Shown: piece after piece, positions 1 through 64,000 of the stretch
Layout: the number at the start of each line of letters is the position of its first letter
How positions within the stretch are numbered: position 1 is the first letter of the stretch
Assembly: GCF_014695955.1 (NCBI RefSeq)
Contig: NZ_JACJPG010000189.1
Span: 62,001 to 126,000, forward strand
From: Leptolyngbya sp. FACHB-36
Lineage (GTDB): Bacteria > Cyanobacteriota > Cyanobacteriia > Leptolyngbyales > Leptolyngbyaceae
Direction: 5' to 3'
DNA length: 64,000 bases
Made by a program: the position numbers and the translations under genes
Notes under the pieces: model-generated
Databases searched by the model: none
The model's input: only the letters and a program-made list of their open reading frames with translations
Told to the model about the DNA's origin: nothing

Positions 1-1
1 C

Positions 2-196
2 AACAACCGAGAGGCGATCGGGATTCACTCTGACGCTAATCGCGCCTACAGTCCCGGTAGCGCGGGCTGCATCTGTCCACTCTCCGACTCAGACACCGAA
101 CGGGTGGCAGGTTGGATCAACGCGGTCTGCCGTCCTGAGTACCTGGTCGTAGATCACGGGTTGGGCTGGCTGCAAGCAAGAGGATTTAAGGCATGA
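2..196 (+). CDS. C-terminal end of a possible peptidoglycan-active enzyme (5' partial)
   Basis: The reading frame is open from base 2 to the TGA at 194-196 and gives about 64 residues; the start lies left of the window. The segment GIHSDAN followed by SPGSAGCI resembles the region around the catalytic Cys in L,D-transpeptidase-like or related cell-wall hydrolase folds, where a His and a GCI motif are close together. The stop overlaps the ATG of the next gene (ATGA), so it is the upstream member of the tail operon. A virion or lysis enzyme would fit, but the fragment is too short to decide. Confidence 0.4.
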   Translation, partial: NNREAIGIHSDANRAYSPGSAGCICPLSDSDTERVAGWINAVCRPEYLVVDHGLGWLQARGFKA

Positions 197-420
197 CCTC
201 TTACACCCCGATCGACCCCAACGAAGATCGAATGGCTGAGACGGTCGCGGAGATGGGCGACTTTGCCGCCTCTCTTCAACCGATCGTCGAAGCCTCTAGA
301 AAGGCAGAGCGATACCATCTGGCGAAGGTGATACGGGAGCGTGCGCCCTCCATGCCTGCGGAGGCGCAACAGATGTTTACTGCGTTTGCGTTTGAGCTTG
401 AAAAGGGACCGATCGAGTAG
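193..420 (+). CDS. Small phage protein of unknown function
   Basis: 75 residues, mostly acidic and predicted helical. The ATG at 193 overlaps the upstream stop and its own TAG shares bases with the GTG start of the next gene, so translation is probably coupled. I do not recognise a family. Its place just before the tail completion genes suggests a head-tail connector or a small virion assembly protein, which is inference from position only. Confidence 0.6.
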   Translation: MTSYTPIDPNEDRMAETVAEMGDFAASLQPIVEASRKAERYHLAKVIRERAPSMPAEAQQMFTAFAFELEKGPIE

Positions 421-986
421 TGGCGTTTCGCATTCAGTTTCAGACCTCTGTTCGCGTAAATCTTCAGCAGATTCGTCAGGCAGTCGATCGAGTTGTTCCT
501 GATTTGGTGCGTGAAAGTCTTGAGGCGGTGAGGCAGCAGGCAGCACGCCATCTCAGCGGCACGCCTTTTACCTCTCGCACCGGGAGCCATACGATTCGCG
601 GTAATGGGGATGCGTTTCAGTCTCAATACCCGAATGGCACGCCAAATCAGGGGCGGGTGTTTACCTCTCGAATCGTTCAGTATCCTGGAAATCCTGAACG
701 CTACGACGTGCTGAAGATTTTGGAGTTTGGACACGGCGAAATCCGTCCCAAGTACACTCCCTCCATGCGAGCGGGACGACCTGATCGAGCAAGACTAGCC
801 ATTCCCGATGGACCGAACGAACTCACCACAGGGCAGTTTGGCTTTCGTGGTGTTACGGGTCGCTATAAGTTCGTCAAGTCCATCCCTGCTAAAGAAGGTA
901 AGTACTGGATGGAATCAGCGGCGATCGCGGCGCGTCCTCGCGTGAGAAGCGTTGTAGAGTCTCGCCTGAGGTCGCTACTACAATGA
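420..986 (+). CDS. Putative tail completion / HK97 gp10-like protein
   Basis: 188 residues beginning with GTG at 420 inside the TAG of the previous gene. The middle has LEFGHGEIRPK and the end a helix with IAARPRVRSVVESRLRSLL, similar in layout to HK97 gp10-type minor tail proteins, which usually have an N-terminal helix, a conserved G-rich loop with a basic residue, and a C-terminal helix. It precedes a terminator-like protein and the sheath gene, which is the usual order in contractile phages. Family assignment is by pattern only. Confidence 0.5.
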   Translation: MAFRIQFQTSVRVNLQQIRQAVDRVVPDLVRESLEAVRQQAARHLSGTPFTSRTGSHTIRGNGDAFQSQYPNGTPNQGRVFTSRIVQYPGNPERYDVLKILEFGHGEIRPKYTPSMRAGRPDRARLAIPDGPNELTTGQFGFRGVTGRYKFVKSIPAKEGKYWMESAAIAARPRVRSVVESRLRSLLQ

Positions 987-1645
987 CGCTGAATAAATCC
1001 CCGTCTGCGATCTTTGGCGAGCGTTTTCCCTATCCTCTGGACGGGAAGAGGGTTCTACTGGAAATTGCTGAGGTGTTTGCAGCGGAATTTAATCAGGCAG
1101 CGCGGCTGTACCTTTCGGATCGGGTATCCCGCGATCGAGCGCTCGGTTGGACCGATTTAACCGTCACATCCGCCTATCCCACAACCAAGCAGCACTGCCC
1201 TCGGATTGTGATTGTCCGCACGGGCAGCAGTCCACGACTGGTGGGACTAGGAGCAGAGATCGAAACTCGTGAGGTTGTGCTGGATGACGGCACGGCGCGG
1301 TTTCGAGTGTTCAAAGGGCAAACGGTCACAGATACGCTGGACATTGCAATTTGTGCCCTGAACGAACAGCTTCGGGACGATCTTTATCTCTGGTTTCAGC
1401 AGTACATGCTCGACGCGATCGGGTGGGCACTGCCGCAACTCCCTGGCGTTTACGACCTGCGCTGCACCAACGCGATCGATGATCAGGTGGAATATCAAGG
1501 CGCGACCGGACAACCCGGATTCGAGTTTTATCTAGCGCGGTTGTCGTATCAGGTGCAATACGACCAGGTGGTCTTGGAAGATGTGGATCGCCTGAGCGCG
1601 ATCGTTAACTGGCAGAGCTGCCTCTATGCAAACGAAGAAATATAA
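983..1645 (+). CDS. Putative tail terminator / neck protein
   Basis: 220 residues; its ATG overlaps the preceding TGA by 4 bases. The sequence alternates beta segments with one long helix (TLDIAICALNEQLRDDLYLW), a layout often seen in tail terminator proteins that cap the tail tube and accept the head. Position directly upstream of the sheath supports this role. No catalytic motif is visible. It could also be a structural component of the head-tail connector. Confidence 0.45.
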   Translation: MTLNKSPSAIFGERFPYPLDGKRVLLEIAEVFAAEFNQAARLYLSDRVSRDRALGWTDLTVTSAYPTTKQHCPRIVIVRTGSSPRLVGLGAEIETREVVLDDGTARFRVFKGQTVTDTLDIAICALNEQLRDDLYLWFQQYMLDAIGWALPQLPGVYDLRCTNAIDDQVEYQGATGQPGFEFYLARLSYQVQYDQVVLEDVDRLSAIVNWQSCLYANEEI

Positions 1646-1796
1646 ACCCACCATCATCACCCTCTACGCAGGCACAGCGGGGACACCCAGCAATAACGCC
1701 CCAACCGCGTACGCGCTTTGGGTTCCGGGGGTTGGTCCCTTGCGACTTGTTTCAGGGGATGTTTCTGATCAAGGAGCTAACTCGAATGACTCGTAA
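1626..1796 (+). CDS. Small overlapping protein, 56 aa, unknown
   Basis: An open frame from ATG at 1626 to TAA at 1794-1796, starting inside the end of the preceding gene and ending 11 bases past the start of the next one. It has a basic beginning (MQTKKYK), then a hydrophobic segment IITLYAGTAG and a Pro/Gly-rich middle. Both flanking overlaps suit a packed phage operon. Function unknown; it fills what would otherwise be a 140-bp gap. Confidence 0.5.
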   Translation: MQTKKYKPTIITLYAGTAGTPSNNAPTAYALWVPGVGPLRLVSGDVSDQGANSNDS

Positions 1797-1926
1797 CGAA
1801 TTCTGTACGCAATATCTCGATCCCCAACACGTAAATACCGCCAAGGCGTTACTGCCAGACGAGGTTCACTCGCTTGATGAGTGGCGCTCTCTGTGGAATC
1901 GCATTCTAAATAGTCCGGCTTACTAG
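1786..1926 (+). CDS. Small phage protein, 46 aa, unknown
   Basis: I place the start at ATG 1786 because AAGGAG lies at 1771-1776 at good distance; a longer in-frame version from 1732 lacks such a site and overlaps its neighbour heavily. The product begins MTRNEFCTQYLDP and is rich in Trp, Leu and acidic residues. It sits 11 bases before the sheath gene. No family recognised. Confidence 0.5.
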   Translation: MTRNEFCTQYLDPQHVNTAKALLPDEVHSLDEWRSLWNRILNSPAY

Positions 1927-1937
1927 AGGTTCACACC

Positions 1938-4835
1938 GTGGCAACAGGCGTCTCGTTTGGTCAACCCCGCAGCTTAATCGTTCAACCGGGGAGTTACGTC
2001 ACCGTAGACAGCAGTGCGCTAGCGATCGCGCCTGCTTTCTCTTTTAATACGGTCTGTGTGCTGGGGGCGGGACTGGGAGGCACCCCTCTAACACCCTACC
2101 TGCTGAATGATCCGATTCAGGCTCAGCAACTGTTCGGCGCGACGACTCCGTTATCTGAAGCAATTCGATTCGCCTTTCAAGGTGGCGCTAATGGTGGCGC
2201 GTCAACCGTGATGGCGGTGCGGGTTGACTCCTGTGCTCAAGCGGTTGGCTCCCTGCCTGAAGTTAATGGGGGTGCTGAACTGCTGGCACGGTTTAAGGAC
2301 TACGGTGCCTACGGGAATACGTTTGCACTGTCGTTCTATCCAGGCTCAATCGCGGGCACTATGGCTGTGATCACGGGCACCAACCTTGACGGCACTGCAT
2401 ACTTCCAGAAGATCGATAACGAAACTAGCTTCAGTCAGCTAATCGAGCGCATCAACCGTGAATCGCCTCTCACCGTTGAGATTGTCAGCGGTGGTACGCC
2501 TGCGTCTCAGACACTGACGATCGCGACCTCGCAAGTAGACGGACGGGCAACGGTTACTGATGCTCAAGGCGTTGTGCTGTCGAATCAGGCGTACGCCTAC
2601 CAGTACCCTGCCTCGATGCTGCAAAACACCACTGACTCGATGCTGGTGAGTGCGAGCGCGGCGATTGGGTGGGAGATTACGTCGATCGATGCGGCAACCG
2701 AGACCTTTACAACCAGCAGCGCTCACACGTTTGTTGCAGGCAGCACTGTCCAGTTTTCGGGGAACACGCTGCCTCCCGAAATTGATCCGACCGTAAAACA
2801 TGTGGCTCGAGCAACCGCTAGCCCAACGACCTTCCAGCTAGCGACGCCTGTAGCACCGGAACCATTTGCCGTCACCGCCCTGAACGCCGGACTATTTACG
2901 GTTCCGGGCAACACGTACGCCAACGGCGATGTTGTCCAGTTAACAGGGGTGCAGCTACCGACGACAGCGGTTGCAGAACGAAACTATTTCGTGCGCGACA
3001 AGTCAGGCGACGATTTGAGGCTGACGAACACCGTAACTGGGGCTGCGATCGCCTTCACGGGCACCATCACCGCTCTGAACATCACCAAGGTCGCGGGCGG
3101 ACTTCTAGGAATCTCTGGCAGCATTTCTGGTGCGCGAGTCGTTCTGGCTCCACGCCGCACCACGATCACTGCCTCCAACCCCAGCAGCTTTAATGGATCG
3201 CGCGAAGCTGTTCGCACGATCGACAGCTACAGTCAAGCCATCACCAATGCCACGATTACCGCCACTGCTTACGGAAGCGACACGGCGCGAATCACGCTAC
3301 AAGCTTCTGAGGTGTGGAGCCACACGCTCAGGAGGGGGCTGCCGGGGGCGATCTTTCAGATCGCCTCTGGCGTTTACTCCGGCACTTATCAGGTGTTACA
3401 CCACGAATGGGATGGACTAGGCGCTGACAAGACGCGAGTAGTCCGCAAGCTAACGGGCGATCGCCGCATTCTTCCAGGTTCGTTGAGCGCGACGCTCAAT
3501 GCCTGGGGCGCGATTCAGTTTGGCAAAGCGCAACCGGGAACAGCTGCGCTAGAAACTCGGCTACCTGCAAATGGACTGTTGGCGACGGGAGGACAATACC
3601 TCGCGATCGTGGCTGGCGACAAAACCACCCACTACAACACGATCCCTGGAGACACCGTACAGGGGGCAGGCGAGCAAGTCGCTGCGGCAATCAACGCCAA
3701 CACGGAATTCCCGGTAATTGCCGCAGCAGCCTATAACCCTGCAACCTACACCAGCACGCTAACGCTAGTTGCGAAGAAAGCAGGGACGGTGCCAAACGCT
3801 TACCCTGTCTCAATCCTGGTCAACGAACAAACAACGCTGCTCGTTGATCGCGGTGGAACAACGCTTGAGGGCGGAGTAGAGCCGCTCCCCCCTCGCACAG
3901 CGCAAGGCGTGACGAGCGGGACGCTAGTGCTAACCAACGGCTTCGACTCTGTGCCCACCTATCAACGGTGGCTGGACGGACTGGAAACAGTGAAATACCT
4001 GCCGCTAAGAACGATCGTGCCAGCAGGTACCGATAATCTGGGTGTCCAGATAGCTGTCGCAGACCACTGCACGCTGATGTCATCGACTCCGAAACGACGG
4101 GAGCGGATGTGCGTCCTTGGGCACGGAGAAGGATGGACGATCGAGCAGATTCGGGCGCGGGCAGAGGTGTTCCAATCCGAGCGCGTTGTGTTCGTCTCTC
4201 CGGGCTTCACATCTTCCGATCCAATTACTGGGAATCCCAAAGCCTACCCTGCTACCTACATGGCGGCGATCGTCGCGGGCATGTTGGCAGCGGAAGGGAA
4301 CGGAATCTCCGACCCGATCACACACACCTACCTCAGGAACGCTCTGCGGTTAGAGAAGACCTACCAGTCCGGCTCGGTCGAGCTGGACAACCTGATTAAT
4401 TCTGGGGTTCTGTGTATCGAACCTGATGCCAGCTTGACGCGAGTGAGCCGTGGGTTCCGAGTGGCGCGGGCGATTACGACATGGCGCGTCTCGGTGAATT
4501 CAGCGCTGAAATCGAATGCGTTCGAGTCGATCAGCGTCGTGAATCAGAGCGACTTTATTGCCGCGGCAATTCGGGAGGTTGAGGACTCTCTGTTTATTGG
4601 CAGGGCGTTGTATCCCGACACGTTAGAGCAGGTCAGGCTGGCGGTCAACAGCGAGCTGCGGCGACGGGTGGCTGAGGGCATCATCTACGGCTACGATGCT
4701 CGGTTTACGCAGGCGACGCTGAATCGAGACTCCGCAGGCGCGATCGACGTGGCGTATCGCGTGTTTCCGCTACCTGCTCTGGAATTCATTCTTAACACCC
4801 AAATCCTGCTGCCAATCTCGGCGGCAGTCGCATAG
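1938..4835 (+). CDS. Contractile tail sheath protein with large insertion
   Basis: 965 residues, start GTG at 1938. The N-terminal part (about 1-230) has FNTVCVLGAG and a stretch on overshooting quotas typical of sheath domain I, and the C-terminal third (about 720-965) has the conserved sheath core: RLEKTYQSGSVELDNLINSG, RGFRVARAITTW, then the helix NSELRRRVAEGIIYGYDA and the final beta strand. Usual sheaths are 350-500 residues. The excess lies in residues about 240-700 and starts with two related beta repeats (about 244-312 and 313-385) of the form TxxxHTFVAGSTVQ / GNTYANGDVVQ, which look like Ig-like or fibre repeats. The sheath polymerises around the tube and contracts on host contact. 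The tube gene follows after 13 bases. Confidence 0.92.
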   Translation: MATGVSFGQPRSLIVQPGSYVTVDSSALAIAPAFSFNTVCVLGAGLGGTPLTPYLLNDPIQAQQLFGATTPLSEAIRFAFQGGANGGASTVMAVRVDSCAQAVGSLPEVNGGAELLARFKDYGAYGNTFALSFYPGSIAGTMAVITGTNLDGTAYFQKIDNETSFSQLIERINRESPLTVEIVSGGTPASQTLTIATSQVDGRATVTDAQGVVLSNQAYAYQYPASMLQNTTDSMLVSASAAIGWEITSIDAATETFTTSSAHTFVAGSTVQFSGNTLPPEIDPTVKHVARATASPTTFQLATPVAPEPFAVTALNAGLFTVPGNTYANGDVVQLTGVQLPTTAVAERNYFVRDKSGDDLRLTNTVTGAAIAFTGTITALNITKVAGGLLGISGSISGARVVLAPRRTTITASNPSSFNGSREAVRTIDSYSQAITNATITATAYGSDTARITLQASEVWSHTLRRGLPGAIFQIASGVYSGTYQVLHHEWDGLGADKTRVVRKLTGDRRILPGSLSATLNAWGAIQFGKAQPGTAALETRLPANGLLATGGQYLAIVAGDKTTHYNTIPGDTVQGAGEQVAAAINANTEFPVIAAAAYNPATYTSTLTLVAKKAGTVPNAYPVSILVNEQTTLLVDRGGTTLEGGVEPLPPRTAQGVTSGTLVLTNGFDSVPTYQRWLDGLETVKYLPLRTIVPAGTDNLGVQIAVADHCTLMSSTPKRRERMCVLGHGEGWTIEQIRARAEVFQSERVVFVSPGFTSSDPITGNPKAYPATYMAAIVAGMLAAEGNGISDPITHTYLRNALRLEKTYQSGSVELDNLINSGVLCIEPDASLTRVSRGFRVARAITTWRVSVNSALKSNAFESISVVNQSDFIAAAIREVEDSLFIGRALYPDTLEQVRLAVNSELRRRVAEGIIYGYDARFTQATLNRDSAGAIDVAYRVFPLPALEFILNTQILLPISAAVA

Positions 4836-4848
4836 GAGTCTCTAGCTA

Positions 4849-5460
4849 ATGGCATTCAGGCAAACGTATTCCCGGCTCGATAACGCGCCGGAAAGTCAAG
4901 CTGTCTCCAGTCTGGAGATCGTCGCCGTCATCAATAACTTGAGGATCGGACGACTGCAAGGACTGCGGTACTCTGGGCAGGCGGCTCCACGTCCTGTCAC
5001 CGAAATCGGCACTGATCGGACGGTGGAGTTTGTTCCGGGAGTGAAGAGTTATCAAGGAACCGTGCAATCGATCACGATCAAGTACGGCGATCTTGTGAAA
5101 CGGTTGGTCAGCATGGCGGGTGGGATAATAGATCCAGACTCTCACGCTGCCATGTTAAGCAACATGCCAGAGTTCGACATTCAGATTCTTGATCGGGGAA
5201 ACCCAAACTATCAGAGTCCGTTGTTATATGCTCCCTCGTCAGACACCCAGAATCTTGCAGGCTCTGGGAAGCTGATCAAGACGCTGATGGGTTGTGTGAT
5301 TGAAACATTCGATCAAAGCTTCAACTCAAACGAAGCGCTAGTGATGGAGTCTGTGTCGCTCAAGTTCGTTGATATTGTGCCGGGGACTGAAGGCAGCACC
5401 GTCAACAATCAAGAACTTCGCCTGAGTGGAATTCCCGACAACGCAGCGAACTTAGCATAG
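4849..5460 (+). CDS. Tail tube protein
   Basis: 203 residues, directly after the sheath gene, which is the invariable place of the tube gene in contractile tails. The product has the features of tube proteins: an N-terminal extended arm, beta strands with RTVEFVPGVKSYQGTV, a central helix, and a C-terminal half of strands ending in ESVSLKFVDIVPG. It would stack as hexamers inside the sheath and form the DNA channel. It has no signal peptide or enzyme motif. The assignment rests on position, length and strand pattern. Confidence 0.8.
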   Translation: MAFRQTYSRLDNAPESQAVSSLEIVAVINNLRIGRLQGLRYSGQAAPRPVTEIGTDRTVEFVPGVKSYQGTVQSITIKYGDLVKRLVSMAGGIIDPDSHAAMLSNMPEFDIQILDRGNPNYQSPLLYAPSSDTQNLAGSGKLIKTLMGCVIETFDQSFNSNEALVMESVSLKFVDIVPGTEGSTVNNQELRLSGIPDNAANLA

Positions 5461-5461
5461 T

Positions 5462-6007
5462 ATGTCCAACCTGGAAGAACGGCTCCAAGATCCGAACGAT
5501 CGCTTTAGTTCTGCGGAGATCTATCAACTGTTTGAGTTGCTGGCTGAGCAGTATGGCTACCATCGAAGTCCGGAGTTACCTCCTAGAAATACGATCGCTG
5601 AAACCGCGTCGCTGACGGTGAAAGGGTTTGAACATTTGGGCGTGATCGTGGTGCGCCCTCGAACCATGCGCGACAGCATGATCGTGATTCCCGGTTTAAT
5701 CGACAAGCTTTTAGGCGACAACTTCCAACCTAGCCAAAGTTCGGCGTTTAACGCAGGAATGATCGCGCTGGCATCCACGGTAATCGTGTCTCCACCAAGT
5801 TTGGTGGAGCGGGTGTTAAAGTCCACAGACGATCAAGACCTGAATTTCTTCGCCAACTTTGCTCAGGAATACTCAAACTGGTTGACAGCGCGAAACAAGG
5901 CGCTGCATGAAAAAAAGTCTGGGGCGGAGACCGATGGGAAAAAATCCAGTTCTACGTCAGACACCGACGCAACCTCCTCCCCACCGACGATCGCTGGCTC
6001 GACATGA
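5462..6007 (+). CDS. Tail assembly chaperone, short (zero-frame) form
   Basis: 181 residues, ATG one base after the tube stop. It lies between the tube and tape measure genes, the place of the gpG/gpGT chaperones that coat the tape measure during tail assembly. The body (1-152) is well structured, with ASLTVKGFEHLGVIVVRPRT and a long helix NFFANFAQEYSNWLTARNKA. The last 29 residues after the A-rich tract are low-complexity Ser/Thr/Asp, as if weakly constrained. A heptamer A AAA AAG lies in frame at 5911-5917 and leads into an open -1 frame, so a longer product is likely (see the next entry). The stop overlaps the ATG at 6004. Confidence 0.75.
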   Translation: MSNLEERLQDPNDRFSSAEIYQLFELLAEQYGYHRSPELPPRNTIAETASLTVKGFEHLGVIVVRPRTMRDSMIVIPGLIDKLLGDNFQPSQSSAFNAGMIALASTVIVSPPSLVERVLKSTDDQDLNFFANFAQEYSNWLTARNKALHEKKSGAETDGKKSSSTSDTDATSSPPTIAGST

Positions 6008-6159
6008 CGCCTGCCGACATTCTCCTGGAATATCGGCAGATTCGGGCACTGGAGTATGAAGATAAAACTGGGAAGCCTGTCTCTGAGCATCAAGAGGCAC
6101 GCGATCCGGAGTATGAGGCGTGGCAAGCGTCGATCGGCGTCAACACCAACCACGAATAA
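5462..6159 (+). CDS. Tail assembly chaperone, -1 frameshift product (and 51-aa downstream frame)
   Basis: Reading 5462-5917 in frame 0 and then slipping back one base at A AAA AAG (5911-5917) gives a continuous 232-residue protein ending at TAA 6157-6159. After the slip the new frame has no stop and codes for a Trp-, Arg- and Asp-rich segment that includes RHRRNLLPTDDRWLD and TPADILLEYRQIRALEYE, far more protein-like than the zero-frame tail. The downstream part could also start on its own at ATG 6004 (51 residues, ATGA overlap). This is the usual arrangement of lambda G-T type chaperone genes. The slip itself is inferred from the sequence. Confidence 0.7.
5911..5917 (+). promoter_or_regulatory. 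Ribosomal slippery site A AAA AAG
   Basis: Codons are GAA AAA AAG TCT, so the seven bases have the X XXY YYZ form in the correct phase for -1 slippage. A G-rich stretch (GGGGCGGAG) follows six bases or so downstream and might give a stimulatory structure. The -1 frame is open on both sides. Confidence 0.65.
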
Positions 6160-6161
6160 TC

Positions 6162-6248
6162 ATGGAACTTGCGATCGCTTTTTGCCTTGGCTTTGTTCTG
6201 ACAATCGTGGCGTATCTGTACATCTCGCGCAACAGGCCCGATCGCTAG
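6162..6248 (+). CDS. 28-aa single-pass membrane peptide
   Basis: ATG at 6162 to TAG at 6246-6248, between the chaperone and the tape measure. The peptide is almost entirely one hydrophobic helix (LAIAFCLGFVLTIVAYLYI) followed by a basic end SRNRPDR, so it would insert in the membrane with its C-terminus in the cytoplasm. It begins two bases after the preceding TAA and stops three bases before the next ATG, which fits a real operon member. Function unknown; a tail-tip or pore-related peptide is possible. Confidence 0.5.
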   Translation: MELAIAFCLGFVLTIVAYLYISRNRPDR

Positions 6249-6251
6249 GTT

Positions 6252-8681
6252 ATGGCAGACGAAACTAACGTCGAGATTCAGCTTGGCTTATCTACTGAGG
6301 GATTAAAGCAGGGACTCACCGAAGCTGAGCAGCTCATGCAGCAGGGCGTAGAGCGCATGAACGGCTTAGGGCAAGCTCCAGTTGCTCCACCACCCGTACC
6401 AGCTCAGCAGTCATCCACCCCAACCCAAACTCAACCCTCCCCAAACCCGATCGCGGCAGCACACGAGGAACTAGAGCGGATTCGTGGGTTTGCTCAGTCT
6501 GCTCCTGATGTCGCACTTGCCTCGCTTAAGGGAGGGGATGGCAGCGGTGGCTTGCAGCATCGAGTTCTGAAGGCGGCAGTTGCCAACCCAGAGGAGGCGG
6601 AATCCTATCAGCAGCTGTTAGGGGCGATTCGTGACCTGACGCGATCGATTCAGGACGAAACCAAAACAACTGAGCGAGCGGCGAGAGAGGGTGGTGGCGT
6701 AGATGGCGCGACCTCGATGCTGCGGTTGATCCGAGGAAACGTCTTGATGAACACGGCAGGTATGGTGGGCGGTGCTGCCATGTCGGGTAACGTGTTAGGG
6801 GCAGGAGGTGCCGCGATCGGGGGGTTGCTCGGAATGCTCGGAGGTCCGATGGGGTCTGCCGCTGGAGCGCAAATGGGCGCAATGCTAGGCAACTCGGTTG
6901 GCGGCTTTCTGGCGGGTACCGACGAGGCGCGACAGTACTCAATGATGACCGCAGATATTTCAGCGCGGTTTGGCGACTTTGGGCAGGAGAGTGGAATAAA
7001 GCCCGAAGCAATCAACGCAATGAAGACGAGCGGCTACTCGGAACGCGAGACGGCTCAACTATTTGATTCGCTGCGAGACAAAAATGTCATCGATCGGGTG
7101 GACGGAGAGAGTACGACGCTTGTTGAATCGATCCAGGCACTCACCCGCGCGACAGGTCTCAACACGGATGCGTTAGTTAATAGCTACAGCACCTACCGGA
7201 CCGGGGGTGGAGAGGCTGACGCCAACACGTATATGGGGCAGATTGTTGCTGGGGCAGTCTCTGCCGGGATGCGCGAGAACCTCCAACAGTATCAGGAGTT
7301 GTTAGGCAGCGCCTCTCAACAATTGGTGTACCGCAGCGGGCAGGCGGACGTAGGCGACGGAGGGATGCGGGCGATTCAAGGAACGCTTACAAACCTAATG
7401 TCTGGGCAGTCGAGAACCGCTGAACTACTGCGCGAAAACCCGATGATGGCTCAACAGGTGTTGAGCGGCTTTCTGGCGTCTGGGGGATCTCAGCAGTACT
7501 CCTTCGACTCTGCGGCGATGCAGATGGCGGGGGTTGCTCGTGGGCGGACTGACACTGCCTATGCCACTCCAGAGCAGCAGGCAATTAACGCTGCAACTCG
7601 GATGCAGAGCGTGATTAACAATGTGATCGGGGGTGGAGCGACTCAAATTCTCGGCATGGACCGGGGGCAAATCACCGAAGCAATTAAAGCTGACCCGAAC
7701 TTCTTGCAGTCCAAGGTTTCCTCGTCCAATCCCAACGCCCCTCAAGCGGCAGCGCTTCAAGATTTAATCAATGTGCAGTTTCGTGCTCAGTACGGTCGGA
7801 TGCCTACGGCACAGGATATTCAACTATTCACGCAGTTAGGCAGCAATGCGATCGCCAATGGTGGACAAATCGATTTGAACGCACCGACCGGGGAAGGCGA
7901 TAAAACGATCGCGGACTTGATCACTGAGTCTCAGAAGACTGAAGGGCAGATGGCGCGAGATGCTGCTGCTGAACGACATCAGGAGATGCTGCAATTCATG
8001 AATCGGTTTGCGGGATTTTTAACCGCGATCGATCAGGGCGTCACTCAACTGCTTCAGGTGGCGAACACGGTGGCAAACTTCCTTGGCATTGGGAAGCCAG
8101 CGTCGTCTGTACCTACAGGTAGTGAATCTTTTGGAAATCTCCTCATGCCGTCTGGTGGCACGTCCCTCAGCAACCCACTCAGCGGATTTAGTCTGGGCGG
8201 GAGTGCGGCAGATATTCAGGGCATTTTTAAGCCGCAAACGAAAGCCGAAAAAGATGCGGATCTGAAGAAGATTTTTGCGCCTACGTTTGATTTAGGTGTG
8301 GGTTCTCTGCCTGCTGGCAAGCCTGAAGTGTCGTCGCTGCAAAAGATGGTTGGTCCAGTGCAGTTCGATTTTGAAGGGGCGGACGCTGCTTTCAACGACA
8401 CACCACCTGAAGGAGTGCTGGCGCGACCAGGCTTTAATGTGTTTGAGTTTGCGCCTGGTGACGTGGTTCATGCGAGTCAGGGCGGTGTGGGGATGAGCAG
8501 CAACAGCAACTCCGCGACCGTCAACATCACCGTTAATCTCAGCAGTAGTGGTGACCCAGAAACGGTCCGCAGCGCAGCGCGATCGGGGACGCAGGCAGGT
8601 ACGGATGAGTTCCTGGCTCAATGGGAAGCGGGACGGCTCCAAGCTCGTAATCAACCTCGAATCCGCAGCAGTTCGTACTGA
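6252..8681 (+). CDS. Tail tape measure protein
   Basis: 809 residues. It follows the chaperone gene, has a helical N-terminus (EQLMQQGVERMNGL), a Pro/Gln-rich linker at about 40-75, a long Gly/Ala/Met hydrophobic stretch at about 157-223 that could span a membrane, extended helical regions, a second hydrophobic helix at about 585-613, and a C-terminal beta strand ATVNITVNLSSSG followed by a helix. Such proteins set tail length and are ejected during infection. At about 1.5 angstrom per residue the length would allow a tail near 120 nm, an estimate only. A non-structural gene lies immediately downstream on the other strand. Confidence 0.82.
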   Translation: MADETNVEIQLGLSTEGLKQGLTEAEQLMQQGVERMNGLGQAPVAPPPVPAQQSSTPTQTQPSPNPIAAAHEELERIRGFAQSAPDVALASLKGGDGSGGLQHRVLKAAVANPEEAESYQQLLGAIRDLTRSIQDETKTTERAAREGGGVDGATSMLRLIRGNVLMNTAGMVGGAAMSGNVLGAGGAAIGGLLGMLGGPMGSAAGAQMGAMLGNSVGGFLAGTDEARQYSMMTADISARFGDFGQESGIKPEAINAMKTSGYSERETAQLFDSLRDKNVIDRVDGESTTLVESIQALTRATGLNTDALVNSYSTYRTGGGEADANTYMGQIVAGAVSAGMRENLQQYQELLGSASQQLVYRSGQADVGDGGMRAIQGTLTNLMSGQSRTAELLRENPMMAQQVLSGFLASGGSQQYSFDSAAMQMAGVARGRTDTAYATPEQQAINAATRMQSVINNVIGGGATQILGMDRGQITEAIKADPNFLQSKVSSSNPNAPQAAALQDLINVQFRAQYGRMPTAQDIQLFTQLGSNAIANGGQIDLNAPTGEGDKTIADLITESQKTEGQMARDAAAERHQEMLQFMNRFAGFLTAIDQGVTQLLQVANTVANFLGIGKPASSVPTGSESFGNLLMPSGGTSLSNPLSGFSLGGSAADIQGIFKPQTKAEKDADLKKIFAPTFDLGVGSLPAGKPEVSSLQKMVGPVQFDFEGADAAFNDTPPEGVLARPGFNVFEFAPGDVVHASQGGVGMSSNSNSATVNITVNLSSSGDPETVRSAARSGTQAGTDEFLAQWEAGRLQARNQPRIRSSSY

Positions 8682-8734
8682 CATACTCCCGACGCTGTAC
8701 CACTTGGGAAGTATACACAATCAAGCTTTCTAAG

Positions 8735-10474
8735 CTAACTGCGACTTCTGAGACTAATTTCCTTGATTAAATCATCTGTGAATGATTGTGTTTTGAACTT
8801 ATCCCTATCAATTGAGCCCTTGGCAGCTTTATCTATACAAATGACTGCTTCTTGAACGAAATTTAGGCATTCATTAGAATCAGCTAAGACCTTAAGAACT
8901 TTGTCGCAATATGGCTCTATCTTTCTTTTGCTGGTGAATGGAGGACGTTCAACTCCTCCCGCCAGATATCGCAAAGCCATTAGAATATGAAAACGACAAA
9001 CTTTGTACTTTGGATCTATAACGTTCGCTCTATTGAACTGATTATCTAATACATAATAAGCACGAGCGCTTGTGTAATACGCAATAGATTCATGCTTTTC
9101 AGCAAAGATGTTTCCACCAACAACCTCCTTGTAGATATTCCCATAGTAACGGGAGGCTAAATGTGGTTGATCAAGGAACATTGCCGCAAAAGTTTTAATC
9201 TGATGAGTAATTGAAACTACTCTTCGCTTAATAACTCCTTGTCTAAATTGACCCGCTTGTCTTTCATAATATAGTGGGTCATCAATGTCCATTTTTGTGT
9301 AGTAAAGCTCCAGTTTTTTCTGGAAGTCTGATAAAGCGAGTAGCTCTTCTTTAGTAACCTCAGTTTGCCGATTACTAGCTTTGATGATATTGTTTACAAT
9401 TTCTTCCTGGGCAGCAACAACTATTTTTATAGGAATATATAGATTTTCAATTCCAGGAACGCTCTGATTCTCGAAAATAACATGGCTTGTTTGACATCCG
9501 TTAACAATTTGATAGTCATTTAATATAAGCTTCTTTCTAATTCCACTGATGGACTTAGCTACAATTGTTATCCCATTATTCAGAACTACAAATTGCTCAA
9601 TTCTGCCTGATTTTAAAGTTTTAGCAATGTCTACATTAACATCAATCTCAGGACCTTTATAGTACCTAACGTTGTCATAAAAAATAGAACTTCTTATTCT
9701 TCCGTATTCATCCTTAATTAGATTTATGAATTCCTTAAATGGTAAAACACCAATAAAAGCTTCAGTAACACCTTTTATCTCTGGCAAGGATACTCGGTCT
9801 TCAAAATCTATTTCAGCAGTTACTGTGGTCTTTGTGCTTCTATAAAGCTTATTAATCTCATCAGCCCCACAAGGAGTAAATATAACTTCTCTAAACAAGT
9901 TTTTGGAGTTATCGAGTAATTTTTCCTTTTGGTCCTCACATAATATTTTTAAGCTTGTGTCGTCATTCCATTGTCCGGTCGTAACATAATACAACTTACA
10001 AGTAGGTTTCACTTTAAGATAAACACTATTGTCGTCAAGAATAAAAGATACTAAATCTGCTTTATGTTGGATGAATTCATTGCTTGTAAGGGAGGATTTT
10101 TTATTAAAGAAGCAATCAACTCCATTAAAGAATTTAAGCAGATCACCACTATCAAATTTACTGGAAGTTTTAGCCTGAACAAATACACAAGTTAAATCCA
10201 GGGAGCCACTAACTCCTATTAATTCCTTAACTTCTTCTTTGGAATCAATCAGTCGTTCGTTTAAAAAGATAGCAATACCATCTATACCTATATCAAAGGG
10301 CAATTGACCAACAGAAACATCATCAACTTCAAATTCTTCCGAAGCATGGTATGGAAGCTCATGTGCTACTACACAGTAATTACAAAAAACTTCAAAGGCA
10401 TGAGCTTCATCAGGAATTGTCGTGCCGTTGTCCCGAAAGTAATCCTCCATTAGGCTTCTTGTAAGTCGATCCAT
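8735..10474 (-). CDS. AIPR family abortive-infection protein
   Basis: 579 residues on the minus strand, opposite to all its neighbours. The core carries the family's conserved features: NNGIT at 299-303, NGCQTS at 325-330 and ASNRQT at 366-371, followed by a helical C-terminal half. The N-terminal part has GIDGIAIFL (Asp65) and VFVQAKTS (Gln100-Lys102), a D...QxK arrangement like PD-(D/E)xK nucleases. AIPR proteins are linked to phage resistance by abortive infection in lactococci. The gene is clearly richer in A+T than the tail genes and I see no CGATCG in it, so it was probably acquired. It splits the tape measure from the hub gene. A weak ribosome site AAGGA lies about 11 bases before the ATG. 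Confidence 0.85.
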   Translation of the reverse strand: MDRLTRSLMEDYFRDNGTTIPDEAHAFEVFCNYCVVAHELPYHASEEFEVDDVSVGQLPFDIGIDGIAIFLNERLIDSKEEVKELIGVSGSLDLTCVFVQAKTSSKFDSGDLLKFFNGVDCFFNKKSSLTSNEFIQHKADLVSFILDDNSVYLKVKPTCKLYYVTTGQWNDDTSLKILCEDQKEKLLDNSKNLFREVIFTPCGADEINKLYRSTKTTVTAEIDFEDRVSLPEIKGVTEAFIGVLPFKEFINLIKDEYGRIRSSIFYDNVRYYKGPEIDVNVDIAKTLKSGRIEQFVVLNNGITIVAKSISGIRKKLILNDYQIVNGCQTSHVIFENQSVPGIENLYIPIKIVVAAQEEIVNNIIKASNRQTEVTKEELLALSDFQKKLELYYTKMDIDDPLYYERQAGQFRQGVIKRRVVSITHQIKTFAAMFLDQPHLASRYYGNIYKEVVGGNIFAEKHESIAYYTSARAYYVLDNQFNRANVIDPKYKVCRFHILMALRYLAGGVERPPFTSKRKIEPYCDKVLKVLADSNECLNFVQEAVICIDKAAKGSIDRDKFKTQSFTDDLIKEISLRSRS

Positions 10475-10978
10475 ATTTCAAAAATCCTTAATTGTTTTAG
10501 AAGTAACACCTTGCAAATCTTAACTTCTAGAAGTACAGAGCACAGACACTAGTGTTACAGAAAGTAGAAGTAATGAGGTACAAGTTCTGTCAAATATAAC
10601 GCCGCCGATTTCAGAAGAGGGGATCTATGAAACAACTTTATTCTCTCTTCACCCATAACGCTCTAGATTTAGGTCACAAGATACTTAATTTACGCAAATA
10701 AATTTTAATGAATGCAAACAGATAGATTTACATTGTAGAAGGTTTGGACAAAAGCCTTGATGATCAATCTTTCTACAATGCAGATTCCGCATAAGCATTC
10801 GTATCCCGGTCAAGTTCTGTTCTGCAATGTGGACAAGAAGTTTGCTCGTCTCGGCACTGTTGCCTTCCAGCGCTTCGCATTCATTGGTCAGGCACCGTAC
10901 CTCGACTCACGCGCCTCTCATCCCGACGCTCACCCTGGCGGTTAGAGCGCGGGGCTTCCCGTCTAAAACCTAAAACTT
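10475..10978. other. 504-bp gap between the AIPR gene and the hub gene
   Basis: The left half is A+T-rich and holds three copies of TAGAAGTA (10498-10505, 10528-10535, 10565-10572), a 12-bp palindrome ACTTCTAGAAGT at 10523-10534 region and a 7-bp inverted pair GTAACAC/GTGTTAC (10503-10509, 10552-10558): possible control sites for the AIPR promoter. A 24-aa frame starting MKQLYSLFTH (10627-10701) is too short to trust. Further right is a 10-bp inverted repeat CATTGTAGAA/TTCTACAATG (10731-10740, 10771-10780) and then a G+C-rich stretch up to the hub start that has no convincing gene. This right part may be the scar of the insertion. Confidence 0.5.
10731..10780. repeat. Inverted repeat with 10-bp arms
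   Basis: CATTGTAGAA at 10731-10740 and its exact complement TTCTACAATG at 10771-10780 enclose 30 bases that contain AAGG...CCTT and TGATCA. No T-run follows, so it is not an obvious terminator. It marks the change from A+T-rich to G+C-rich sequence. Confidence 0.55.
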
Positions 10979-13900
10979 ATGGTCCTTACGATCGCGCCCT
11001 ACAACCCCAAAAGCAAACTCTCGGATGTAGCACCGGGAGAATCCGCCCATCCAGCAGGTGCGGGAACTATCCGATTTGATCTGCGGATATTGACACGCTA
11101 CGGCGCGGTCATTATTGACTTTGGGCAGTTAACTGATCTGTTGTCTTGGAACGACACGCTTTCAACCGAAGGAGCCAGCGGTACCTGGACGCTGAAGATG
11201 CGAGCGTCGCTGTGCAATGAAGCACTGCTGAAAAAGCTGCATCCGGGAATGGTGGTAGAGGCGTACTGCGCTCGCAACGATAACCCGTTGATTGGGGTGG
11301 TGCGAGATCCGAGCACGATCTCGCGGATTGACAGCACTCCTCCTCTACCTGAACTGGCTCAGACGGTGATTGCGCCAACGTCGATCGCTAGCGCTGCGCC
11401 TACAACATCAAGCGCGTCTGCGGGAAATCTGGGAGCCGCAGAAACTGACACCGCGTTCTATCAGAAATTGACGCAGGTGGCAGGACGGCTGGGAATGAAT
11501 CCTGAGCACCTACTGACCGCAATGCTGTATGAGTCAGCGGGAACGCTTTCCCCTTCGATTCGCGGTCCTCACGTGCCGGGGGATGGACAAGCGGTCGGAC
11601 TAATCCAATTCATGCCCTCGACTGCCAGAGGTCTAGGGACAACTGATTCAGCGCTCGCGTCAATGAATCGTGTACAGCAGTTGGACTATGTAGAGAAATA
11701 TTTTCAGCCCTACAAGGGGCGATACTCTAACTTCTACTCAGTTTACGCAACTATTCACGCTGGCAATCCTACAGCGAATCCTAACGGTTCGGACGGATAC
11801 CGCACCACAGGACAGGCAGCAAGTGAGGCGCAGTCGAGGTTTTCCAGCAAGGCTCGAAATCTGCTGCAAGGTGCAGGGGTTAATGCAGCGACAACGACTC
11901 CGATCTCTCCTTCCCCCTCACAAACTCCCACTCCCACGCCACAAATCACCCCGATCGTCGGTCCTACGGTCAAACCCAGCGAAGATCCCTACCTTGATAA
12001 ATGCCCCTACCTGCTGCTGAGAGGTGTCATCACCGACTACGGACGCAGCACTGGGGACGGGACAAGCCTCACGGTGACAGGTGAATCCTACGGCAAAATC
12101 TACAAAGATGCCTTTGTCCTCACCGACCTGAATGCTCCTGAGCTGGCGTCTACGTCGCTGGAAGTCCGCAACAGCACGATCGTTCCGCTCGGCGTTTCGC
12201 TCATCTACTACCGCCTATTGCGCGAATGGGTCGAGGGATTTTGGGGGCAAACTACAGGATGGGAGGCGCGCACCCGTCCGATCCCATTTCCACCGAACTA
12301 CCTCACCCGCATCAACAATGAAGGATCGGTGTGGGCAAACCTGCAATTCCTCGCGATCGAGGGGTTTTTCCACATCTTTGTGGATCACACCGGCGCGATC
12401 GTCTGGGAAAAGTTGCCGTGGTCCTCTCGGTCTCAATCGCTGATTGCAGGGCGCAACTGGGAAGACCTCCCTCTGCTGGAGATGCCAAGTTGGAAAATCT
12501 CCGAGTGGCACGATCGGCTTTCAGAGCAGGGGGTAACGAACTTTATTCGCTGTGTGCCGACTCAGCAGGGGATGTCAGGCGGACAAGACCCAGTGGCGCA
12601 ACCGGGACTGATTTACAACCTGGGTAGCATTCGGCAGTACGGTGGACCGACCAAGCGGGAACTGCTGTTTCCGGTCGGGACCGGGGGAGATCAGTACTAC
12701 ACCAGCGAACCACGTCGCAAGCAGCAGGCGACCATCAACAGCTTTACGGCACTGTGCTCTCTGGAGTCAATCCGTTGGTACGATCGACCCACTCAGCGTG
12801 TCGGGGTGACTGCGCGAGGTGAAGCGGCATGGCGCATCCACACCCGCATCAAGATCGCCGAAGACTGGCACTGCCCTGACGCTAAGCCTGCCGAATATTA
12901 CGTCATCGCCCGCACCCATCAACTCGATTTCACTCGCGGCAGTTGGGCGACGAATCTCGATATGGTGCGCGATCGCCGCAATCGCTATCTAGGGATTGGA
13001 GTGGGAGAGGTTCCGGTTGTGACTGGAACCGGGAACACGGTTCAATCTGTGCTGCATGAGTTTGGGGGTGGAAAATTCAAGCTGCAAGGGATTGCGGCAG
13101 ACCAGCAACGATCGGAGATTGAACGGCAAATTGCGAAAGCGAAAGCTGATCGGCAATCACAGATTCTAGGGCTACCTACTCAACCCGCTAAACCCGCAGT
13201 GGATGCTAGTCGGTTTACGACGGCTAAGGGGTTTAGTTTGTCAGGGCAGAAGGTTTCTTCCCTCAAGCAGTTCGTTGCGCCTGACTTGAAGGGACAGATT
13301 TCGGTTGCAGAGGTGCCCGCGATTCAGGTGTCACTAGTTCCTGACGAGTATTTCTGGTTCGACCGACTCAGCGGCAAGGTAGTCGCGATCGGTAATGATC
13401 CGGTGGCGTGGGCAAAACAAAACGTGGTGCCGCGATTAGGGGAAGAGTCGAAGGCGGTGACGGTAATTCCGCCAAAATCGCCTACGGGCATCACGGCTCC
13501 AACAGGTCCTGCTGCACCGTTTACACCTGTCGATCGGATCTATGTCAGCCGCCTGTACGATGAGTCGCCACCCCTAGCGTGGGACTTTACGTTGGCGCGT
13601 GGGGGAACAGCATTCAACGATCAGGTGATAACACCCGTTCCTTCGCCAATTTCTGGCACCGTTCGGTTCGCTGGGGCAAAAGGTGGCTACGGCAACGCTG
13701 TTGAAATAATCGGTAGCGATGGCGTGATCTGGTTCATGGCTCACATGACTTCAATTTCCGTCAGCCAAGGACAGCAGGTAACGCGAGGGCAGACAATCTC
13801 GATTCAGGGTTGGACAGGGAGCGTCTCCCCAAAAAACGAGGACGGGACGCATATTCACTGCGAGATTGGCAACAACAGCGTACCGCGACTACCGAGAGAA

Positions 13901-13984
13901 ACAACACGCCCGCTACTGGCAGACTATTTCCGCTTTGTCAGTGGCGGAAAATCACCGACTTACGTTGGGGGAAGCGGATTTTGA
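10979..13984 (+). CDS. Baseplate hub protein with lytic transglycosylase and M23-like domains
   Basis: 1001 residues. The N-terminal part (about 1-110) and the centre (about 330-720) resemble gp27/late-control-D type hub proteins, with strands such as GTWTLKMRASLC and an YFQP/WDRL-containing core. Inserted at about 157-290 is a lysozyme-fold lytic transglycosylase: MLYESAGTLSP with the likely catalytic Glu, then AVGLIQFMPSTARGLG and YSVYATIHAGNP. The C-terminus (about 855-980) looks like an M23 LytM peptidase: WFMAHMTSISVSQGQQV, GQTISIQGWTGS and THIHCEI. The usual first zinc-binding His of HxGxD is not seen (the segment reads PLAWDFT), so peptidase activity is doubtful. It would sit at the tail tip and cut peptidoglycan during injection. 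Pro-rich linkers at about 300-325 separate domains. Confidence 0.8.
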   Translation: MVLTIAPYNPKSKLSDVAPGESAHPAGAGTIRFDLRILTRYGAVIIDFGQLTDLLSWNDTLSTEGASGTWTLKMRASLCNEALLKKLHPGMVVEAYCARNDNPLIGVVRDPSTISRIDSTPPLPELAQTVIAPTSIASAAPTTSSASAGNLGAAETDTAFYQKLTQVAGRLGMNPEHLLTAMLYESAGTLSPSIRGPHVPGDGQAVGLIQFMPSTARGLGTTDSALASMNRVQQLDYVEKYFQPYKGRYSNFYSVYATIHAGNPTANPNGSDGYRTTGQAASEAQSRFSSKARNLLQGAGVNAATTTPISPSPSQTPTPTPQITPIVGPTVKPSEDPYLDKCPYLLLRGVITDYGRSTGDGTSLTVTGESYGKIYKDAFVLTDLNAPELASTSLEVRNSTIVPLGVSLIYYRLLREWVEGFWGQTTGWEARTRPIPFPPNYLTRINNEGSVWANLQFLAIEGFFHIFVDHTGAIVWEKLPWSSRSQSLIAGRNWEDLPLLEMPSWKISEWHDRLSEQGVTNFIRCVPTQQGMSGGQDPVAQPGLIYNLGSIRQYGGPTKRELLFPVGTGGDQYYTSEPRRKQQATINSFTALCSLESIRWYDRPTQRVGVTARGEAAWRIHTRIKIAEDWHCPDAKPAEYYVIARTHQLDFTRGSWATNLDMVRDRRNRYLGIGVGEVPVVTGTGNTVQSVLHEFGGGKFKLQGIAADQQRSEIERQIAKAKADRQSQILGLPTQPAKPAVDASRFTTAKGFSLSGQKVSSLKQFVAPDLKGQISVAEVPAIQVSLVPDEYFWFDRLSGKVVAIGNDPVAWAKQNVVPRLGEESKAVTVIPPKSPTGITAPTGPAAPFTPVDRIYVSRLYDESPPLAWDFTLARGGTAFNDQVITPVPSPISGTVRFAGAKGGYGNAVEIIGSDGVIWFMAHMTSISVSQGQQVTRGQTISIQGWTGSVSPKNEDGTHIHCEIGNNSVPRLPRETTRPLLADYFRFVSGGKSPTYVGGSGF

Positions 13985-14106
13985 GTGCCGGAATTAAGAA
14001 GGGGTTCTGATACCGCCAAACCCCAAAGCCCCTTACGTGTCAAAAACGACTGAAATATGGGAGAAATGACAAATCGGAAATGCGGGGAATCGAAAGTTAA
14101 ACCTAA

Positions 14107-14146
14107 GGAAAGGAACTTTGTCAAGTTCTTTCCAGGTTTTTTTTTT
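14107..14146 (+). terminator. Rho-independent terminator after the hub gene
   Basis: GGAAAGGAACTT pairs with AAGTTCTTTCC (one bulge), followed by a run of about ten T from 14137. It would stop transcription from the upstream tail genes before the tRNA and the accessory genes. Confidence 0.8.
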
Positions 14147-14251
14147 AAAAAGCCTTGATCCCCTGGGAACGATAGGGTAAATTTAAACACAGCAAAAGGA
14201 ACTAATGTACTTTGACACTAGCCCTTGTGCTGAAGCTGGCAAAGTGAGATT

Positions 14252-14297
14252 AAAAACACTATCTGTAGATTGGAGAATCGTTAAAACAGATAAGTTT
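14252..14297. repeat. Imperfect inverted repeat upstream of the tRNA
   Basis: AAAAACACTATCTGT and ACAGATAAGTTTTT are near-complementary arms separated by about 16 bases, just left of the tRNA. They could form a hairpin in RNA or be a protein-binding dyad. Confidence 0.4.
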
Positions 14298-14322
14298 TTC
14301 TCACCCTGCTTCTTAGGTCGGT

Positions 14323-14398
14323 GGGGCGGTCGCCAAGTCTGGTAAGGCTCAGAGCTCGCAATTCTGCATCACCAGTTCGAATCTGGTTCGCCCCTCCA
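14323..14398 (+). tRNA. tRNA with anticodon CGC (tRNA-Ala by code)
   Basis: A 76-base cloverleaf with encoded CCA: acceptor GGGGCGG pairs with TCGCCCC (last pair G-T), D stem GCC/GGC, anticodon stem CAGAG/TTCTG with loop CTCGCAA, and T arm ACCAG-TTCGAAT-CTGGT. T33 is present, so the anticodon is CGC, reading GCG (Ala). The acceptor has G3-C70 rather than the G3-U70 pair that marks tRNA-Ala, and the D arm looks more like tRNA-Gln (GTCGCCAAG...GGTAAGGC), so true amino acid identity is uncertain. It lies between the hub terminator and accessory genes, a possible integration site or phage-supplied tRNA. Confidence 0.85.
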
Positions 14399-14431
14399 CC
14401 ATCCACCTACCCACCCATTACGTAGGAGGCA

Positions 14432-14977
14432 ATGATGTACTGCCATAATACTGAACCCGACAACCGGTTTCAAGCCGATGCGCCCGCTGGTATACCCGTA
14501 GCTTTGCGCGTGTTGTCATCCAGTAATCAAGCACAAGAAGGTATAAGTGAGGAGCAAGGAACTCCTTTAAACTCGCTAGACCCGCTCGCTGTTTACATTC
14601 TTGAAGCTGCCCATAGATTAATTCCACCCACTGGTCAGGCAACCATCAAAGAATTCATTGATGAAGTACCAGCGGGTGAGTCAGCCATTAGAGACAGGTT
14701 GAACCTACTCGTTGGCGTTGGCAAACTGAGTTGCCTACCAGGGTCAGGGCGGAGACCAACGCTTTACTATCTTTCAAATCAAGCTGAGATTCCTAGTCCA
14801 AGCATCTTGGACAACATCGACTTGACAGAGGATGAAGTCTTACAGGTAGTTAAGGAAAAAGAAGAAGCGCTTTTAGCCGGTTTAGCTGAGATACAGAAAG
14901 AGTTGGAGGTTGTCATTCAGGATCGCGAGGCTTTAGAAAAAGCGATCGCGGTTCGCCTTAAATACTCAGTGAAGTAA
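14432..14977 (+). CDS. Hypothetical protein, winged-helix-like with C-terminal coiled coil
   Basis: 181 residues. AGGAGG stands just before tandem ATG codons at 14432 and 14435. Residues about 50-115 (PLAVYILEAAHRLIPPTGQ, then TIKEFIDEVPAGESAIRDRL and TLYYLS) look like a winged-helix DNA-binding unit, followed by a charged helix (about 140-181) that may form a coiled coil. It is cotranscribed with the next gene (12 bases apart) in the accessory insertion. A regulator of that unit is a reasonable guess, not more. Confidence 0.6.
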   Translation: MMYCHNTEPDNRFQADAPAGIPVALRVLSSSNQAQEGISEEQGTPLNSLDPLAVYILEAAHRLIPPTGQATIKEFIDEVPAGESAIRDRLNLLVGVGKLSCLPGSGRRPTLYYLSNQAEIPSPSILDNIDLTEDEVLQVVKEKEEALLAGLAEIQKELEVVIQDREALEKAIAVRLKYSVK

Positions 14978-14989
14978 GGAGTAACAAAG

Positions 14990-15895
14990 ATGAAGCGAAG
15001 CAATGTTACTCAAATGGAGCTTGAACTGAAAGTGATAACGTCTAAAGAGGTTGACGGGATTGAAATGGGTGTTTTAGACGATGGAACACCCTTCCTAACA
15101 GAAAGAGGTTTGGCTAAAGTATGCGGAGTTTCAAACAGCACTTTAGTTAAGTATGCAGATAATACTCTTGAGGGTGATGCCCTAAGAGCCACTAAAATCA
15201 GTGAACTGCTTGCTGCTCAGGGCTTTGAAGGCGATTCCCTGTTTGTCCGAACAGAGTATAAAGGCACGTCTGTTAAAGCTTATCCAGATTCAGTCTGCAT
15301 GGCGTTGCTGGAATATTACGCTTTTGAAGCTGGAAGATATTGCAACGAGACAGCTAAAAACAATTACCGCATCTTGGCTAGAAAATCACTCCGGGATTTT
15401 ATCTACCGAATGACTGGTTATGATCCCGTCAAACAAATTTTGCAGTCTTGGCAGCATTTCCATGATCGCTTACTCCTAAATCCTATTCCTGTTGGGTATT
15501 TCAGTGTTTTTCGTGAGACAGCAGACTTGGTTCTAGAATCCATCCGTAATGGACTAGAAATTGACAGCCATACTGTGCCGGATATAAGCGTAGGCAAACT
15601 GTGGAGTGAGCGATGGTTTTCAAGTGATTTAGAAAAAAAGTATGGGGAGCGAGCTAAATATCCACATCTCTACCCTGACTATTTTCCTCAGGCTGTAGCT
15701 AATGGATCAATCGATGTCTACATTTATCCTGTTTCTGTGCTGGGAGAATTCAAGCACTGGATTCAAACTGAGTATCTGCCGCAAAAGTACCCCTCATATT
15801 TGAACCGAAAAGCGAAACAGGGTGTGATCTCGGCATCAAAGGTTCCAAAGATTCTCAAGGCACTAGAGCCAATTCGATTAAATCCAGCAGGGTAA
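14990..15895 (+). CDS. BstA-like / KilA-N-P63C type phage protein
   Basis: 301 residues with AGGAGTAAC before the ATG. The N-terminus (about 20-60) has GVLDDGTPFLTERGLAKVCG followed by SNSTLVKY, a KilA-N or antirepressor-like DNA-binding unit. The C-terminal half has GYFSVFRETADLVLESI, PDISVGKLW and YPDYFPQA, ending in EYLPQKYPSYL, a conserved block that I associate with the BstA abortive-infection proteins and the P63C family. BstA proteins are prophage-encoded and protect lysogens against other phages. It sits between hub and spike genes, where only structural genes are expected. An antirepressor-like regulator is the alternative. Similarity is from memory of the motif and needs a profile search. 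Confidence 0.5.
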   Translation: MKRSNVTQMELELKVITSKEVDGIEMGVLDDGTPFLTERGLAKVCGVSNSTLVKYADNTLEGDALRATKISELLAAQGFEGDSLFVRTEYKGTSVKAYPDSVCMALLEYYAFEAGRYCNETAKNNYRILARKSLRDFIYRMTGYDPVKQILQSWQHFHDRLLLNPIPVGYFSVFRETADLVLESIRNGLEIDSHTVPDISVGKLWSERWFSSDLEKKYGERAKYPHLYPDYFPQAVANGSIDVYIYPVSVLGEFKHWIQTEYLPQKYPSYLNRKAKQGVISASKVPKILKALEPIRLNPAG

Positions 15896-16039
15896 AACGT
15901 CACCTTAATCTTCACAGCAGGGCGGGTGAACGGGTAGGGGTAGCTCTGCTAACTCTCCACAGCGCTTGATAATCTTCGCGATCGCGCTCTACCTTCTGAA
16001 TTGTGTGTTCTCTGCTCCAACCGCTCTTGTGCCGCAGCG
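15896..16039. other. Short non-coding stretch before the spike promoter
   Basis: I see no gene here. It follows the BstA-like gene and leads into the leader of the spike operon at 16040. Confidence 0.5.
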
Positions 16040-16082
16040 TTGACGAGTATTCGCACCACAGCCTAGACTAAAGGTAGATTGC
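16040..16082 (+). promoter_or_regulatory. Promoter of the spike operon (copy 1 of a repeated leader)
   Basis: TTGACG at 16040-16045, 18 bases, then TAGACT at 16064-16069. The 21 bases 16062-16082 are identical to 25426-25446, and the -35 side is also alike (TTCGCAC shared). It lies 50 bases before a terminator-like hairpin. Confidence 0.65.
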
Positions 16083-16113
16083 GGTAGTTTCGCCGCGTCA
16101 AGACTTTATTAGA

Positions 16114-16143
16114 AGCCGTTTCCAATCATTGGAAGCGGCTTTT
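16114..16143 (+). terminator. Leader terminator/attenuator containing the 17-bp palindrome
   Basis: AGCCG and CGGCT extend the palindrome at 16119-16135 to a 13-bp stem followed by TTTT. It stands between the promoter and the spike ATG, so the promoter's transcript must read through it: an attenuator, or the end of the upstream unit. Confidence 0.65.
16119..16135. repeat. 17-bp palindrome, copy 1
   Basis: TTTCCAATCATTGGAAG, one end base off the perfect dyad. Forms the top of the leader hairpin before the spike gene. Confidence 0.9.
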
Positions 16144-16159
16144 GTCATGGCAGTAATTA

Positions 16160-18430
16160 ATGTTTAACGCAGGACATAGACGGGTATCACCGGGGCGAGA
16201 GTCTGTTGGCAGCGACCTCTACACGGTGCTGAGCTACAACCCGATCGAGCAAACCTGTGACCTCGCGCCTGCGTCGATCAATCAACGGGGGACACTAACT
16301 GCCGTCCCGATCGCGGCTGGATTTGGCGGGGCATGGGAGTTGCAGCAGTCTCACCGTCCTAAGGTTGCGGGATCGGTGAATCCAAAAACCTACGGCAACG
16401 TCGCGCGCGGACCGAGGTGGGGAGAGAACTACCCAATTCAACCGGGGGATATGTGCAGGGTCTGCTACATCGGAGAGTCGATGTCTGACCCAGTAATCAC
16501 CGAATTTGTTCGGTGGCGCGGGGATCTGGGCGTGCCGTGGGTGGCGAATCAGGTGTTGAGCCAACCGAACGATTACACCGAAGCAACCCCGATCGAGGAA
16601 GATGAACCCGTCGATCGCTATGACCTTCTGTTGCCGTCGGGAGCGTGGCTGCGAAGCTCGAAAAAAGGCTCCTGGACGATCGCAACGCCGCCCGTCGATC
16701 GCGCTCGCAATTTCATCACCCTCAACGCCGATGGCAGTATCAAAATCAAGGCGCGAGGTGAGAAACAATACACCATTCATCTGGAGTTTGACCCCAACAA
16801 AGAACAGGGACGGATTTGCGTTGGCAGCCTCGAAGGAGGTAGCTACCTGGAATTCAAGGACGGAGACATTACGCTACGGGCACGAAAGGCGATCAAGTTG
16901 ATGGGGCAGAGGATTGACGGCAATCTGAAGCCACAAACCTCTGGAGCGCTGGAAGTGTTGAGCAGCACTCCCTCTGCCGCGATCTCGACTCAGCAACTTT
17001 CTGAACTCGTCACGCAGGCGGCAGGGGAAGCGGTGCTGCAATCGAGTCCGGGGGTTGCAGGTAAACCGGGAGTAGTCATTGTCCGCCCTAACCGCAAGTC
17101 GCTAATTTCCAATCTGATTGCCAATCCCGCGATCGACGGAGGCTTGCGCGGGCGAATTCAGGACTTACTCCTAGATCCTGGGCAACTAAAAGCAGGTGTA
17201 CTGGACGGATTGGCGCAGCTTGGGAGAGGTGGATTTGATCCAATGGCGATCGCCTCCGGTCTAACGCGATTAGCTGGGGTGGATGCGTTGTCAGGAGGGC
17301 TGCCCGACCTCACCGGCACGCTCGATTTAACCGCGATCGCGTCGGAGTTGGGCGTACCATCCTGGATTGCGAAAGGGTTTCAGGGGTCGTCACTATCCCT
17401 GCCGTCGCTGCCCGACTTGGCGAACGTGTTGGGAGGATTGAGCGATTCGGCGCTGCTGTCACAGGTACTTCAGCAAGCGGGAAGTTATGCGATGGGGGGT
17501 GGAATGAGCGCGATCGCGGCTCGCTCACTGCTCGATGCAGGAATTTCAGAGTTGCCGTCAGGACTTAAAAATCGAATTAACCAACTGATTGATGCCGTCG
17601 ATGAAATCCCCGTTGCGACACCAAAAACAGGTGGAGGAACCGACTGGAAACCAACGATCGCTCAGCGGCTCGGAGCGCATATCCTGCGGGGAAATACGCT
17701 GCTAGGAGGTCCGGTTAACGTATTCAATTTAGAGTCGCTGAACGGGTTGGGACTTTCACCGGAAGCGCTTGGAGGAATTGCCGATGTCGCCGGAAAGATC
17801 GCGGGCTACATGGGCAATCCACACACCCTGTTAGAAGGGGAACTGCCCGCGATCGTGAATTCTGAACTTGGCAAACTGGAGGCAATTCCACCAGAAATCC
17901 GTCAGCTAATGGCGCAGTCTCCTGAGCTGATCAGCAACCTTCCTAAACTGGCGATTGCGGCACTGCCCGAACTTAAGGACTTCACCGCTCGACTGATGTG
18001 GCACGAGGATCGGCAGTGGTCGCCTGCTGAAGCGAATCTAGCCGCGCTAGTTCAGGAGGCTCCTCCAGTCGTCCGCGATGTGCTGAGCAAACTACCTCAA
18101 CCCGTATTCGATGCGCTGGGGAGTCTGCCAGTGGATCAGCTACAGAGCGTGATGGACAACCCGATCGCCGCACTGGACAAAGCAGGAACGCAACTGCTCC
18201 AGAGCGTTTTTGGCAATGCGGCTCCAGGCGCAGGAACGTTTGACATGAAGGTGTCACGGATGGCAAAGTTCAACACCCTTCCTCGCCCCTCAGAGCGCCT
18301 CAAGCCCGTCAACACGACCAGCGAGTTTCACCTACAAACGTTTGCTACCCCGATCGAGCGCGTGATCGAGTACGGCACCTTAGATATGCCTGATTACTGG
18401 GCAACACCTGATGGCGAGACAACAGCGTAG
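16160..18430 (+). CDS. Baseplate spike (gp5/VgrG-like OB-fold) protein
   Basis: 756 residues, start ATG at 16160; the ATG at 16147 gives only MAVINV and a stop. Residues about 1-125 have the look of the gp5/gpV OB-fold: DLYTVLSYNPIEQTCDLAP, then GENYPIQPGDMCRVCYIGES and DPVITEFVRW. A beta-rich middle (about 150-260) with SIKIKARGEKQYTIHLEF and GGSYLEFKDGDITLRARKAI resembles the intertwined needle. The remaining 490 residues are Leu/Gly-rich helices, unusually long for a spike, with no enzyme motif I recognise. It would cap the hub and pierce the outer membrane. The next gene starts 20 bases before its stop. Confidence 0.72.
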   Translation: MFNAGHRRVSPGRESVGSDLYTVLSYNPIEQTCDLAPASINQRGTLTAVPIAAGFGGAWELQQSHRPKVAGSVNPKTYGNVARGPRWGENYPIQPGDMCRVCYIGESMSDPVITEFVRWRGDLGVPWVANQVLSQPNDYTEATPIEEDEPVDRYDLLLPSGAWLRSSKKGSWTIATPPVDRARNFITLNADGSIKIKARGEKQYTIHLEFDPNKEQGRICVGSLEGGSYLEFKDGDITLRARKAIKLMGQRIDGNLKPQTSGALEVLSSTPSAAISTQQLSELVTQAAGEAVLQSSPGVAGKPGVVIVRPNRKSLISNLIANPAIDGGLRGRIQDLLLDPGQLKAGVLDGLAQLGRGGFDPMAIASGLTRLAGVDALSGGLPDLTGTLDLTAIASELGVPSWIAKGFQGSSLSLPSLPDLANVLGGLSDSALLSQVLQQAGSYAMGGGMSAIAARSLLDAGISELPSGLKNRINQLIDAVDEIPVATPKTGGGTDWKPTIAQRLGAHILRGNTLLGGPVNVFNLESLNGLGLSPEALGGIADVAGKIAGYMGNPHTLLEGELPAIVNSELGKLEAIPPEIRQLMAQSPELISNLPKLAIAALPELKDFTARLMWHEDRQWSPAEANLAALVQEAPPVVRDVLSKLPQPVFDALGSLPVDQLQSVMDNPIAALDKAGTQLLQSVFGNAAPGAGTFDMKVSRMAKFNTLPRPSERLKPVNTTSEFHLQTFATPIERVIEYGTLDMPDYWATPDGETTA

Positions 18431-19004
18431 TTCCACCGTCTTCCTCCGACACGACGGCAAGGAGCGCAAAGACGTATTCTTTCGCATCAACCCGATCGCC
18501 ATTCGCGTACAGCAGGGCGAGAAAGGGGCAGTGGTGGAAACCCTGGGCGGCTACTACCGAGACGTTCTGTACTCAAAAGATCCGCAGTATCAAGGACTAG
18601 CTCTGGCAGACCTGACGATCGAGGCGACAACTGGCGTTGCGTATCGTCAGGAGCTAACGGTGGCTCAGTGGATTTGGCATCACGCCAGCGATCGTAAGAA
18701 AAACGGTGCTCCGGCGGATACCTATTTTTTCGATCTGACCGAAGACGCACCGTATCAAGGTGTTGTGCGGGCAACCCAGCGAGCATATCTAATCAAAATC
18801 TCCAACTTTGCCTGGGACGACACGGTGAACTCGCCGAATGAGATTCGCTTTTCGATGCGCTGCAAGGTGCTGAGAGATTTGTTTTGGGACTTGAGTCCGC
18901 CATCTACATCCTCTGCTCCGAACCTGTCGTCGATCGCCACAGGCGTCAGCCTGCCCACGTTCAACCCCAACAGCCTTGCAGGTCTGCCAGATCTGTCAAT
19001 CTAA
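18411..19004 (+). CDS. Putative baseplate protein
   Basis: 197 residues, starting inside the end of the spike gene. It has a beta-rich fold with FFRINPIAIRVQQGEK, TLGGYYRDVLY and LTIEATTGV, and a Pro/Ser/Asn-rich C-terminal tail. Its TAA overlaps the ATG of the histidine kinase (TAATG). Position between spike and LysM/gp25-like genes suggests a baseplate inner component, but I cannot name the family. Confidence 0.6.
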   Translation: MARQQRSSTVFLRHDGKERKDVFFRINPIAIRVQQGEKGAVVETLGGYYRDVLYSKDPQYQGLALADLTIEATTGVAYRQELTVAQWIWHHASDRKKNGAPADTYFFDLTEDAPYQGVVRATQRAYLIKISNFAWDDTVNSPNEIRFSMRCKVLRDLFWDLSPPSTSSAPNLSSIATGVSLPTFNPNSLAGLPDLSI

Positions 19005-19996
19005 TGAAAGCTTTGCCTTATCTGAGCGCGATCGGTATGATTGCGCTCGCAGTTCCGCTCAACGAAATTCTGCTGCGAACCGTTGATGTTAGTGCCTCGC
19101 CACTGTATCTATCCGCTGTTGCGATCTCGGCTGTGTTGCACGGTCCAATGGTAGGGACCTGCACTGCACTACTGTCAATACCTGCTTTTCTGCTGGTCAA
19201 TCCGACCCAGCTACCGTCACTGCTCTGGCTGCTGTGTGAAGAGTTTCTGGTTTTGGGGGTTTGTTGGCAGCGACTAGCAATGCAAGAACGGGATCGGGCA
19301 CGGGTAAGACAAATTGAGGAGGCGAGTCGATCGACATCGGCTCTGTCACACACGCTGCGATCGACCGTTACGAATATTCTGATGTCGGTTCAGGCGGCTC
19401 GTCGGCTACCTGAACGAGCCGCAGAGTTTACGGCGATTCTGGAGCGCGAAAGCGGTCAACTGCTGCGGACTGTTGGCGACATCCTGACGTTGCAGCACGT
19501 AGAGAACTCTGCTCAACAGATTCAGACGGACGTGATCGATGTGAAGCCGTGGTTGGAAGGATTAGCCGCACTGTTCGGTCCCCGTCTAGAACAGAAGTCT
19601 TTGCGCCTAATTTTCGACGTGGCAATCGTGCCGCCACTGCACACAGACGCCGCTCGACTGGACTTGGTGGTGCGGGAGCTGCTAGAGAATGCAGTCAAGT
19701 ACGCGCCTGTAAATGGAGTGGTCGAGGTGCGCTGCTGGCATCAGGGAGGGCAACACGCGATCGAGGTCGGCAATCCTTCTGACATCCCGATCAGCGAAAT
19801 GCCTAAATTATTTTTGCAGTTTTACCGAGGTTCAAACGCTAGGGGAGAGTCAGGCTCTGGCTTAGGGTTGTCGATCGCTCAAACAATCCTGTCCCAGCTC
19901 AAAGGCACAATTCAAGCAGATCAGGTGTATGGATGGATTACCTTTCTAGTCAAACTGCCGCCACTCCCCTCGATGTCGCTGCCCAAATCACTATGA
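19004..19996 (+). CDS. Membrane-bound sensor histidine kinase
   Basis: 330 residues. Residues about 4-88 form three or four hydrophobic helices (IGMIALAVPLNEILL, YLSAVAISAVLHG, TALLSIPAFLLV, LLWLLCEEFLVLGV), like small DUF4118 or MASE-type membrane sensors. Then comes a HisKA-like helix pair with LSHTLRSTVTNI (His116), the N box RELLENAVKYAP at about 222-233, and the ATP lid with LFLQFYRG and GSGLGLSIAQT near 284. All kinase boxes are present, so it is probably active. Start ATG overlaps the stop of a baseplate gene (TAATG) and its own stop overlaps the next ATG (ATGA), so it is translated with structural genes. No response regulator is in the window; it may feed a host regulator. Confidence 0.85.
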   Translation: MKALPYLSAIGMIALAVPLNEILLRTVDVSASPLYLSAVAISAVLHGPMVGTCTALLSIPAFLLVNPTQLPSLLWLLCEEFLVLGVCWQRLAMQERDRARVRQIEEASRSTSALSHTLRSTVTNILMSVQAARRLPERAAEFTAILERESGQLLRTVGDILTLQHVENSAQQIQTDVIDVKPWLEGLAALFGPRLEQKSLRLIFDVAIVPPLHTDAARLDLVVRELLENAVKYAPVNGVVEVRCWHQGGQHAIEVGNPSDIPISEMPKLFLQFYRGSNARGESGSGLGLSIAQTILSQLKGTIQADQVYGWITFLVKLPPLPSMSLPKSL

Positions 19997-20331
19997 TTCT
20001 GGCAACGCTAGAGGAGCTTCCCTACGACAGGGTGGTCCTACGGGAGTCGCTTGATCAAGTCCTCCGATTGGCAGGCATTACGGATTTATCGACGTTGCAG
20101 CTTCAGAAAGCTCAAGGACGATCGGTGTTCGGAGAGTTACGCAGCTATCCGCAGGCGTCCTCCGAAGACGTAGCCCGACTTAGGCAGCAGATTGAAGCAG
20201 TGATGGCAGAACTACCGCAGATCACTGCTCCGTCCGGTCAGCAACTGCCTGGAGATTGGTCGCCCGTAACAACTCCGGCGGCAGCCATTACCATTTCTGA
20301 GACGCGATATGTCCCTCCTACAACCCGATGA
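19993..20331 (+). CDS. Small baseplate-operon protein, unknown
   Basis: 112 residues from ATG 19993, which overlaps the kinase stop as ATGA. A longer version from ATG 19933 would overlap the kinase by 64 bases, so I prefer the short start. It is largely helical (LEELPYDRVVLRESLDQVL, SEDVARLRQQIEAVMAEL) with a Pro/Thr-rich end. No family recognised. Confidence 0.6.
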   Translation: MILATLEELPYDRVVLRESLDQVLRLAGITDLSTLQLQKAQGRSVFGELRSYPQASSEDVARLRQQIEAVMAELPQITAPSGQQLPGDWSPVTTPAAAITISETRYVPPTTR

Positions 20332-20632
20332 AATCACAGTTGAAGCGCTAATGGCGGACCTGCCCATGCAGCGATCGGCGCGTCATCAACTTGAACTGCA
20401 AACGCTGTCGCTGCTAGAGGGACTGACGCTTGCAGTAAATCCGCTATTGCAGTCTGCTCCTAATCCGCAGTACGTGGTGAAAGATGGAGACAGCTTGCAG
20501 ATCGTTAGCCTGCGACTGTTTGGCGTGATCGATTACTGGCGGGCGATCGCCGAACTCAACCGCATCGACTATCCGTTCGTGGTCTATCCCGGTCGCGTGC
20601 TGCAAGTTCCAATCATTGGAAACGATGGATAA
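20309..20632 (+). CDS. LysM-domain baseplate protein
   Basis: 107 residues starting 23 bases before the upstream stop. Residues about 54-102 form a LysM unit: YVVKDGDSLQIVSLRLFG, then DYWRAIAELNRIDYP and YPGRVLQVP. Many contractile phages carry such a protein (PBSX XkdP, T4 gp53-like) that links hub and wedges or binds peptidoglycan. The 17-bp palindrome codes for its VPIIGN end, and its stop overlaps the next start by 8 bases. Confidence 0.8.
   Translation: MSLLQPDEITVEALMADLPMQRSARHQLELQTLSLLEGLTLAVNPLLQSAPNPQYVVKDGDSLQIVSLRLFGVIDYWRAIAELNRIDYPFVVYPGRVLQVPIIGNDG
20606..20622. repeat. 17-bp palindrome, copy 2
   Basis: GTTCCAATCATTGGAAA, at the junction of the LysM and gp25-like genes, ending two bases before the ATG at 20625. 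Its GGAAA arm could serve as the ribosome site. Confidence 0.9.
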
Positions 20633-21080
20633 CTTCGCCACTCACCTTGAATCCATTTTTGGAATTGATCTAGCGTTTGACGCCTCGCTCCGAGGATCAA
20701 AGGACGTGGCAGCGAATGTAGACAATACCGACTTTCTCTACAGCCCCTCGATCGTGAGCTTGAAGGAAGAGATTGAGCGACTATTCAACCTCACACCTCG
20801 CGGCTCATTCCTTGATGATCCGGACTACGGACTGGACCTCGACTGGATTGGGCAGCCGCTTAACCCGCAGGTCGCTGTCGGATTAGCAAAGGTTGAATGC
20901 CTACGGGCATTGACTCACCCTGACTTTGCAACGCGGTTTCGAGTGCGAGACCTAGCGGTGCGGTGGAATCCTACTGAGCCGAACGCCTTGAGGATCGAGG
21001 GACTGCTTGAAGTCTACGGGTTTGAAGAGGTGCCGCTAGTGCGATTCGGCCCTTACGTCCTGGAATACCTGCTGAATTAA
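20625..21080 (+). CDS. gp25-like baseplate wedge protein
   Basis: 151 residues. I take ATG 20625, after the palindrome, rather than a TTG at 20616. The sequence VSLKEEIERLFNLTPRGSFL followed by DPDYGLDLDWIGQ and a helix KVECLRALTHPDFATRF is typical of the gp25/W family, in which an EPR-like or PxYG turn fixes the wedge core. It is the usual neighbour of baseplate J. The stop TAA shares its last base with the next ATG. Confidence 0.85.
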   Translation: MDNFATHLESIFGIDLAFDASLRGSKDVAANVDNTDFLYSPSIVSLKEEIERLFNLTPRGSFLDDPDYGLDLDWIGQPLNPQVAVGLAKVECLRALTHPDFATRFRVRDLAVRWNPTEPNALRIEGLLEVYGFEEVPLVRFGPYVLEYLLN

Positions 21081-22435
21081 TGTCCAATCCCTACTTCCTT
21101 AGTTTTGAGGAAATCGTTGATCAACTGATCAGCTTCCTGCCTCCATCCTGGCGATCTCAGTTCAGCGGCAAGGTCCTCAAACGGTTGATTGTTGCCTACG
21201 CGGTCGCAACCGAGGCGCTGTACGCACTACTGGCGCGACTGCTGCGGCTGAGCATCATTGCCACTTCTGAGCGAGAGTGGCTGCGAGCGCTGGTTGCGGG
21301 TATGGCAATGGACACGTTCGTGGGCACTCCAGCCTCTGTGCTTGTGAGGTTTGAGCGGTTCACAGCCACAGAAGCGATCGTCATTCCTCAAGGAACGCAG
21401 GTTGGCGCGGTAGGCGGGCAGCAGTTTGAAACTCTACTGCCTGCGACGCTGGATGCTGGACAGACGGCGATCGATGTTAGCTGTATTGCTCTAGAGCCTG
21501 GAGTTGCAGGGAATATTGGACGCGGCGAGATTGTGAGCTTGATTACTCCGGCTCCGGGCATCGATCGCGTCGGGAACGCATTTGAGGCGAGTGGTGGCTT
21601 TGACGCCGAATCAGACAGCGAGATTAAAGCAAGACTGCCGCGCCACCTGGAATCGCTGCACCGCGCCACAATTCCAGCGACTGAGTATGCGATCGGGATT
21701 GACCGAGAACGCTTTCCCGAAGTCACCGCGTTCCTAACGCAGCGGAATTTCGGCACGCCTGGATATTTCCGAGGCATCCTCAGCGACACGACTGGGGGCG
21801 ATGCCTACCGCGCAATTCAGTGGACGCCTGTAGGGAATCAAGGAGTCTACTGGATTCCTACAGCGCTATCAGAAATTAATGGGTTAGTGTCAGCGGGTTT
21901 CCCCTGTCGGCGATTCGGCATTGTCAAACGGTCGATCGATGGGGAGGAGATTTGGGTCGTCAGCAATTTTGTTACCGAGGTAGAGCAGGGAGACTGGCGG
22001 TTTTGCCACGATCGGTCTCAGGGGCGATTGTACGCCCGTGCGGACGGACGCGACCTAAACACCCTGGACTTGACTATCTACGCGGGCGTCTTCTGGCGAG
22101 CGTTGCGGGAACTGGAGCTGAGTTGGGCAGCCAACGGCGTCTTCTGCGACGTGCTGGTGCCGTTTCTGGTGTCAGGGAATATCTCATTGACCTACACGCT
22201 GGAACCTGACTACCTTCAGCAGGACGTAGAGGCATCGCTGCGATCGACATTAACAGAATACAGCCGTTCTCTCCGGTTAGGGGAGTCTTTGCAGCTGGAG
22301 AACCTGTATGCAGTTTTAAATCGAGTGGCGGGGGCGGCGGGGGTGATTGTTGTCAGTCCAGTTGGCAACATCACGGTTCCGTCTGATCACATCTTTCGTC
22401 TTTCTGCGGTTGCAATCGATCGTCGCGCTAATTAA
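21080..22435 (+). CDS. Baseplate J-like protein
   Basis: 451 residues starting in TAATG. The N-terminal helical part (about 1-75) with YALLARLLRLSIIATSEREW is followed by VLVRFERFTATEAIVIPQGT, ALEPGVAGNIGRG and GFDAESDSEIKARL, the hallmark segments of the baseplate J/gp47 family, and a C-terminal domain with helix QDVEASLRSTLTEYSRSL. With the gp25-like and tail-protein-I-like partners it makes the wedge that triggers sheath contraction. An accessory gene separates it from protein I here. Confidence 0.88.
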   Translation: MSNPYFLSFEEIVDQLISFLPPSWRSQFSGKVLKRLIVAYAVATEALYALLARLLRLSIIATSEREWLRALVAGMAMDTFVGTPASVLVRFERFTATEAIVIPQGTQVGAVGGQQFETLLPATLDAGQTAIDVSCIALEPGVAGNIGRGEIVSLITPAPGIDRVGNAFEASGGFDAESDSEIKARLPRHLESLHRATIPATEYAIGIDRERFPEVTAFLTQRNFGTPGYFRGILSDTTGGDAYRAIQWTPVGNQGVYWIPTALSEINGLVSAGFPCRRFGIVKRSIDGEEIWVVSNFVTEVEQGDWRFCHDRSQGRLYARADGRDLNTLDLTIYAGVFWRALRELELSWAANGVFCDVLVPFLVSGNISLTYTLEPDYLQQDVEASLRSTLTEYSRSLRLGESLQLENLYAVLNRVAGAAGVIVVSPVGNITVPSDHIFRLSAVAIDRRAN

Positions 22436-22442
22436 CGAGCAC

Positions 22443-23876
22443 ATGAAATTCAAACTAGGAACCGTCCTTTACGTATGGGATGAGTCCAAACTTGCTTTAG
22501 TGAAAGCGTCCAAGAAAACGTCGTCGCCTGGACAGCTAAGCCTTTTCGAGGAACAGGAGCATCCACGCGACAATTCTGGAAAGTTCGCTCCTAAAGGGGG
22601 TGGGGAGCCGAGCCACTCTGAAGCCGAACAAGAGAAAGCCCCTTCTAAAGGGGGTGAGTTAAAAATTCCCTCTGGAACCGAGCAGGGAATCGCCAAAGTT
22701 TTTCTACAAAAATGCAAAGATGCTGAGCATATCAAGCTATCTAAGGAAGAAGCTGAGTACGAAGGTTTAGACCACAAACACCCTGGCGCTCACTGGGAGG
22801 AGAAGGGAGTTTTTGATTCCTTGCTAGATGCCTATCGCAACGGAGGAGATCGGGCGGTAGGAGAGGCTTTTGTAAAAAACCTAGATTTCGCTGACGGAGA
22901 CGAACAGGTCGGAAGAATTCTGGCGAAACTATCATTTGATTCAGCTAATTGGGACGTGCTGAGTCGGTACGCAACCTCCCGATTAAAGGGAGAGCAGATG
23001 TCAGTAGAAGACGCCGATCCAGCAACACAGATTCTCGCTGAATACATAGATTCTAATATTGATTCTGGAGTCGAGGGAGAAGGCTCCGGCGATAAGGGAT
23101 GGGAGAAGGAATCCCAAAGATATAGAGAACAGGCTATGGAATCTTTCTCCTCAGCAGAAAGTATTCAGCAATGGGCAAACAAAGAAAAGCCGTGGAAGAT
23201 CGCTAATGATGAGACAGGTACGGGGGTTACACTCGCTGAACTATCTCTAAAAAACCTCGATACTGATGAGATCGGTAAAATCATCGCCGGACAGTTCAAG
23301 CTACCTGATGCACTTTCTCGCGAGAAGCAAACAGGGACAAAGGGGGCATTCGTAGTCCCTCCAGAGCAATCAAACAGCAGAAGAGACGCGGATGCATGGT
23401 TCTACTTTGAAAAGCTAGTAGATTGGGATGCCGTTGCCGATCACGCACTCGGCAAACAGAACTCCGACAAATCCGCCCAAAGCAAGCCTACACAGATGGC
23501 GATGCAAGCAATTTCATCTTCGCTTGCTCAGGATGACGGAGAACTGGCTGAGAAGCTAAAGAACTACAAGCCAAGCAGAATTGTAAATATTGAGCTGAGG
23601 GACAAAATAAAAGCGCTTCCAGAAATTCGGGACTTTATGGAACGTGGGGAGGGTAAAGCGATGAAAGAAAACCTAGATCAGAATCCCCTTTTCCAAGAAC
23701 GAATTAAAAAAGTAATTCAGAACTCTTTAAAGTCAGGGGATTCGGAACTAAACGACCTTGTTTGGGAACTGAAAATAGATTGGCGAGATCCCAACTGGAA
23801 GCAACAGACCGCTAAGCGGTTGACTCAGAACTTTAACGTCAGCCCTGACCAAATCAAGCAGTTAGGCTTGTCTTAA
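22443..23876 (+). CDS. Unrecognised 477-aa protein inserted between baseplate genes
   Basis: The start ATG 22443 comes 7 bases after the baseplate J stop. The N-terminus has SPGQLSLFEEQEHPRDNSGK and FAPKGGGEP, a short tag often seen at the ends of phage minor head or morphogenesis proteins. The rest is charged and helical, with QVGRILAKLSFDSANWDVL, DADAWFYFEKLVDWDAV and the final DLVWELKIDWRDP. Its DNA is richer in A+T and in Lys/Glu codons than the baseplate genes on both sides, and it lies where P2-like phages have J directly followed by I. It could be cargo (effector or defence) or an unusual virion protein. Its stop overlaps the next ATG. Confidence 0.7.
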   Translation: MKFKLGTVLYVWDESKLALVKASKKTSSPGQLSLFEEQEHPRDNSGKFAPKGGGEPSHSEAEQEKAPSKGGELKIPSGTEQGIAKVFLQKCKDAEHIKLSKEEAEYEGLDHKHPGAHWEEKGVFDSLLDAYRNGGDRAVGEAFVKNLDFADGDEQVGRILAKLSFDSANWDVLSRYATSRLKGEQMSVEDADPATQILAEYIDSNIDSGVEGEGSGDKGWEKESQRYREQAMESFSSAESIQQWANKEKPWKIANDETGTGVTLAELSLKNLDTDEIGKIIAGQFKLPDALSREKQTGTKGAFVVPPEQSNSRRDADAWFYFEKLVDWDAVADHALGKQNSDKSAQSKPTQMAMQAISSSLAQDDGELAEKLKNYKPSRIVNIELRDKIKALPEIRDFMERGEGKAMKENLDQNPLFQERIKKVIQNSLKSGDSELNDLVWELKIDWRDPNWKQQTAKRLTQNFNVSPDQIKQLGLS

Positions 23877-25408
23877 TGCCACTCCCCCCTCTCCCCTCCA
23901 GCTATCAATCGCAGGTGTACGCCGCGATCGTCGGTGCGCTTCCCGGTCGCTGGTTCCACAAACTCCCAAGCCAGACCTCTCCTCTACATCCGCTGCTGTG
24001 GGGATTGGCAGGAGTTTTGGCGCATGTGCGACTGAGCTACGAGCGATCGCTTGCAGCGGCGATTCCGATGCGGAGCGGTGGACCGTGGCTGAGTTTGCAC
24101 TTGGCGTCGATCGGGCTACGGCGAAAGTCTGGGGAGACCGACGAGCAAGCGAAAACTCGCTATCAGTGGGAGTTTAAGCCTACTCGTAACACTCGAATCG
24201 GGGAGTTGAATGCCCTTAGCCATTACTTAGGAGTGGAGCCGCCTGAACTGCGCTTAGAGGGCGATCGTAGTTCAGGGCGATTTGGTCAATTCCGCGTTGT
24301 GATCCGCTCCACGACAAAGAAGTGGGTGGATGTTGACTTCAGCTTTGTAGGGGAGTTCGTCCGTAAATACGTCAGCAATGGCATTATTCCCTCGATCGAT
24401 GTGTCGATCGAGCCGCTAGACAACGAGGCTCTTTCCCTACAATCGCTTCCACCGTGGCGATTCTCACACTCGTTTCCCATGTCCCGCACGGTATTAGGTC
24501 CGTTGTGGGAGCGACCAATACTCATTTCACCAATCAGACTGCCATTCGCGCGGGTGCTGATTGCTAAGATTGCGCCAGAATCGTGGCGTAACTACCGAGG
24601 GCGACTGGAAGCGCTGCTGCGAGATGCGATCGCGACGGCTCCTGGAGCGTTGTTTCTCTACATCAGCGACCCGATCGCGGCTCCATACCTGACGGCAGCC
24701 TACGACCTGCAACTGACAACCTCTGACCCCAACCAGACATTCCCTCCTAAGCCGTGGGTACCAGACGGTTATCGCTTCACGCATTCACTGACTCGGATTG
24801 CACCGTCTGATCCAAAGCAGGTTGCTGCGCCGTTCCTGTCAGTCAGCATCGAGCCTTTAGTCATTCCGTCTGCACCACCTGTAAACCTGCCCGAACTGCA
24901 TGAAATCTACAGCCCGTTTCCTGGTGACACTCAAACGCCGGATAACTGGGTCGTTCACTACGAAGGAGTGTCGTTCACTCAGTTTAAGGTTCTCCGCTTT
25001 CTAGATGTTGCGCTTCCAAACCCTACCCTAACCAGTCCACGGCTTGACGCAATGAAAACAGGTCCGTGGACGCTAGCGATTACCGAAGGCAGCACTAGAT
25101 GGGGAAATGCGCCACCAAATGGAACCCAGCTAACCGCTCTCCCGTTTACGGAGCGATCGCCCGACTCCATCTGGTGGACGGACGAGGCAGGCAAGGCGCG
25201 ATCGGCAACGCCGCTATGGGATGGACAGGCTGTCTATCTGGCATTGGAATTTATTTACCCCAAAGCTGCACCTCGAACTATTCGAGAGTTGGAACTGCGG
25301 CTCCAAGGGAATCGAGTGGAGTACAGACGAACTGCAATCCCGGTGGACGATCGGGTGAGTGCAGGCTTTATTTTCAAGGTGCGTGCAAGCGGTGTAACCG
25401 TAGCTTGA
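23876..25408 (+). CDS. Tail protein I-like baseplate/fibre connector
   Basis: 510 residues; the start overlaps the previous stop (TAATG). The first 110 residues (WGLAGVLAHVRLSYERSLAA, PMRSGGPWLSLHLASIGL, ETDEQAKTRY) resemble the gpI family that joins wedges to fibres, and about 250-330 repeats that theme. It is much longer than P2 gpI, with an extra beta-rich half that ends with PRTIRELELRLQGNR. The stop TGA lies within the TTGACG of the promoter for the fibre operon. Confidence 0.6.
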   Translation: MPLPPLPSSYQSQVYAAIVGALPGRWFHKLPSQTSPLHPLLWGLAGVLAHVRLSYERSLAAAIPMRSGGPWLSLHLASIGLRRKSGETDEQAKTRYQWEFKPTRNTRIGELNALSHYLGVEPPELRLEGDRSSGRFGQFRVVIRSTTKKWVDVDFSFVGEFVRKYVSNGIIPSIDVSIEPLDNEALSLQSLPPWRFSHSFPMSRTVLGPLWERPILISPIRLPFARVLIAKIAPESWRNYRGRLEALLRDAIATAPGALFLYISDPIAAPYLTAAYDLQLTTSDPNQTFPPKPWVPDGYRFTHSLTRIAPSDPKQVAAPFLSVSIEPLVIPSAPPVNLPELHEIYSPFPGDTQTPDNWVVHYEGVSFTQFKVLRFLDVALPNPTLTSPRLDAMKTGPWTLAITEGSTRWGNAPPNGTQLTALPFTERSPDSIWWTDEAGKARSATPLWDGQAVYLALEFIYPKAAPRTIRELELRLQGNRVEYRRTAIPVDDRVSAGFIFKVRASGVTVA

Positions 25409-25446
25409 CGCTTGTTCGCACTCCCCCTAGACTAAAGGTAGATTGC
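25405..25446 (+). promoter_or_regulatory. Promoter of the fibre operon (copy 2 of a repeated leader)
   Basis: TTGACG 25405-25410, 17-base spacer, TAGACT 25428-25433. The bases 25426-25446 are the same as 16062-16082. The -35 box overlaps the stop codon of the upstream gene. Confidence 0.65.
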
Positions 25447-25480
25447 AGGTTTTTATCCACGCGATCGCAATACTACTTCA

Positions 25481-25512
25481 AAGCAGTTTCCAATAGTTGG
25501 AAACCGCTTTTT
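25481..25512 (+). terminator. Leader terminator/attenuator, second copy
   Basis: AAGCAG and CCGCTT extend the palindrome 25487-25503 (one A-C mismatch) and TTTTT follows at 25508-25512, four bases before the gene start. Same plan as 16114-16143. Confidence 0.65.
25487..25503. repeat. 17-bp palindrome, copy 3
   Basis: TTTCCAATAGTTGGAAA, within the leader hairpin of the fibre operon. Confidence 0.9.
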
Positions 25513-25515
25513 GCC

Positions 25516-27783
25516 ATGCCTGAAATCAATATCAAAGCAAACGACCTGGAGATCCTCTGGGTCGAACCTGGCGTGGACGGCGGAGATCCTGAGACGGATC
25601 AGCGCGTCCCTTCGGCTCAAGAGTTGGCGGCAGCTAATCATCTGCACCAGTCCAACCTGAAAACGGTGCAGGAGATAGAGCGTCCGGCGGGACTGCGGAC
25701 TCGTCCAGCTTTCGATACCACTGGCTCAAAAGGAATTATCCTTCCCGCAGGTCTAGCTCCCTACGCACCAGGACATCCCTCGATCGCTCCATTTGCGAGT
25801 GATGTCACGGTTATGCTGCCGCCCTTGGCAGACGCAGTATCGAGCATCTCTCGCTACGATCGCCTTTACTTGATGACGTTTGGGGTTGTGATCACGAGCG
25901 CGATCGATCCCGATATTCTGCTGACGTTTGAATGGGAAAACCAGAGCGGTGCAATTCAAACCCTATCAAAAGAGAATACTCGGCGGATTCGCAGCGTGTG
26001 GGCGATCGTCTGGAGTCAGGGACCAACCACTGCCGCAGATGTAGTCGGAGCAATGTCGTCTGTTAGCGGCAAGAAGGCGCTGACGGTGGCGAAAGGAAAC
26101 GTCGGGATAACTCTGAACACGACCCTACGAATCTACCCACTCGACCCAAACCTAACCGACGCCAAGACGTACTTTATAGTACAGGACACGCTGACGCTAA
26201 TCGACTTGTGTCGAGTTTGGCGGGTGCAGAACTTCACGCAAACAGGCTATATGTGGGGGCGCGGCGGCGAGAAGCAGTTTGAAACCGACTTTCACATACA
26301 ACCCACCTACCGCTATGTAGGGGACGGGTGGGAGGCGTGGGACAGCCGATCGAGAGAAACGCTGCGGCGGATTTTTCTGGGGCTGCCACTGATTGAATCC
26401 CCATCCTATGATCGGGCGGTGCAGAACCTGATCAACGGGCAGGTTGGCGTTAACCTGGACGCTCCTGGGACTGCGATTGCGTCTCCTAATGGAAGCACAG
26501 CGCTAGCGAATGGGCAGCGAGTCAGTTTTACCAATCAGCGGATTGTTCAGAAAACCTACTGCCTCCCGGTTCAGACGATCGACGCGAGTGGATTCGCGCG
26601 AGCGACAGTACCATTTCAGACAAACTCACCTGTTGGTGCAAAATTCAGCCAAGATCTGGCAGACCACAAGGTCTACAAAGCCAATGGCGTTGACGTCACC
26701 CTCGACGGCACAATCACGGGTTTAGGAGGGTCTGGAGCGCTAGTCTGGACCGCGAACAGCAATGCGGTGGTTGCGGTTGGTGACACGGTTTATGTCCAAC
26801 CTGGAATCAGCTATCCGGAGGGATCCGGGTTCGCGCTCTCTGGGGAAATCGAGAAAGTCTATTACAACAATGGACTGGTCCTGAACACTGCCAACGTGCG
26901 AGAGGCAAGCGTTAACAACCTCAACGCCTACACAAATCCAGCATCCGGGGAATCGTTTATTGCGGTTCTGGGGAAAGAGAGAGCCGCGCTGCACTACATT
27001 TATCAGCGCCTCACCATAATCAGTTCGTCGGCAGGCGTTGTAACAATCCCTGGCACCGTTAACGGGGCGATCGCCTTCATCTCTGGACCTAACGCTCCGA
27101 CTGGGCGAATCGATCGACCAGTGATTGCAGGGTTAGCCCATAGCACGAACTACAGCGTTCTCTGCTACTACCCTCCCAAAGCAACCGACAACTGGCAGTT
27201 CCAGTTAAAAACGTCGCGGTATGCGGGGACGGGAGAGCGAGCCTTATTAGACGGTGCCCGTGTCGCAACCTTGCCGATCGCGATTGGGCATACACAGGGC
27301 GGTGGTAACAGTACGTTTCTGGCGGACGGCGAACTACAGTACGAGGCGATTTCGTTCCGCCTGCCTGCAAACACGCTCAGCAATGCAGTTAAGCACGTCG
27401 TTGCCAACTACCGAATGCAGCTAGCGATCGAGGGAGACATCGGCGCGAACTCGGTGCGTGAACTACCGCTTTCGGCGGCGTCAGGACTGGTACTGCCGCG
27501 ATCAGGGATGACGTTGGCAGCGCCAGCAGCATCGTCCGCTCAGTCAAAAGGTATGGCGGTCAAGTTGGCGAATTCAGCAGGTCAAGCGCTTGGCATCCTC
27601 AAGCTGCCGATTCAGTGTGCTCAGGTCTATCAGTTGGTTGTTGCGTTTGTCGTTCTGAAAGATGGCGAGCGGCGATTATGTCTAATCACGCTGAACGAGG
27701 GGGACACCTCCGCTCCTTCTGGGTGCCGATTTGATTCCGATAGCCCGCACTTTGCTGGCGTTGACACGTTCGCGCTCTATTAA
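25516..27783 (+). CDS. Large virion protein of the fibre module
   Basis: 755 residues from ATG 25516, twelve bases after the palindrome. It begins MPEINIKANDLEILWVEPG, then has a Pro/Ala-rich linker and a long series of beta segments (YDRLYLMTFGVVITSA, DTVYVQPGISYPEGSG, VVTIPGTVNGAIAFISG). I do not recognise a named family with confidence; DUF4815-type phage proteins are a candidate. As first gene of the fibre operon it may be the baseplate-proximal fibre or its attachment collar. Its stop overlaps the next ATG. Confidence 0.6.
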   Translation: MPEINIKANDLEILWVEPGVDGGDPETDQRVPSAQELAAANHLHQSNLKTVQEIERPAGLRTRPAFDTTGSKGIILPAGLAPYAPGHPSIAPFASDVTVMLPPLADAVSSISRYDRLYLMTFGVVITSAIDPDILLTFEWENQSGAIQTLSKENTRRIRSVWAIVWSQGPTTAADVVGAMSSVSGKKALTVAKGNVGITLNTTLRIYPLDPNLTDAKTYFIVQDTLTLIDLCRVWRVQNFTQTGYMWGRGGEKQFETDFHIQPTYRYVGDGWEAWDSRSRETLRRIFLGLPLIESPSYDRAVQNLINGQVGVNLDAPGTAIASPNGSTALANGQRVSFTNQRIVQKTYCLPVQTIDASGFARATVPFQTNSPVGAKFSQDLADHKVYKANGVDVTLDGTITGLGGSGALVWTANSNAVVAVGDTVYVQPGISYPEGSGFALSGEIEKVYYNNGLVLNTANVREASVNNLNAYTNPASGESFIAVLGKERAALHYIYQRLTIISSSAGVVTIPGTVNGAIAFISGPNAPTGRIDRPVIAGLAHSTNYSVLCYYPPKATDNWQFQLKTSRYAGTGERALLDGARVATLPIAIGHTQGGGNSTFLADGELQYEAISFRLPANTLSNAVKHVVANYRMQLAIEGDIGANSVRELPLSAASGLVLPRSGMTLAAPAASSAQSKGMAVKLANSAGQALGILKLPIQCAQVYQLVVAFVVLKDGERRLCLITLNEGDTSAPSGCRFDSDSPHFAGVDTFALY

Positions 27784-28850
27784 TGGATTCCAACCTATTT
27801 CCGACTGAGTATTCCAACCTCTGCCCCAGCACGCAGGTTGAAGAGGTCGATCGCGTTACTGAACTAGAGCAGAAGCTGCTGATTCTGCGCCATCAACATC
27901 TCCTCGAAACCAAAAAGCAAGGGCAGTCTATTGCGGAGTTGCAGAACACGACGCTGATTATCGGTAACATGCTTTTTCCCTCGCCAACGATCGCCCGATC
28001 CTATTTGGCGGGCGGGGAAGAGTTAGGGATTCACGGTCAGATCGACAAATTTTTCCACGCCTCAGAGCAGATTGCGGCTCAGTCCTTCGGGCTAACTCAG
28101 GCGCGTCATCGTCATGCGGCAACTGCATCAAGCGCGAAAGGCTACTGGGCAGGTGGAGAAACCAATTATTCCGCCACAAAGACTGCTAATGTCGAGGCGC
28201 TGGTATTCGAAACTGAAGCGAAGGCAAACGTTGCCGCATCTTTGAGCACGCCAACTGGATATTTTCGAGGCGTCCAGAGCGCAACCAAGGGATATTTCGC
28301 AGGCAGTATCGGTCCCGACTCCGGGAAGATCGAGGCGATTACGTTTTCCTCAGAAGCGATCGCGCTGCTAGGCGTGTCACTTCCAAGCGTGATCGGCGGC
28401 AGTACAGCTGTCCAAAGCGCAACCAAGGGATATTTTGGCTCCGGCTGGAACAACACCCGTAACATCAATACGCTGGTGTTCTCAAGCGAGACCACGGCGA
28501 ACCTGAGCGCTCAACTAACTCTGCCTCGATTGGAAGGTGGTCAGTTTGCGTCGGGGACGACCGGCTATTTTGTGGCGGGTTGCGAGGCGGTGACGTTTGT
28601 CGGAACTCAGACCATTGATCGGATTCTGTTTGCAACTGAAGCGTGCACGCTTGTCGCGAACGCTCTAGCTTCCTACCCTGAAGCGGACATGGACGGCACC
28701 GGCGGGATGCGGAAAGGCTACTCGTGGGGAGGAGTCACGATCGGGCGGCGCTACATCGACGGATTTGATTTTGCTAGCGAAACGATGGCTCCTATTGGCT
28801 CTCAGTTGAGCCGTGGAGGTCGTTATATCACCCCTGCCACCAAACTCTGA
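27783..28850 (+). CDS. Six-bladed repeat (propeller-like) tail fibre protein
   Basis: 355 residues. After a coiled-coil N-terminus (VTELEQKLLILRHQHLLETK) come six repeats of about 48 residues beginning near 73, 119, 171, 215, 260 and 312. Each has G-Y-F/W-x-GG, then an I/V-F-x-S/T-E core such as LVFSSETTANLSAQL. This is the pattern of kelch-like propellers found on phage fibres. The coiled coil would trimerise it and the propeller would bind the host surface. Start and stop overlap its neighbours by one base each (TAATG, TGATG). Confidence 0.6.
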   Translation: MDSNLFPTEYSNLCPSTQVEEVDRVTELEQKLLILRHQHLLETKKQGQSIAELQNTTLIIGNMLFPSPTIARSYLAGGEELGIHGQIDKFFHASEQIAAQSFGLTQARHRHAATASSAKGYWAGGETNYSATKTANVEALVFETEAKANVAASLSTPTGYFRGVQSATKGYFAGSIGPDSGKIEAITFSSEAIALLGVSLPSVIGGSTAVQSATKGYFGSGWNNTRNINTLVFSSETTANLSAQLTLPRLEGGQFASGTTGYFVAGCEAVTFVGTQTIDRILFATEACTLVANALASYPEADMDGTGGMRKGYSWGGVTIGRRYIDGFDFASETMAPIGSQLSRGGRYITPATKL

Positions 28851-29485
28851 TGCAATATTCCAGCAATTCAAACGCCGCATTAAAGGCGATGATCAGATCC
28901 CATCCAACCTCGGTTGGGCGGTATCGCTTCTGCTGCCTGCAAATCCGCGATCGTCGGGCTGCTCTGAAAGCGCATGAGTTCAGTCAGCAGAAGATCTCCG
29001 CGCAGCTGCAGATCAAGGCAGCATTTCGTCAACGAAAGAAAACTGAGTCTGTTTCGGAGCACGATCGAGCGGTGCATGACGCCGAACTCACGCTGCTGGA
29101 GATTGAAATTGAAGAGCTAGAACACGGACTACGAGAGGCTCAGGACTTGGAAGCCGATGCCATCCGTGAACTGCAAGTGTGCGAGGACGCGATCGAGGAG
29201 ATCGTAACAGGCAGCGGAATTCCATTCCCGGAACTCTCGGAGGCTGAGTTTCAGGTGCTGATGGATGCCGAATATCAACAGAAACAAGCGAGGTGGGTAG
29301 CAGCAGGGATCGTCGCGCCTCGGTTAGGAGTTCCGGTTGACCGGATCGAGGCTCTGCTAGAAATGCCTTCGGATGAGCGGCAGCGAATCCTACAGTTGAG
29401 TCACGAAATTCGCTACTCGTTTGAATCCGATGTACAACAAGTGACTCGCGGAATAGAACAGGAGGCGATCGGTGGGGCTGATTGA
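28850..29485 (+). CDS. Coiled-coil protein of the fibre operon
   Basis: 211 residues, strongly helical with heptads (RAVHDAELTLLEIEIEELEH, GLREAQDLEADAIRELQ). No enzyme motif. It overlaps the following gene by 14 bases. A fibre chaperone or a linker protein is plausible given its place between two fibre genes. Confidence 0.6.
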   Translation: MQYSSNSNAALKAMIRSHPTSVGRYRFCCLQIRDRRAALKAHEFSQQKISAQLQIKAAFRQRKKTESVSEHDRAVHDAELTLLEIEIEELEHGLREAQDLEADAIRELQVCEDAIEEIVTGSGIPFPELSEAEFQVLMDAEYQQKQARWVAAGIVAPRLGVPVDRIEALLEMPSDERQRILQLSHEIRYSFESDVQQVTRGIEQEAIGGAD

Positions 29486-31418
29486 TGCACTGTGCTTCGA
29501 TATGGTTGGGTCATTAATCACTAGTCAGGGGATTAATCCAACTTTTCTGCGCTACACGATCGCAAACGCGGAGTCCGAGGTGAATGGTTCGTGGCGATTG
29601 TTCACAGCAGCCGTTCATCAACCGCGATTTACGAGTACAGGCGCAATTCTACTGGAGCAGAGTTCTACCAACTTGCTCACTTACCCGCTCGATCTACGTC
29701 ACTCTAGCTGGGTGAAGGGCTCAAGCATTAATGTTCTGCCTGACTTAGTGCAGGCAATGGATAACAACTATCTAGCGGATGTGGTCAGCGTGGCAGCCTA
29801 TACGGGCAACGACGCAGCTAACACGCTAAGCAAATCGTTCACCTTCGGCTCCGGCTTGGGGTTCACCGTCTCAGCGTACTTGAGCCTGTTAGGGGGGCGA
29901 CTTGGGGCACAGGACGTGCTGCGAGTGACGGGAGACGTAGCATCGCCGCAGTCTATTCAACTGGGAGGAATCTTTAACGATCGTCCCGGTAACTACCGAC
30001 CCGTCACCTTCACTTTCAAGACCGCTGGCTCTCCGCCTGCAACCTACCTTGACGCCAAAACGCAGCGCACCGTTAATTTGGAACTGTACTGCCGTAATGC
30101 GGTATCGCTAGCCTGGGCGGGCGCTCAACTGGAACCGGGACCGATCCGGACTACGTTTATTGGGCAGACGGCGCAAATCACGAGCCGCGATCGGGACTAC
30201 CTCAACTACCCCAAATCTCCAGTTCAAGGACTCAGCTCGTTTCTTTGTTACGTCAATCTAGAGGTGTGGCGCGGCAACGGTGTGATCGCCACGGCTGGAA
30301 ATTTCGTTTTGGAAATCGTCGGTGGCAAGGTGAGGGCGACCTGCGGCGTCGTTACTGTCACAGATCCAGATCCGTTACCAGACCGCGCCAAAATTGCCGT
30401 GCGCGTGTCGCAGGGACTGACACGAGTTTCAATCTACGTCAACGGCGTGATGAAGGCGCGCGAGACGTTATCGAGCTACACGGCAAACACCTCGACGCTG
30501 ACGATCGCGGGTGAGGGCGTGCGGCAGATTCGATGCTTATACTTCTTCAACCGCGACGTTAGCGACGGCTCAATTGATGTGGGGCAGTCAGTTCTGGGAG
30601 AGCTTCTGACACTGCACAGTCAGGATTCGCTGCTCACCGATCTGGCGGAGGGATACAGTCGGATCGTGCTGCCTCGGGTGCGGGTCCCGGCGAAAGGTGA
30701 GACTGCTGTGCGCTATCCGCAGTTTCAACGCGCTTCGCAAACCATCTCCAGCATCACACCGGGAGGAGGCGCGGTTGCCCAGCAGGACACAATTACAGTA
30801 CGGACGATCGCTAACGCCGCTGCCAGTCAGACCGACTCAGTGACGATCAACGGCACCGTGTTTGAATTTGTCTCCGACGCCACTCCTACCCCAACTGAGA
30901 GTGCGGCGGGGTTGGCGACAAAGATCAACACAGTGCCTAAGGCACAACCTGTCACCGCGACGGCGACGGCGGGGAGTTTCACTATCACAGCCGATGTTGC
31001 AGGGGATGATTTTTCTGTCTCGGTCTCTTCTCGGTTGTCACGGGAGGCAACGATCGCCAATCAACCGGCGACTAACACAGTCGCAGTTTCAAACGCGGTC
31101 GATTTCACACGAGGTCCCGCGCAAATCTTTCGGGACTACGCTTTCGTGATAGATGTGGCGATCACAAATGTCAACACGACGACTAATCAGCTAACGTTGA
31201 CGACTCTTCCAAACTCGCAATTCGCTCTGATTCAGCAAGGGGACACAATCTTGCAGCCGTCCTGGAGTCTCAAATGTGGCCCCAACAACGTGTTCTGTCA
31301 CCACCTGGAAGATTTTCCCGACATCCTCGTGTCTGGAAAGTCTCCTGAAGGTTTCCGCTTTAGAAACACAGGGCTAATCGAGCGACAGATCACGCCCTCC
31401 GTCAAAATTACCCTGTAG
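29472..31418 (+). CDS. Tail fibre protein with lectin-like domains
   Basis: 648 residues from GTG 29472. The first 220 residues have EQSSTNLLTYPLDLRHSSW and AYTGNDAANTLSKSFTF, the pattern of a carbohydrate-binding jelly roll found in phage fibres, and about 250-370 resemble a concanavalin-like domain (VIATAGNFVLEIVGGKVRA, TRVSIYVNGVMKARETL). Residues about 440-530 are two beta modules with DSVTINGTVFEFVSDATPTP and AAGLATKINT. It probably binds surface polysaccharide. Confidence 0.6.
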   Translation: MGLIDALCFDMVGSLITSQGINPTFLRYTIANAESEVNGSWRLFTAAVHQPRFTSTGAILLEQSSTNLLTYPLDLRHSSWVKGSSINVLPDLVQAMDNNYLADVVSVAAYTGNDAANTLSKSFTFGSGLGFTVSAYLSLLGGRLGAQDVLRVTGDVASPQSIQLGGIFNDRPGNYRPVTFTFKTAGSPPATYLDAKTQRTVNLELYCRNAVSLAWAGAQLEPGPIRTTFIGQTAQITSRDRDYLNYPKSPVQGLSSFLCYVNLEVWRGNGVIATAGNFVLEIVGGKVRATCGVVTVTDPDPLPDRAKIAVRVSQGLTRVSIYVNGVMKARETLSSYTANTSTLTIAGEGVRQIRCLYFFNRDVSDGSIDVGQSVLGELLTLHSQDSLLTDLAEGYSRIVLPRVRVPAKGETAVRYPQFQRASQTISSITPGGGAVAQQDTITVRTIANAAASQTDSVTINGTVFEFVSDATPTPTESAAGLATKINTVPKAQPVTATATAGSFTITADVAGDDFSVSVSSRLSREATIANQPATNTVAVSNAVDFTRGPAQIFRDYAFVIDVAITNVNTTTNQLTLTTLPNSQFALIQQGDTILQPSWSLKCGPNNVFCHHLEDFPDILVSGKSPEGFRFRNTGLIERQITPSVKITL

Positions 31419-31423
31419 CTGCT

Positions 31424-32149
31424 GTGGCTGAATACGTTGTAGTTGATAACCGCCAGTACGTCGAAATCGAAGACGGGGTACTGGTGCCGGTTAATGTCAG
31501 CCTCTCCCTGGAAGGGGGGACACTCGTCAAGTTGCCAACGTCGCAGCTGGAGTCGCTGACGAATCCGATCCTCCCAAACTCCTTTCCGCTACCCGTCGGA
31601 CAGGTGCTGGATCTTAAGGAGGTCGCGGTCCTTAACCTGCCCGACACCTACAATATCGGCAATTTCCCGACAGGTTTTGCCTGCTCCAATCTGCCTAGCG
31701 CCTACCCTCTGCCATCCTCGCAAGAGGCACTGCTCAACGGTATTGCCACTAGCGTTACTCAGTTCACGAAGGGTGCAGGGAACGTCGATGGCAATACGCT
31801 TCGTGCAGTACTGGTAACAAACCAGCCGCGCCTCTCGACTACGCTGCCCAACGCCACAATGAGCCCGATCGCCACAACTGGCGCAGGAGACAAGACGCTG
31901 CTCACCCCGTCAGCGGGTAAGGCGCTAAGGATTTCTTCGATAACGGTGACGGCGGCCAATGTTGTAACAGTCCAGCTAAAACAAGGAACAACCGCCGAAG
32001 GACAATCGAACCTGTCAGGCGCAATGGAGCTATCTGATTTAGTGAGCGAGTTTCCTCGCACGGTCGCGCTGCTTGCAGATCGCAGTCTAGTCGTAAACGT
32101 CGGCAGCGCGATCGGACTGAACGGATACGTGACGTGGTGGGAGGAGTAG
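31424..32149 (+). CDS. Fibre-operon protein, beta-rich
   Basis: 241 residues from GTG 31424, five bases after the previous stop. The N-terminal part repeats PLP and LPxxYPLP motifs; the C-terminal half (SAGKALRISSITVTAANVVT, VNVGSAIGLNGYVTWWEE) is a small beta sandwich seen at fibre tips. Function inferred from position. Confidence 0.55.
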   Translation: MAEYVVVDNRQYVEIEDGVLVPVNVSLSLEGGTLVKLPTSQLESLTNPILPNSFPLPVGQVLDLKEVAVLNLPDTYNIGNFPTGFACSNLPSAYPLPSSQEALLNGIATSVTQFTKGAGNVDGNTLRAVLVTNQPRLSTTLPNATMSPIATTGAGDKTLLTPSAGKALRISSITVTAANVVTVQLKQGTTAEGQSNLSGAMELSDLVSEFPRTVALLADRSLVVNVGSAIGLNGYVTWWEE

Positions 32150-32153
32150 CGAC

Positions 32154-33011
32154 ATGGGCATGATTCGAGGCGTGACCAGTATCGATGCTCGATCGCGAAC
32201 TCAAAAGCGAAACACGATCGTGTCTGGTCGCGTGAATACAACTCTGGCAAACTATCCACCTAACTGTCTTGAGGTGCAGTCAGGGTTGACGGTACGGTTG
32301 GCAGCGTCCGCAGCGAGTCCAGTTATTGTCACGTTCGCCAACGGATTTCAAGTGCCTGCCGTCACGGGAAGGAGCCTAGGAGCGCAAGACTTCACAACGG
32401 CGATCGTCTCGAACCTGACAGTAACAGTTCCCGCGAACAATACCAGCTTTATCTACCTCGATCGTGACAGCGCAACTGGAGTAGTCACTCTTGCATCAAC
32501 GACGGTCGCGCCTTTCTACGGCAGAAATCGTCCGGCATCGCCTGTAACCTCTCAGCATCACTTCGACACGATCGCCTATCAGATGAGTCGCTGGACGGGA
32601 AGTGTATGGACCACGACGCAGCGCGTGTTTGTCGGGGAAGTCGTTGCCGGAGCCTCTACAATCTCATCGATCACAACCTACGCCTACGCCGGGCTGTACG
32701 AGTCCGACTGGGTAACAGTTAGCGCGCCGGGTGCCAGAACGATCGAGTCCCTGATGGGAATGCCAATTAATCAGTCGCTGTGCAGAATCCTGCTTTTGGG
32801 GCGAGTCAATAGCTCAGATTCAAGACCCTCGCCCTTGGCAGGCTACTACTTTAGCAGCGGTGACTTTGGTGCGTTTGCGCTTGCCTCAACAGCGAACAAT
32901 CCACGCATTCAACAAGATTTCTACGTGGGGACATACCCCTATTACGATGCGTCCACCAGCGCGTGGTTGACTTCCGCAGACATCAAAGCGGTGTTTGAGC
33001 GAGGCTTCTAA
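32154..33011 (+). CDS. Fibre-tip protein
   Basis: 285 residues, four bases after the preceding gene, and last gene of the tail module before a strong terminator. It is Ser/Thr/Gly-rich and beta-rich (NTSFIYLDRDSATGVVTLA, YQMSRWTGSVWTTTQRVFVG), a layout common to distal fibre or receptor-binding proteins of many phages. No named family is certain. Confidence 0.55.
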   Translation: MGMIRGVTSIDARSRTQKRNTIVSGRVNTTLANYPPNCLEVQSGLTVRLAASAASPVIVTFANGFQVPAVTGRSLGAQDFTTAIVSNLTVTVPANNTSFIYLDRDSATGVVTLASTTVAPFYGRNRPASPVTSQHHFDTIAYQMSRWTGSVWTTTQRVFVGEVVAGASTISSITTYAYAGLYESDWVTVSAPGARTIESLMGMPINQSLCRILLLGRVNSSDSRPSPLAGYYFSSGDFGAFALASTANNPRIQQDFYVGTYPYYDASTSAWLTSADIKAVFERGF

Positions 33012-33039
33012 TCCTCGCTGATTTTGCTTGCTATCCCTA

Positions 33040-33067
33040 CCCGCACCTGAATCAGGTGTGGGTTTTT
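33040..33067 (+). terminator. Rho-independent terminator ending the tail module
   Basis: CCCGCACCTGA pairs with TCAGGTGTGGG (one G-T pair), followed by TTTTT. Confidence 0.88.
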
Positions 33068-33087
33068 GTTTAAATCGAGAGGAAACT

Positions 33088-36000
33088 ATGGGACACACAA
33101 TAGCAACAGCTATTCTGATTCTCTTAAGTCTACTGACTCCGTACACAACAACGGATTCGGTTTCGGCTGGAGTTGACGATTACTATCGGTTTAATCTGTC
33201 AAATCCGACGGCAATCAATGTTGCCATGTTTGGGCTGACTGACAATGCTGACATTGAATTGCTCGATTCAAATGGTGCTGTGCTGCCTGAACCAGATAAC
33301 AGCAACGTAGGTTTTTCGGAAGCCGTTAGACCTAATCTTCGCTCCGAAAATACAGGTAAATCTACTGAATCTCTGGAGACGGTTCTTAACCCAGGAACCT
33401 ACTACGTACACATCTACACATCAATTGACAGCCCCGTTAACTATGCGCTGAGCATTAGCGCGTCTGAGGGAAGTAAAAAACTAAGGTTGCGTAGCCGGGT
33501 AAGAGTCAGTGGAGAAATCGCCTGGACTGACTACGTTGGTACGACTCAGCAAGGTACAGGCACAGGTCCGAATGGACCATTTGGAAACGCGAACATTTCT
33601 GGACAAGAATTTGAAATTGCCGCTGTTGCTGACTTTAACCAGGATGGGATTAACGACATCCTAGGCACAGCAATTCCAACCTCTCTGTTCCTGCCGAACC
33701 CAAACCCAGACGACAAAACCGGAAGGTTAGGCATCTGGTTCCTAGACGCGAACGATAAGGTTACGTCGGTCGAAGAAATCGGCACCGTCAACCTGATCGA
33801 GCCGACAGGCACTCGAATTCTTAGCTATCGAGAGGCTGTATCGGACGCGGGCGACATCAATAAGGACGGCACTCCCGATATTCTGATCCGCAACCTGTAT
33901 ACAGGAGCACCTAGCCTTCGACTTTCTAACGGAAGCTACCGGAACTACACCGAAGTCCCGATCAATCAGGGACTAACGCTGAATCAGGACTGGCGGGCAG
34001 AGGCGATGGGCGACCTCAACGGCGACACGATTCCAGACATCGTGTGGCACAACATTTCTTCTTCTGGAGGAAGTGTTGGTGTTTGGAACATGAACACCGA
34101 TGGCACCTTTACAAGTCAAACCTTTAATCAAGCCGTTCCCACAGCGGACTGGCAAGTGTCCGGCGTCTACGATGCAAACGGGGACGGACAGAATGACCTG
34201 GTATGGCTGAATACATCGACGACCGAGCGAGTTTACTGGATTGTCGGTCCGAATCTGACTCTAGTGTCTTCTCCATCTATTAGAGCTGGGGTTTCAGGAC
34301 CCAATCCAGCCGCGAAAGACCGTGTTGATGTTAAGCCGACGAGTCTACCCGTGCAGGTCGATCGTGTTGGCAGTACCAACGCCACCGCATTTGATCTGAA
34401 CGATCTAACAAACTCGACCTCTACAATTCGAGGCGAGTTGGGCGGCTCAGATACAAAGGATGTGTACAAGTTCACGACAACTGGAACCTCTCGTGTCGAT
34501 TTTTCGTTTCTCCTAAACCGAAATTCCAGCGGGCTTGCAATGCAAGTTCAACTCAAGGATTCCAACGGGGTTGTATTGTACGACACGATCCCTGCTGGGT
34601 TGGATGGATACAGAGTTTTCGCTTCAACTGCGGTGCCATCGCTAACAGCGGGGACTTATTATCTGGAATTTACCATTCCATCTGGTGGACCGCTAGATAG
34701 GTACATTTTCCAGGTCAAATCAAACAGCCTGCCGATCGTCATTGGTGACAGCGCGACCACTGTTGCGTCGATCGGACCAGGCACGGATGGCATTGATGCG
34801 GTCAACAGCGTCAAGATGGGCAGCAACGTTTACTTCTTGGCAACTGCGCCAGGTGTTGAAGGACTGTATAAGACCGATGGAACGGCGGCGGGCACCAGCT
34901 TAGTAAAATCCCTGTTGCCTGCATTCCCATATGACTTGACCGTGTTCAATAACGCCTTGTACTTCCCGGTGCTTGACCCAGCCAAGGGTGTTGAACTGTA
35001 CAAGTCTGACGGTACTGCTGCAAATACAGTACTGTTCCAGGACATTAACCCGAACGATGCTAGCTCCAATCCAGCGTTGCTTGTAGTCTCGAATAGCCAA
35101 CTCTTCTTCACGGCGGAGGATGGCACTAATGGCGTTGAACTATGGCGCACAACCAACGGTACTTCTGCGTCAATGGTTAGTAATATCAACTCCGGGGCAG
35201 CCTCGTCGAACCCCTACGATCTAACTCCAGTTGGGTCAATGCTGTATTTTGCAGCTGACAATGGCACGAACGGAGTTGAGCCAATGCGATGGAATGGAAC
35301 CGCCATTCAACTGGTGCAAGATATTGTTTCAGGTTCTGGCTCGTCGAATCCATCAGGATTCACGGCAGTTAGCTCAACCGAGGCTTTCTTCACGGCGGAT
35401 GACGGCACGAATGGTCGGGAGCCGTGGCGCACGGCTACAGGAACGCTGAGTGCAACCCGAATCGGCAACAACATCAATACTGGTTCTGGCTCCTCAAGCC
35501 CGACGGAATTCACAGTGCTGGGAAGCAATGTTTACTTCGCGGCGACCGATGCATCAGGCGATCGTGAATTGTGGAAGTCGAACTTTGCCGGAACAACAAT
35601 AACGCGCTACGCCGATATCAACACAAGTGGCTCGTCAAATCCTGAAGAATTGACTGTTTCCAACGGCAAGTTGTATTTCAGCGCGACGAATGGATCGAGC
35701 GGGTACGAGGGATATGCGCTAGATGGAACGAATGCTCCAGTTTTGCTAGGCGACATCAATACGAGTGGGGATAGCAATCCTGGACTGTTTACGAAGCTGA
35801 ACAGTACGGAAACGGCGTACATCGCCTTCAAGCCCGACATTGGCTATGAACTGTATAAAACGACAGGCAGCGCCAATTCTGCAACACTGGTGAAAAACAT
35901 CAATACAGGAGCCAATGGATCGATTTCAGGGCAGGATGTTGGGTCGTTCCCATACCTGTTTACGCCGTTGACTTCGACAACGCTCACTTTCTTTGGCTCA

Positions 36001-37968
36001 ACCAATCTGAACGGTAGTCAGTTGATGACAACTACGGGAACTACTGCTAGCACCAACATGGTGAAGCAGTTGAACACCAATCCGCGATCGCTCCTCAATC
36101 CAAGCACTCAAGCTGCGTTTATCACGGACGCGATTAATGGTCAGGTCAATGGACCGCAGATTGCTGCTGTGCCAACGGTTAACTTTGGGACGGAGCCATG
36201 GGTGATCGGTGCAGACGCTCAAAGTAGCTTCATGCTGAAAGATGTGAATCCCGGTATTGCGGGTTCTGAGTTGTCTAACTTCACTGCCTTCAATGGAAAG
36301 GTCTACTTTGTGGCGACTGTCGACACGTCGAACGGTCCGAAGCGGACGCTTTGGGTCACGGATGGAACGGTCGCGGGGACCCTTGAAGTAGCAGCAACGA
36401 ACGCGATCCTGAATCCTGACAACTTGTTGGTTGCGTTTCAGACCGGGCTGGATTCGACAGGAACCGACCCGGATTCGTTTTTCAACATCAAAGCGGTGGA
36501 TAGATCGGCGGCTCCAGGCAACTCCTTCTCACCAAAAGCCAATGCACTGTACTTCACAGGGCAAACTGTTTCTGGACAGACAACGCAGACGGTGTTTTAT
36601 CGACTGCTGGAGTCGGGAGCGCTGGAGACGATTAAGGTTATCAACTCGACAGGCGCGCCTGTGTTGTCGATAAATCCGGTAAGTTTGGGAGGTGCTGTCA
36701 ATGTATTTCTGCTATCAGCCGATGATGGCGTTGCAGGTCAAGAACCGCATCGAAGTAATGGCATTCCTGCTTCAGCGGGTGGCATTACCGAGTTGTTGAA
36801 AGACGTAAATCCTGGATCTGAGGGGTCTTACCCTTATGGCATAGCATCGCCTTTTGCCCATAATTGGTATCCTCGCCCAATTATTTTCAGATCTTGTCCT
36901 GGAGGCAGTGGCACTTGCGGTCCTGATACGACGGAAGGTACTTATCATGGGTACCTGACAGGTAGGGGCACTTTGACCGTTTATTTTGTTGCGGATGATG
37001 GAAGCTCTGGTTTTGAACTTCTGCAAACTGATCTCAGGAAAGACGGGTCTTCTAAACCCACTCCTCCGACTGTACGACGCACAACCGTTGATTTCAACAC
37101 TACAATTGCCGACCCAGTTGTAGGAACTCGAAAGGTTGTTTTGGAAGACGGACAGACCTTAGAGTATCCAGGACCCAATTCATCGAATATCGCACCGGAT
37201 TTTGGAACAGCGTGGAATGGTTTGTGGTTTGGCGCTTATCGAGACCAAGAAGCTTACGAATTGTCTGTCCTCTATCCACGACGTTCTGTAGCCGGTATTA
37301 ACTTTGACAATCCCACAGCGCCAGAATCTTGTGGTCGGGTATCCGAGTCTAGTTGGTGCGCATTTGACCTAAGTAAAGCCTTGCGATTAAGGAGGAAGAA
37401 TATTGCGCTGTCCCCAAATCAAGGCTCTGCTCCAGGTAGTTTCTCTAGAGCATTTGGGGTTCCTCTTGTGGAGAACCCTCCTTCCTGGGCGATTGCAGGA
37501 GCTACTCTATTCACCGCAGATGACGGCAGAAGCGGCATGGAGTTGTGGAGGGCAAAATCTCCTGATGGTTACTATCACTTGCAAGCTTTAGGCCCTGACA
37601 GAACTTACCCGTATGAGCCTGATGTTTTTGACCAAATTCAATTTGAGCTTGTCAAAGACATTAACCCCTCTGGGGATTCCAATCCTCGAAATTTCGTTGA
37701 TCTCAGTCCCTCTAATTTCACTAGTACTTCGATATTATTCCTCGCTGACCAAGCAGACGGCACTACCGATGTTTGGGTCACGAAAGGAACCTCTGGTACT
37801 ACAAAACTAATGCAGGATTTAGGGTCCTTGAAACCGCTAGGAATGACTGTGTATTACTCAAATACCACTCGGAAATACACTCTGAGAGTGTTTGTATGGG
37901 ACGACCAGGCACAAACCTTAAAAGTCGTTTCAAGCACGTTCGACAATTCTGCTCTACCTAACTTCTAG
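33088..37968 (+). CDS. 1626-aa exported protein with PPC, FG-GAP/VCBS and ELW repeats
   Basis: ATG 33088 with GAGAGGA just upstream. Residues 1-27 are a signal peptide (ATAILILLSLLTPYTT). Residues about 28-125 and 430-560 resemble pre-peptidase C-terminal (PPC) beta domains (GTYYVHIY, GTYYLEFT). Residues about 170-420 hold FG-GAP/VCBS calcium-binding repeats (DFNQDGINDI, DINKDGTPDI, DLNGDTIPDI, DANGDGQNDL). From about 570 to the end there are repeats of FFTAxDGTNGxELWRT with NINxGxxSSNP. It is a large surface or secreted protein, unlike the virion proteins. It sits between two terminators as its own unit: probable cargo that changes the lysogen's surface. The role is inferred. Confidence 0.72.
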   Translation: MGHTIATAILILLSLLTPYTTTDSVSAGVDDYYRFNLSNPTAINVAMFGLTDNADIELLDSNGAVLPEPDNSNVGFSEAVRPNLRSENTGKSTESLETVLNPGTYYVHIYTSIDSPVNYALSISASEGSKKLRLRSRVRVSGEIAWTDYVGTTQQGTGTGPNGPFGNANISGQEFEIAAVADFNQDGINDILGTAIPTSLFLPNPNPDDKTGRLGIWFLDANDKVTSVEEIGTVNLIEPTGTRILSYREAVSDAGDINKDGTPDILIRNLYTGAPSLRLSNGSYRNYTEVPINQGLTLNQDWRAEAMGDLNGDTIPDIVWHNISSSGGSVGVWNMNTDGTFTSQTFNQAVPTADWQVSGVYDANGDGQNDLVWLNTSTTERVYWIVGPNLTLVSSPSIRAGVSGPNPAAKDRVDVKPTSLPVQVDRVGSTNATAFDLNDLTNSTSTIRGELGGSDTKDVYKFTTTGTSRVDFSFLLNRNSSGLAMQVQLKDSNGVVLYDTIPAGLDGYRVFASTAVPSLTAGTYYLEFTIPSGGPLDRYIFQVKSNSLPIVIGDSATTVASIGPGTDGIDAVNSVKMGSNVYFLATAPGVEGLYKTDGTAAGTSLVKSLLPAFPYDLTVFNNALYFPVLDPAKGVELYKSDGTAANTVLFQDINPNDASSNPALLVVSNSQLFFTAEDGTNGVELWRTTNGTSASMVSNINSGAASSNPYDLTPVGSMLYFAADNGTNGVEPMRWNGTAIQLVQDIVSGSGSSNPSGFTAVSSTEAFFTADDGTNGREPWRTATGTLSATRIGNNINTGSGSSSPTEFTVLGSNVYFAATDASGDRELWKSNFAGTTITRYADINTSGSSNPEELTVSNGKLYFSATNGSSGYEGYALDGTNAPVLLGDINTSGDSNPGLFTKLNSTETAYIAFKPDIGYELYKTTGSANSATLVKNINTGANGSISGQDVGSFPYLFTPLTSTTLTFFGSTNLNGSQLMTTTGTTASTNMVKQLNTNPRSLLNPSTQAAFITDAINGQVNGPQIAAVPTVNFGTEPWVIGADAQSSFMLKDVNPGIAGSELSNFTAFNGKVYFVATVDTSNGPKRTLWVTDGTVAGTLEVAATNAILNPDNLLVAFQTGLDSTGTDPDSFFNIKAVDRSAAPGNSFSPKANALYFTGQTVSGQTTQTVFYRLLESGALETIKVINSTGAPVLSINPVSLGGAVNVFLLSADDGVAGQEPHRSNGIPASAGGITELLKDVNPGSEGSYPYGIASPFAHNWYPRPIIFRSCPGGSGTCGPDTTEGTYHGYLTGRGTLTVYFVADDGSSGFELLQTDLRKDGSSKPTPPTVRRTTVDFNTTIADPVVGTRKVVLEDGQTLEYPGPNSSNIAPDFGTAWNGLWFGAYRDQEAYELSVLYPRRSVAGINFDNPTAPESCGRVSESSWCAFDLSKALRLRRKNIALSPNQGSAPGSFSRAFGVPLVENPPSWAIAGATLFTADDGRSGMELWRAKSPDGYYHLQALGPDRTYPYEPDVFDQIQFELVKDINPSGDSNPRNFVDLSPSNFTSTSILFLADQADGTTDVWVTKGTSGTTKLMQDLGSLKPLGMTVYYSNTTRKYTLRVFVWDDQAQTLKVVSSTFDNSALPNF

Positions 37969-37980
37969 AACAAGGCAACG

Positions 37981-38008
37981 AAAAAGCGGGGCGATCGCCC
38001 CGCTTTTT
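37981..38008 (+). terminator. Terminator with embedded HIP1 site
   Basis: A perfect 28-base palindrome, AAAAAGCGGGGC meeting its complement around GATC, ending in TTTTT. It contains GCGATCGC at its centre and would work in both directions. Confidence 0.88.
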
Positions 38009-38053
38009 GCTCTAGTACTTCACATCAGACATTTCCCGTGATTCACATATCAA

Positions 38054-38091
38054 ACTGACCCCACCATGACGGAAATCATGGTGGGGTCAGT
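38054..38091. repeat. Perfect 16-bp stem-loop
   Basis: ACTGACCCCACCATGA and its exact complement flank the loop CGGAAA. No T-run follows. It lies between the terminator at 37981 and the next gene and could be an RNA-stability element, a second terminator or a small mobile repeat. Confidence 0.75.
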
Positions 38092-38224
38092 TACGGCAAG
38101 GAATTCTGCATTAGCTGGCAGCGCTGTCCTCGCTAAAATCGCGGCGCGATCAACGGTATCCAAGCAGGAACGCTTGGAATAACTCAGTCCAACTAAGCTT
38201 TACTGCTAGAGGTTTTTGATAGAA

Positions 38225-38872
38225 ATGAGAACACTCCTTTATCGACTGTTACTCTCGGCAGTTATAGCTGCAAGCTTTCTACTAAACCCACTACCCGCCC
38301 TAGCAGAAACACCAAGTATTTATCACTTAGATACAACTGCTCTATACCTAAACAACAAAGAATTAGGTCGGTTTATCTGTGAAAGTTATTACAACAATCT
38401 CTCAATTGTTAGAGTGGTTTTTTCTAGTCCCCGCAATGCCTTTGATACAAGTACAGGACAATCTGTGCCAGAGTATTTTCTGGAAGGTATGACGGAGAGC
38501 AGCCGGATTGATCTAACGAACCCGCCCTATACGATCGCGTTTACACCTGCGCAAGAATACGTCACACCAGACGGCACGACCTATGCATTCGCTCAATCGT
38601 TTACTAAAGAGAAAGGCAAGATTCGACTGGCGAAACTATATGCTCAGATGAAAGTAGATTCCCCCTACGGGGTTCAGCTTCCGGTGCTTAATAGTATTGG
38701 TAAAACGCCTGTTGTTAAATGCGGCACTCCAGAATTAGATGATACAAACGAACTTCCAGAGACTCAGCGAAATATTATTCCCTCTAGAGGGCAAAGCATG
38801 CAGAGTCAGGTTTGTTACACCTTGGTCCTGCCTCCTGTCTTTAAAATTCCACTAGGTTGCCGTCCTAATTGA
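38225..38872 (+). CDS. Exported protein of unknown function
   Basis: 215 residues from ATG 38225, preferred over the TTG at 38216. A signal peptide with a hydrophobic stretch (LLLSAVIAASFLLNPLPALA) ends at ALA-E. The mature part has four or five Cys, one pair near the C-terminus (SQVCYTLVLPP...LGCRPN), and is beta-rich. No family recognised. Its stop overlaps the region just before the next gene. Confidence 0.65.
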   Translation: MRTLLYRLLLSAVIAASFLLNPLPALAETPSIYHLDTTALYLNNKELGRFICESYYNNLSIVRVVFSSPRNAFDTSTGQSVPEYFLEGMTESSRIDLTNPPYTIAFTPAQEYVTPDGTTYAFAQSFTKEKGKIRLAKLYAQMKVDSPYGVQLPVLNSIGKTPVVKCGTPELDDTNELPETQRNIIPSRGQSMQSQVCYTLVLPPVFKIPLGCRPN

Positions 38873-38880
38873 AAACTAAT

Positions 38881-39453
38881 ATGAGTCTAAATCAACAGTT
38901 TGGCTACTTCGACATCCACCTTGACTTTGCTTTATGGTGCTTAGTGAAAGATGGGCTGGTAACACCACCGTTTATTCACCACGCTTCGTTCAAAGGAGAG
39001 CTTCAACGTATTGGGTTTAGTGAGTACGTTTGGCATGAATGGGCGTATGAAATTTCAGTTACACACAAGCCTACTCTGAGCGATCTACCAGCAGCGACCG
39101 CATCTGTGTGGAGAGGATTCCCTGACCTTAAGCAAGCTCTTGTCAAGGAATGGGAAATTTATCAGCAAGCAGCACAACAGCGATCGTCTTTGTTCGAGCA
39201 AAAGGTACTAGCCCTAGGAAAGGTCTCCTCTCTAATACAGTTAAGGCTGTGTCTGTCGAACATTCATCAGGTCGTTTTTGTCCACTATCCAACAGCAGTT
39301 AAGTATCTACCTAGCCAATTCGAGGTGTTGGGGCTAGCGGCAGACTTAGACAAAGAACCTGCGTCTGATTACTTAGGACTTCTAAAAGAGGCAATTCAGG
39401 ATTACCAACCAAAGGACTACTGGAAAGCGCGCCGTGCCGTCGAGCTTCCTTAG
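38881..39453 (+). CDS. Hypothetical cytoplasmic protein
   Basis: 190 residues from ATG 38881, seven bases after the previous gene. It is helical with FDIHLDFALWCLVKDGLV and a Trp-rich stretch, and has no signal peptide or membrane helix. Function unknown. The spacing suggests it is cotranscribed with the exported proteins around it. Confidence 0.6.
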   Translation: MSLNQQFGYFDIHLDFALWCLVKDGLVTPPFIHHASFKGELQRIGFSEYVWHEWAYEISVTHKPTLSDLPAATASVWRGFPDLKQALVKEWEIYQQAAQQRSSLFEQKVLALGKVSSLIQLRLCLSNIHQVVFVHYPTAVKYLPSQFEVLGLAADLDKEPASDYLGLLKEAIQDYQPKDYWKARRAVELP

Positions 39454-39503
39454 ATGCAGATAAGTATTAATTGTTCCACATACAGATTTACTGGAGCTTA
39501 CCA

Positions 39504-40700
39504 ATGGTTCGCGTTGTCTTATTGCTTGTTCAGTTTGCGATCGCCTGGTGTTTGATTCAGCCGCCAAGTTATGCTGCGATCTGTCCAGGAAGGTTTTGCG
39601 GGGTTGACGCGATCGTGCCGCCATCTTTGTTAAAACCTCAGCCAAAACCGCCATCCGTAAACAATCCGCTATTCTTTTCACGGGATGCAGGTTTTGACCG
39701 TCAACCACTTGATTTTTATGATCGAACGGGAGATTTAGGCGAAAACACCTTTGGAGCCGTCGGAGTGGCGCTATCGAGAAAACCTAGCGCCCCGATCAAG
39801 CTAACAATGCTTGGCGGTGATTTCGTCACGATCGATACAGACGGCAAATGGACAAACGGCACCCAGACAGAACTGCTGTTCACGCCTCAAAATTGGGACA
39901 AGCCTCAAAAAATCGCTTTTTTAAACGAGGTTGATGGGTCTACGTCCGACCGAAACGTCAGCTTAGTTTTTGCTGCAACAGATAACAAAACGTTTACGCC
40001 TGTTTTTGACTTTGGTCCGGTTGCTAATGACTCTCAGTACAATCCTGACCCAACAAAGTTTAATATTCGGGTTGACTTTAGAGGAATTGAAGGGGATGCG
40101 CAGTGGACTGCCGCAGCGAAAGCGACCATCCAACAAGCAGCGAATGAATGGGCAAGCCGAATTAACAACCGTTATCCAGGACAACGAATTCGTACTCCTT
40201 ACCCTCTGGCAGGCAATATTGCAAAACCACCGTTTGATCAGGTTTTGGTTGACACTTATAGCGATGATTTGGTCGTACTGTTTTCCAATTCGGAGTTAAA
40301 CCCGCCACCTTATGGCATAGGAAGACCGCTGGCGTATATCAATAGTCCAGCGATCGGGCAAATCAAGCTACACAAGCCATCTTACGTCAACTTACCAGCA
40401 ACTTCACTGAAGCCAACAGTATTGCACGAAATCGGTCACGCACTAGGATTGGTTGGCAAGATTCCTGTCGGAGCAAGCCTCATTAACAAATCCACAAGTC
40501 CAGCCGTGTTCACCGGACCCTACGCAAAGTCGGCAAACAGCAACCAAAATATACCTTTAACCGTTGACCTAACACACCCAGGTCCAACCATGCCGTCTGT
40601 CATGAACGACAAGCTCCGAGACAACTACCAGGTGCCTAGTGCCCTAGATTTCGCACTGCTGGCGGACCACGGCTATCGAGTCTCTGGAATCAACCCCTGA
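39504..40700 (+). CDS. Exported metzincin-like zinc metalloprotease
   Basis: 398 residues from ATG 39504, with a signal peptide (VVLLLVQFAIAWCLI, cleavage likely near SYAA). Residues 308-315 are HEIGHALG, the HExxHxxG zinc helix of matrixin-like metzincins with catalytic Glu309. The third ligand expected three residues after the Gly is not His or Asp (the run is HEIGHALGLVG), so the site may be altered. Helix TIQQAANEWASRI before it fits this fold. The last third contains PSVMND, close to the SxMxx Met-turn. It likely acts outside the cytoplasm, perhaps on surface proteins. Confidence 0.65.
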   Translation: MVRVVLLLVQFAIAWCLIQPPSYAAICPGRFCGVDAIVPPSLLKPQPKPPSVNNPLFFSRDAGFDRQPLDFYDRTGDLGENTFGAVGVALSRKPSAPIKLTMLGGDFVTIDTDGKWTNGTQTELLFTPQNWDKPQKIAFLNEVDGSTSDRNVSLVFAATDNKTFTPVFDFGPVANDSQYNPDPTKFNIRVDFRGIEGDAQWTAAAKATIQQAANEWASRINNRYPGQRIRTPYPLAGNIAKPPFDQVLVDTYSDDLVVLFSNSELNPPPYGIGRPLAYINSPAIGQIKLHKPSYVNLPATSLKPTVLHEIGHALGLVGKIPVGASLINKSTSPAVFTGPYAKSANSNQNIPLTVDLTHPGPTMPSVMNDKLRDNYQVPSALDFALLADHGYRVSGINP

Positions 40701-40978
40701 GGCGGGCGCTGATGGGTGTGATCGGGGAAAGCTGGCACAGTCGGAGCGTCTGGCGCAGAATGTAATTTTTGAGGTAGAGAGGGGTCTACATACCGAAAAT
40801 CCAGCAACACAGAATACACTCTTCGGATATTGGTCAACGGGTTTGACTCGTTTTTTATAATCTGAGTTTGTGGTTCAGCGGTACTCATCGCAGCGAAGAT
40901 CACTATGTCTAGCATCGAATTCTCCAAATGTAGGCGGTGGGGAGTGGGGTGATTGACTTCTAATACCTTAGGTAAATT

Positions 40979-41221
40979 ATGTACGCTCTAATTGGTCTGA
41001 TTCTTGCGGCTTCTTTGACGGTGCTACTTGTATTCAATCACGTCCGCATCTCTGCCTCCGAAATCTTCAAACATCTGCCAGTCTCCAGCACGAGCACGCA
41101 CCTGATTGCGGTTCAGGATAGTAACCCCGTCCTCGATCGCGCCAACCACTTTGGTTGTACCTGTCCTGCCTGCCAAAACTTGATCTCCCAACTGCAAGGC
41201 AAGCTGCCGCCTGCTGCTTGA
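40979..41221 (+). CDS. Small single-pass membrane protein with CxCxxC
   Basis: 80 residues. A transmembrane helix (LIGLILAASLTVLLVF) is followed by a soluble segment with FGCTCPACQNL, a possible metal- or thiol-active motif. The 278 bases upstream have no clear gene. Its role is unknown; position within the exported-protein cluster suggests an envelope function. Confidence 0.55.
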   Translation: MYALIGLILAASLTVLLVFNHVRISASEIFKHLPVSSTSTHLIAVQDSNPVLDRANHFGCTCPACQNLISQLQGKLPPAA

Positions 41222-41370
41222 CGATCGCATCTCTCTATTAACTCCCTGCGGAAGCATTTTATAGGTCGCCTGGCTTCCGCAATGTTACGGGTTTTTCCGT
41301 GTAAAAACGGAGAAATCTAGGGATTTCATGAGTAAAAATAATGGAATCATTTAACCCCTGACCGTCACTT

Positions 41371-42459
41371 ATGAATTCCGGTTTTATTAAACGCCCGCCG
41401 AGCACTAAACCTGTATGCATCGTCGGACTGGACGGCAGAATCCTCGTCAGTGAAGGAAGTGAGCTATTCGGCATCTCTCATGAGCGATCGCTGTTAGGCA
41501 ACTTCCGCGACTACATGAGCACGTTCGATTTTGAACAACTAACGAGCAAGTTATTACAGCGTGGCGAACTGACTGATTACCCTAGTCTTGAGGTTGTTCC
41601 TCGTGGACGGGCATTGATCCGCAATCGCTGGAAACTGATCGAGTACAACGGACAGAAATGTATGTCAGGGGTGGCGTCTACTGTTCAATTTCTCGATTGC
41701 GACTTTGTGCCACCTGAGCCTGAAAAGTGGAATATGCCTGCGGGTTTTGTTGGGGCGATCAAGCGCAAATTTGGTATTGAGCATGAGCGAGGTTGCCAGA
41801 TCTGGCTAACACGCAACAATAAAGGTAAAGAAGAACTAGTAATTGACTGCGAGGAGAAAGCGCTTGCCGATCGCCTCTTCGCCCTTCACCGCAAACTCTC
41901 CAGGGTTGTGCAGCTATTTGACGTTCCCTATGTCCAGATAAGATTAAGGGGTGAACTAAGAGATCGGTTCACCCCTGATTTGTCTTTACTGGAGCTTGGC
42001 AACCCTATTATGGCACCTACCAATACCAACCTGGTTTTACCCACTACCAGCGTGAGTATGACTGTTCACAACGACTTCACCTTTATCCCGGACGAGGCAA
42101 TGTTGGGATTGCTGGTCTCAGCAGACCCTAATCTAAAAGTCATTAAGTGGGATGACGCAACGGGTGGGATTGGACTGGCAGCGGGTGTAAACTGTGCTCA
42201 ATCCAGCGGGCTCTCTCCTGGTGAGTGGATGCATCGCCACATGGCAGTCGAAGTTCAACCAGGGGTCAAAACCTGGATACCCGAAGAGTACGATCGCTTC
42301 AAGAGCGCACTGTTTGAGCACACGGCGATCGACCACTTCGAGTACCGAGCGCACCTCTACGATGGCACACTCGTCAGGATGACAGTTAACGCTGCTCTGG
42401 GACAATTCAGGAAGAGCTTAATCCGACTAGTGAAAGTGCTGGAGTGTACGCCGGTTTAA
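41371..42459 (+). CDS. Hypothetical protein with PAS-like regions
   Basis: 362 residues. The first 110 residues (TKPVCIVGLDGRILVSEGSE, then FGISHERSLLGNFRDYMS) and the end (HFEYRAHLYDGTLVRMTVNA) have the strand-helix pattern of PAS sensor domains, though no cofactor site can be named. There is no kinase or output domain. It might be a signal-input partner of another protein. It ends one base before the 17-bp palindrome and converges with the next gene. Confidence 0.55.
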   Translation: MNSGFIKRPPSTKPVCIVGLDGRILVSEGSELFGISHERSLLGNFRDYMSTFDFEQLTSKLLQRGELTDYPSLEVVPRGRALIRNRWKLIEYNGQKCMSGVASTVQFLDCDFVPPEPEKWNMPAGFVGAIKRKFGIEHERGCQIWLTRNNKGKEELVIDCEEKALADRLFALHRKLSRVVQLFDVPYVQIRLRGELRDRFTPDLSLLELGNPIMAPTNTNLVLPTTSVSMTVHNDFTFIPDEAMLGLLVSADPNLKVIKWDDATGGIGLAAGVNCAQSSGLSPGEWMHRHMAVEVQPGVKTWIPEEYDRFKSALFEHTAIDHFEYRAHLYDGTLVRMTVNAALGQFRKSLIRLVKVLECTPV

Positions 42460-42476
42460 TTTCCAATAGTTGGAAA
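42460..42476. repeat. 17-bp palindrome, copy 4
   Basis: TTTCCAATAGTTGGAAA between two convergent genes. Its right arm is also the start of the 19-bp stem at 42472. Confidence 0.9.
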
Positions 42477-42520
42477 CCCCCCTACGATCGCGGATGATCC
42501 ACGATCGTAGGGGGGTTTCC
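42472..42520. terminator. Bidirectional hairpin between convergent genes
   Basis: A perfect 19-bp stem (GGAAACCCCCCTACGATCG with its complement) and an 11-base loop. The end of the minus-strand gene lies within it. GGAAA can pair alternatively with TTTCC of the palindrome, so two structures exclude each other. Confidence 0.7.
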
Positions 42521-43297
42521 TGTCTTCGTTGCAGATACTCCCAACAGGTGCGACCAATAGTCGATGTCGTTGTACTCCCCTTCGGAGGAAGCAACTCGAT
42601 TCGCGATTTTGAAGATCGTATCCACCGTAGAAACTTGAGCGGGTTCCTCTAACAACAGTGATCGCACCTCGCTCACTGGCAGCTCTAGATAGTTGGCAAA
42701 CGCCTCAGGCGTCATTAGCTTACGTCGAGTCATTTCGGCGTAGAGGAGCGCTCTGACGACGGGCAGATTGGGATCGGGGATAATTGCGATGATACGGCTT
42801 ACAGGTGCCGCAGGCGCGGGAAGGCTCATTGCGGTGCGAACTCGACGGACCCCGATCGACAAAACACTAAGCGTTGATTCAATCTCACTCAAAACTTCAG
42901 GGATTTCGCCCTTCAGCATGATTTGAGCGAGAGACGGTGGTTCCGGCGGTGCGGTATCGTCACGCCCTTCCAAATGTGCTCTGGCGGATTCTCGTGCCCG
43001 CACAGGGTCTGTCGAGAAGCCCATGCAGATGCCGATTCGCTCTAGAGTCGGGTTCTCAAGTGCCTGCTTAACTTCTTGAGGATCTCCAGATGCCCAGTCT
43101 TGTAGCTGCTGGGGGGAAAATACTCTGCCTTTATACCCCAGCTGTCGCAAGCGGGTGTTCAATTCTTCTGCCAGATCGCTGAAGCTAACATTGCCCGCGA
43201 TCGTTCTTTCGTTGTTTACAAACTGAGCCAGTCGGCGGCGATAGTCATCATCTACATATCCTTGTCTTGCCATCTGAGGAACCCGGAAACACTCCAT
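42482..43297 (-). CDS. Putative helix-turn-helix regulator
   Basis: 271 residues on the minus strand. The C-terminal part (MTPEAFANYLELPVSEVRSL) reads as a helix-turn-helix and the N-terminal part has LAEELNTRLRQLGYKGR followed by SPQQLQDWASGD, similar to Xre-like proteins of cyanobacteria. A Pro-rich linker (about 112-123) joins them. The start could also be the ATG at 43273; neither has a strong ribosome site. It may control neighbouring cargo genes, which is inference. Confidence 0.6.
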   Translation of the reverse strand: MECFRVPQMARQGYVDDDYRRRLAQFVNNERTIAGNVSFSDLAEELNTRLRQLGYKGRVFSPQQLQDWASGDPQEVKQALENPTLERIGICMGFSTDPVRARESARAHLEGRDDTAPPEPPSLAQIMLKGEIPEVLSEIESTLSVLSIGVRRVRTAMSLPAPAAPVSRIIAIIPDPNLPVVRALLYAEMTRRKLMTPEAFANYLELPVSEVRSLLLEEPAQVSTVDTIFKIANRVASSEGEYNDIDYWSHLLGVSATKTGNPPTIVDHPRS

Positions 43298-43435
43298 CAG
43301 ATTAACCTAGTTGGTTGTCAAGAGCAATTAAAGCGTTCTACCACAGCAACGACGCTTCTGATAAAAGATTGGATAGAGGCAGGTGAAACACGTGGAGCTT
43401 CGCTTACCTTGTAATCAGATCAAAAGACAGTAAAG

Positions 43436-43768
43436 ATGCAAACTGCTCACAAAGTCTTTTTATCCGCAAGTCCCACTATTTTTGCTTTAAGTTGTTTTGC
43501 CCCTCATCTTGACGCCCGACCCAATCTTGATCGAGCGGGAACCTACTTCTTCTGTAAAGATAAATTGAATCTGAAGGAGCCCTGCATCATCGGCACTGGA
43601 TATGGCATGGGCTGTATGTATGCAATTTTGCACTGGCGTGACGGAACAAACACCGCTATAAATAAAATCAGCCATTATCCAAACCAGAGCACAGTTGCCG
43701 GATTCTGTTGCTACACAGCGGATGGGAAAGGGGCTATTGCTGTCTACCGCGATCGGAAGTTACAGTGA
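43436..43768 (+). CDS. Small Cys-rich hypothetical protein
   Basis: 110 residues with a hydrophobic, possibly exported N-terminus (KVFLSASPTIFALSCFA) and several Cys (FFCKDKLNLKEPC, GFCCYTADGKG). No family recognised. It stands alone between a minus-strand regulator and another short gene. Confidence 0.45.
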   Translation: MQTAHKVFLSASPTIFALSCFAPHLDARPNLDRAGTYFFCKDKLNLKEPCIIGTGYGMGCMYAILHWRDGTNTAINKISHYPNQSTVAGFCCYTADGKGAIAVYRDRKLQ

Positions 43769-43885
43769 TCGAGAATTACCGAGAGCGTCCTGACCTGTTA
43801 CGAAGTTAAGAAGACGAGAAACAGCATTTGCTACAAGCTCTGAGCGCGATCGCTCTTTTGATCAAATTCAAATACGTGAATCACT

Positions 43886-44233
43886 ATGGGAACGCCGGTA
43901 GGAGACATACAATTTTGGGTTAAGCAAGAAGGTAAATGGGACTGGCTTTGGATGAGTGACTACGTCATTTCGCCCAAAATCCAAGTGCATCGTTTTGGAA
44001 ATCAAATTCCCTTTCCTGATGGATTTGAATGGCTGGAAGGTGCCGAAGTTCATGTAATTCCTCTAAAGTCTTCGGACGACTGCGTTCACAAGCTTGTCAC
44101 GCCAACACCTGTTAACGTCATTACACCTGATTTTGAACGGACAGGGGTAAAGATGCACCCGTTTAAAAAGTGGGATTGTGTTTTTCAGGATAATCCCAAC
44201 TTCCAATTGAAATATCGCCCTCTCTTCTTTTAA
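43886..44233 (+). CDS. Hypothetical protein, 115 aa
   Basis: ATG 43886. Trp- and Lys-rich, beta-like (GDIQFWVKQEGKWDWLWMSD), without signal peptide. It converges with the next minus-strand gene, the two stops being nine bases apart. Function unknown. Confidence 0.45.
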   Translation: MGTPVGDIQFWVKQEGKWDWLWMSDYVISPKIQVHRFGNQIPFPDGFEWLEGAEVHVIPLKSSDDCVHKLVTPTPVNVITPDFERTGVKMHPFKKWDCVFQDNPNFQLKYRPLFF

Positions 44234-44241
44234 ACTCATTG

Positions 44242-44907
44242 CTAATTGGTAGGAAAACACCCTATTAAAGAGCATCTGTAGATTTTGACCTTGTTCCGAT
44301 TCAAAGGAACGATGTTGTTAGCTGGTAGGTTTCTTGCACGTCCTGGCGAAGTTCTAACAGGTGTTTTCTGGCTTGAGTTGGAATTTCTACACGTTACCGT
44401 TGTCTCAAGTTGCTGCTGTTGTTGTCTAAACCAAAGTGTTCCAAGATTTACATCTTCAAGAGCTAATATGAACTTTGCGTCACGAGGCTGACCGTAGAAC
44501 TGGGTATCAACAATACTATAAAAAACTTGATATACCCGCTCAGGACGTGTCGCTAGTGTATAAGGGTACGTTTGCTTTCCAAACCTTAATAGTGCATCCG
44601 TCCTGTTTTCAGGTGGGTTTGAAAAAGTTAAAGAACTATTTCTAAAACCTGGATTTCTTAGGGCAAGCGTCGGTTTACCGTCTGCCTCATTTGCTAGCTG
44701 TCCGTTCGTCGAACCTACTCCCAATATTAGCTGGGCAGATAGCCCTGCTGTTTGGCAACGAGCTTCACCAACTCGCTTGAACGTCACAGATGGTCGCCCT
44801 GCGTTTGTCGATAGATACACGTTGGAAGGTGCCGCGTGAGCAGAGGTCGGAACAGCAGTGAACAAAGTAACCAGCAAAGTCAACGCAATCAGGAATCGTC
44901 TCATCAT
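44242..44907 (-). CDS. Exported protein of unknown function
   Basis: 221 residues on the minus strand with a clear signal peptide (RRFLIALTLLVTLFTAVP, cleavage near AHA-A). The mature part has Cys pairs (ARCQTAG, VTCRNS, YRCSLIGC) and a basic C-terminal third. It has the same size and Cys-ended design as the exported protein at 38225, though I see no firm identity between them. Confidence 0.6.
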   Translation of the reverse strand: MMRRFLIALTLLVTLFTAVPTSAHAAPSNVYLSTNAGRPSVTFKRVGEARCQTAGLSAQLILGVGSTNGQLANEADGKPTLALRNPGFRNSSLTFSNPPENRTDALLRFGKQTYPYTLATRPERVYQVFYSIVDTQFYGQPRDAKFILALEDVNLGTLWFRQQQQQLETTVTCRNSNSSQKTPVRTSPGRARNLPANNIVPLNRNKVKIYRCSLIGCFPTN

Positions 44908-45235
44908 GGGTTTACGACAGTAACGACGCTTCTATTTTAACAATTGTGATTGTCAATTATAAGTAAAACTTGAATCTTCTTTACTTCCAAAACTGCTACG
45001 TCCTTTGCGACGAATGCATCCAGGACCGATCGCATTTTCAGAACCTCTGTTTTGTTGTGGAAATTTCAGACAAGCCGCTTGTCGAACCTCTGTTTATGGC
45101 TTTTATAGTACTAATGTTCTAAAATAGTTATTGGCAGACAACTGCTACTCTTCTCGTACCTACCAAAACACGCTACCGCAGTAGCCAGATGAGTTGACGT
45201 ATGGGAAGATCACACTACAAGGCTGTTGTTGACAT
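44908..45235. other. 328-bp A+T-rich gap, probable promoters
   Basis: No gene seen. It separates a minus-strand gene from the PIN unit, so it should hold two divergent promoters. A 12-bp direct repeat GAACCTCTGTTT occurs at 45041-45052 and 45084-45095. Confidence 0.4.
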
Positions 45236-46018
45236 ATGCAAGGAAGGAACGACTCAACATCCAATGTGACTCGGAGTAGTGACCACGCGACTCTGACCAT
45301 AAACATTGAGGGTCCATACTTTCCACTTGCGAAGTTTCGCAGGGCGCTAGACAGCTTCATTGATTTGCTCACAGAAATTGACAAAGAAACATCTGAAAAC
45401 GGTGACCTCACTGTCGAATGGGCAATCTCATCAATCGAAACTGGCAGCATTCACATCACGGCTGTTGCAAATCCGGTTAACGAGGAAATACATCAATCTA
45501 GACCTAGCCAAGTAATCGAAACCATCACCCATGGGATCGATCAGTTGCAAGAGTCTCCTGTAATTCCGACTGGTTTTAGTGAAGCAGCCCTTAAACACAC
45601 TAAAACATTTAGTGAGCTTGTCGATCCGGACGACTTTGCTGAGATTCGACTTAGAAGCAATGGATGGACTACAAATATTGCTCCACGCCTTGCTGGTAAT
45701 GTTGACGAAATTACTAAGACAACTCAAAAATTCTATGGCTCGATCGAGGGAACGCTAGTTTCAATTAGTGTGGCTGCTAGGCAAGTGCTTGGTATTCGTA
45801 GCTCGATCGAAGGTAGAACAATCCGATGCTATTTCAAGGACGAGTTATTTGAAGTCGCTAAGGAAGCACTGGGACGCAGAGTTTATGTTTTCGGAATAAT
45901 TCGGCAGCGACAGCATGGACCTAAAATCAACATTCAGGTTGATGAACTGAGAATCTTGCCGTCTGAAAACGACATGCCGAGCGTGAGCGACATTCTAGCT
46001 AAGTTGAGGGGTGGATAG
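45236..46018 (+). CDS. Partner protein of a PIN-domain toxin
   Basis: 260 residues. The N-terminal half has strands and a long helix (FRRALDSFIDLLTEIDKETS, EWAISSIETGSIHITAVAN). The last 90 residues (GSIEGTLVSISV, RTIRCYFKDELFEVAKEALG, RVYVFGIIRQRQHGPKINIQ) look like an OB- or swapped-hairpin beta domain. The TAG overlaps the GTG of the PIN gene, so the two are coupled. It would act as antitoxin or regulator, but it is much larger than usual VapB partners and I see no ribbon-helix-helix or AbrB unit. Confidence 0.6.
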   Translation: MQGRNDSTSNVTRSSDHATLTINIEGPYFPLAKFRRALDSFIDLLTEIDKETSENGDLTVEWAISSIETGSIHITAVANPVNEEIHQSRPSQVIETITHGIDQLQESPVIPTGFSEAALKHTKTFSELVDPDDFAEIRLRSNGWTTNIAPRLAGNVDEITKTTQKFYGSIEGTLVSISVAARQVLGIRSSIEGRTIRCYFKDELFEVAKEALGRRVYVFGIIRQRQHGPKINIQVDELRILPSENDMPSVSDILAKLRGG

Positions 46019-46536
46019 TGACAGATAGACAACGCCATTACCTCGACTCTGGTGTATTTTCAGGTTTTCTTAATGGTGAAGCAGAACCGGAAAACTTCCA
46101 CGAGTGTGAAAATGTTATTCGTGCGGCTGAACAAAAGCTGATTCTAGCTTTTACGTCGGCATTTACAATGGCAGAGGTCGTTTATATCAAGCCACGACCA
46201 GGCACTGAGTCTCTTCCAATCAATGTACAAGAGGAAATCATCTCCGACCTTCTCAACAGTACTTGGTTGGAGCGAGTAGCCTTTGAGCCAGATATGGCTG
46301 AAATCAATCGCTACTTGATCAGGCAGTACGGCGAGGGAAAGAAGGGTTTGAAGCCATACGACTCACTTCATCTTGCGACGGCAATCCGAATGCAGGTTGA
46401 CTACTTTAATACGCTCGATGATGCGCTGATAAGGCTTCTTCCTTCTTCAGTCAGTTACCCTCCCCGCTATCCAAAACCAGTAATTATCCAGCGTCCATTT
46501 GTGGATAATTTTCAAATGGGACTGCCCTCGCTGTGA
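46018..46536 (+). CDS. PIN-domain ribonuclease (VapC-like)
   Basis: 172 residues from GTG 46018, overlapping the previous TAG. PIN features are in order: YLDSGVFSGFL with the first Asp, a helix and then FTSAFTMAEVV with the conserved Glu, KPYDSLHLATAIRM with the third Asp, and NTLDDALIRL with the fourth. These acids bind Mg or Mn for RNA cleavage. Such proteins are toxins of type II systems. The upstream gene is the presumed antitoxin. Confidence 0.78.
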   Translation: MTDRQRHYLDSGVFSGFLNGEAEPENFHECENVIRAAEQKLILAFTSAFTMAEVVYIKPRPGTESLPINVQEEIISDLLNSTWLERVAFEPDMAEINRYLIRQYGEGKKGLKPYDSLHLATAIRMQVDYFNTLDDALIRLLPSSVSYPPRYPKPVIIQRPFVDNFQMGLPSL

Positions 46537-46692
46537 GTGAATGGTTTCACCGGTAGGCGAGTAGGTGAGGTTGTAAAATTGGGCTTAGTGAAAGGGCACT
46601 CTAAAATCAACCCTGGGAAGACACTTCCAGTGGAGTTTCTGTAATGCAAATACCCTTTTTGGGTATCCAACACACCTGCAAGTAAACATAGT

Positions 46693-46971
46693 TCATCGCA
46701 CTAGCTTCCTAGTGGCGTGGTACGCAAGCCAAGCTTCAAACTGAAGACGGTCCTCATAGATCCGGCAATCTTCTTCCTGGGGTAAGAAGTGCACCTCAAC
46801 GCCCATATATCGAGCAAGTGAGTCAAAGAACTCAATAGGGCTATACTTGCCGCAACTACTCAAGAAGGGTTGTTTCAACTCTTCTCGGAAGGTAATGCCA
46901 GCGATCGTTCGATGGGACTGTTGAAGCACTTCGTTGAATTGATCGAAGTTAAATGACAAAGCCGATCTCAT
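46693..46971 (-). CDS. Hypothetical protein next to the IS element
   Basis: I take ATG at 46971 (92 residues) because AGGAG lies about a dozen bases upstream; the in-frame longer version would begin inside the IS end. The protein has FREELKQPFLSSCGKYSP and EFFDSLARYMGVEVHFL, cytoplasmic and mixed helix/strand. The IS left end is 60 bases upstream of the start, so its promoter may have been displaced. Confidence 0.5.
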   Translation of the reverse strand: MRSALSFNFDQFNEVLQQSHRTIAGITFREELKQPFLSSCGKYSPIEFFDSLARYMGVEVHFLPQEEDCRIYEDRLQFEAWLAYHATRKLVR

Positions 46972-47030
46972 ACGCGATCGACTCTCCTGAGGCAAGACTG
47001 GTTCCAGAATACACGCTAGTACTACAGTTA

Positions 47031-48341
47031 CAATAGTCCGGACATTTTTTAAGCGGAAGTAGACAGGAAGGCTACCCATCGACTAGGGTGCGAGTAACAA
47101 CACAAACACCGGATGGATAGCCAGATGGAAGCCATTGTACAGAGCCTGCTGGCAACAGTGGGCGGTTTCGCAAACCGCAAACCAAGTTTTTAGTCACCCT
47201 GTTCTCAACGATTCTGATTGCAGTAGGCAAAGTGAACTTCACCAACTTGAGCCGTTACAGTGCGTTGAACGAGCGCACCTACCGACGGCAATTCGAGCAG
47301 GAAGTCGAGTTTGCCCAGTTGAATCGCACCTTAGTTGAGCAGTACACCGACCCAACCCATCAACTGTTGGCGGTGATGGACTGCTCGTTCATCGCTAAAA
47401 GCGGCAAAGCCACTTGCGGGCGTGACTGGTACTGGAACGGCTGTGCCAACCGAGTAGAGCAGGGCTTAGAGGTCTCGCTGATCGGCGTAGTCGATGTCGA
47501 AGCGCAAACGGGCTATGCTCTTTCAGCGCAGCAGACCTTTGCTCAAAAAGACTTGCCAGACCTGACGCGGATGGATCAATATCTCTACCACCTCGATACG
47601 ATGCGCTGTGAGTTGCCGCCTAGCGTCAAGTACTTAGCCGTCGATGGAGCCTATGCTAAGGAGAACTTCATCACTGGAGCGGTGCAGCTTGAGTTGCACG
47701 TGATCAGCAAATTGCGCTGCGACGCGAACTTGCGCTGGCTCTACATGGGTGAGCAAAAACCGCGTGGCAGAAGACGCAAATACGACGGCAAAGTCGAGTT
47801 GAGCCATCAGGAGCGATTGACGTTTGTTGAGACGCTACGGCCTGGGGTGGATCTGTACACTGCCACTGTGTTCCATGTTTCGCTCAAGCGCACAATTCGA
47901 TTGGCCTATCCGCTGAATCGCAGCAATCCGACAAAGCCCCGGTTTGTGGTGTTGTTTTCGACCGATGTTGAGCAAGACCCGCTTGAGATCTACCGCCTCT
48001 ACAGCCTGCGCTTTCAGGTGGAATTTCTGTTTCGTGATGCCAAGCAGTTCACCGGGCTGGCCGATTGTCAAGCCCGTGACTGCGTCAAATTGGAGTTTCA
48101 CTTCAACGCCAGTTTCACCGCGCTTAATCTTGCTAAAATCGAAGCGCACCAACAGCATCATGCGGGCACACCGCTGACCTTCTCGATGGCAAGTATGAAG
48201 CGACGTGCCCTCAATGAGCATCTGCTTGAGCGCTTTATTTCCAACTTAGACCTCTCACCGAGCGTGATTAAAGCTCATCCCAACTACGAAAAGCTCAGGA
48301 ATTACGGCATGATTGCCGCTTAAATCCTGTCCGAACTATTG
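47031..48341 (+). mobile_element. IS4-family insertion sequence with decayed transposase
   Basis: The ends CAATAGTCCGGACA...TTTAAGCG (47031-47055) and the complement of 48317-48341 match as 25-bp imperfect terminal inverted repeats. The element is about 1.3 kb with one transposase frame, which is broken near its start. I could not see a convincing target duplication on the flanks. A third end-like sequence lies at 49008-49027. Confidence 0.75.
47113..48323 (+). pseudogene. IS4-type DDE transposase, frameshifted
   Basis: The main frame has the IS4 signature YSLRFQVEFLFRDAK (Y-x2-R-x3-E-x6-K), with VMDCSFIAKSGK and LAVDGAYAKEN holding the first two Asp. Its natural N-terminus (MDSQMEAIVQSLLATVGG from ATG 47113) is in another frame. 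The join would be at GGTTTCGC (47164-47171): adding one T there restores a continuous protein running into RKPQTKFLVTLFSTIL. No classical slippery heptamer is seen, so a one-base loss is more likely than programmed slippage. A shorter start at GTG 47232 leaves 363 residues. Confidence 0.7.
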
Positions 48342-48372
48342 ATTTATAGAAGATTGAGATAAGGCAAATCAG

Positions 48373-48789
48373 TTACATTGGCATATCAAACTGTTCTGGG
48401 AAGGGATCGCTGACGAGTTGACTATATCCAGTGGAGCCGTAAGATGTTGGCGCTTCTGCTGAATAGCGGTACTGAAACGATGGAGGCAGTGGGAACCAAG
48501 ATAGATAATTGAACGTTAGGCTGTATGAGCAGCCGCCACCCAAAGTTTGACCTTGTGCAGTTGTAGAACCCATTTCTCCTATAACAATAGGTCCTGCCAT
48601 TCTGGTAACGCTCCATACTTCTGCCCTCACTTCAAATTGGTCACAGGACACAGATTTGGAATCAGCGATCGACGTTGTTAGCTCTCCTTGAACGGTGTGT
48701 GAACGAGTTGTAGCTAGAGCTGCAATTGCGCCCGTAACACCTAAAGCGACGACTCCAACGAAGAACAAATTACGGGGTCTCGAAAACAT
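48373..48789 (-). CDS. Small membrane-anchored hypothetical protein
   Basis: I choose ATG at 48789 because GGAAGGAG lies just upstream, at proper distance; a longer version would need TTG. 138 residues with a membrane helix or signal anchor (LFFVGVVALGVTGAIAAL) and a Ser/Tyr-rich exposed part with two Cys (SVSCDQFEV, GGGCSYSL). It lies between the IS right end and a second IS-end-like sequence. Confidence 0.6.
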   Translation of the reverse strand: MFSRPRNLFFVGVVALGVTGAIAALATTRSHTVQGELTTSIADSKSVSCDQFEVRAEVWSVTRMAGPIVIGEMGSTTAQGQTLGGGCSYSLTFNYLSWFPLPPSFQYRYSAEAPTSYGSTGYSQLVSDPFPEQFDMPM

Positions 48790-49007
48790 CGAATTGACAC
48801 TCCTTCCATAGTTCAATCAAACTTCTTAGTTTTTGGAGACGATGTAAGTCTTGGTGATGTTCCAGAAGTGGAGTTTAGCGATGCAAAAAAGTGAATTGAA
48901 ACTCAAGAGCGGAATAAAGCCATTTTTTCAAAGTTAGCCATGCCCCAAGTTTGAAAAAAAAGATCCACTCCACGATTAAATCAGAGGTTGAGCTTCAAAA
49001 CCTGCTC

Positions 49008-49027
49008 AAATTCTGTCCGAAGTATTG
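49008..49027. repeat. Solitary IS-end-like sequence
   Basis: AAATTCTGTCCGAAGTATTG matches 18 of 20 bases with the right end of the IS at 48322-48341, in the same orientation. It suggests an older insertion or a longer composite unit. Confidence 0.65.
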
Positions 49028-49063
49028 ATAGTAGAAACTAAGAGATTGAATCTAGAAATATAG

Positions 49064-49636
49064 TTAATTGGGAAATAACTTCTCCGTGTTGCAGGCAGGA
49101 CACTCCGTTGCTTTGATGTGTCGCTCGATCACTCTCTCGATCGCTCTGACAGTCTCGGCATCTAGCCGCCGCAGTCCCTGTGCTCCCTTAAACGTCATTA
49201 GTTCAGGCAACGCAAGAACGTTACCGAGTTGGAATGCGTAGCGCGGATTTTGCCAGTCGCCAACAGCGCGTTCTAGCTCTGTTTAGGCTTCAATTTCTAT
49301 TCCTGTTCCTATTGCTTGAGGGTGGGAGTGCCTCATAACCCGGCAGTCAGTTAATTCACAAACTGCGACAATTGCCCCTAACGGGTAGCTTTTGACTTCA
49401 CAGATGCCGCGCTGATGTGAGCCAGACAGTTGAAAGACTTGATCAATGAGGTGTAATCCTTCTGCATCGACCTGACGTTTCGCGGCATGGATTGCGATCA
49501 AACCTCGGTAGGCGGTGTACCACGATCGGGTTTCATATTGCTTCAACCTCCAAGCAATGAAAGATGCCCACGGTTGCCAGAGGCTTAAAATCCGAATCTC
49601 TTGACTTGTAGGGTCGATCGAGGTAGGTGAGATCAC
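49064..49636 (-). pseudogene. ASCH-domain protein interrupted by an in-frame stop
   Basis: The frame from ATG 49636 gives EIRILSLWQPWASFIAWRLK and YETRSW...IAIHAAKRQ, a clear ASCH fold, then a TAA at 49283-49285. Beyond it the same frame stays open for 73 more codons with ERAVGDWQNPRYAFQLGNV and KGAQGLRRLDAE, which matches the end of the intact paralogue at 62895. So a single nonsense change truncates the gene. The 117-residue product might still be made, but it lacks the C-terminal third. ASCH domains bind or act on RNA or modified nucleosides. Confidence 0.75.
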
Positions 49637-49851
49637 TTGCCCATCCTCTCTTTGTCTGGCGTGAATTCAACTAGAGATTGCAATGTGATGTCTGCGGTTC
49701 TGCCCAGCTTACGAAGGCTCATACATAAGGACTTCAGCGTATTGCCATCAATGCGTGGCTGCTATGTTGGGCGTAAGCAGTACTGGTGGGTGGTTCTCAT
49801 GCGGCTGGTTCAAAGAGCAATACTGAGGAGGTAATTGCTTTCTTTACCTCA

Positions 49852-50607
49852 TTAGCTTCCAGACCCACCTCCCAATAAACCAAGAACTTTTTGAGCATTC
49901 TCTGCGATTTGAGACAGTTTAGGATCAGATGCTGCAACGTAGATCCGTGTTAGGATTGCGCGAGCCAAATTACGCTTTGATATTGACTCTACCCTTTGAC
50001 TGAGTAACTCAAGTTGACTAACTAACGCCTCAACTTTTTTAACCTGATCTTGATCCTTTGCCTCTAGGTCTTCGATTCTAAGTCTTAGGTCTTCGATAAA
50101 GTGTTCCAGATTACTCCTGATTTCAGTAACCTCTTCTTTAGTAGCTGCCTCATCTGCGACTTGAGCTATGAGTTCTTCCAGATTCTCAAGTTGCTGGTGT
50201 TGTTGTTCAATCTTTCGGTCTATAGGTTCATAACGAATCTCTTCAAGCAGTCTCCCGACCCAGGACTCAATTGCCGTAATCATTTCCGCTGAATCAGTTA
50301 AAGTAATTTTTTCGTTCTGAGAAATTTCACCTGGACAGAATTCAGCCTCAATCTTGAACTCATGTACCACTCTTGAGCTAGTAATGGAGAATATGTTTGG
50401 CTGACTATCTACAGCAATTCTTTTCGATTTCTCTAATGGAATCCTTGCTTGAAAATACTTATCCTGTTGCAGAAGATACAAAACTTTCAAAACTATATGA
50501 GAACGATTTTGCTTTTCATCTATTTTGAAGTCTTGGAAAAGTAAGGTTGGAGGGTTGTCGAGGACTCTCCGAATTTCCTGAATGAACTTCACGCGTATTG
50601 TAGACAT
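49852..50607 (-). CDS. Coiled-coil hypothetical protein
   Basis: 251 residues. The N-terminal half is a mixed domain (SHIVLKVLYLLQQDKYFQAR), the C-terminal part a long coiled coil (EQQHQQLENLEELIAQVADE, LEAKDQDQVKKVEALVSQL) and the end is a Gly-rich LGLLGGGSGS. It has no membrane helix or enzymatic motif. Function unknown. It is the gene after the repressor on the same strand. Confidence 0.6.
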   Translation of the reverse strand: MSTIRVKFIQEIRRVLDNPPTLLFQDFKIDEKQNRSHIVLKVLYLLQQDKYFQARIPLEKSKRIAVDSQPNIFSITSSRVVHEFKIEAEFCPGEISQNEKITLTDSAEMITAIESWVGRLLEEIRYEPIDRKIEQQHQQLENLEELIAQVADEAATKEEVTEIRSNLEHFIEDLRLRIEDLEAKDQDQVKKVEALVSQLELLSQRVESISKRNLARAILTRIYVAASDPKLSQIAENAQKVLGLLGGGSGS

Positions 50608-50874
50608 CTTGAAGTCTGTTCTCCCGTAGTAAATATTTAGACAGTTCTAAGGCTTATTCTAAGAACCTGTTTGAAAAGCCCTCTAGCGTGTGTTCAACTA
50701 CCCTGACCACCGAGGAACTAATACCAGAGAATCAGGGTTCTGGAATTTACGATCACTTCGTTCACTGCAAGTAGGGACATCAGTGAATTGATCGCGAAGC
50801 AGGACTTGGCGGGTAGCTGCGATCGCTGGCTCAAAGGAAGTGAGGGCAAGGACAGAGGATCAAGAGTGGATGAG

Positions 50875-51267
50875 TTAAGCATCGCTTTCATCCTTCTCAA
50901 TCTCACTTTTCTTCGGCTGACCACTAACGGTATATCTACTGGGGGGCAAATTTTGATCGGGCAATCCTGGAATATTGGGTTTTGGAACCCCTGGAATTCT
51001 CGAAGTAAGCAGGCTTGGGGGTATATGTGTTGGTGTGTCAAAACGAACCCCAAAGTCAACACCTAGTGCTCGCTCAATCCCTCTAAGGACTTCCTCAGTA
51101 ATATACTGTCGCTCACCCTTCTCAATCTGATACCAATAAGCAGTTGAAATTCCAGCTTCGGTCGCAAGAGTTTGAGCAGATTTACCGCTTGACTCTCGAA
51201 GCTCTTTGACCTGTTTCTCTAATTCAGGAACCGACACCCGGATTTGCCGTACAACATCCATTAACAT
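50875..51267 (-). CDS. Xre-family repressor
   Basis: I take ATG 51267, which has GGAGG about a dozen bases upstream (overlapping a longer TTG start). 130 residues. Residues about 20-75 form the Cro/CI helix-turn-helix (SAQTLATEAGISTAYWYQIE, KGERQYITEEVLRGIERALG); the remaining half is a Pro-rich tail with no protease domain. It faces away from the early gene block across a region with three AGTATA repeats, as expected for a phage repressor that also controls itself. A peptidase-type S24 domain is absent, so induction would not go through RecA self-cleavage of this protein. Confidence 0.72.
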   Translation of the reverse strand: MLMDVVRQIRVSVPELEKQVKELRESSGKSAQTLATEAGISTAYWYQIEKGERQYITEEVLRGIERALGVDFGVRFDTPTHIPPSLLTSRIPGVPKPNIPGLPDQNLPPSRYTVSGQPKKSEIEKDESDA

Positions 51268-51313
51268 ATGCTCGAACACCTCCAACTATTCTACGCGGCT
51301 TTACTGCACCTTT

Positions 51314-51356
51314 AGTATACACCAGTTGACAACAGCAGTATACAACACTAGTATAT
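51314..51356. promoter_or_regulatory. Divergent control region with AGTATA repeats
   Basis: AGTATAC at 51314-51320 and 51337-51343, and AGTATAT at 51350-51356. The rightward promoter TTGACA (51326-51331), 17 bases, TAGTAT (51349-51354) carries one repeat in its spacer and one on its -10 box. Probable operators of the Xre protein. Confidence 0.65.
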
Positions 51357-51435
51357 GAATAAGACATAGAGAAAGCGCCCCGGTCTGGACAACTAAAGCG
51401 CTTTCCCATCCACCCCTTACGGAGCTATCCAAATT

Positions 51436-51792
51436 ATGACTCAGGTTCTCGACTTACACACGATTTCCCTACGTCCTCAACCCGTTCCCCCGCCTGTTTA
51501 CACATGGATTGACGACTCTGAGACAGAGGCGATCGTGTATCAGGAAATGGCTCATCGGTCCCGCTACGCTTACGACGTACAGGTGCAGCGTCGTCATGGG
51601 CGCACCCAGCTATTAGGCGCGATCGAGTACAACGAGCAGCAACAAGTGTGGCAGGTCACTCATATTGAGCGACAGACGGTTGTGCCCACTGAGTTTGCGT
51701 TTATGACTCACAGCGAAGCGGCAACATACCTGCACACCCAAATGCTTGAACGTAAGCGGCGTCAGCGGTTAGCAGATCGAGCTTTTGCTTAA
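51436..51792 (+). CDS. First gene of the rightward early operon, unknown
   Basis: 118 residues, TACGGAGC upstream. Beta-rich with YVYTWIDDSETEAIVYQEM-like acidic start and a helical basic end (LHTQMLERKRRQRLADRA). Directly follows the strong promoter and ends at a terminator. No family recognised; first early genes are often regulators or host-takeover proteins. Confidence 0.6.
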   Translation: MTQVLDLHTISLRPQPVPPPVYTWIDDSETEAIVYQEMAHRSRYAYDVQVQRRHGRTQLLGAIEYNEQQQVWQVTHIERQTVVPTEFAFMTHSEAATYLHTQMLERKRRQRLADRAFA

Positions 51793-51808
51793 TAGCGTTC
51801 ACGTTCCG

Positions 51809-51832
51809 GGGGCACCCTTCCGCCCCTTTTTT
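51809..51832 (+). terminator. Terminator after the first early gene
   Basis: GGGGC and GCCCC enclose ACCCTTCC and are followed by TTTTTT. The stem is short but the T-run is good; it could set the level of downstream early genes. Confidence 0.65.
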
Positions 51833-52018
51833 CTCCAAATTTCATTATGGGCAGGACCAAGAACACGCTGAAAAATTGGTAGATGCTGCCTATTGCTATC
51901 AAGCGGAGCAAAAAGCTTGAGAGCTAGCGATCGTCCTTCTCCAGCGCTCTCCGTGTTTAATTTCGGCAAATACTCCTGAGATTCAAGACCTACTGCAACT
52001 GGCAAGACAGGTAGCGCC

Positions 52019-52309
52019 ATGATCGAAGTCAACATTGAAATTCCAGAAGAAGTCAAACCGCCTCAATTCCACTTATTCCAAAAAGTAGTATTCCAAGACA
52101 TCCACTACGAACCTAAACAACTTCTAGTTGGCACTGTTACCGGAATGGCCTGGGTTGCTCCCTTAGAAGCGATCGCGGAAGATCTCAGTTTTTGGGGGTG
52201 GAAGTACACCGTTTCTTATATCTACGGTCTGTCGCCGGAAGAGGCGCTTGATGTCAGAGAGACTGACTCTGGTATTCGAGAAGATGCTTTAAGTCCCGCT
52301 GCTCTATGA
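52019..52309 (+). CDS. Small early protein, 96 aa
   Basis: ATG 52019. A beta-rich domain (FHLFQKVVFQDIHYEPKQLL, WKYTVSYIYGLSPEEAL) similar in size to the small phage proteins that carry SH3-like folds. Its stop overlaps the next ATG (ATGA). Function unknown. Confidence 0.6.
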   Translation: MIEVNIEIPEEVKPPQFHLFQKVVFQDIHYEPKQLLVGTVTGMAWVAPLEAIAEDLSFWGWKYTVSYIYGLSPEEALDVRETDSGIREDALSPAAL

Positions 52310-52449
52310 CTACTGAAACCGTATATACAACCCTTGGCGAAGGCACGATCGTTGCCAAGGAAGCGGACGAAGAGGGCAGCGTAATCGTAATGGTAGAACA
52401 CCCAGACGGCTCGATTGGCACCTACGACGACGACGAAATTGCGTACTAA
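52306..52449 (+). CDS. Small acidic early protein, 47 aa
   Basis: ATG at 52306 overlaps the upstream TGA; the TAA is at 52447-52449. The product (TLGEGTIVAKEADEEG, SIGTYDDDEIAY) is acidic and beta-like, resembling short SH3-type or DNA-mimic proteins. It is translationally coupled to its neighbour and so likely real. Confidence 0.6.
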   Translation: MTTETVYTTLGEGTIVAKEADEEGSVIVMVEHPDGSIGTYDDDEIAY

Positions 52450-52474
52450 GCCCCGAATTTTTTGGAGTTTAACC

Positions 52475-52807
52475 ATGATCAAAGCCGATGATTTTTGGGG
52501 AATTAAACATCTTCCCGACGTGCTGGAAGTGTACGGCGCAGTACTTCCAACTGCTCCTGAGGAGCTTTACACCGCGATCGCGCAATGGAAATCCGAAGAC
52601 CGCCAAATCGAAATTGTGCCCTTCCCTCCGGCATGGGTTGGGACCGGATACGGCTACTACGCCCTGCTCGGAAGTCGTAAATCTAGTGCGGGTCCGATCG
52701 ACGGAACGGTATACGCATTGATCGCGTGCACCGAGACGGACGCCGCTGAGTTTGCAGCGCGACATCAAATCGTATTTATTCCAAGACTGGTCTCTCTGCC
52801 CTGCTAA
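52475..52807 (+). CDS. Small early protein, 110 aa
   Basis: ATG 52475, with TGGAG upstream; the longer frame from 52415 overlaps the preceding gene. It contains GIKHLPDVLEVYGAVLPTAP and GYGYYALLGSRKSS. No family recognised and no signal peptide. Confidence 0.55.
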   Translation: MIKADDFWGIKHLPDVLEVYGAVLPTAPEELYTAIAQWKSEDRQIEIVPFPPAWVGTGYGYYALLGSRKSSAGPIDGTVYALIACTETDAAEFAARHQIVFIPRLVSLPC

Positions 52808-52906
52808 ACGTTTTCGATCGACGAGGATTGTCCGGTTTTCGTACATTAGCTAACTGATTCGATTTTTTGAGGTGCATCTACTAAGTCCACCTACTGCACC
52901 CAAAAA

Positions 52907-53074
52907 ATGCTGTTCTCTAACATTTCTCTTCAGCTCGCTCCTCAGCCACAGACACGATCGACCGTTTCCAAAAGCCTGCCGCCACTGGTTCAATTTCCCC
53001 TCTCCAATGCCGACGCCGCCTTGATTCTTGCCCTTAACGAAGGCGCTTACATCTTCGGTCAGAAACCCCATTAA
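52907..53074 (+). CDS. Small early protein, 55 aa
   Basis: ATG 52907 to TAA 53072-53074, filling a gap in the early operon. Pro/Gln-rich start (LQLAPQPQTRST) and a helical end (ADAALILALNEGAYIFGQK). Function unknown. An alternative minus-strand frame across the same bases looks less protein-like. Confidence 0.4.
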   Translation: MLFSNISLQLAPQPQTRSTVSKSLPPLVQFPLSNADAALILALNEGAYIFGQKPH

Positions 53075-53136
53075 GTCTTGAGCGATCCTTTGGGGCTTAT
53101 GGCGATTGCTCTTTCCTCTTCACCACCACCAACCCC

Positions 53137-53487
53137 ATGCAACTCAACGAATATCCTTCGGCGATTGCTGAAGTTTCCATACGGATCAACACCCTGGAAG
53201 ACCGAATCACACTGCTGCAACAAGCGATGCAGCGAATTGAGGATGAAGTTCGACACGCGACCGCGTTTGACAGAACCCTTGCCGACAGCGACCAGCGCAA
53301 CGCAACTCTGGCAGCGCAGCTTGGGTCAAACGAAGTCTTCCAGGACCTGTCCGCTCAGCTGCGAGAAACCTACCCGCAGCGAGCTGAGCTAATGACCGAA
53401 GTGGCTCGCCTGCGAGACGAGTTCAGCGTCGCCAAAATTCAGGCACAACGCCAAATTGCCGAGATGGAGCGCTGTCGAAATGCCTGA
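53137..53487 (+). CDS. Coiled-coil early protein
   Basis: 116 residues of nearly continuous heptad pattern (NTLEDRITLLQQAMQRIEDE, AELMTEVARLRDEFSVAK). Such short coiled-coil genes are frequent before recombination or replication genes in cyanobacterial phages. Its end overlaps the next small gene. Confidence 0.6.
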   Translation: MQLNEYPSAIAEVSIRINTLEDRITLLQQAMQRIEDEVRHATAFDRTLADSDQRNATLAAQLGSNEVFQDLSAQLRETYPQRAELMTEVARLRDEFSVAKIQAQRQIAEMERCRNA

Positions 53488-53563
53488 AGCTCTGTTCAGC
53501 TTGTTTTTGGCGATCGCTCTGTTTGCAACTCCCTTTGTCGCTCTATCTGCACCCGAAAAATAA
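53480..53563 (+). CDS. 27-aa membrane peptide
   Basis: ATG at 53480, eight bases before the end of the coiled-coil gene, TAA at 53561-53563. Almost all of it is one hydrophobic helix (LFSLFLAIALFATPFVAL). It resembles the peptide at 6162 in size. Role unknown. Confidence 0.4.
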   Translation: MPEALFSLFLAIALFATPFVALSAPEK

Positions 53564-53610
53564 TTTGGCTGTGTTCCCTGTCCCACAAGCAATTTTCTTA
53601 CAGGTAGCAC

Positions 53611-53829
53611 ATGCAAATTTCGGTTCCGCCCGCGATCGAGATTATCCAGACCGCCAAAAAACTGCCGACCAGTGGTCATCGTAGTAGCGGGCGCACGAAG
53701 CCCAGCAAAACACAGATGATCGCCCTTTCTAACCGCTATCAATCGCTTAAAAGCCTTGCCGAGAGCTATATCAAGGCTTTTAAGGATGGTCCAAACGCTT
53801 TTTGGTTTACGGTTGACAATCATAATTAA
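53611..53829 (+). CDS. Small basic early protein, 72 aa
   Basis: ATG 53611. Basic and Ser/Lys-rich in the middle (SSGRTKPSKTQMIALSNRYQ) followed by a helix. It may bind nucleic acid. No family recognised. Confidence 0.45.
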   Translation: MQISVPPAIEIIQTAKKLPTSGHRSSGRTKPSKTQMIALSNRYQSLKSLAESYIKAFKDGPNAFWFTVDNHN

Positions 53830-53880
53830 AAGATCCTATGGTCGTTTCAGAGCAACAAAGCAACAAACCAACAAACCAAC

Positions 53881-54051
53881 ATGCTCACCCAGCTCCACGT
53901 TGATCTTCCTAAAGATCTTCACGCAACGCTTAAAGCGGAAGCGGCACTTAATCAACAAACCCTCAGGGAGTACACGATCGCCATCCTGCGCGATCACTTA
54001 AACGGCAACATCCGATCAAATCAGGCGTCCTCTTTGCCCTCAAAGTCATGA
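53881..54051 (+). CDS. Ribbon-helix-helix-like protein, 56 aa
   Basis: ATG 53881 to TGA 54049-54051, whose bases overlap the next ATG. The beginning LHVDLPKDLHATLKAEAALN followed by TLREYTIAILRDHL is the strand-helix-helix pattern of Arc/CopG-type DNA-binding proteins. It probably regulates its own operon with the methyltransferase gene. Confidence 0.55.
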   Translation: MLTQLHVDLPKDLHATLKAEAALNQQTLREYTIAILRDHLNGNIRSNQASSLPSKS

Positions 54052-55514
54052 CTCAGTTAGCTGCTCTAGAAACCACACAAACCATTGACTCACAGCAACG
54101 GCTGCGTGAGATTGCGATCGACACGGGGCGTCGAGTGCGTCGAAGCGTGTGGGACAACTACCAGTCAGGATTGAACCTGATCGAAGCTCAAACACTTCTC
54201 AAAGGCGAAGATCGCTTTGTGCAGTGGTTAGAGACAGAAGCACTACCCGAAATTGAAATCAGCAAGTCTCAGGCGTACAACCTGATCAACAACGCCAAGC
54301 GGTTTGAGTCGTATTTTCGGGAGTTCACCGAAGCGGAATTTGTAGAGTTCGGCAAGTTGAGCCAGACCGCGATGAACCTACTGGGGTCTCCGAGCACACC
54401 CGAACCTGCGATCGCGGAGATTGTCTCTCAGATCAGGAGTGGGCAATCCATCAACGCTGCCGCTGCGCGTCGTGCAATTGAGAAGCACGTCTCTCAGCAC
54501 ACTGCTGAGGAAGTGCAGACGCTCTACGCGGAGGTGGGGGTTTTCCGGGCGACCGCTCATCCCAAAATGCCCTGGATTTTCGAGACGGAAGGCTACTCTA
54601 GAGCCTTCCGCTCCCTTGACGAGGCAGCAGAGGCAGCGGAGGGAATCCGGCAGACCATCACTGCCCGAAGGCAACAGAGGGAGGTCGCTACTTGCAGCAG
54701 ATGCCGTCACCAGTCCATTGACAGCGACTCTTTCCGCTGTGAGGCAACCACAACCACCCACCCAATTAACAGCGATCCGGGTGCTGCTGGCTGCCGTCTG
54801 TACAAGCCGCAGCTGCCAGTGGCACCTTTCACCCCTGCACCGGTCTCTGTGCTTGAATCCGCTGAGGAGCTTCCAACAGCACCTTTTATCTCTGCGCCAG
54901 CCTTCCCGCCCACTGATGAGTTTCCAATTATTGGAAAGACAGAGCGAGTTCCTTACGACTTCTACTCAACACCCAATGGAGTGGTCCAAAGCCTGCTTGA
55001 GCGCGTGTCGATCGCAGGGCGAGTCATGGAGCCATGCGCGGGAGATGGCGCGATCGCTAAGCACTTCATTGATAAGAACTTTGCCGACTGCTTCACCAAC
55101 GATGTGCACGTCTACGAGGGGTTCGACTGCGATTGCCATCTAGACGCTGCAAATGGAGATAGCTGGGAAATCTTTTCGAGCCAAGGCGAGATTGACTGGG
55201 TGATCACAAATCCCCCTTACGGTAACGACCTGCCGATTCAAATTCTCTCCCACGCCTGGAATCATGCACAGGTCGGCGTTGCTTTTCTGGTCCGCCTAAG
55301 TTTCTGCGAACCGTGCGACAGCCGTCGGGAGTGGCTGCAATCACACAGCGATCAGTTAACCCATTTGATCACGCTTAATCCCCGCCCAAAATTTCGTAAG
55401 GACGTGGCGGGCGGCGACCAAGTGACCGTCGCCTGGATGGTCTGGCAGAAGAACTTCAGTTGGGAAGCACTGGGGGTACATTGCCCATTCAGCTTTGTGA
55501 ACTGGACAAATTAA
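54048..55514 (+). CDS. DUF3102-like / N6-adenine DNA methyltransferase fusion
   Basis: 488 residues. The N-terminal part (about 20-130) with RRSVWDNYQSGLNLIEAQTL and SKSQAYNLINNAKRF resembles DUF3102/KilA-type phage regulators. A region with a Cys cluster (CSRCRHQSIDSDSFRC) and a Pro-rich linker follows. The C-terminal part holds motif I EPCAGDGAIA near 327 and the catalytic NPPYG near 387 of an adenine-N6 methyltransferase. It would methylate phage or host DNA in the cytoplasm. No restriction partner is adjacent. The 17-bp palindrome lies exactly in the linker, coding for EFPIIGK. Confidence 0.72.
   Translation: MTQLAALETTQTIDSQQRLREIAIDTGRRVRRSVWDNYQSGLNLIEAQTLLKGEDRFVQWLETEALPEIEISKSQAYNLINNAKRFESYFREFTEAEFVEFGKLSQTAMNLLGSPSTPEPAIAEIVSQIRSGQSINAAAARRAIEKHVSQHTAEEVQTLYAEVGVFRATAHPKMPWIFETEGYSRAFRSLDEAAEAAEGIRQTITARRQQREVATCSRCRHQSIDSDSFRCEATTTTHPINSDPGAAGCRLYKPQLPVAPFTPAPVSVLESAEELPTAPFISAPAFPPTDEFPIIGKTERVPYDFYSTPNGVVQSLLERVSIAGRVMEPCAGDGAIAKHFIDKNFADCFTNDVHVYEGFDCDCHLDAANGDSWEIFSSQGEIDWVITNPPYGNDLPIQILSHAWNHAQVGVAFLVRLSFCEPCDSRREWLQSHSDQLTHLITLNPRPKFRKDVAGGDQVTVAWMVWQKNFSWEALGVHCPFSFVNWTN
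54921..54937. repeat. 17-bp palindrome, copy 5
   Basis: TTTCCAATTATTGGAAA, perfect dyad, inside the linker between the two halves of the methyltransferase gene. Confidence 0.9.
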
Positions 55515-55546
55515 GACTCGATCGCGCTTCCACAAATGATCGAGTC
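55515..55546. promoter_or_regulatory. Hairpin before the sigma gene
   Basis: GACTCGATC (55515-55523) pairs with GATCGAGTC (55538-55546). It starts one base after the methyltransferase stop and precedes AGGAG at 55551. It may shape expression of the sigma gene. Confidence 0.45.
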
Positions 55547-55578
55547 GATTAGGAGTTATTTATTTTCGACGGTGATTT

Positions 55579-56580
55579 ATGGTATCCCAGAACGCCAAAA
55601 CCAGCAAAACGACAAACGCTGATTCCGTCAGAGCCTACCTGGTAGAAATTGGACAAATCGATCTACTAACTAAAAATAGGGAAGTTGAGCTAGGCAAGCA
55701 AATTCATCAGGCACAGCCCTTATGGACGCTGCGCGAGGAGATGGAGAAAACACTCCAGCGCACTCCCACCCGTGAAGAATGGCAGGCTGCCAGCGAACTT
55801 CCCGCTAAAGAGTTCGATCGACGACTACATATTGGCAATAGAGCTAGGGAAAAGCTAATTGAGGCAAACCTGCGCCTCGTTGTCTCGATTGCCAAGAAAT
55901 ACTTGAATCGCGGCGTATCGTTTCAGGACCTGATTCAAGAGGGGTCGATCGGACTGATGCGGGCAGCGGAAAAGTTTGATTTTACAAAGAACTGCAAGTT
56001 CTCGACCTACGCGCACTGGTGGATTCGTCAAGCGGTGACGCGGGCAATCTCGCAGCAGTCCCGCACAGTTCGACTGCCTGTACATTTGTGGGAGTCCGTT
56101 GGCAAAATCCGCAAAGCCAGCAGACAGTTTCATGCTGAGAACAATCGATACCCAACCGAGCGTGAGCTTGCCGAATTACTGGAGTGGTCGGTTGATCGAG
56201 TGCGCCAGATTCGTCAGCACAGCCAGCCAATTGTCAGTCTAAACACCAAGATCGGGCAAGACGAGGACACCGAATTGCTAGACATACAGGCAGCCTCGAT
56301 CAAGCCGATCGACGGCGGGCTGCAACTTGATTGGATGCGTGAAGAAATTGCGGCGCGAATCGAGTGGGCTGTCAAAGACGACCATTCCAGCGAAAAGGCA
56401 CGAAATATAGAGATGTTTCGACTGCGATCTGGACTGGTAGATGGAAAAGGCTGGAAGCTTAGCGAGATCGGCGAGGCTTACGGAGTAAGTCGAGAACGGG
56501 TGCGCCAGATTTGCCAAAAGATCGATCGCCAACTTCGACAAATTGCCAGGACTCAAGAACTGGACACCCATTCAATTTGA
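55579..56580 (+). CDS. Sigma-70 family RNA polymerase sigma factor (group 2-like)
   Basis: 333 residues. Region 1.2 (DSVRAYLVEIGQIDLLT), region 2 (LRLVVSIAKKYLNRGVSFQD, then LIQEGSIGLMRAAEKFD and FSTYAHWWIRQAVTRAI), region 3 (RYPTERELAELLEW) and region 4 (LSEIGEAYGVSRERVRQIC) are all present, so it is a full primary-like sigma without the long region 1.1. Cyanobacteria have several such group 2 factors, and this one resembles them. In a phage early region it would redirect host RNA polymerase, perhaps to the repeated tail promoters. The next gene begins five bases after its stop. Confidence 0.9.
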   Translation: MVSQNAKTSKTTNADSVRAYLVEIGQIDLLTKNREVELGKQIHQAQPLWTLREEMEKTLQRTPTREEWQAASELPAKEFDRRLHIGNRAREKLIEANLRLVVSIAKKYLNRGVSFQDLIQEGSIGLMRAAEKFDFTKNCKFSTYAHWWIRQAVTRAISQQSRTVRLPVHLWESVGKIRKASRQFHAENNRYPTERELAELLEWSVDRVRQIRQHSQPIVSLNTKIGQDEDTELLDIQAASIKPIDGGLQLDWMREEIAARIEWAVKDDHSSEKARNIEMFRLRSGLVDGKGWKLSEIGEAYGVSRERVRQICQKIDRQLRQIARTQELDTHSI

Positions 56581-56585
56581 CCACT

Positions 56586-57743
56586 ATGTCCCGACAAACA
56601 AGACTTGACGCGAGGACGATCGAGGCGCTGCTGAAGCATGTCGAGAAGCGTCCTGGCATTTCCGAACCTGAACTGGCAGTCTGCCTTGGACTGAAACCCT
56701 GGACCGAACGAGCAAAAAAAGATAAAGCGCCCTCAAAAGTTCCGAATCGCCTACTAAGGGACACACTCAAACAGCTAGCAGAAGAGGCTGTAATTCAATA
56801 CAAGCAAGACCAGTTTGCGACTCAAGGTGAGCCGTTTAAGGTGTTCCCAGCGAGCTACAAACTACCGCAGAAGAAGAGGCGTTCTCCATCTGATAGCTGC
56901 CGAACGTACACGGCTTCGTCTGAAAAGATTCGACAGTTAACTGCAAAAACGTCCACAAAGATTGCGCCCTTTCGACTACTTGGGAAGCCCGTTATAACGG
57001 AAGATGAGAACATGAAAAAAAAGCCTGAGAAAGAAAACGGATACGACCTGCTTGAGCGCTGCAAACAGAAAGAATCAGGGCGTCGATCGCCAGATAGTTT
57101 GAAGGAGGCTGTTCGACGCGCTATTCAGAAAATGCTTGATTCAGGACAGCCTTGGACACTAGGAAAAGTGTGCAGCTATGCGGCTGTCCCAGAAGACTAC
57201 CTGCACAAAAATGCCGACATGATGCAGGAGTTTGGTAGGGCATTAAGCCAAATTCAAAAGACCTTACTACTGCCGGAACAACTATCTCAACCCGCAGCTA
57301 AGGAGGCTAAAACCGCACCAGTCAAGACAGAGGAGATTGAACAACTCCAAGAGCTTGAAGAAGTCAATCGGGATCTCAGAACTCGACTAGCGGACGCCGA
57401 AGCGCGCATTCAACAACTTGAGCAGGATTTACAGGAGGCAGCGCGACTGCAAGCGAAGATCCGGCAGTTAGAAACCGTAAACGAAAGTTTGCGTGATCGC
57501 ATCGGGGCGATAGAAGGTTCATCGTACTGCTCTGACTCGCAACTAATTGCCTGCCTTGCGGATGAGGAGATCCGTTATCGCCTGAAGGTTAAGCAATGCA
57601 CTCAGGAGATTGAACAGCTCCAAGAAGATGTAGCAGTGTCACAGGCAGTTGCAGATGTACTGCGAAATCTGATTGAGCGCAAGCAGTGGGACGCTATCGA
57701 GACGATCGACGAATTTAGCGGAGGCAACCATGTTAAGCCCTGA
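56586..57743 (+). CDS. Hypothetical protein with winged-helix-like start and coiled coil
   Basis: 385 residues from ATG 56586. The first 70 residues (TIEALLKHVEKRPGISEPEL, LLRDTLKQLAEEAVIQYK) suggest a winged-helix DNA-binding unit; about 165-230 is helical (SLKEAVRRAIQKMLDSGQ) and 245-360 a long coiled coil (EEIEQLQELEEVNRDLRTRL). Several basic segments. It may regulate transcription or serve as a DNA-organising protein. It overlaps the next gene by 14 bases. Confidence 0.55.
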   Translation: MSRQTRLDARTIEALLKHVEKRPGISEPELAVCLGLKPWTERAKKDKAPSKVPNRLLRDTLKQLAEEAVIQYKQDQFATQGEPFKVFPASYKLPQKKRRSPSDSCRTYTASSEKIRQLTAKTSTKIAPFRLLGKPVITEDENMKKKPEKENGYDLLERCKQKESGRRSPDSLKEAVRRAIQKMLDSGQPWTLGKVCSYAAVPEDYLHKNADMMQEFGRALSQIQKTLLLPEQLSQPAAKEAKTAPVKTEEIEQLQELEEVNRDLRTRLADAEARIQQLEQDLQEAARLQAKIRQLETVNESLRDRIGAIEGSSYCSDSQLIACLADEEIRYRLKVKQCTQEIEQLQEDVAVSQAVADVLRNLIERKQWDAIETIDEFSGGNHVKP

Positions 57744-58392
57744 GCAGTTTAAGCAATACCTGGCGATCGAGCAGGCAAAACTCTTCACCTTAGAGCGGAT
57801 TGCAGTGTCGCTGGAGCGCATGGCTCCGACCGACCAAAAAGCACCAAGCTGGACTAAACCACTGTCTGATTTTCTGCAATTTGACTGGGCATCTATTGGG
57901 GCAACAGTGGTTTCAATGGACGACAGCGGTCCCTCGATCGTCGAGTGGAATGGCAAGCAATTCTATCGACGATCACCAAATAACCGATTCGGTGAAGCTA
58001 TCTGGTTCTCCCGTTCTATTGGAGAGCAAGATAGCGAAGGAAAGACGATTTACGAACGGCTAGTTACGTTCAAACTATTGACTGAAGTTGAGCCGATCCC
58101 TAACAAGGTTAACCGAGCGATCGAGTTTGCATCAAAGTCTCAACAAATTAATCCGAAGACAAATCCTGCTGCTGTTGTTTTGAAGGAGGATCTGTCTCAT
58201 CTGATTTCTCTAAGTGATTTCCATTTAGCAAGACTTGGATGGGACAAAGATCAGGGACGGGAGTATCTAGAAAAAACCTACAGAAAGCGATCAAGACAAC
58301 AGCTAACTGATGAAGAGTTAGCAGACTTCGTGGAGCGCCTTTCAAGGCTGCCATCGAACGTGCCAACGAACGTCGAAGGGGCTAGAACGTGA
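57730..58392 (+). CDS. Conserved cyanobacterial phage/plasmid protein, unknown
   Basis: 220 residues from ATG 57730. A helical N-terminus (QFKQYLAIEQAKLFTLERIA) precedes a beta domain with WNGKQFYRRSPNNRFGEAIW and a C-terminal unit (HLARLGWDKDQGREYLEKTY, RKRSRQQLTDEELADFV). That last unit also occurs, as I recall, at the end of cyanobacterial Rad52-like annealing proteins, so a role in recombination is possible. It overlaps the initiator gene by four bases. Confidence 0.5.
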   Translation: MLSPEQFKQYLAIEQAKLFTLERIAVSLERMAPTDQKAPSWTKPLSDFLQFDWASIGATVVSMDDSGPSIVEWNGKQFYRRSPNNRFGEAIWFSRSIGEQDSEGKTIYERLVTFKLLTEVEPIPNKVNRAIEFASKSQQINPKTNPAAVVLKEDLSHLISLSDFHLARLGWDKDQGREYLEKTYRKRSRQQLTDEELADFVERLSRLPSNVPTNVEGART

Positions 58393-59576
58393 CAGGCTGC
58401 CTTTACGACGCCAGAGAGCGGCATGTTTTTATACCGTCAAAGTTTGATGACTTACCCTTAACGCTTGAAGCCTATCGAGTCTATTGCCACTTAGCTCGAC
58501 GAGTCAACAAAGAAACTCGCACCGCCTACCCCAGTTACAGCGCGATCGGTGAGTCTTGCTTTCGCGGTTCTTACCCCAATTCATCGGCTTCATCTCTAAA
58601 GGCAAAAGCAATTGCAGCCGTGAAAGAGTTAATTGATTTTGGTTTGGTCAGGAAGGAATACCACAGCGAAGGCAAGGAATTCAAGCACAACGTCTACCAC
58701 TTGACTCCTCAAAACGAATGGGTCACGCCTGAAGAAGCTGTCAACTCCTGCAATGTCAGAAAAGGACGGCAAGGGCTCAAGAGGGGGGTGGCTAACGGGG
58801 ATAACCACCCGGTTAACGGGGATAACCAGGGGGGGTGGTCAACCGGGATAACCACCCTGGTTAACGGGGATAGCCTACCCCGGTTAACAGGGATAACCAC
58901 CCCGGTTAACCCCACAGTACCTAAAGGAAACTCCATTGAAGGAAACTCCATTGAAGGAAACTCCATTGAAGGAGATCGATCGCCAAAACGCGATTTGACA
59001 ACACCTTCCAACCTGATCGAATCCCGCGCTGTCGCGCGTGAAGCGATCGAGATCAACGGAGTAAGGACGGATTTAATTCAACCGGAAGTAGTCGAGACTC
59101 TCGCTGTCAGTCCAGACCTCAAATCAAGCCTTACTGGTCAAGTTGAAAACGGCTTGAAGGGGACGATCGTTCCGACGTCGCGGCGCAAACAGAAAAAACA
59201 AAAATCATCGCCTGATCGACGACCAGAAGCCTTTGAGCAGTTTTGGGAGGTCTACAGGGGCTTTTGCCTTGAGGTCGGTAGTGAGGCGGGACGACGTACC
59301 GAAGCTGTAGTTGCCTGGGATGCCCTGCTGCTTGAGGACTGCTTGGAGGCTCTCCAGGAAGGCACAGCCTACTACGTCGAGATCAAGCATGAGCAGTTTT
59401 TACGGAAAGGTGAGGCGATTGGCGTCTCACACGCCTGCCGTTACTTACGTGATCGCAAGTGGCAAGACGCCCTGGATTACAAGCGCCGCCAAGTGAATTC
59501 TTCTCCCCTGAGTTCCGCAGACCGACGTGCAATGCAAACCTACGAGTCCGCGATGGCGGCAATTGCAAACCTGTAA
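58389..59576 (+). CDS. Replication initiator-like (phage O/DnaD-type) protein
   Basis: 395 residues from GTG or ATG-like start at 58389. The N-terminal 115 residues (LTLEAYRVYCHLARRV, YPSYSAIGESCF, AAVKELIDFGLVRKEYHSEG) form a winged-helix of the type seen in lambda O and RepA-like initiators. The middle (about 130-220) is low complexity because the DNA here is made of iterons, and it codes for NGDN and GNSIEG repeats. The C-terminal part (EAFEQFWEVYRGFCLEVGSE, HACRYLRDRKW) resembles the DnaD/helicase-recruiting tail of phage initiators. It is followed by a small gene at the position of lambda P. It should bind its own origin and load the replisome. Confidence 0.68.
   Translation: MTGCLYDARERHVFIPSKFDDLPLTLEAYRVYCHLARRVNKETRTAYPSYSAIGESCFRGSYPNSSASSLKAKAIAAVKELIDFGLVRKEYHSEGKEFKHNVYHLTPQNEWVTPEEAVNSCNVRKGRQGLKRGVANGDNHPVNGDNQGGWSTGITTLVNGDSLPRLTGITTPVNPTVPKGNSIEGNSIEGNSIEGDRSPKRDLTTPSNLIESRAVAREAIEINGVRTDLIQPEVVETLAVSPDLKSSLTGQVENGLKGTIVPTSRRKQKKQKSSPDRRPEAFEQFWEVYRGFCLEVGSEAGRRTEAVVAWDALLLEDCLEALQEGTAYYVEIKHEQFLRKGEAIGVSHACRYLRDRKWQDALDYKRRQVNSSPLSSADRRAMQTYESAMAAIANL
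58793..58910. repeat. Iteron array inside the initiator gene, candidate origin
   Basis: TAAC-GGGATAACC-type units begin at 58793, 58814, 58840, 58862 and 58885, with a half-unit at 58907; spacings are 21, 26, 22, 23 and 22 bases. Several carry CACCCCGGT arms that make each unit partly palindromic. The arrangement recalls the lambda origin within gene O. Confidence 0.75.
58926..58970. repeat. Three perfect tandem 15-bp repeats
   Basis: GGAAACTCCATTGAA occurs three times in a row at 58926, 58941 and 58956, in frame, coding GNSIE units. They follow the iterons and may be an A+T-richer melting or binding segment. Confidence 0.9.
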
Positions 59577-59579
59577 TCC

Positions 59580-59978
59580 ATGATTGACAAAGAAGTTTTT
59601 TCCAAGTGGTTCACTATCCTGTCCGAGCGATTTCGCCAATCGTTTAGCGGACCCACGATCGCGGTGTACTACGAATTTCTTGGTCCCAAACTCAGCACCG
59701 AGCAGTTTGAGGCGGTTGCGCGGTACTTGTTTGGCGGAGACGGAAGTTCGCTGCCATCCCCGCCGGAAATCGTCAGCTTGGCGCGAACGCTGGTCCCAGA
59801 TCCGGCGCTGCCTGAAGCGCCTCTGCCGAAGTTGTACTGCGAGATGACGCCAGCGGAGCAGGCGAACTACCGCCAGGTGATCGATTGCTTCCGGGCGATG
59901 CTAGTTGAAGTTGATCCCAAATTTGCCAAGTTCGGTGCCGAAATCATCAAGGCAGCCGTCGAGGGAGGGCAGGCGTAA
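59580..59978 (+). CDS. Possible helicase-loader-like protein
   Basis: 132 residues, ATG four bases after the initiator stop. The start (MIDKEVFSKWFTILSERFRQ, then SGPTIAVYYEFLGPKLSTEQ) is helical and resembles small phage proteins placed after initiators, such as lambda P-type loaders, although it lacks a Walker motif. Its TAA overlaps the next ATG. The function is inferred from position. Confidence 0.5.
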   Translation: MIDKEVFSKWFTILSERFRQSFSGPTIAVYYEFLGPKLSTEQFEAVARYLFGGDGSSLPSPPEIVSLARTLVPDPALPEAPLPKLYCEMTPAEQANYRQVIDCFRAMLVEVDPKFAKFGAEIIKAAVEGGQA

Positions 59979-60331
59979 TGCTGGACATCCTGACCCGCTA
60001 TCACAACTCGGTTCAGGCAGAACTGCTGGACAACAGCGACCTGCAAACCTCCGTCATCCGCGCTGTTTACCGCGCCTTCTCTGGACCCACCATAGTCGCG
60101 CTGCTGGGGGCGGAGTGGGAGTTCAACGTAGACAACCTTGCGCTGACCTACGACCACGAAGCGCAGATCTGCCACGCAGCAAACCTGGGCTACCTCAACG
60201 AGTTTGCCCGATCTCTGCATTCCCTCACCGGAATCGACTGCGTTGTGGTGTCCGGCGAAGACGGTCTGTGGCGCATCTCGCGGCAGGGAGATCGCTGGAT
60301 TCTTGAGTCGCTGCTTGAGGAGGCGGCGTGA
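59978..60331 (+). CDS. Small early protein, 117 aa
   Basis: Starts in TAATG. Mixed helix/strand with LTRYHNSVQAELLDNSDLQT and EAQICHAANLGYLNEFARSL. Its TGA shares a base with the next ATG (TGATG). No family recognised; coupled to replication genes. Confidence 0.55.
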   Translation: MLDILTRYHNSVQAELLDNSDLQTSVIRAVYRAFSGPTIVALLGAEWEFNVDNLALTYDHEAQICHAANLGYLNEFARSLHSLTGIDCVVVSGEDGLWRISRQGDRWILESLLEEAA

Positions 60332-61113
60332 TGGCAATCTACACCGCCAGCTACTTCGCACCGGATACGCATCACGGCAAGCTGATTGCGATTTCCCGAT
60401 CGCTTCCCGCTGACGGTCCGATTGCGGAGCGACTTGACCTGTTTGCTCCGACAGTAGACCTGCTGAAGTTCTGGAAGCACTCTGCTCAGGACGATGCCGC
60501 ATGGGTTGAGTATGAAGCGTGGTTTTGGTCGCTGATGGGCGATCGCAAGCCAGAAATCCTCGAGTGGCTGCATAGGGTCTCCGCGGACGAGGATATGACG
60601 CTGCTGTGCTGGGAGAAGACCGACGATCGCTGCCATCGTCGTCTGGTGGGTCGGTTGATCCAAAAGCGGCGATCGGAACTGTGGGGTGGGGAGTCCGTCG
60701 CAATCGTCTCACCACCACCCGCAAAAAGGTCCATAGAAGGCACAGAGGCAATCCCGGCGGGTTCTAAGTTTGTACCTTCTTTAAGTCCCTTGCAGGGCAT
60801 TTTCGATGGAGGGCTGCACCCGGATCAAGCAGCGTGCGTCCTCAAATCGCCTCACGAATCCCTAGCATTCCCGTCGAACAACTCGCAACACCTCGAAGAC
60901 GCTTTGGCGCTACTGCAGGGGCAGGAAGGCTCGATCGTGATGCACGCTCGACTGCGTGGCTGGGCTGGGGTGGTCTACGAGATTCCGTGGGGGCTGCCTG
61001 ATATGCGCGACGTGCTCTGGACCAAATCGCCTGACCCCGCGATCGAGCTTCCTACGGTTCCAAGGCGCTATCCCGTCAAAGATTTAATCGTGGTTAGTAG
61101 GAGAAACCCATGA
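60331..61113 (+). CDS. DUF488-domain protein
   Basis: 260 residues from ATG 60331 (TGATG). The first 115 residues carry YTASYFAPDTHHGKLIAISR and the family motif LLCWEKTDDRCHRRLV (C-W-E...C-H-R), which marks DUF488. These proteins have a Rossmann-like core, and their reaction is not settled. The second half (FDGGLHPDQAACVLKSPHE) is Leu/Pro-rich and without a recognised domain. It precedes other probable nucleic-acid enzymes in the same operon. Confidence 0.7.
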   Translation: MAIYTASYFAPDTHHGKLIAISRSLPADGPIAERLDLFAPTVDLLKFWKHSAQDDAAWVEYEAWFWSLMGDRKPEILEWLHRVSADEDMTLLCWEKTDDRCHRRLVGRLIQKRRSELWGGESVAIVSPPPAKRSIEGTEAIPAGSKFVPSLSPLQGIFDGGLHPDQAACVLKSPHESLAFPSNNSQHLEDALALLQGQEGSIVMHARLRGWAGVVYEIPWGLPDMRDVLWTKSPDPAIELPTVPRRYPVKDLIVVSRRNP

Positions 61114-61466
61114 TGCTTGAGGCTGAGAAAATGCAACAGATTCCAGGCTTGACGTTAGTTAAAACCGTAGATCTGAATTCCGTAATCTTGGGAAAGTCTG
61201 ATTTGATTGAATTGTGGGAATTGGGTGTTTTAAGCCCTCTGGCGTACGTCTACATGGCGCTGAAATACGATGGACTAGATAATCCAATCGATGTTGAAGG
61301 CTTTATTTTCTGCTGGCAAGGAATCTCTGATCCAGATACAGGAAAAGCAAAGCGCTTGAGCAAAAAGCAATTGTTAGCTGCTGTAGCGACTTTGGAGGAG
61401 AAGGAAATTGTTGAGTTTAAGCCATCACAGCTTTGTTTAAGTTTTAGTTTTGGAGAAAAATCGTGA
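61110..61466 (+). CDS. Hypothetical early protein, 118 aa
   Basis: Tandem ATG codons at 61110 and 61113 in the end of the previous gene. The C-terminal half (KRLSKKQLLAAVATLEEKEI) looks like a winged helix with beta hairpin EFKPSQLCLSFSF. Its stop overlaps the GTG of the next gene. A small regulator is possible. Confidence 0.5.
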   Translation: MMLEAEKMQQIPGLTLVKTVDLNSVILGKSDLIELWELGVLSPLAYVYMALKYDGLDNPIDVEGFIFCWQGISDPDTGKAKRLSKKQLLAAVATLEEKEIVEFKPSQLCLSFSFGEKS

Positions 61467-61663
61467 TTGCCACTGTAATTGATTTGCTGGATACGCTTGA
61501 CCGTGCGGACCTTTCTTCGCTGGACAAAGAGATTGCTTTTGCAATTCGATTTCACTGTCGAACGTTGCGCGATCAATTGGCTGCGCCTGATGTCGCTCCT
61601 AATGTTGAACCATGTGAACTGCGCGATCTGTTGGAGATGGTGCTTAAGCGTTCAAACTTATGA
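61463..61663 (+). CDS. Small early protein, 66 aa
   Basis: GTG start at 61463 overlapping the previous stop; helical and Leu-rich (VIDLLDTLDRADLSSLDKEI). No family recognised. The four-base overlaps at both ends favour a real gene. Confidence 0.45.
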   Translation: MIATVIDLLDTLDRADLSSLDKEIAFAIRFHCRTLRDQLAAPDVAPNVEPCELRDLLEMVLKRSNL

Positions 61664-61905
61664 GCCTGCTGGAGTATTGCAGGGATTCTGAAAGTCTAAA
61701 TAGAGCAAGAATACAGGAAAAACCCGTGCGAAGGAAAATTGAAGACTTGCAAATAGCATCGATCGTTCTGATTGTTTTGGGTGTGTTCCTGTTGGCAGCT
61801 TCAATGGTTACCCTCAATCCGGCTGCGACTGTTTTTGTCGCAATTAGTTCTGCTGCTGGAATCTACGGGTTGTATTTGGCTGATTTGTACAAGGATTTCT
61901 GGTAA
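61660..61905 (+). CDS. Small membrane protein with two helices
   Basis: 81 residues. A basic N-terminus (RKIEDLQ) precedes two hydrophobic helices (ASIVLIVLGVFLLAASMVTL and FVAISSAAGIYGLYLADLY) joined by a short turn. The layout resembles holins or small regulatory membrane proteins, but it sits among early genes, not next to lysis genes. Function unknown. Confidence 0.55.
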   Translation: MSLLEYCRDSESLNRARIQEKPVRRKIEDLQIASIVLIVLGVFLLAASMVTLNPAATVFVAISSAAGIYGLYLADLYKDFW

Positions 61906-61950
61906 AAGCTTTATCAATTACAGTTGCAGATTAAAATTGCGAAGGTCATA

Positions 61951-62898
61951 ATGGCTGAAACAACAAAAATTCAATGGACTGACCACACCTTTAATCCACA
62001 CATTGGTTGTGAGAAAATCAGCCCTGGCTGCGCTAACTGCTACGCGGAAAAATCAACGCCCAGTCGTGTTTTCAGAGTTCGATGGGGCAAAAGTGAACCT
62101 CGTCGCCGCACGTCTAATGCTAATTGGAAAGAGCCCTTAGCTTGGAATCGAAAGGCGGCGCGAGAGGGTATTCGTAGGCGGGTATTCTGTGCATCTTTAT
62201 CAGATTGGTTAGACCCTGAAAGTCCCATCTCATGGCTAGCTGATCTACTGCGACTGATCGAGCAAACTCCGAACCTGGATTGGCTAATGCTGACGAAGCG
62301 GATTCATTTATGGGAGGACAGATTACACGCAGTTGTTCGGGAAACCCACGGTGGAGCGGACACGATCGCCTCATTGTGGCTGGATGGTCAACCACCTGAG
62401 AACGTGTGGTTGGGAACGACCGTCGAAGATCAGAAGCGGGCAGACGATCGCATTCCGCTTCTATTGCAAACTCCGGCAGTGGTTCGGTTTTTGAGCGTAG
62501 AGCCACTACTAGAAAGTGTCTCTCTCCAGTTAACGCCCGACGGTCGAAGCTGTATTGCTTGTGAAGATGGCAGTCATCAGCTCTGGGAGTGTCATCACAT
62601 ATTGGCTCCTCGTCCAGACTGGGTGATCCTCGGTGGAGAGAGCGGCTTCAATGCTCGTCCTTGTCATCTGGAGTGGATTCGCAAGGTTGTGCAGCAATGC
62701 CAGGATTCCGATGTCCCCGTGTTTGTAAAGCAATTGGGCAGTGCCGCGATCGACGGCAAAACGACTCATTTCTTTCTGAACCTGAAAGACCGCAAGGGCG
62801 GAAATATTGAAGAGTTTCCAGTAGAGCTTCAGGTTCGAGAATTTCCGCTAGTTACATCACTGAAATATACAGTTTGTGTTTCAGGAGATTTCCAATGA
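61951..62898 (+). CDS. DUF5131 (phage Gp37/Gp68) family protein
   Basis: 315 residues from ATG 61951. The start TKIQWTDHTFNPHIGCEKIS with PGCANCYAE is the family hallmark: Cys20, Cys27 and Cys30 in a CxxC-like pattern that may hold a metal cluster. Later SVEPLLESVSL, PDWVILGGESGFNARPC and VPVFVKQLG are also conserved blocks. The fold resembles radical-SAM or TIM-barrel enzymes, and the reaction is unknown to me. It lies beside the ASCH and DUF488 genes. The stop overlaps the ASCH start in the middle of the 17-bp palindrome. Confidence 0.82.
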   Translation: MAETTKIQWTDHTFNPHIGCEKISPGCANCYAEKSTPSRVFRVRWGKSEPRRRTSNANWKEPLAWNRKAAREGIRRRVFCASLSDWLDPESPISWLADLLRLIEQTPNLDWLMLTKRIHLWEDRLHAVVRETHGGADTIASLWLDGQPPENVWLGTTVEDQKRADDRIPLLLQTPAVVRFLSVEPLLESVSLQLTPDGRSCIACEDGSHQLWECHHILAPRPDWVILGGESGFNARPCHLEWIRKVVQQCQDSDVPVFVKQLGSAAIDGKTTHFFLNLKDRKGGNIEEFPVELQVREFPLVTSLKYTVCVSGDFQ

Positions 62899-62905
62899 TT
62901 GGAAA
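62889..62905. repeat. 17-bp palindrome, copy 6
   Basis: TTTCCAATGATTGGAAA. The central ATGA holds the start codon of the ASCH gene and the stop of DUF5131. A ribosome site AGGAG lies at 62883-62887. Confidence 0.92.
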
Positions 62906-63491
62906 CTGTACAGACCAAAAAATTACCGGGAGTGAGATCGTGCGTTGCAGCACTCCCGGTCCCGATGAAGTCCGAATTCTAACTCTTTGGGAACCCTGGG
63001 CAAGCCTAATTTCACTCGGCTTGAAGAAGTTTGAAACTCGATCGTGGGGCACCAAATACCGGTGCAGGCTGGCAGTTCACGCTGCGCAGAGGAAGCCTTC
63101 TGCTCCTGATATATCCATTTGGGTCCAGGCGTTAAAACTCGGAAACCACCCGCTTTATTGCCAGCAACCCGCGATCGATCTATTGCGTTGCCAATCTTAT
63201 GGAGCGATCGCTGCGCTCTCGCAAATCGTGAATTGCTTGGAGATGTGGGACAGCACCGTTTACGGACCGCCGATGCCGCCACGCAGAAGAGGCATTGATA
63301 TTTCCACGGTTCCTGCACTCGAGAAGCTTGTAGGCGACTGGCGTGAGGGACGGTTCGCTTGGCAGTTAGAGAACACCGTCCATTTACCAAAACCAATCCC
63401 CTACAAAGGCGGGCAAGGGTTGAGGCGGTTGCAGAACGAAGCGGTATTGAGCGCGATCTCGGCTCAGGTTGAAGAGGCGATTGGATGCTAG
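62895..63491 (+). CDS. ASCH-domain protein (intact paralogue)
   Basis: 198 residues from ATG 62895, chosen because AGGAG stands seven bases upstream. The core RILTLWEPWASLISLGLKKF with ETRSW and LAVHAAQRKP is the ASCH/PUA-like signature, which binds RNA or modified nucleosides; the C-terminal third has EKLVGDWREGRFAWQLENTV and YKGGQGLRRL. It is the complete version of the broken gene at 49064. Next to DUF5131 and DUF488, a shared role in nucleoside modification or its removal is thinkable. Confidence 0.78.
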   Translation: MIGNCTDQKITGSEIVRCSTPGPDEVRILTLWEPWASLISLGLKKFETRSWGTKYRCRLAVHAAQRKPSAPDISIWVQALKLGNHPLYCQQPAIDLLRCQSYGAIAALSQIVNCLEMWDSTVYGPPMPPRRRGIDISTVPALEKLVGDWREGRFAWQLENTVHLPKPIPYKGGQGLRRLQNEAVLSAISAQVEEAIGC

Positions 63492-63676
63492 AGAATCTTC
63501 CCCCTCCACGAGCCGAAACTCCAACAGATTCTCCATGCGTTAACTGCTGCCACTGGCACGGCGCAACGTATTTTGGAATCCCCCTGTTGTGCCCACTTCA
63601 TTTTCAGGGTTGGGATTGGACTGGACGAAGATGGTGCCCAGACTGGAAAGCAAGGGAGGTGCGATCGAGTGACTAG
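63485..63676 (+). CDS. Small Cys/His-rich protein
   Basis: 63 residues from ATG 63485, overlapping the ASCH stop. It carries SPCVNCCHWHGATYFG and a later PLLCPLH and RRWCPDW, enough ligands for a zinc-binding fold. Function unknown. Confidence 0.55.
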   Translation: MLENLPPPRAETPTDSPCVNCCHWHGATYFGIPLLCPLHFQGWDWTGRRWCPDWKAREVRSSD

Positions 63677-63863
63677 ATTTTCAATTTGGAGCCAGCCCAC
63701 CTACACATTGTCGATCGTAAACTATGCCGAAATTCCGTTCACAGTTCGCTGGGCGGGGTCAGAACTGACGACAAATGAACGTGCCAAAGATGTTGGCAAG
63801 CTCATTTGGTCTTTCATTGTTAACCCACATCTTAAGGACAAATTAGTGGAGGAAGCAAAATGA
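63669..63863 (+). CDS. Hypothetical protein, 64 aa
   Basis: I take GTG 63669, which overlaps the previous stop by eight bases. It has FSIWSQPTYTLSIVNYAEIP and a helical end (ERAKDVGKLIWSFIV). Its TGA overlaps the next ATG (ATGA). No family recognised. Confidence 0.45.
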   Translation: MTRFSIWSQPTYTLSIVNYAEIPFTVRWAGSELTTNERAKDVGKLIWSFIVNPHLKDKLVEEAK

Positions 63864-64000
63864 CTAAAGAAATGGCTTGGCTGCCTGCAGCAGGTGTAGA
63901 CGGTACAAAAATTCTGCATATCAAAGATAGGTTTGGTACGTGGCGACCCTACACCACTTTTCCTCATTTAGCCGCTCCTGATTATCCAATTCCAGGAGGT
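63860..64000 (+). CDS. Start of a protein running out of the window (3' partial)
   Basis: ATG 63860 overlaps the preceding stop; 47 codons are visible and stay open to the end. The product begins MTKEMAWLPAAGVDGTKIL and is soluble. Nothing can be said of its function. Confidence 0.5.
   Translation, partial: MTKEMAWLPAAGVDGTKILHIKDRFGTWRPYTTFPHLAAPDYPIPGG

Follow-up and report, generated by a model that had tools for sequence, protein, structure and literature searches.

A diverged orphan histidine kinase gene in the linker of a baseplate gene of a Leptolyngbya prophage

Phage-borne sensor kinases have rarely been described. One of them is AgrC of the Clostridioides difficile phage phiCDHM1, an orphan histidine kinase on a temperate myovirus, which is encoded with agrD and agrB near the endolysin gene, has a recognisable host origin and lacks its cognate regulator on the phage (PMC3901668). 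Morons and other prophage cargo, including BstA and AbiU, are accessory genes among structural genes and vary between relatives. At the level of the protein, two further groups are relevant here: the KdpD-type DUF4118 kinases with their multi-helix N-terminus, and cyanobacterial HisKA kinases of the type 'SHELRTPIANMKMAI...DLLDLQRLE...GWTTF' (e.g. the 754-aa proteins L038-L042), which have a separate upstream region.

Here we describe a membrane histidine kinase gene in a window of 64,000 nt from Leptolyngbya sp. FACHB-36 (GCF_014695955.1), which corresponds to positions 62,001-126,000 of the forward strand of contig NZ_JACJPG010000189.1 (C100 in Table 1; 130,314 bases). In contrast to agrC of phiCDHM1, this gene lies inside a baseplate gene, has no close donor and is flanked by baseplate genes, with no agrB or agrD beside it. 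It also differs from morons, since a consensus scan detected no autonomous promoter or terminator, its composition is typical, it appears to be translationally coupled and it interrupts a gene. The likeness to the cyanobacterial kinases is confined to a core of approximately 36% identity with a shared Asn-type G1-box, GGTGLGL/GSGLGL and GW(T/I)TF motifs, while the phage protein has membrane helices with no sensor domain detected and has lost the Glu and Pro of the H-box. Phage-borne orphan histidine kinases are already known, but our search of the open-access literature brought up none that is encoded among phage tail genes, and this placement within a tail-structural gene is apparently new.

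A split baseplate gene in a prophage at a tRNA-His gene

The contig is rich in HIP1 sites (70 versus 2.3 expected, an enrichment of approximately 30-fold), in keeping with a cyanobacterial genome. A complete tRNA-His gene lies near its beginning, and the 3' part of this gene together with the adjoining bases is repeated exactly over 56 nt near the other end, just beyond an integrase gene (Table 1). The element between the repeats comprises 129,979 bp and carries portal, capsid, terminase, sheath, hub, baseplate and integrase genes. Since att repeats at a tRNA gene, an integrase and genes for head and tail occur together, we consider it a temperate phage with a contractile tail, integrated as an apparently complete prophage. 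It also encodes a sigma-70-type RNA polymerase sigma factor (window positions 55579-56580; phrog_351, 3.5e-71), which is a candidate for late-gene control.

Table 1. Features of the prophage and of related sequences (window positions unless a contig is named)
Feature	Position	Strand	Evidence or remark
AbiU (AIPR family), tape-measure/hub slot	8735..10474	-	PADLOC AbiU 1.5e-121, PF10592 1.7e-41
Baseplate hub, lytic-transglycosylase-like region and M23 peptidase	10979..13984	+	
tRNA-Ala(CGC) gene, hub/spike slot	14323-14398		
Uncharacterised ORF, hub/spike slot	14432-14977		
BstA abortive-infection protein, hub/spike slot	14990..15895	+	phrog_6287 2e-92, PADLOC BstA 2e-113
Spike-like protein	16160..18430	+	synteny and homology to relatives only
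Gene X N-terminal half, baseplate-cluster protein	18411..19004	+	52% homologue in L016
Membrane histidine kinase, 330 aa (P0001)	19004..19996	+	ORF, Pfam, hydropathy
Gene X C-terminal half	19933..20331	+	homologue alignments
LysM-domain baseplate protein	20309..20632	+	PF01476, phrog_8272; 40-43% in relatives
gp25-like baseplate wedge protein	20616..21080	+	weak, phrog_43 E=2.7e-4; 48-55% in relatives
Baseplate J-like wedge protein	21080..22435	+	PF04865 7.9e-21; 46-53% in relatives
Leader-motif cargo ORF, J/I slot	22443..23876	+	leader 'LVKASKKTSSPGQLSLFEEQEHPRDNSGKF'; same leader type in relatives' cargo ORFs
Further leader-type proteins	L016:1-543; L030:6839-7963; L031:4157-4960; C100:35727-42218		
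'LTSPPYY'-motif ORF, putative DNA methyltransferase	L031:2619-3410; L032:2026-2904; L034:576-1367; L035:2361-3152		by motif only
tRNA-His(GTG) gene, complete	C100:199-272		
att repeats, 56 nt, exact	C100:223-278; C100:130202-130257		tRNA-His 3' part and adjoining bases
Integrase	C100:128974-130068	-	second att repeat just beyond

Scans with an alignment of baseplate J led to six related viral contigs (L030-L035), in which the order hub, spike, X, LysM, gp25, J, I and fibre is common. In three of them (L030, L031 and L034) gene X was read directly as one fused ORF of 397 aa, and the same spacing in the remaining three is compatible with a fused X. Because the two neighbours of the kinase gene correspond to this single ORF, comparison with the fused form places the kinase as an interruption of gene X in its linker. 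The N-terminal half is 40-42% identical to the N part of the fused protein, and the linker segments on either side of the kinase together have about the length seen in the fused protein. The kinase is absent from all six viral contigs; some sequence may be missing from these records, although the site itself is present in them. In another cyanobacterial bin (L016), X is also cut at the same place, and the ORF which follows encodes an unrelated cargo protein with the leader 'LVKAAKKPSPGQLDLF'. No convincing flanking repeats of an insertion event were found at the kinase. A binning or assembly artefact was rejected, since the ORFs overlap and run on without a break and the contig has att repeats at both ends.

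The relatives of gene X were reached by the alignment-based scans, while single-sequence searches (phage records, IMG/VR with the window protein, and genome contigs) gave no match. Foldseek yielded a mere hint of baseplate proteins for X, and the AlphaFold model of fused X was too poor for use (pLDDT 42). For the spike-like protein upstream of X, no Pfam or PHROG match was obtained.

The initial sequence-only reading had proposed that the kinase gene overlaps both structural neighbours, by TAATG upstream and ATGA downstream. The upstream overlap stands: the stop codon of the N-terminal half of X and the start codon of the kinase are joined as TAATG, a junction that recurs in L016. The downstream one has to be revised. 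When read from ATG 19933, the protein aligns with homologues from L022 and the viral contigs beginning at residue 10-12 (BLASTP 4e-8 and 4e-4; scores above all 500 shuffles). Since this homology begins ahead of the Met codon at 19993, the site of ATGA, 19933 is most likely the start codon, and the overlap with the 3' end of the kinase gene would thus be approximately 64 nt. No clear ribosome-binding site was seen ahead of the kinase ATG, which would be compatible with re-initiation without proving it. A consensus scan gave five promoter-like sites versus 4.5 expected, which is not above chance, and no terminator-like site after the kinase gene. The proposed translational coupling of the kinase within the wedge cluster of this contractile-tailed (pro)phage is probable.

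Domains, active site and origin of the kinase

The kinase ORF is intact, with 330 codons uninterrupted by a stop or frameshift. Its HisKA domain (PF00512, residues 110-167, E 7.5e-7; 29.5 bits versus a cut-off of 26.9) contains the phosphoacceptor H116, and its HATPase_c domain (PF02518, residues 215-319, E 3.1e-17, 63.4 bits) is also above the curated Pfam cut-off. Hydropathy predicts three to four membrane helices within residues 1-92 (helices span 4-92). The description as a membrane-type histidine kinase with three or four helices is thus supported. The multi-helix N-terminus recalls that of the KdpD-type kinases, but the match to DUF4118 (PF13493, residues 6-62, E=0.0068) reaches 16.6 bits versus a cut-off of 28.4; no Usp or KdpD N-terminal domain was found, and a defined periplasmic sensor domain was not detected. 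The AlphaFold model of the kinase alone was too poor for use (pLDDT 43). With a GC content of 54.1% and a GC3 of 0.56, the gene resembles its structural neighbours and is not atypical in composition.

It had also been stated that all catalytic boxes are present. This holds for the N-, F- and G2-boxes (N229, FYR and GSGLGL), but not for the H-box, which reads S-H116-T117-L-R-S120-T121. In comparison to 40 cyanobacterial relatives, Thr117 takes the place of Glu at H+1 (39/40), so that no acidic residue stands beside the phosphoacceptor His, and Thr121 takes that of the H-box Pro (40/40); position H+4 is Ser120, where Thr is usual. The Asn-type G1-box is the norm of the subfamily (37/40). In CpxA, the H+1 Glu acts as the general base (PMC3904827; also PMC7005713), while in GHKL ATPases this role belongs to the position equivalent to Glu225 of the N-box (PMC3904827), and Glu225 is present in the phage kinase. 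Due to the replacement of both the H+1 Glu and the H-box Pro by Thr, the autokinase activity is likely to be weak or absent. Phosphatase activity of histidine kinases usually requires Thr or Asn at H+4, and with Ser120 at this position it must be regarded as uncertain in the phage protein.

The closest kinase cores, with approximately 36% identity, are cyanobacterial, and none of them is linked to the membrane part of the phage kinase. The best match in the own genome was 35% identical, and the best one in 390 genomes of the same class was 36% identical and restricted to the core. In the tree, the phage kinase forms a long branch (1.99 changes/site) of unsure position beside cyanobacterial kinases. 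Recent capture from a host was rejected based on these values. The first interpretation had named, as signs of a recent random capture, the lack of the kinase in other phages combined with a nearly identical host gene; the former was observed in the collections searched and the latter was not, so that a recent random capture is unsupported. The low core identity and the long branch would fit an old capture or fast evolution.

Regarding the statement that no described phage is known with a sensor kinase in the wedge cluster, 50,697 phage records contained nothing specific, only distant core matches of 24-30%, many of them in records resembling bacterial contamination; IMG/VR likewise gave nothing specific, within the limits of pattern scans, which are not exhaustive. 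Together with the six viral contigs, this agrees with the statement. A response regulator is not encoded on the element either, to which none of the 88 REC-domain places in the genome belongs. Therefore, any partner of the kinase would be a host protein. A signal to a host regulator, as originally suggested, is conceivable, but the proposed reporting of infection or envelope stress found no support.

Function of the kinase

We favour, with a probability of roughly 0.5, the explanation that the protein is an orphan, diverged cargo kinase which acts on host response regulators as a phosphatase or competitor. It would be accessory cargo of the tRNA-His-integrated cyanobacterial prophage, placed in the linker of the two-domain gene X and co-translated with the late tail genes, and would thus presumably be expressed late. 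Its product would enter the cell membrane during lysogeny or after induction. The exchange of Glu by Thr at H+1 and of Pro by Thr should weaken autophosphorylation, so that the protein would most likely dephosphorylate host response regulators or compete with their own kinases. The split of X, the different cargo at the corresponding junction of L016, the variable slots of the tail module (see below), the delimitation of the prophage, the composition-matched GC3, the long-branched core of cyanobacterial type and the lack of REC domains on the element support this explanation, and because of the altered H-box a phosphatase or competitor is preferred over a strong kinase. There are, however, points against it. 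Some activity may persist even without an acidic residue at H+1, given that Glu225 is present; Ser120 is not the Thr or Asn usual in phosphatases; and there is no close homologue by which purifying selection on the sensor part could be recognised.

The first of these points leads to a possible but clearly less probable alternative, in which the protein is an active sensor kinase despite its altered H-box, the role of the base having passed to a different residue, for example Glu225, and senses the membrane late in infection and triggers a stress or envelope response of the host, in line with the first interpretation. The intact ORF, His116, the conserved N-, F- and G2-boxes, the membrane helices and the co-translation with late genes are in line with this. 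It is opposed by the loss of two residues that are practically invariant in the relatives, and by the lack of a regulator on the element, of a defined periplasmic sensor domain and of conservation in related phages.

Degeneration of the H-box, the long branch and the absence from relatives could also mean that a captured host kinase is decaying in the X linker as a non-functional passenger, kept open only by read-through into the C-terminal half of X. We consider this unlikely, since a decaying gene is hard to reconcile with 330 open codons, with the conservation seen in the N-, F- and G2-boxes and with a codon composition matched to the module; moreover, coupling of the C-terminal half by inserted DNA needs no full kinase ORF.

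Cargo slots of the tail module

Close relatives lack the kinase gene at the corresponding position, and in this respect it resembles a moron. Because the corresponding junction in L016 holds other cargo, and because AbiU, BstA and a further cargo ORF are likewise found among the tail genes, the kinase site fits a recurrent cargo slot and not a conserved component of the baseplate programme. In place of AbiU in the tape-measure/hub slot, the relatives have the putative DNA methyltransferase (Table 1) and other ORFs; in the J/I slot they have different leader-motif ORFs or nothing. The location of BstA in a tail module is unusual, because published bstA loci are usually found downstream of the prophage repressor (PMC8585504).

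The presence of AbiU and BstA in the same module raises the question of whether the kinase serves prophage defence or superinfection control, sensing an incoming phage at the membrane and signalling to host regulators. This is improbable: AbiU (GC 35%, GC3 0.28) and BstA (GC 43%, GC3 0.38) are low in GC and separately arranged, whereas the kinase gene is coupled to late genes and matched in composition, and PADLOC gave for the kinase only a weak HATPase match to the candidate family PDC-M43B.

The comparison with the relatives shows that the baseplate protein tolerates splitting at its linker, and that exchangeable cargo sites at this and further joints of the tail module hold anti-phage genes (AbiU, BstA) and a signalling protein. 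Such slots provide a rule for locating host-manipulating genes in uncultured cyanophages. It is far more speculative, and in our opinion improbable, that the kinase in the split gene links tail production to host signalling and that the X slot is a dedicated exchange site of this phage family for host-manipulating genes; if true, it would represent a phage-encoded checkpoint or late-infection signal which reads the membrane and retunes two-component pathways of the host.

Inside the prophage boundary, beside the integrase (C100:126720-128923), there is a group consisting of a MarR-like regulator, a Rieske/VanA-type oxygenase and a third metabolic ORF, which is possibly lysogenic-conversion cargo. 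Finally, otherwise different cargo and polyvalent proteins, including the J/I-slot ORF of the window and the further ones listed in Table 1, have in common a short N-terminal leader of the form 'M-x-Y-x-L-x-G...(G)IVLRKAxKRxxPGQLxLF'. This leader could serve all of them as a signal for packaging or targeting.

Follow-up and report, generated by a model that had tools for sequence, protein, structure and literature searches.

The stretch of DNA analysed here (hereafter, the window) is 64,000 nucleotides long and lies on a 130,314-base contig of a draft assembly of the source genome, which comprises 4.26 Mb in 692 contigs. The window carries a gene for a putative replication initiator (Table 1). 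To the left of this gene are phage genes, including those encoding a tail sheath (PHROG 279) and a baseplate, and an integrase (PHROG 1) and reading frames that appear host-like by eye are found on the same contig to the right of the window. Based upon this arrangement, we concluded that the element holding the initiator gene is most likely a provirus. A phage-borne primary-type sigma factor gene (55579-56580) lies ahead of the replication genes, a histidine kinase gene with HisKA and ATPase domains (18884-19996) lies near the baseplate genes, and the region also contains a tRNA-Ala (cgc) gene (14323-14398) and a DDE transposase gene (47232-48323). An AIPR-family gene on the opposite strand (8735-10474), located in a low-GC island flanked by phage genes, possibly has a role in abortive infection. 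The octamer GCGATCGC, a mark of cyanobacteria, occurs 32 times as compared with 1.1 expected occurrences.

The GTG start codon of the initiator gene is preceded, 8 bp upstream, by AAGGGG. The product matches PHROG 270, "replication initiation protein", over residues 23-378 (E 6.7e-15), and Pfam HTH_36 (PF13730) with an E-value of 1.7e-5 and 24.9 bits, where the cut-off is 25; a relative from an IMG/VR phage, L067, passes the same cut-off with 26.5 bits. The RepA_N domain is absent from the Pfam matches of the product. The protein is laid out as an N-terminal winged helix, a linker encoded by repeats and a C-terminal domain. An AlphaFold2 model covering residues 1-125 has a winged-helix fold (mean pLDDT 83.4, pTM 0.74). 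Its structural neighbours at Z 7.8-8.5 include the initiator entries 4pt7, 4pql, and 5kbj, presumably staphylococcal RepA, but scores almost as high were obtained for many unrelated winged-helix proteins. Sequence searches of the PDB with the initiator gave no initiator match. Judged by the profile matches and the model, the product is a winged-helix replication initiator. An earlier note on this DNA had called the gene lambda O-like, which is borne out for its plan and PHROG class, but the lambda O family as such is weakly supported, with E-values of about 0.02 for the lambda O-like PHROGs (0.016 for PHROG 678 and 0.019 for PHROG 8540).

The initiator gene is preceded by a gene for a DdrB-like protein, a single-strand-binding protein of the Deinococcus type, and followed directly by a gene for a 132-amino acid protein. 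In a single comparison, the latter product was 24% identical over 71 residues to that of the gene after the initiator in a relative, L030 (E 7e-5), and it has a weak match to PHROG 10105 (E 0.16).

Table 1. Features of the initiator locus, in window coordinates
Feature	Position	Strand	Basis or remark
DdrB-like single-strand DNA-binding protein gene	57730..58392	+	Pfam DdrB, E 1.4e-10; overlaps initiator start
Replication initiator gene, 395 aa, GTG start	58389..59576	+	PHROG 270, Pfam HTH_36
DNA-binding domain	58389..58727	+	AlphaFold2 model; recognition helix residues 67-83, putative specificity residue Ala72
Iteron 1, GGCTAACGGGGATAACC	58790..58806	+	Sequence matching
Iteron 2, GGTTAACGGGGATAACC	58811..58827	+	Sequence matching
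Iteron 3, GGTCAACCGGGATAACC	58837..58853	+	Sequence matching
Iteron 4, GGTTAACGGGGATAGCC	58859..58875	+	Sequence matching
Iteron 5, GGTTAACAGGGATAACC	58882..58898	+	Sequence matching
Isolated half-site, GGTTAACCCC	58904..58913	+	Sequence
Direct repeat of 15 bp in three perfect copies, AAGGAAACTCCATTG; candidate for the unwinding side	58924..58968	+	Direct matching; motif model
132-aa gene, candidate helicase loader (tentative; weak matches)	59580..59978	+	Directly 3' of initiator gene

Beginning approximately 400 bp inside the coding sequence, the initiator gene contains five 17-bp interrupted palindromes of the GGTTAACGGGGATAACC type (58790-58898), with start-to-start spacings of 21, 26, 22, and 23 bp. 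The earlier note had counted five to six units at about 22 bp; five of these are full iterons at the spacings given, and the sixth is a half-site (58904-58913). When up to three mismatches were allowed, the 64-kb window gave six matches, including a weak overlap on the minus strand, and none of 100 dinucleotide shuffles gave more than four. The array score of the gene was 27, as compared with a maximum of 18 in 300 shuffles that kept the protein and the codon usage, none of which reproduced the array. Within the entire 4.26-Mb assembly, the only matches with no or one mismatch were the five copies of the array, and four others with two mismatches were scattered. As the iteron copies occur in more than one codon phase, the repeat belongs to the DNA rather than to the protein. 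We found no clear switch of GC skew at the array, and a local cumulative minimum near 54-56 kb, both of which we count against an origin at this site.

The array is followed by three copies of the 15-bp sequence AAGGAAACTCCATTG (58924-58938, 58939-58953, and 58954-58968), which are 100% identical, as the earlier note had stated, and in frame with each other; the repeat runs on to 58973. In a stability scan of the gene, these repeats formed an easily melted stretch adjoining the iterons, with only ~1% of the gene's windows being less stable. Their A+T content is 9 of 15, as compared with the long A/T tract of lambda, and this is counted against the origin reading. We also considered the 15-mers as DnaA boxes and dropped the idea by eye: the Nostoc form of the 15-mer partly resembles a box, but the window form does not.

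Relatives of the initiator were found by tblastn on 11 plasmids of Nostoc and Deinococcus, and more came from profile scans and additional searches. Single-sequence searches of phages, genome contigs, and viral contigs yielded no relative, and the only match among 58 related genomes was the source genome itself. The resulting survey comprises 74 genes, including the window's own, lambda, and many close Nostoc copies. We defined long genes as those with a frame of at least 780 nt (n = 55); the 19 short ones are mostly a helix-turn-helix domain alone or cut genes. An array was considered significant if it had at least three copies and a score reached by no synonymous shuffle of that gene. By this measure, 41 of the 55 long genes (window and lambda counted) have an embedded array, as compared with 1 of the 19 short ones. 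The remaining 14 long genes count against the origin reading. The position is conserved, with arrays in relatives beginning ~310-550 nt into the gene, and of the 143 spacings, 100 are not divisible by three, those of 22 and 23 bp dominating. As far as these sequences indicate, the embedded array is therefore not peculiar to the window but occurs in many elements of cyanobacteria and Deinococcus. Many relatives also carry an adjoining dnaB, which is the next gene after the initiator in all four of the small Nostoc plasmids that we fetched (about 32-44 kb). Four Nostoc relatives (L022, L025, L026, and L027) are shortened or are without the middle part, a pattern that looks like loss or disruption of the initiator-origin cassette. 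A related helix-turn-helix gene in the Cylindrospermopsis phage Cr-LKS4 (L072) encodes 662 amino acids and is without a significant iteron array.

The iteron sequence varies between lineages together with the recognition helix. In all 12 of the lineages tabulated, the residue that follows Leu-Lys/Arg in the helix tracks the half-site: Ala is found with GTT (window and L067), Arg with GTG (the main Nostoc group, L002, L033, and L064), Gln with GTA (the L009 group, L030, and L031), and Asn with GCA (L005, L011, and L032). The 12 lineages were chosen for their clear dyads, those of L033 and L064 being 12 rather than 15 bp. One gene, L007, was omitted from the dyad listing because its best chain is a 36-bp protein repeat, though its iterons are visible in another comparison. 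Three further genes that align in the helix, L037, L038, and L070, were left out of the residue table: no clear array was obtained for L037 and L070, and L038, which has Arg, carries a different palindrome that would not fit GTG and is counted against the correspondence. A perfect map between residue 72 and half-site arose in 3 of 1,000,000 permutations of the 12 lineages, a figure that ignores shared ancestry; on a tree of the lineages, whose branches are mostly weak or open, about three changes are needed for Arg and two for Gln, and the lineages are not independent. The iteron and the SLKAK helix of the phage relative L067 are identical to those of the window. Exact iteron matches occur in 23 IMG/VR stretches, and the L067 contig is the only one with more than one, namely five. 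In the N-terminal part, L067 (55.8% identity to the window) is not clearly nearer than L003 (55.2%). Overall, these comparisons support the idea that the iteron sequence follows the recognition helix.

The two elements are also exchanged together. The plasmid genes L043 and L074 are 90% identical over residues 197-373, but their N-terminal parts do not align and they carry different iteron arrays. Similarly, the helix and iterons of L029 are unlike those of the Nostoc group, while its C-terminal half is, by eye, closely similar. Such patterns indicate that the DNA-binding domain and its iterons have been swapped as a unit, with retention of the C-terminal half. An exchange of the same kind is described for pPR9 in a section of PMC5703833, where an HTH_36 N-domain and origin replaced those of pSK41 and the C-domain was kept.

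Just 3' of the iterons, most lineages have a motif of approximately AAGG(N)2-3TCC, in two to four copies that are mostly 13-18 bp apart, whatever the iteron sequence of the lineage. With 30 lineages as the training set and the window left out, a motif model reached a likelihood of 377, as compared with a maximum of 103 in 20 shuffled sets, and identified the three window repeats as the sole cluster of three on both strands of the 64 kb; they were still found when the window's whole clade was withheld from training. Since the arrays of L070 and L080 are unclear, the segments taken from these two for the motif analysis were given manually shifted starts, by 45 and 30 nt. When the motif was held out by clade, the 2,790 nt that follow the arrays gave 46 matches, and the 35,328 nt outside these segments gave 6. 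At least one match was present in 19 of the 31 lineages and at least two in 18, and the 12 with none count against the origin reading. Copies in relatives use all three codon phases (7, 16, and 28 copies), and in L031 a single gene uses two reading frames for the same motif bases. The motif was not found after the arrays of five phages of non-cyanobacterial hosts or of lambda, and is thus not universal. Nor was it seen downstream of the arrays of L074-L076, which have another N-terminal domain and are outside the 31 lineages of the clade-held-out test. By eye, the arrays of L084 and L087 (phages of Acinetobacter and Arthrobacter) are followed by phased 12-bp repeats of another kind; short repeats at this position may therefore be a wider theme, with a sequence specific to the lineage.

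The earlier note had proposed a candidate origin on the lambda plan inside the initiator gene, and the predicted initiator fold, the conserved position of the array, the co-variation of helix and iterons, the unstable motif repeats, and the replicon setting in relatives, with dnaB beside the initiator on small Nostoc plasmids, all support that proposal. We put at about 0.86 the probability that a contractile-tailed temperate cyanobacterial phage has its theta-type replication origin in this stretch, embedded in the middle of the initiator gene. The best reading of the sequence is a lambda-type theta origin made up of lineage-specific iterons and a conserved unwinding-side repeat.

By analogy with known systems, the winged helix of the initiator would bind the five dyad iterons, with recognition helix 67-83 reading the half-site GTT. 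Since about two helical turns separate one iteron from the next, the bound dimers would stack into an O-some-like complex and so strain the adjoining repeats. The three 15-bp repeats would then open, with one strand being held by the initiator or another factor, and a helicase would be loaded, probably host DnaB via a downstream gene product. This last step is the least certain; host DnaB is proposed because no dnaB was found by Pfam or PHROG among the genes tested, whereas many relatives have one adjoining.

The repeats might instead be a repetitive linker, which is maintained at the protein level or arose by recent slippage and has no function in the DNA. The product is of low complexity here, the 15-bp copies do not differ from one another and keep the frame, and every spacing is a multiple of three in 8 of the 42 arrays. 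However, the spacings in the window (21, 26, 22, and 23 bp) do not keep to one reading frame, none of the 300 shuffles that preserved the protein matched the array, the motif copies of relatives fall in all three codon phases, and the half-sites change with the recognition helix; we consider a linker of this sort scarcely credible. Iteron-binding initiators often autoregulate, and repeats within a transcribed gene could serve that end. The array might therefore be a set of operators through which the initiator mainly represses or times its own operon, with replication starting elsewhere. This is improbable, given that the array is ~400 bp into the coding sequence and not at a promoter, that conserved motif repeats follow it where the gene is least stable, and that the plan equals that of the mapped origins of lambda and pSK41.

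It is also conceivable, albeit unlikely, that the stretch was a true origin ancestrally and is now an inactive relic, in a provirus that is defective or a contig that does not correspond to a working phage. The assembly is a draft of 692 contigs, the contig ends at 130,314, and the region holds the DDE transposase gene mentioned above. Nevertheless, the initiator frame is intact, the five iterons are near the consensus, and the neighbouring replication genes are open.

The stretch may belong to a two-tier origin family, an idea that we hold tentatively, at somewhat less than even odds. Variable iterons would be read by an exchangeable winged helix, in which residue 72 determines which base stands third in the half-site (Ala-T, Arg-G, Gln-A, and Asn with GCA). 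The invariant AAGG(N)2-3TCC repeat, every 13-18 bp, would be recognised, perhaps as a single strand, by something common to many phages and plasmids of cyanobacteria and Deinococcus.

Origins inside initiator genes are already well known from lambda and pSK41, but the details of this family look new, and we know of no description of the family-wide motif or of the helix code. The earlier note had taken this origin to be perhaps the first such one described for the host group; we found no account of an embedded origin in cyanobacterial phages or plasmids in the open-access literature searched. The passages of PMC10899382 on the Rep proteins of large cyanobacterial plasmids concern other Rep families, and passages of PMC3832669 and PMC8951638 describe HTH_36 replication genes in other hosts. 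Cyanobacterial phages and plasmids gain a predicted origin with named parts that could be cloned as a mini-replicon, and the many natural pairs of helix and iteron in the family provide material for a recognition code. With the conserved repeat, one can also ask by experiment if phage initiators, like plasmid Rep, recognise one particular single strand of the unwinding element.

As in the window, the ori of lambda lies in gene O, which encodes an initiator with an N-terminal DNA-binding part and contains dyad iterons mid-gene, followed by the unwinding side. The annotated iterons of lambda are 18 bp in length, number four rather than five, and start 20, 24, and 23 bp apart. Iteron and initiator sequences differ between the two, and in the window the A/T tract of lambda is replaced by the three 15-bp repeats. 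In a section of PMC7466680, lambda O is described as binding the iterons and also the A/T tract in single-stranded form. The RepA_N origin of pSK41 from Staphylococcus likewise lies centrally within rep, whose product has a winged-helix N-domain, according to part of PMC5703833. pSK41 and pPR9 differ from the window in host phylum and in sequence, and the likeness seen here does not extend to a primase-binding C-domain. The oriV of RK2 resembles the window in having iterons followed by short phased repeats, with an initiator of an unrelated family and a unit of 13 bp, as compared with 13-18 bp in the window's family. The RK2 origin lies outside rep. In the part of PMC4081077 that deals with the 13-mers, Rep binds one of their strands, all of them are needed, and replication stops when they are altered. 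Conservation of one repeat alongside changing iterons fits a second recognition site for the window's family, comparable to that of plasmid Rep on its 13-mers.
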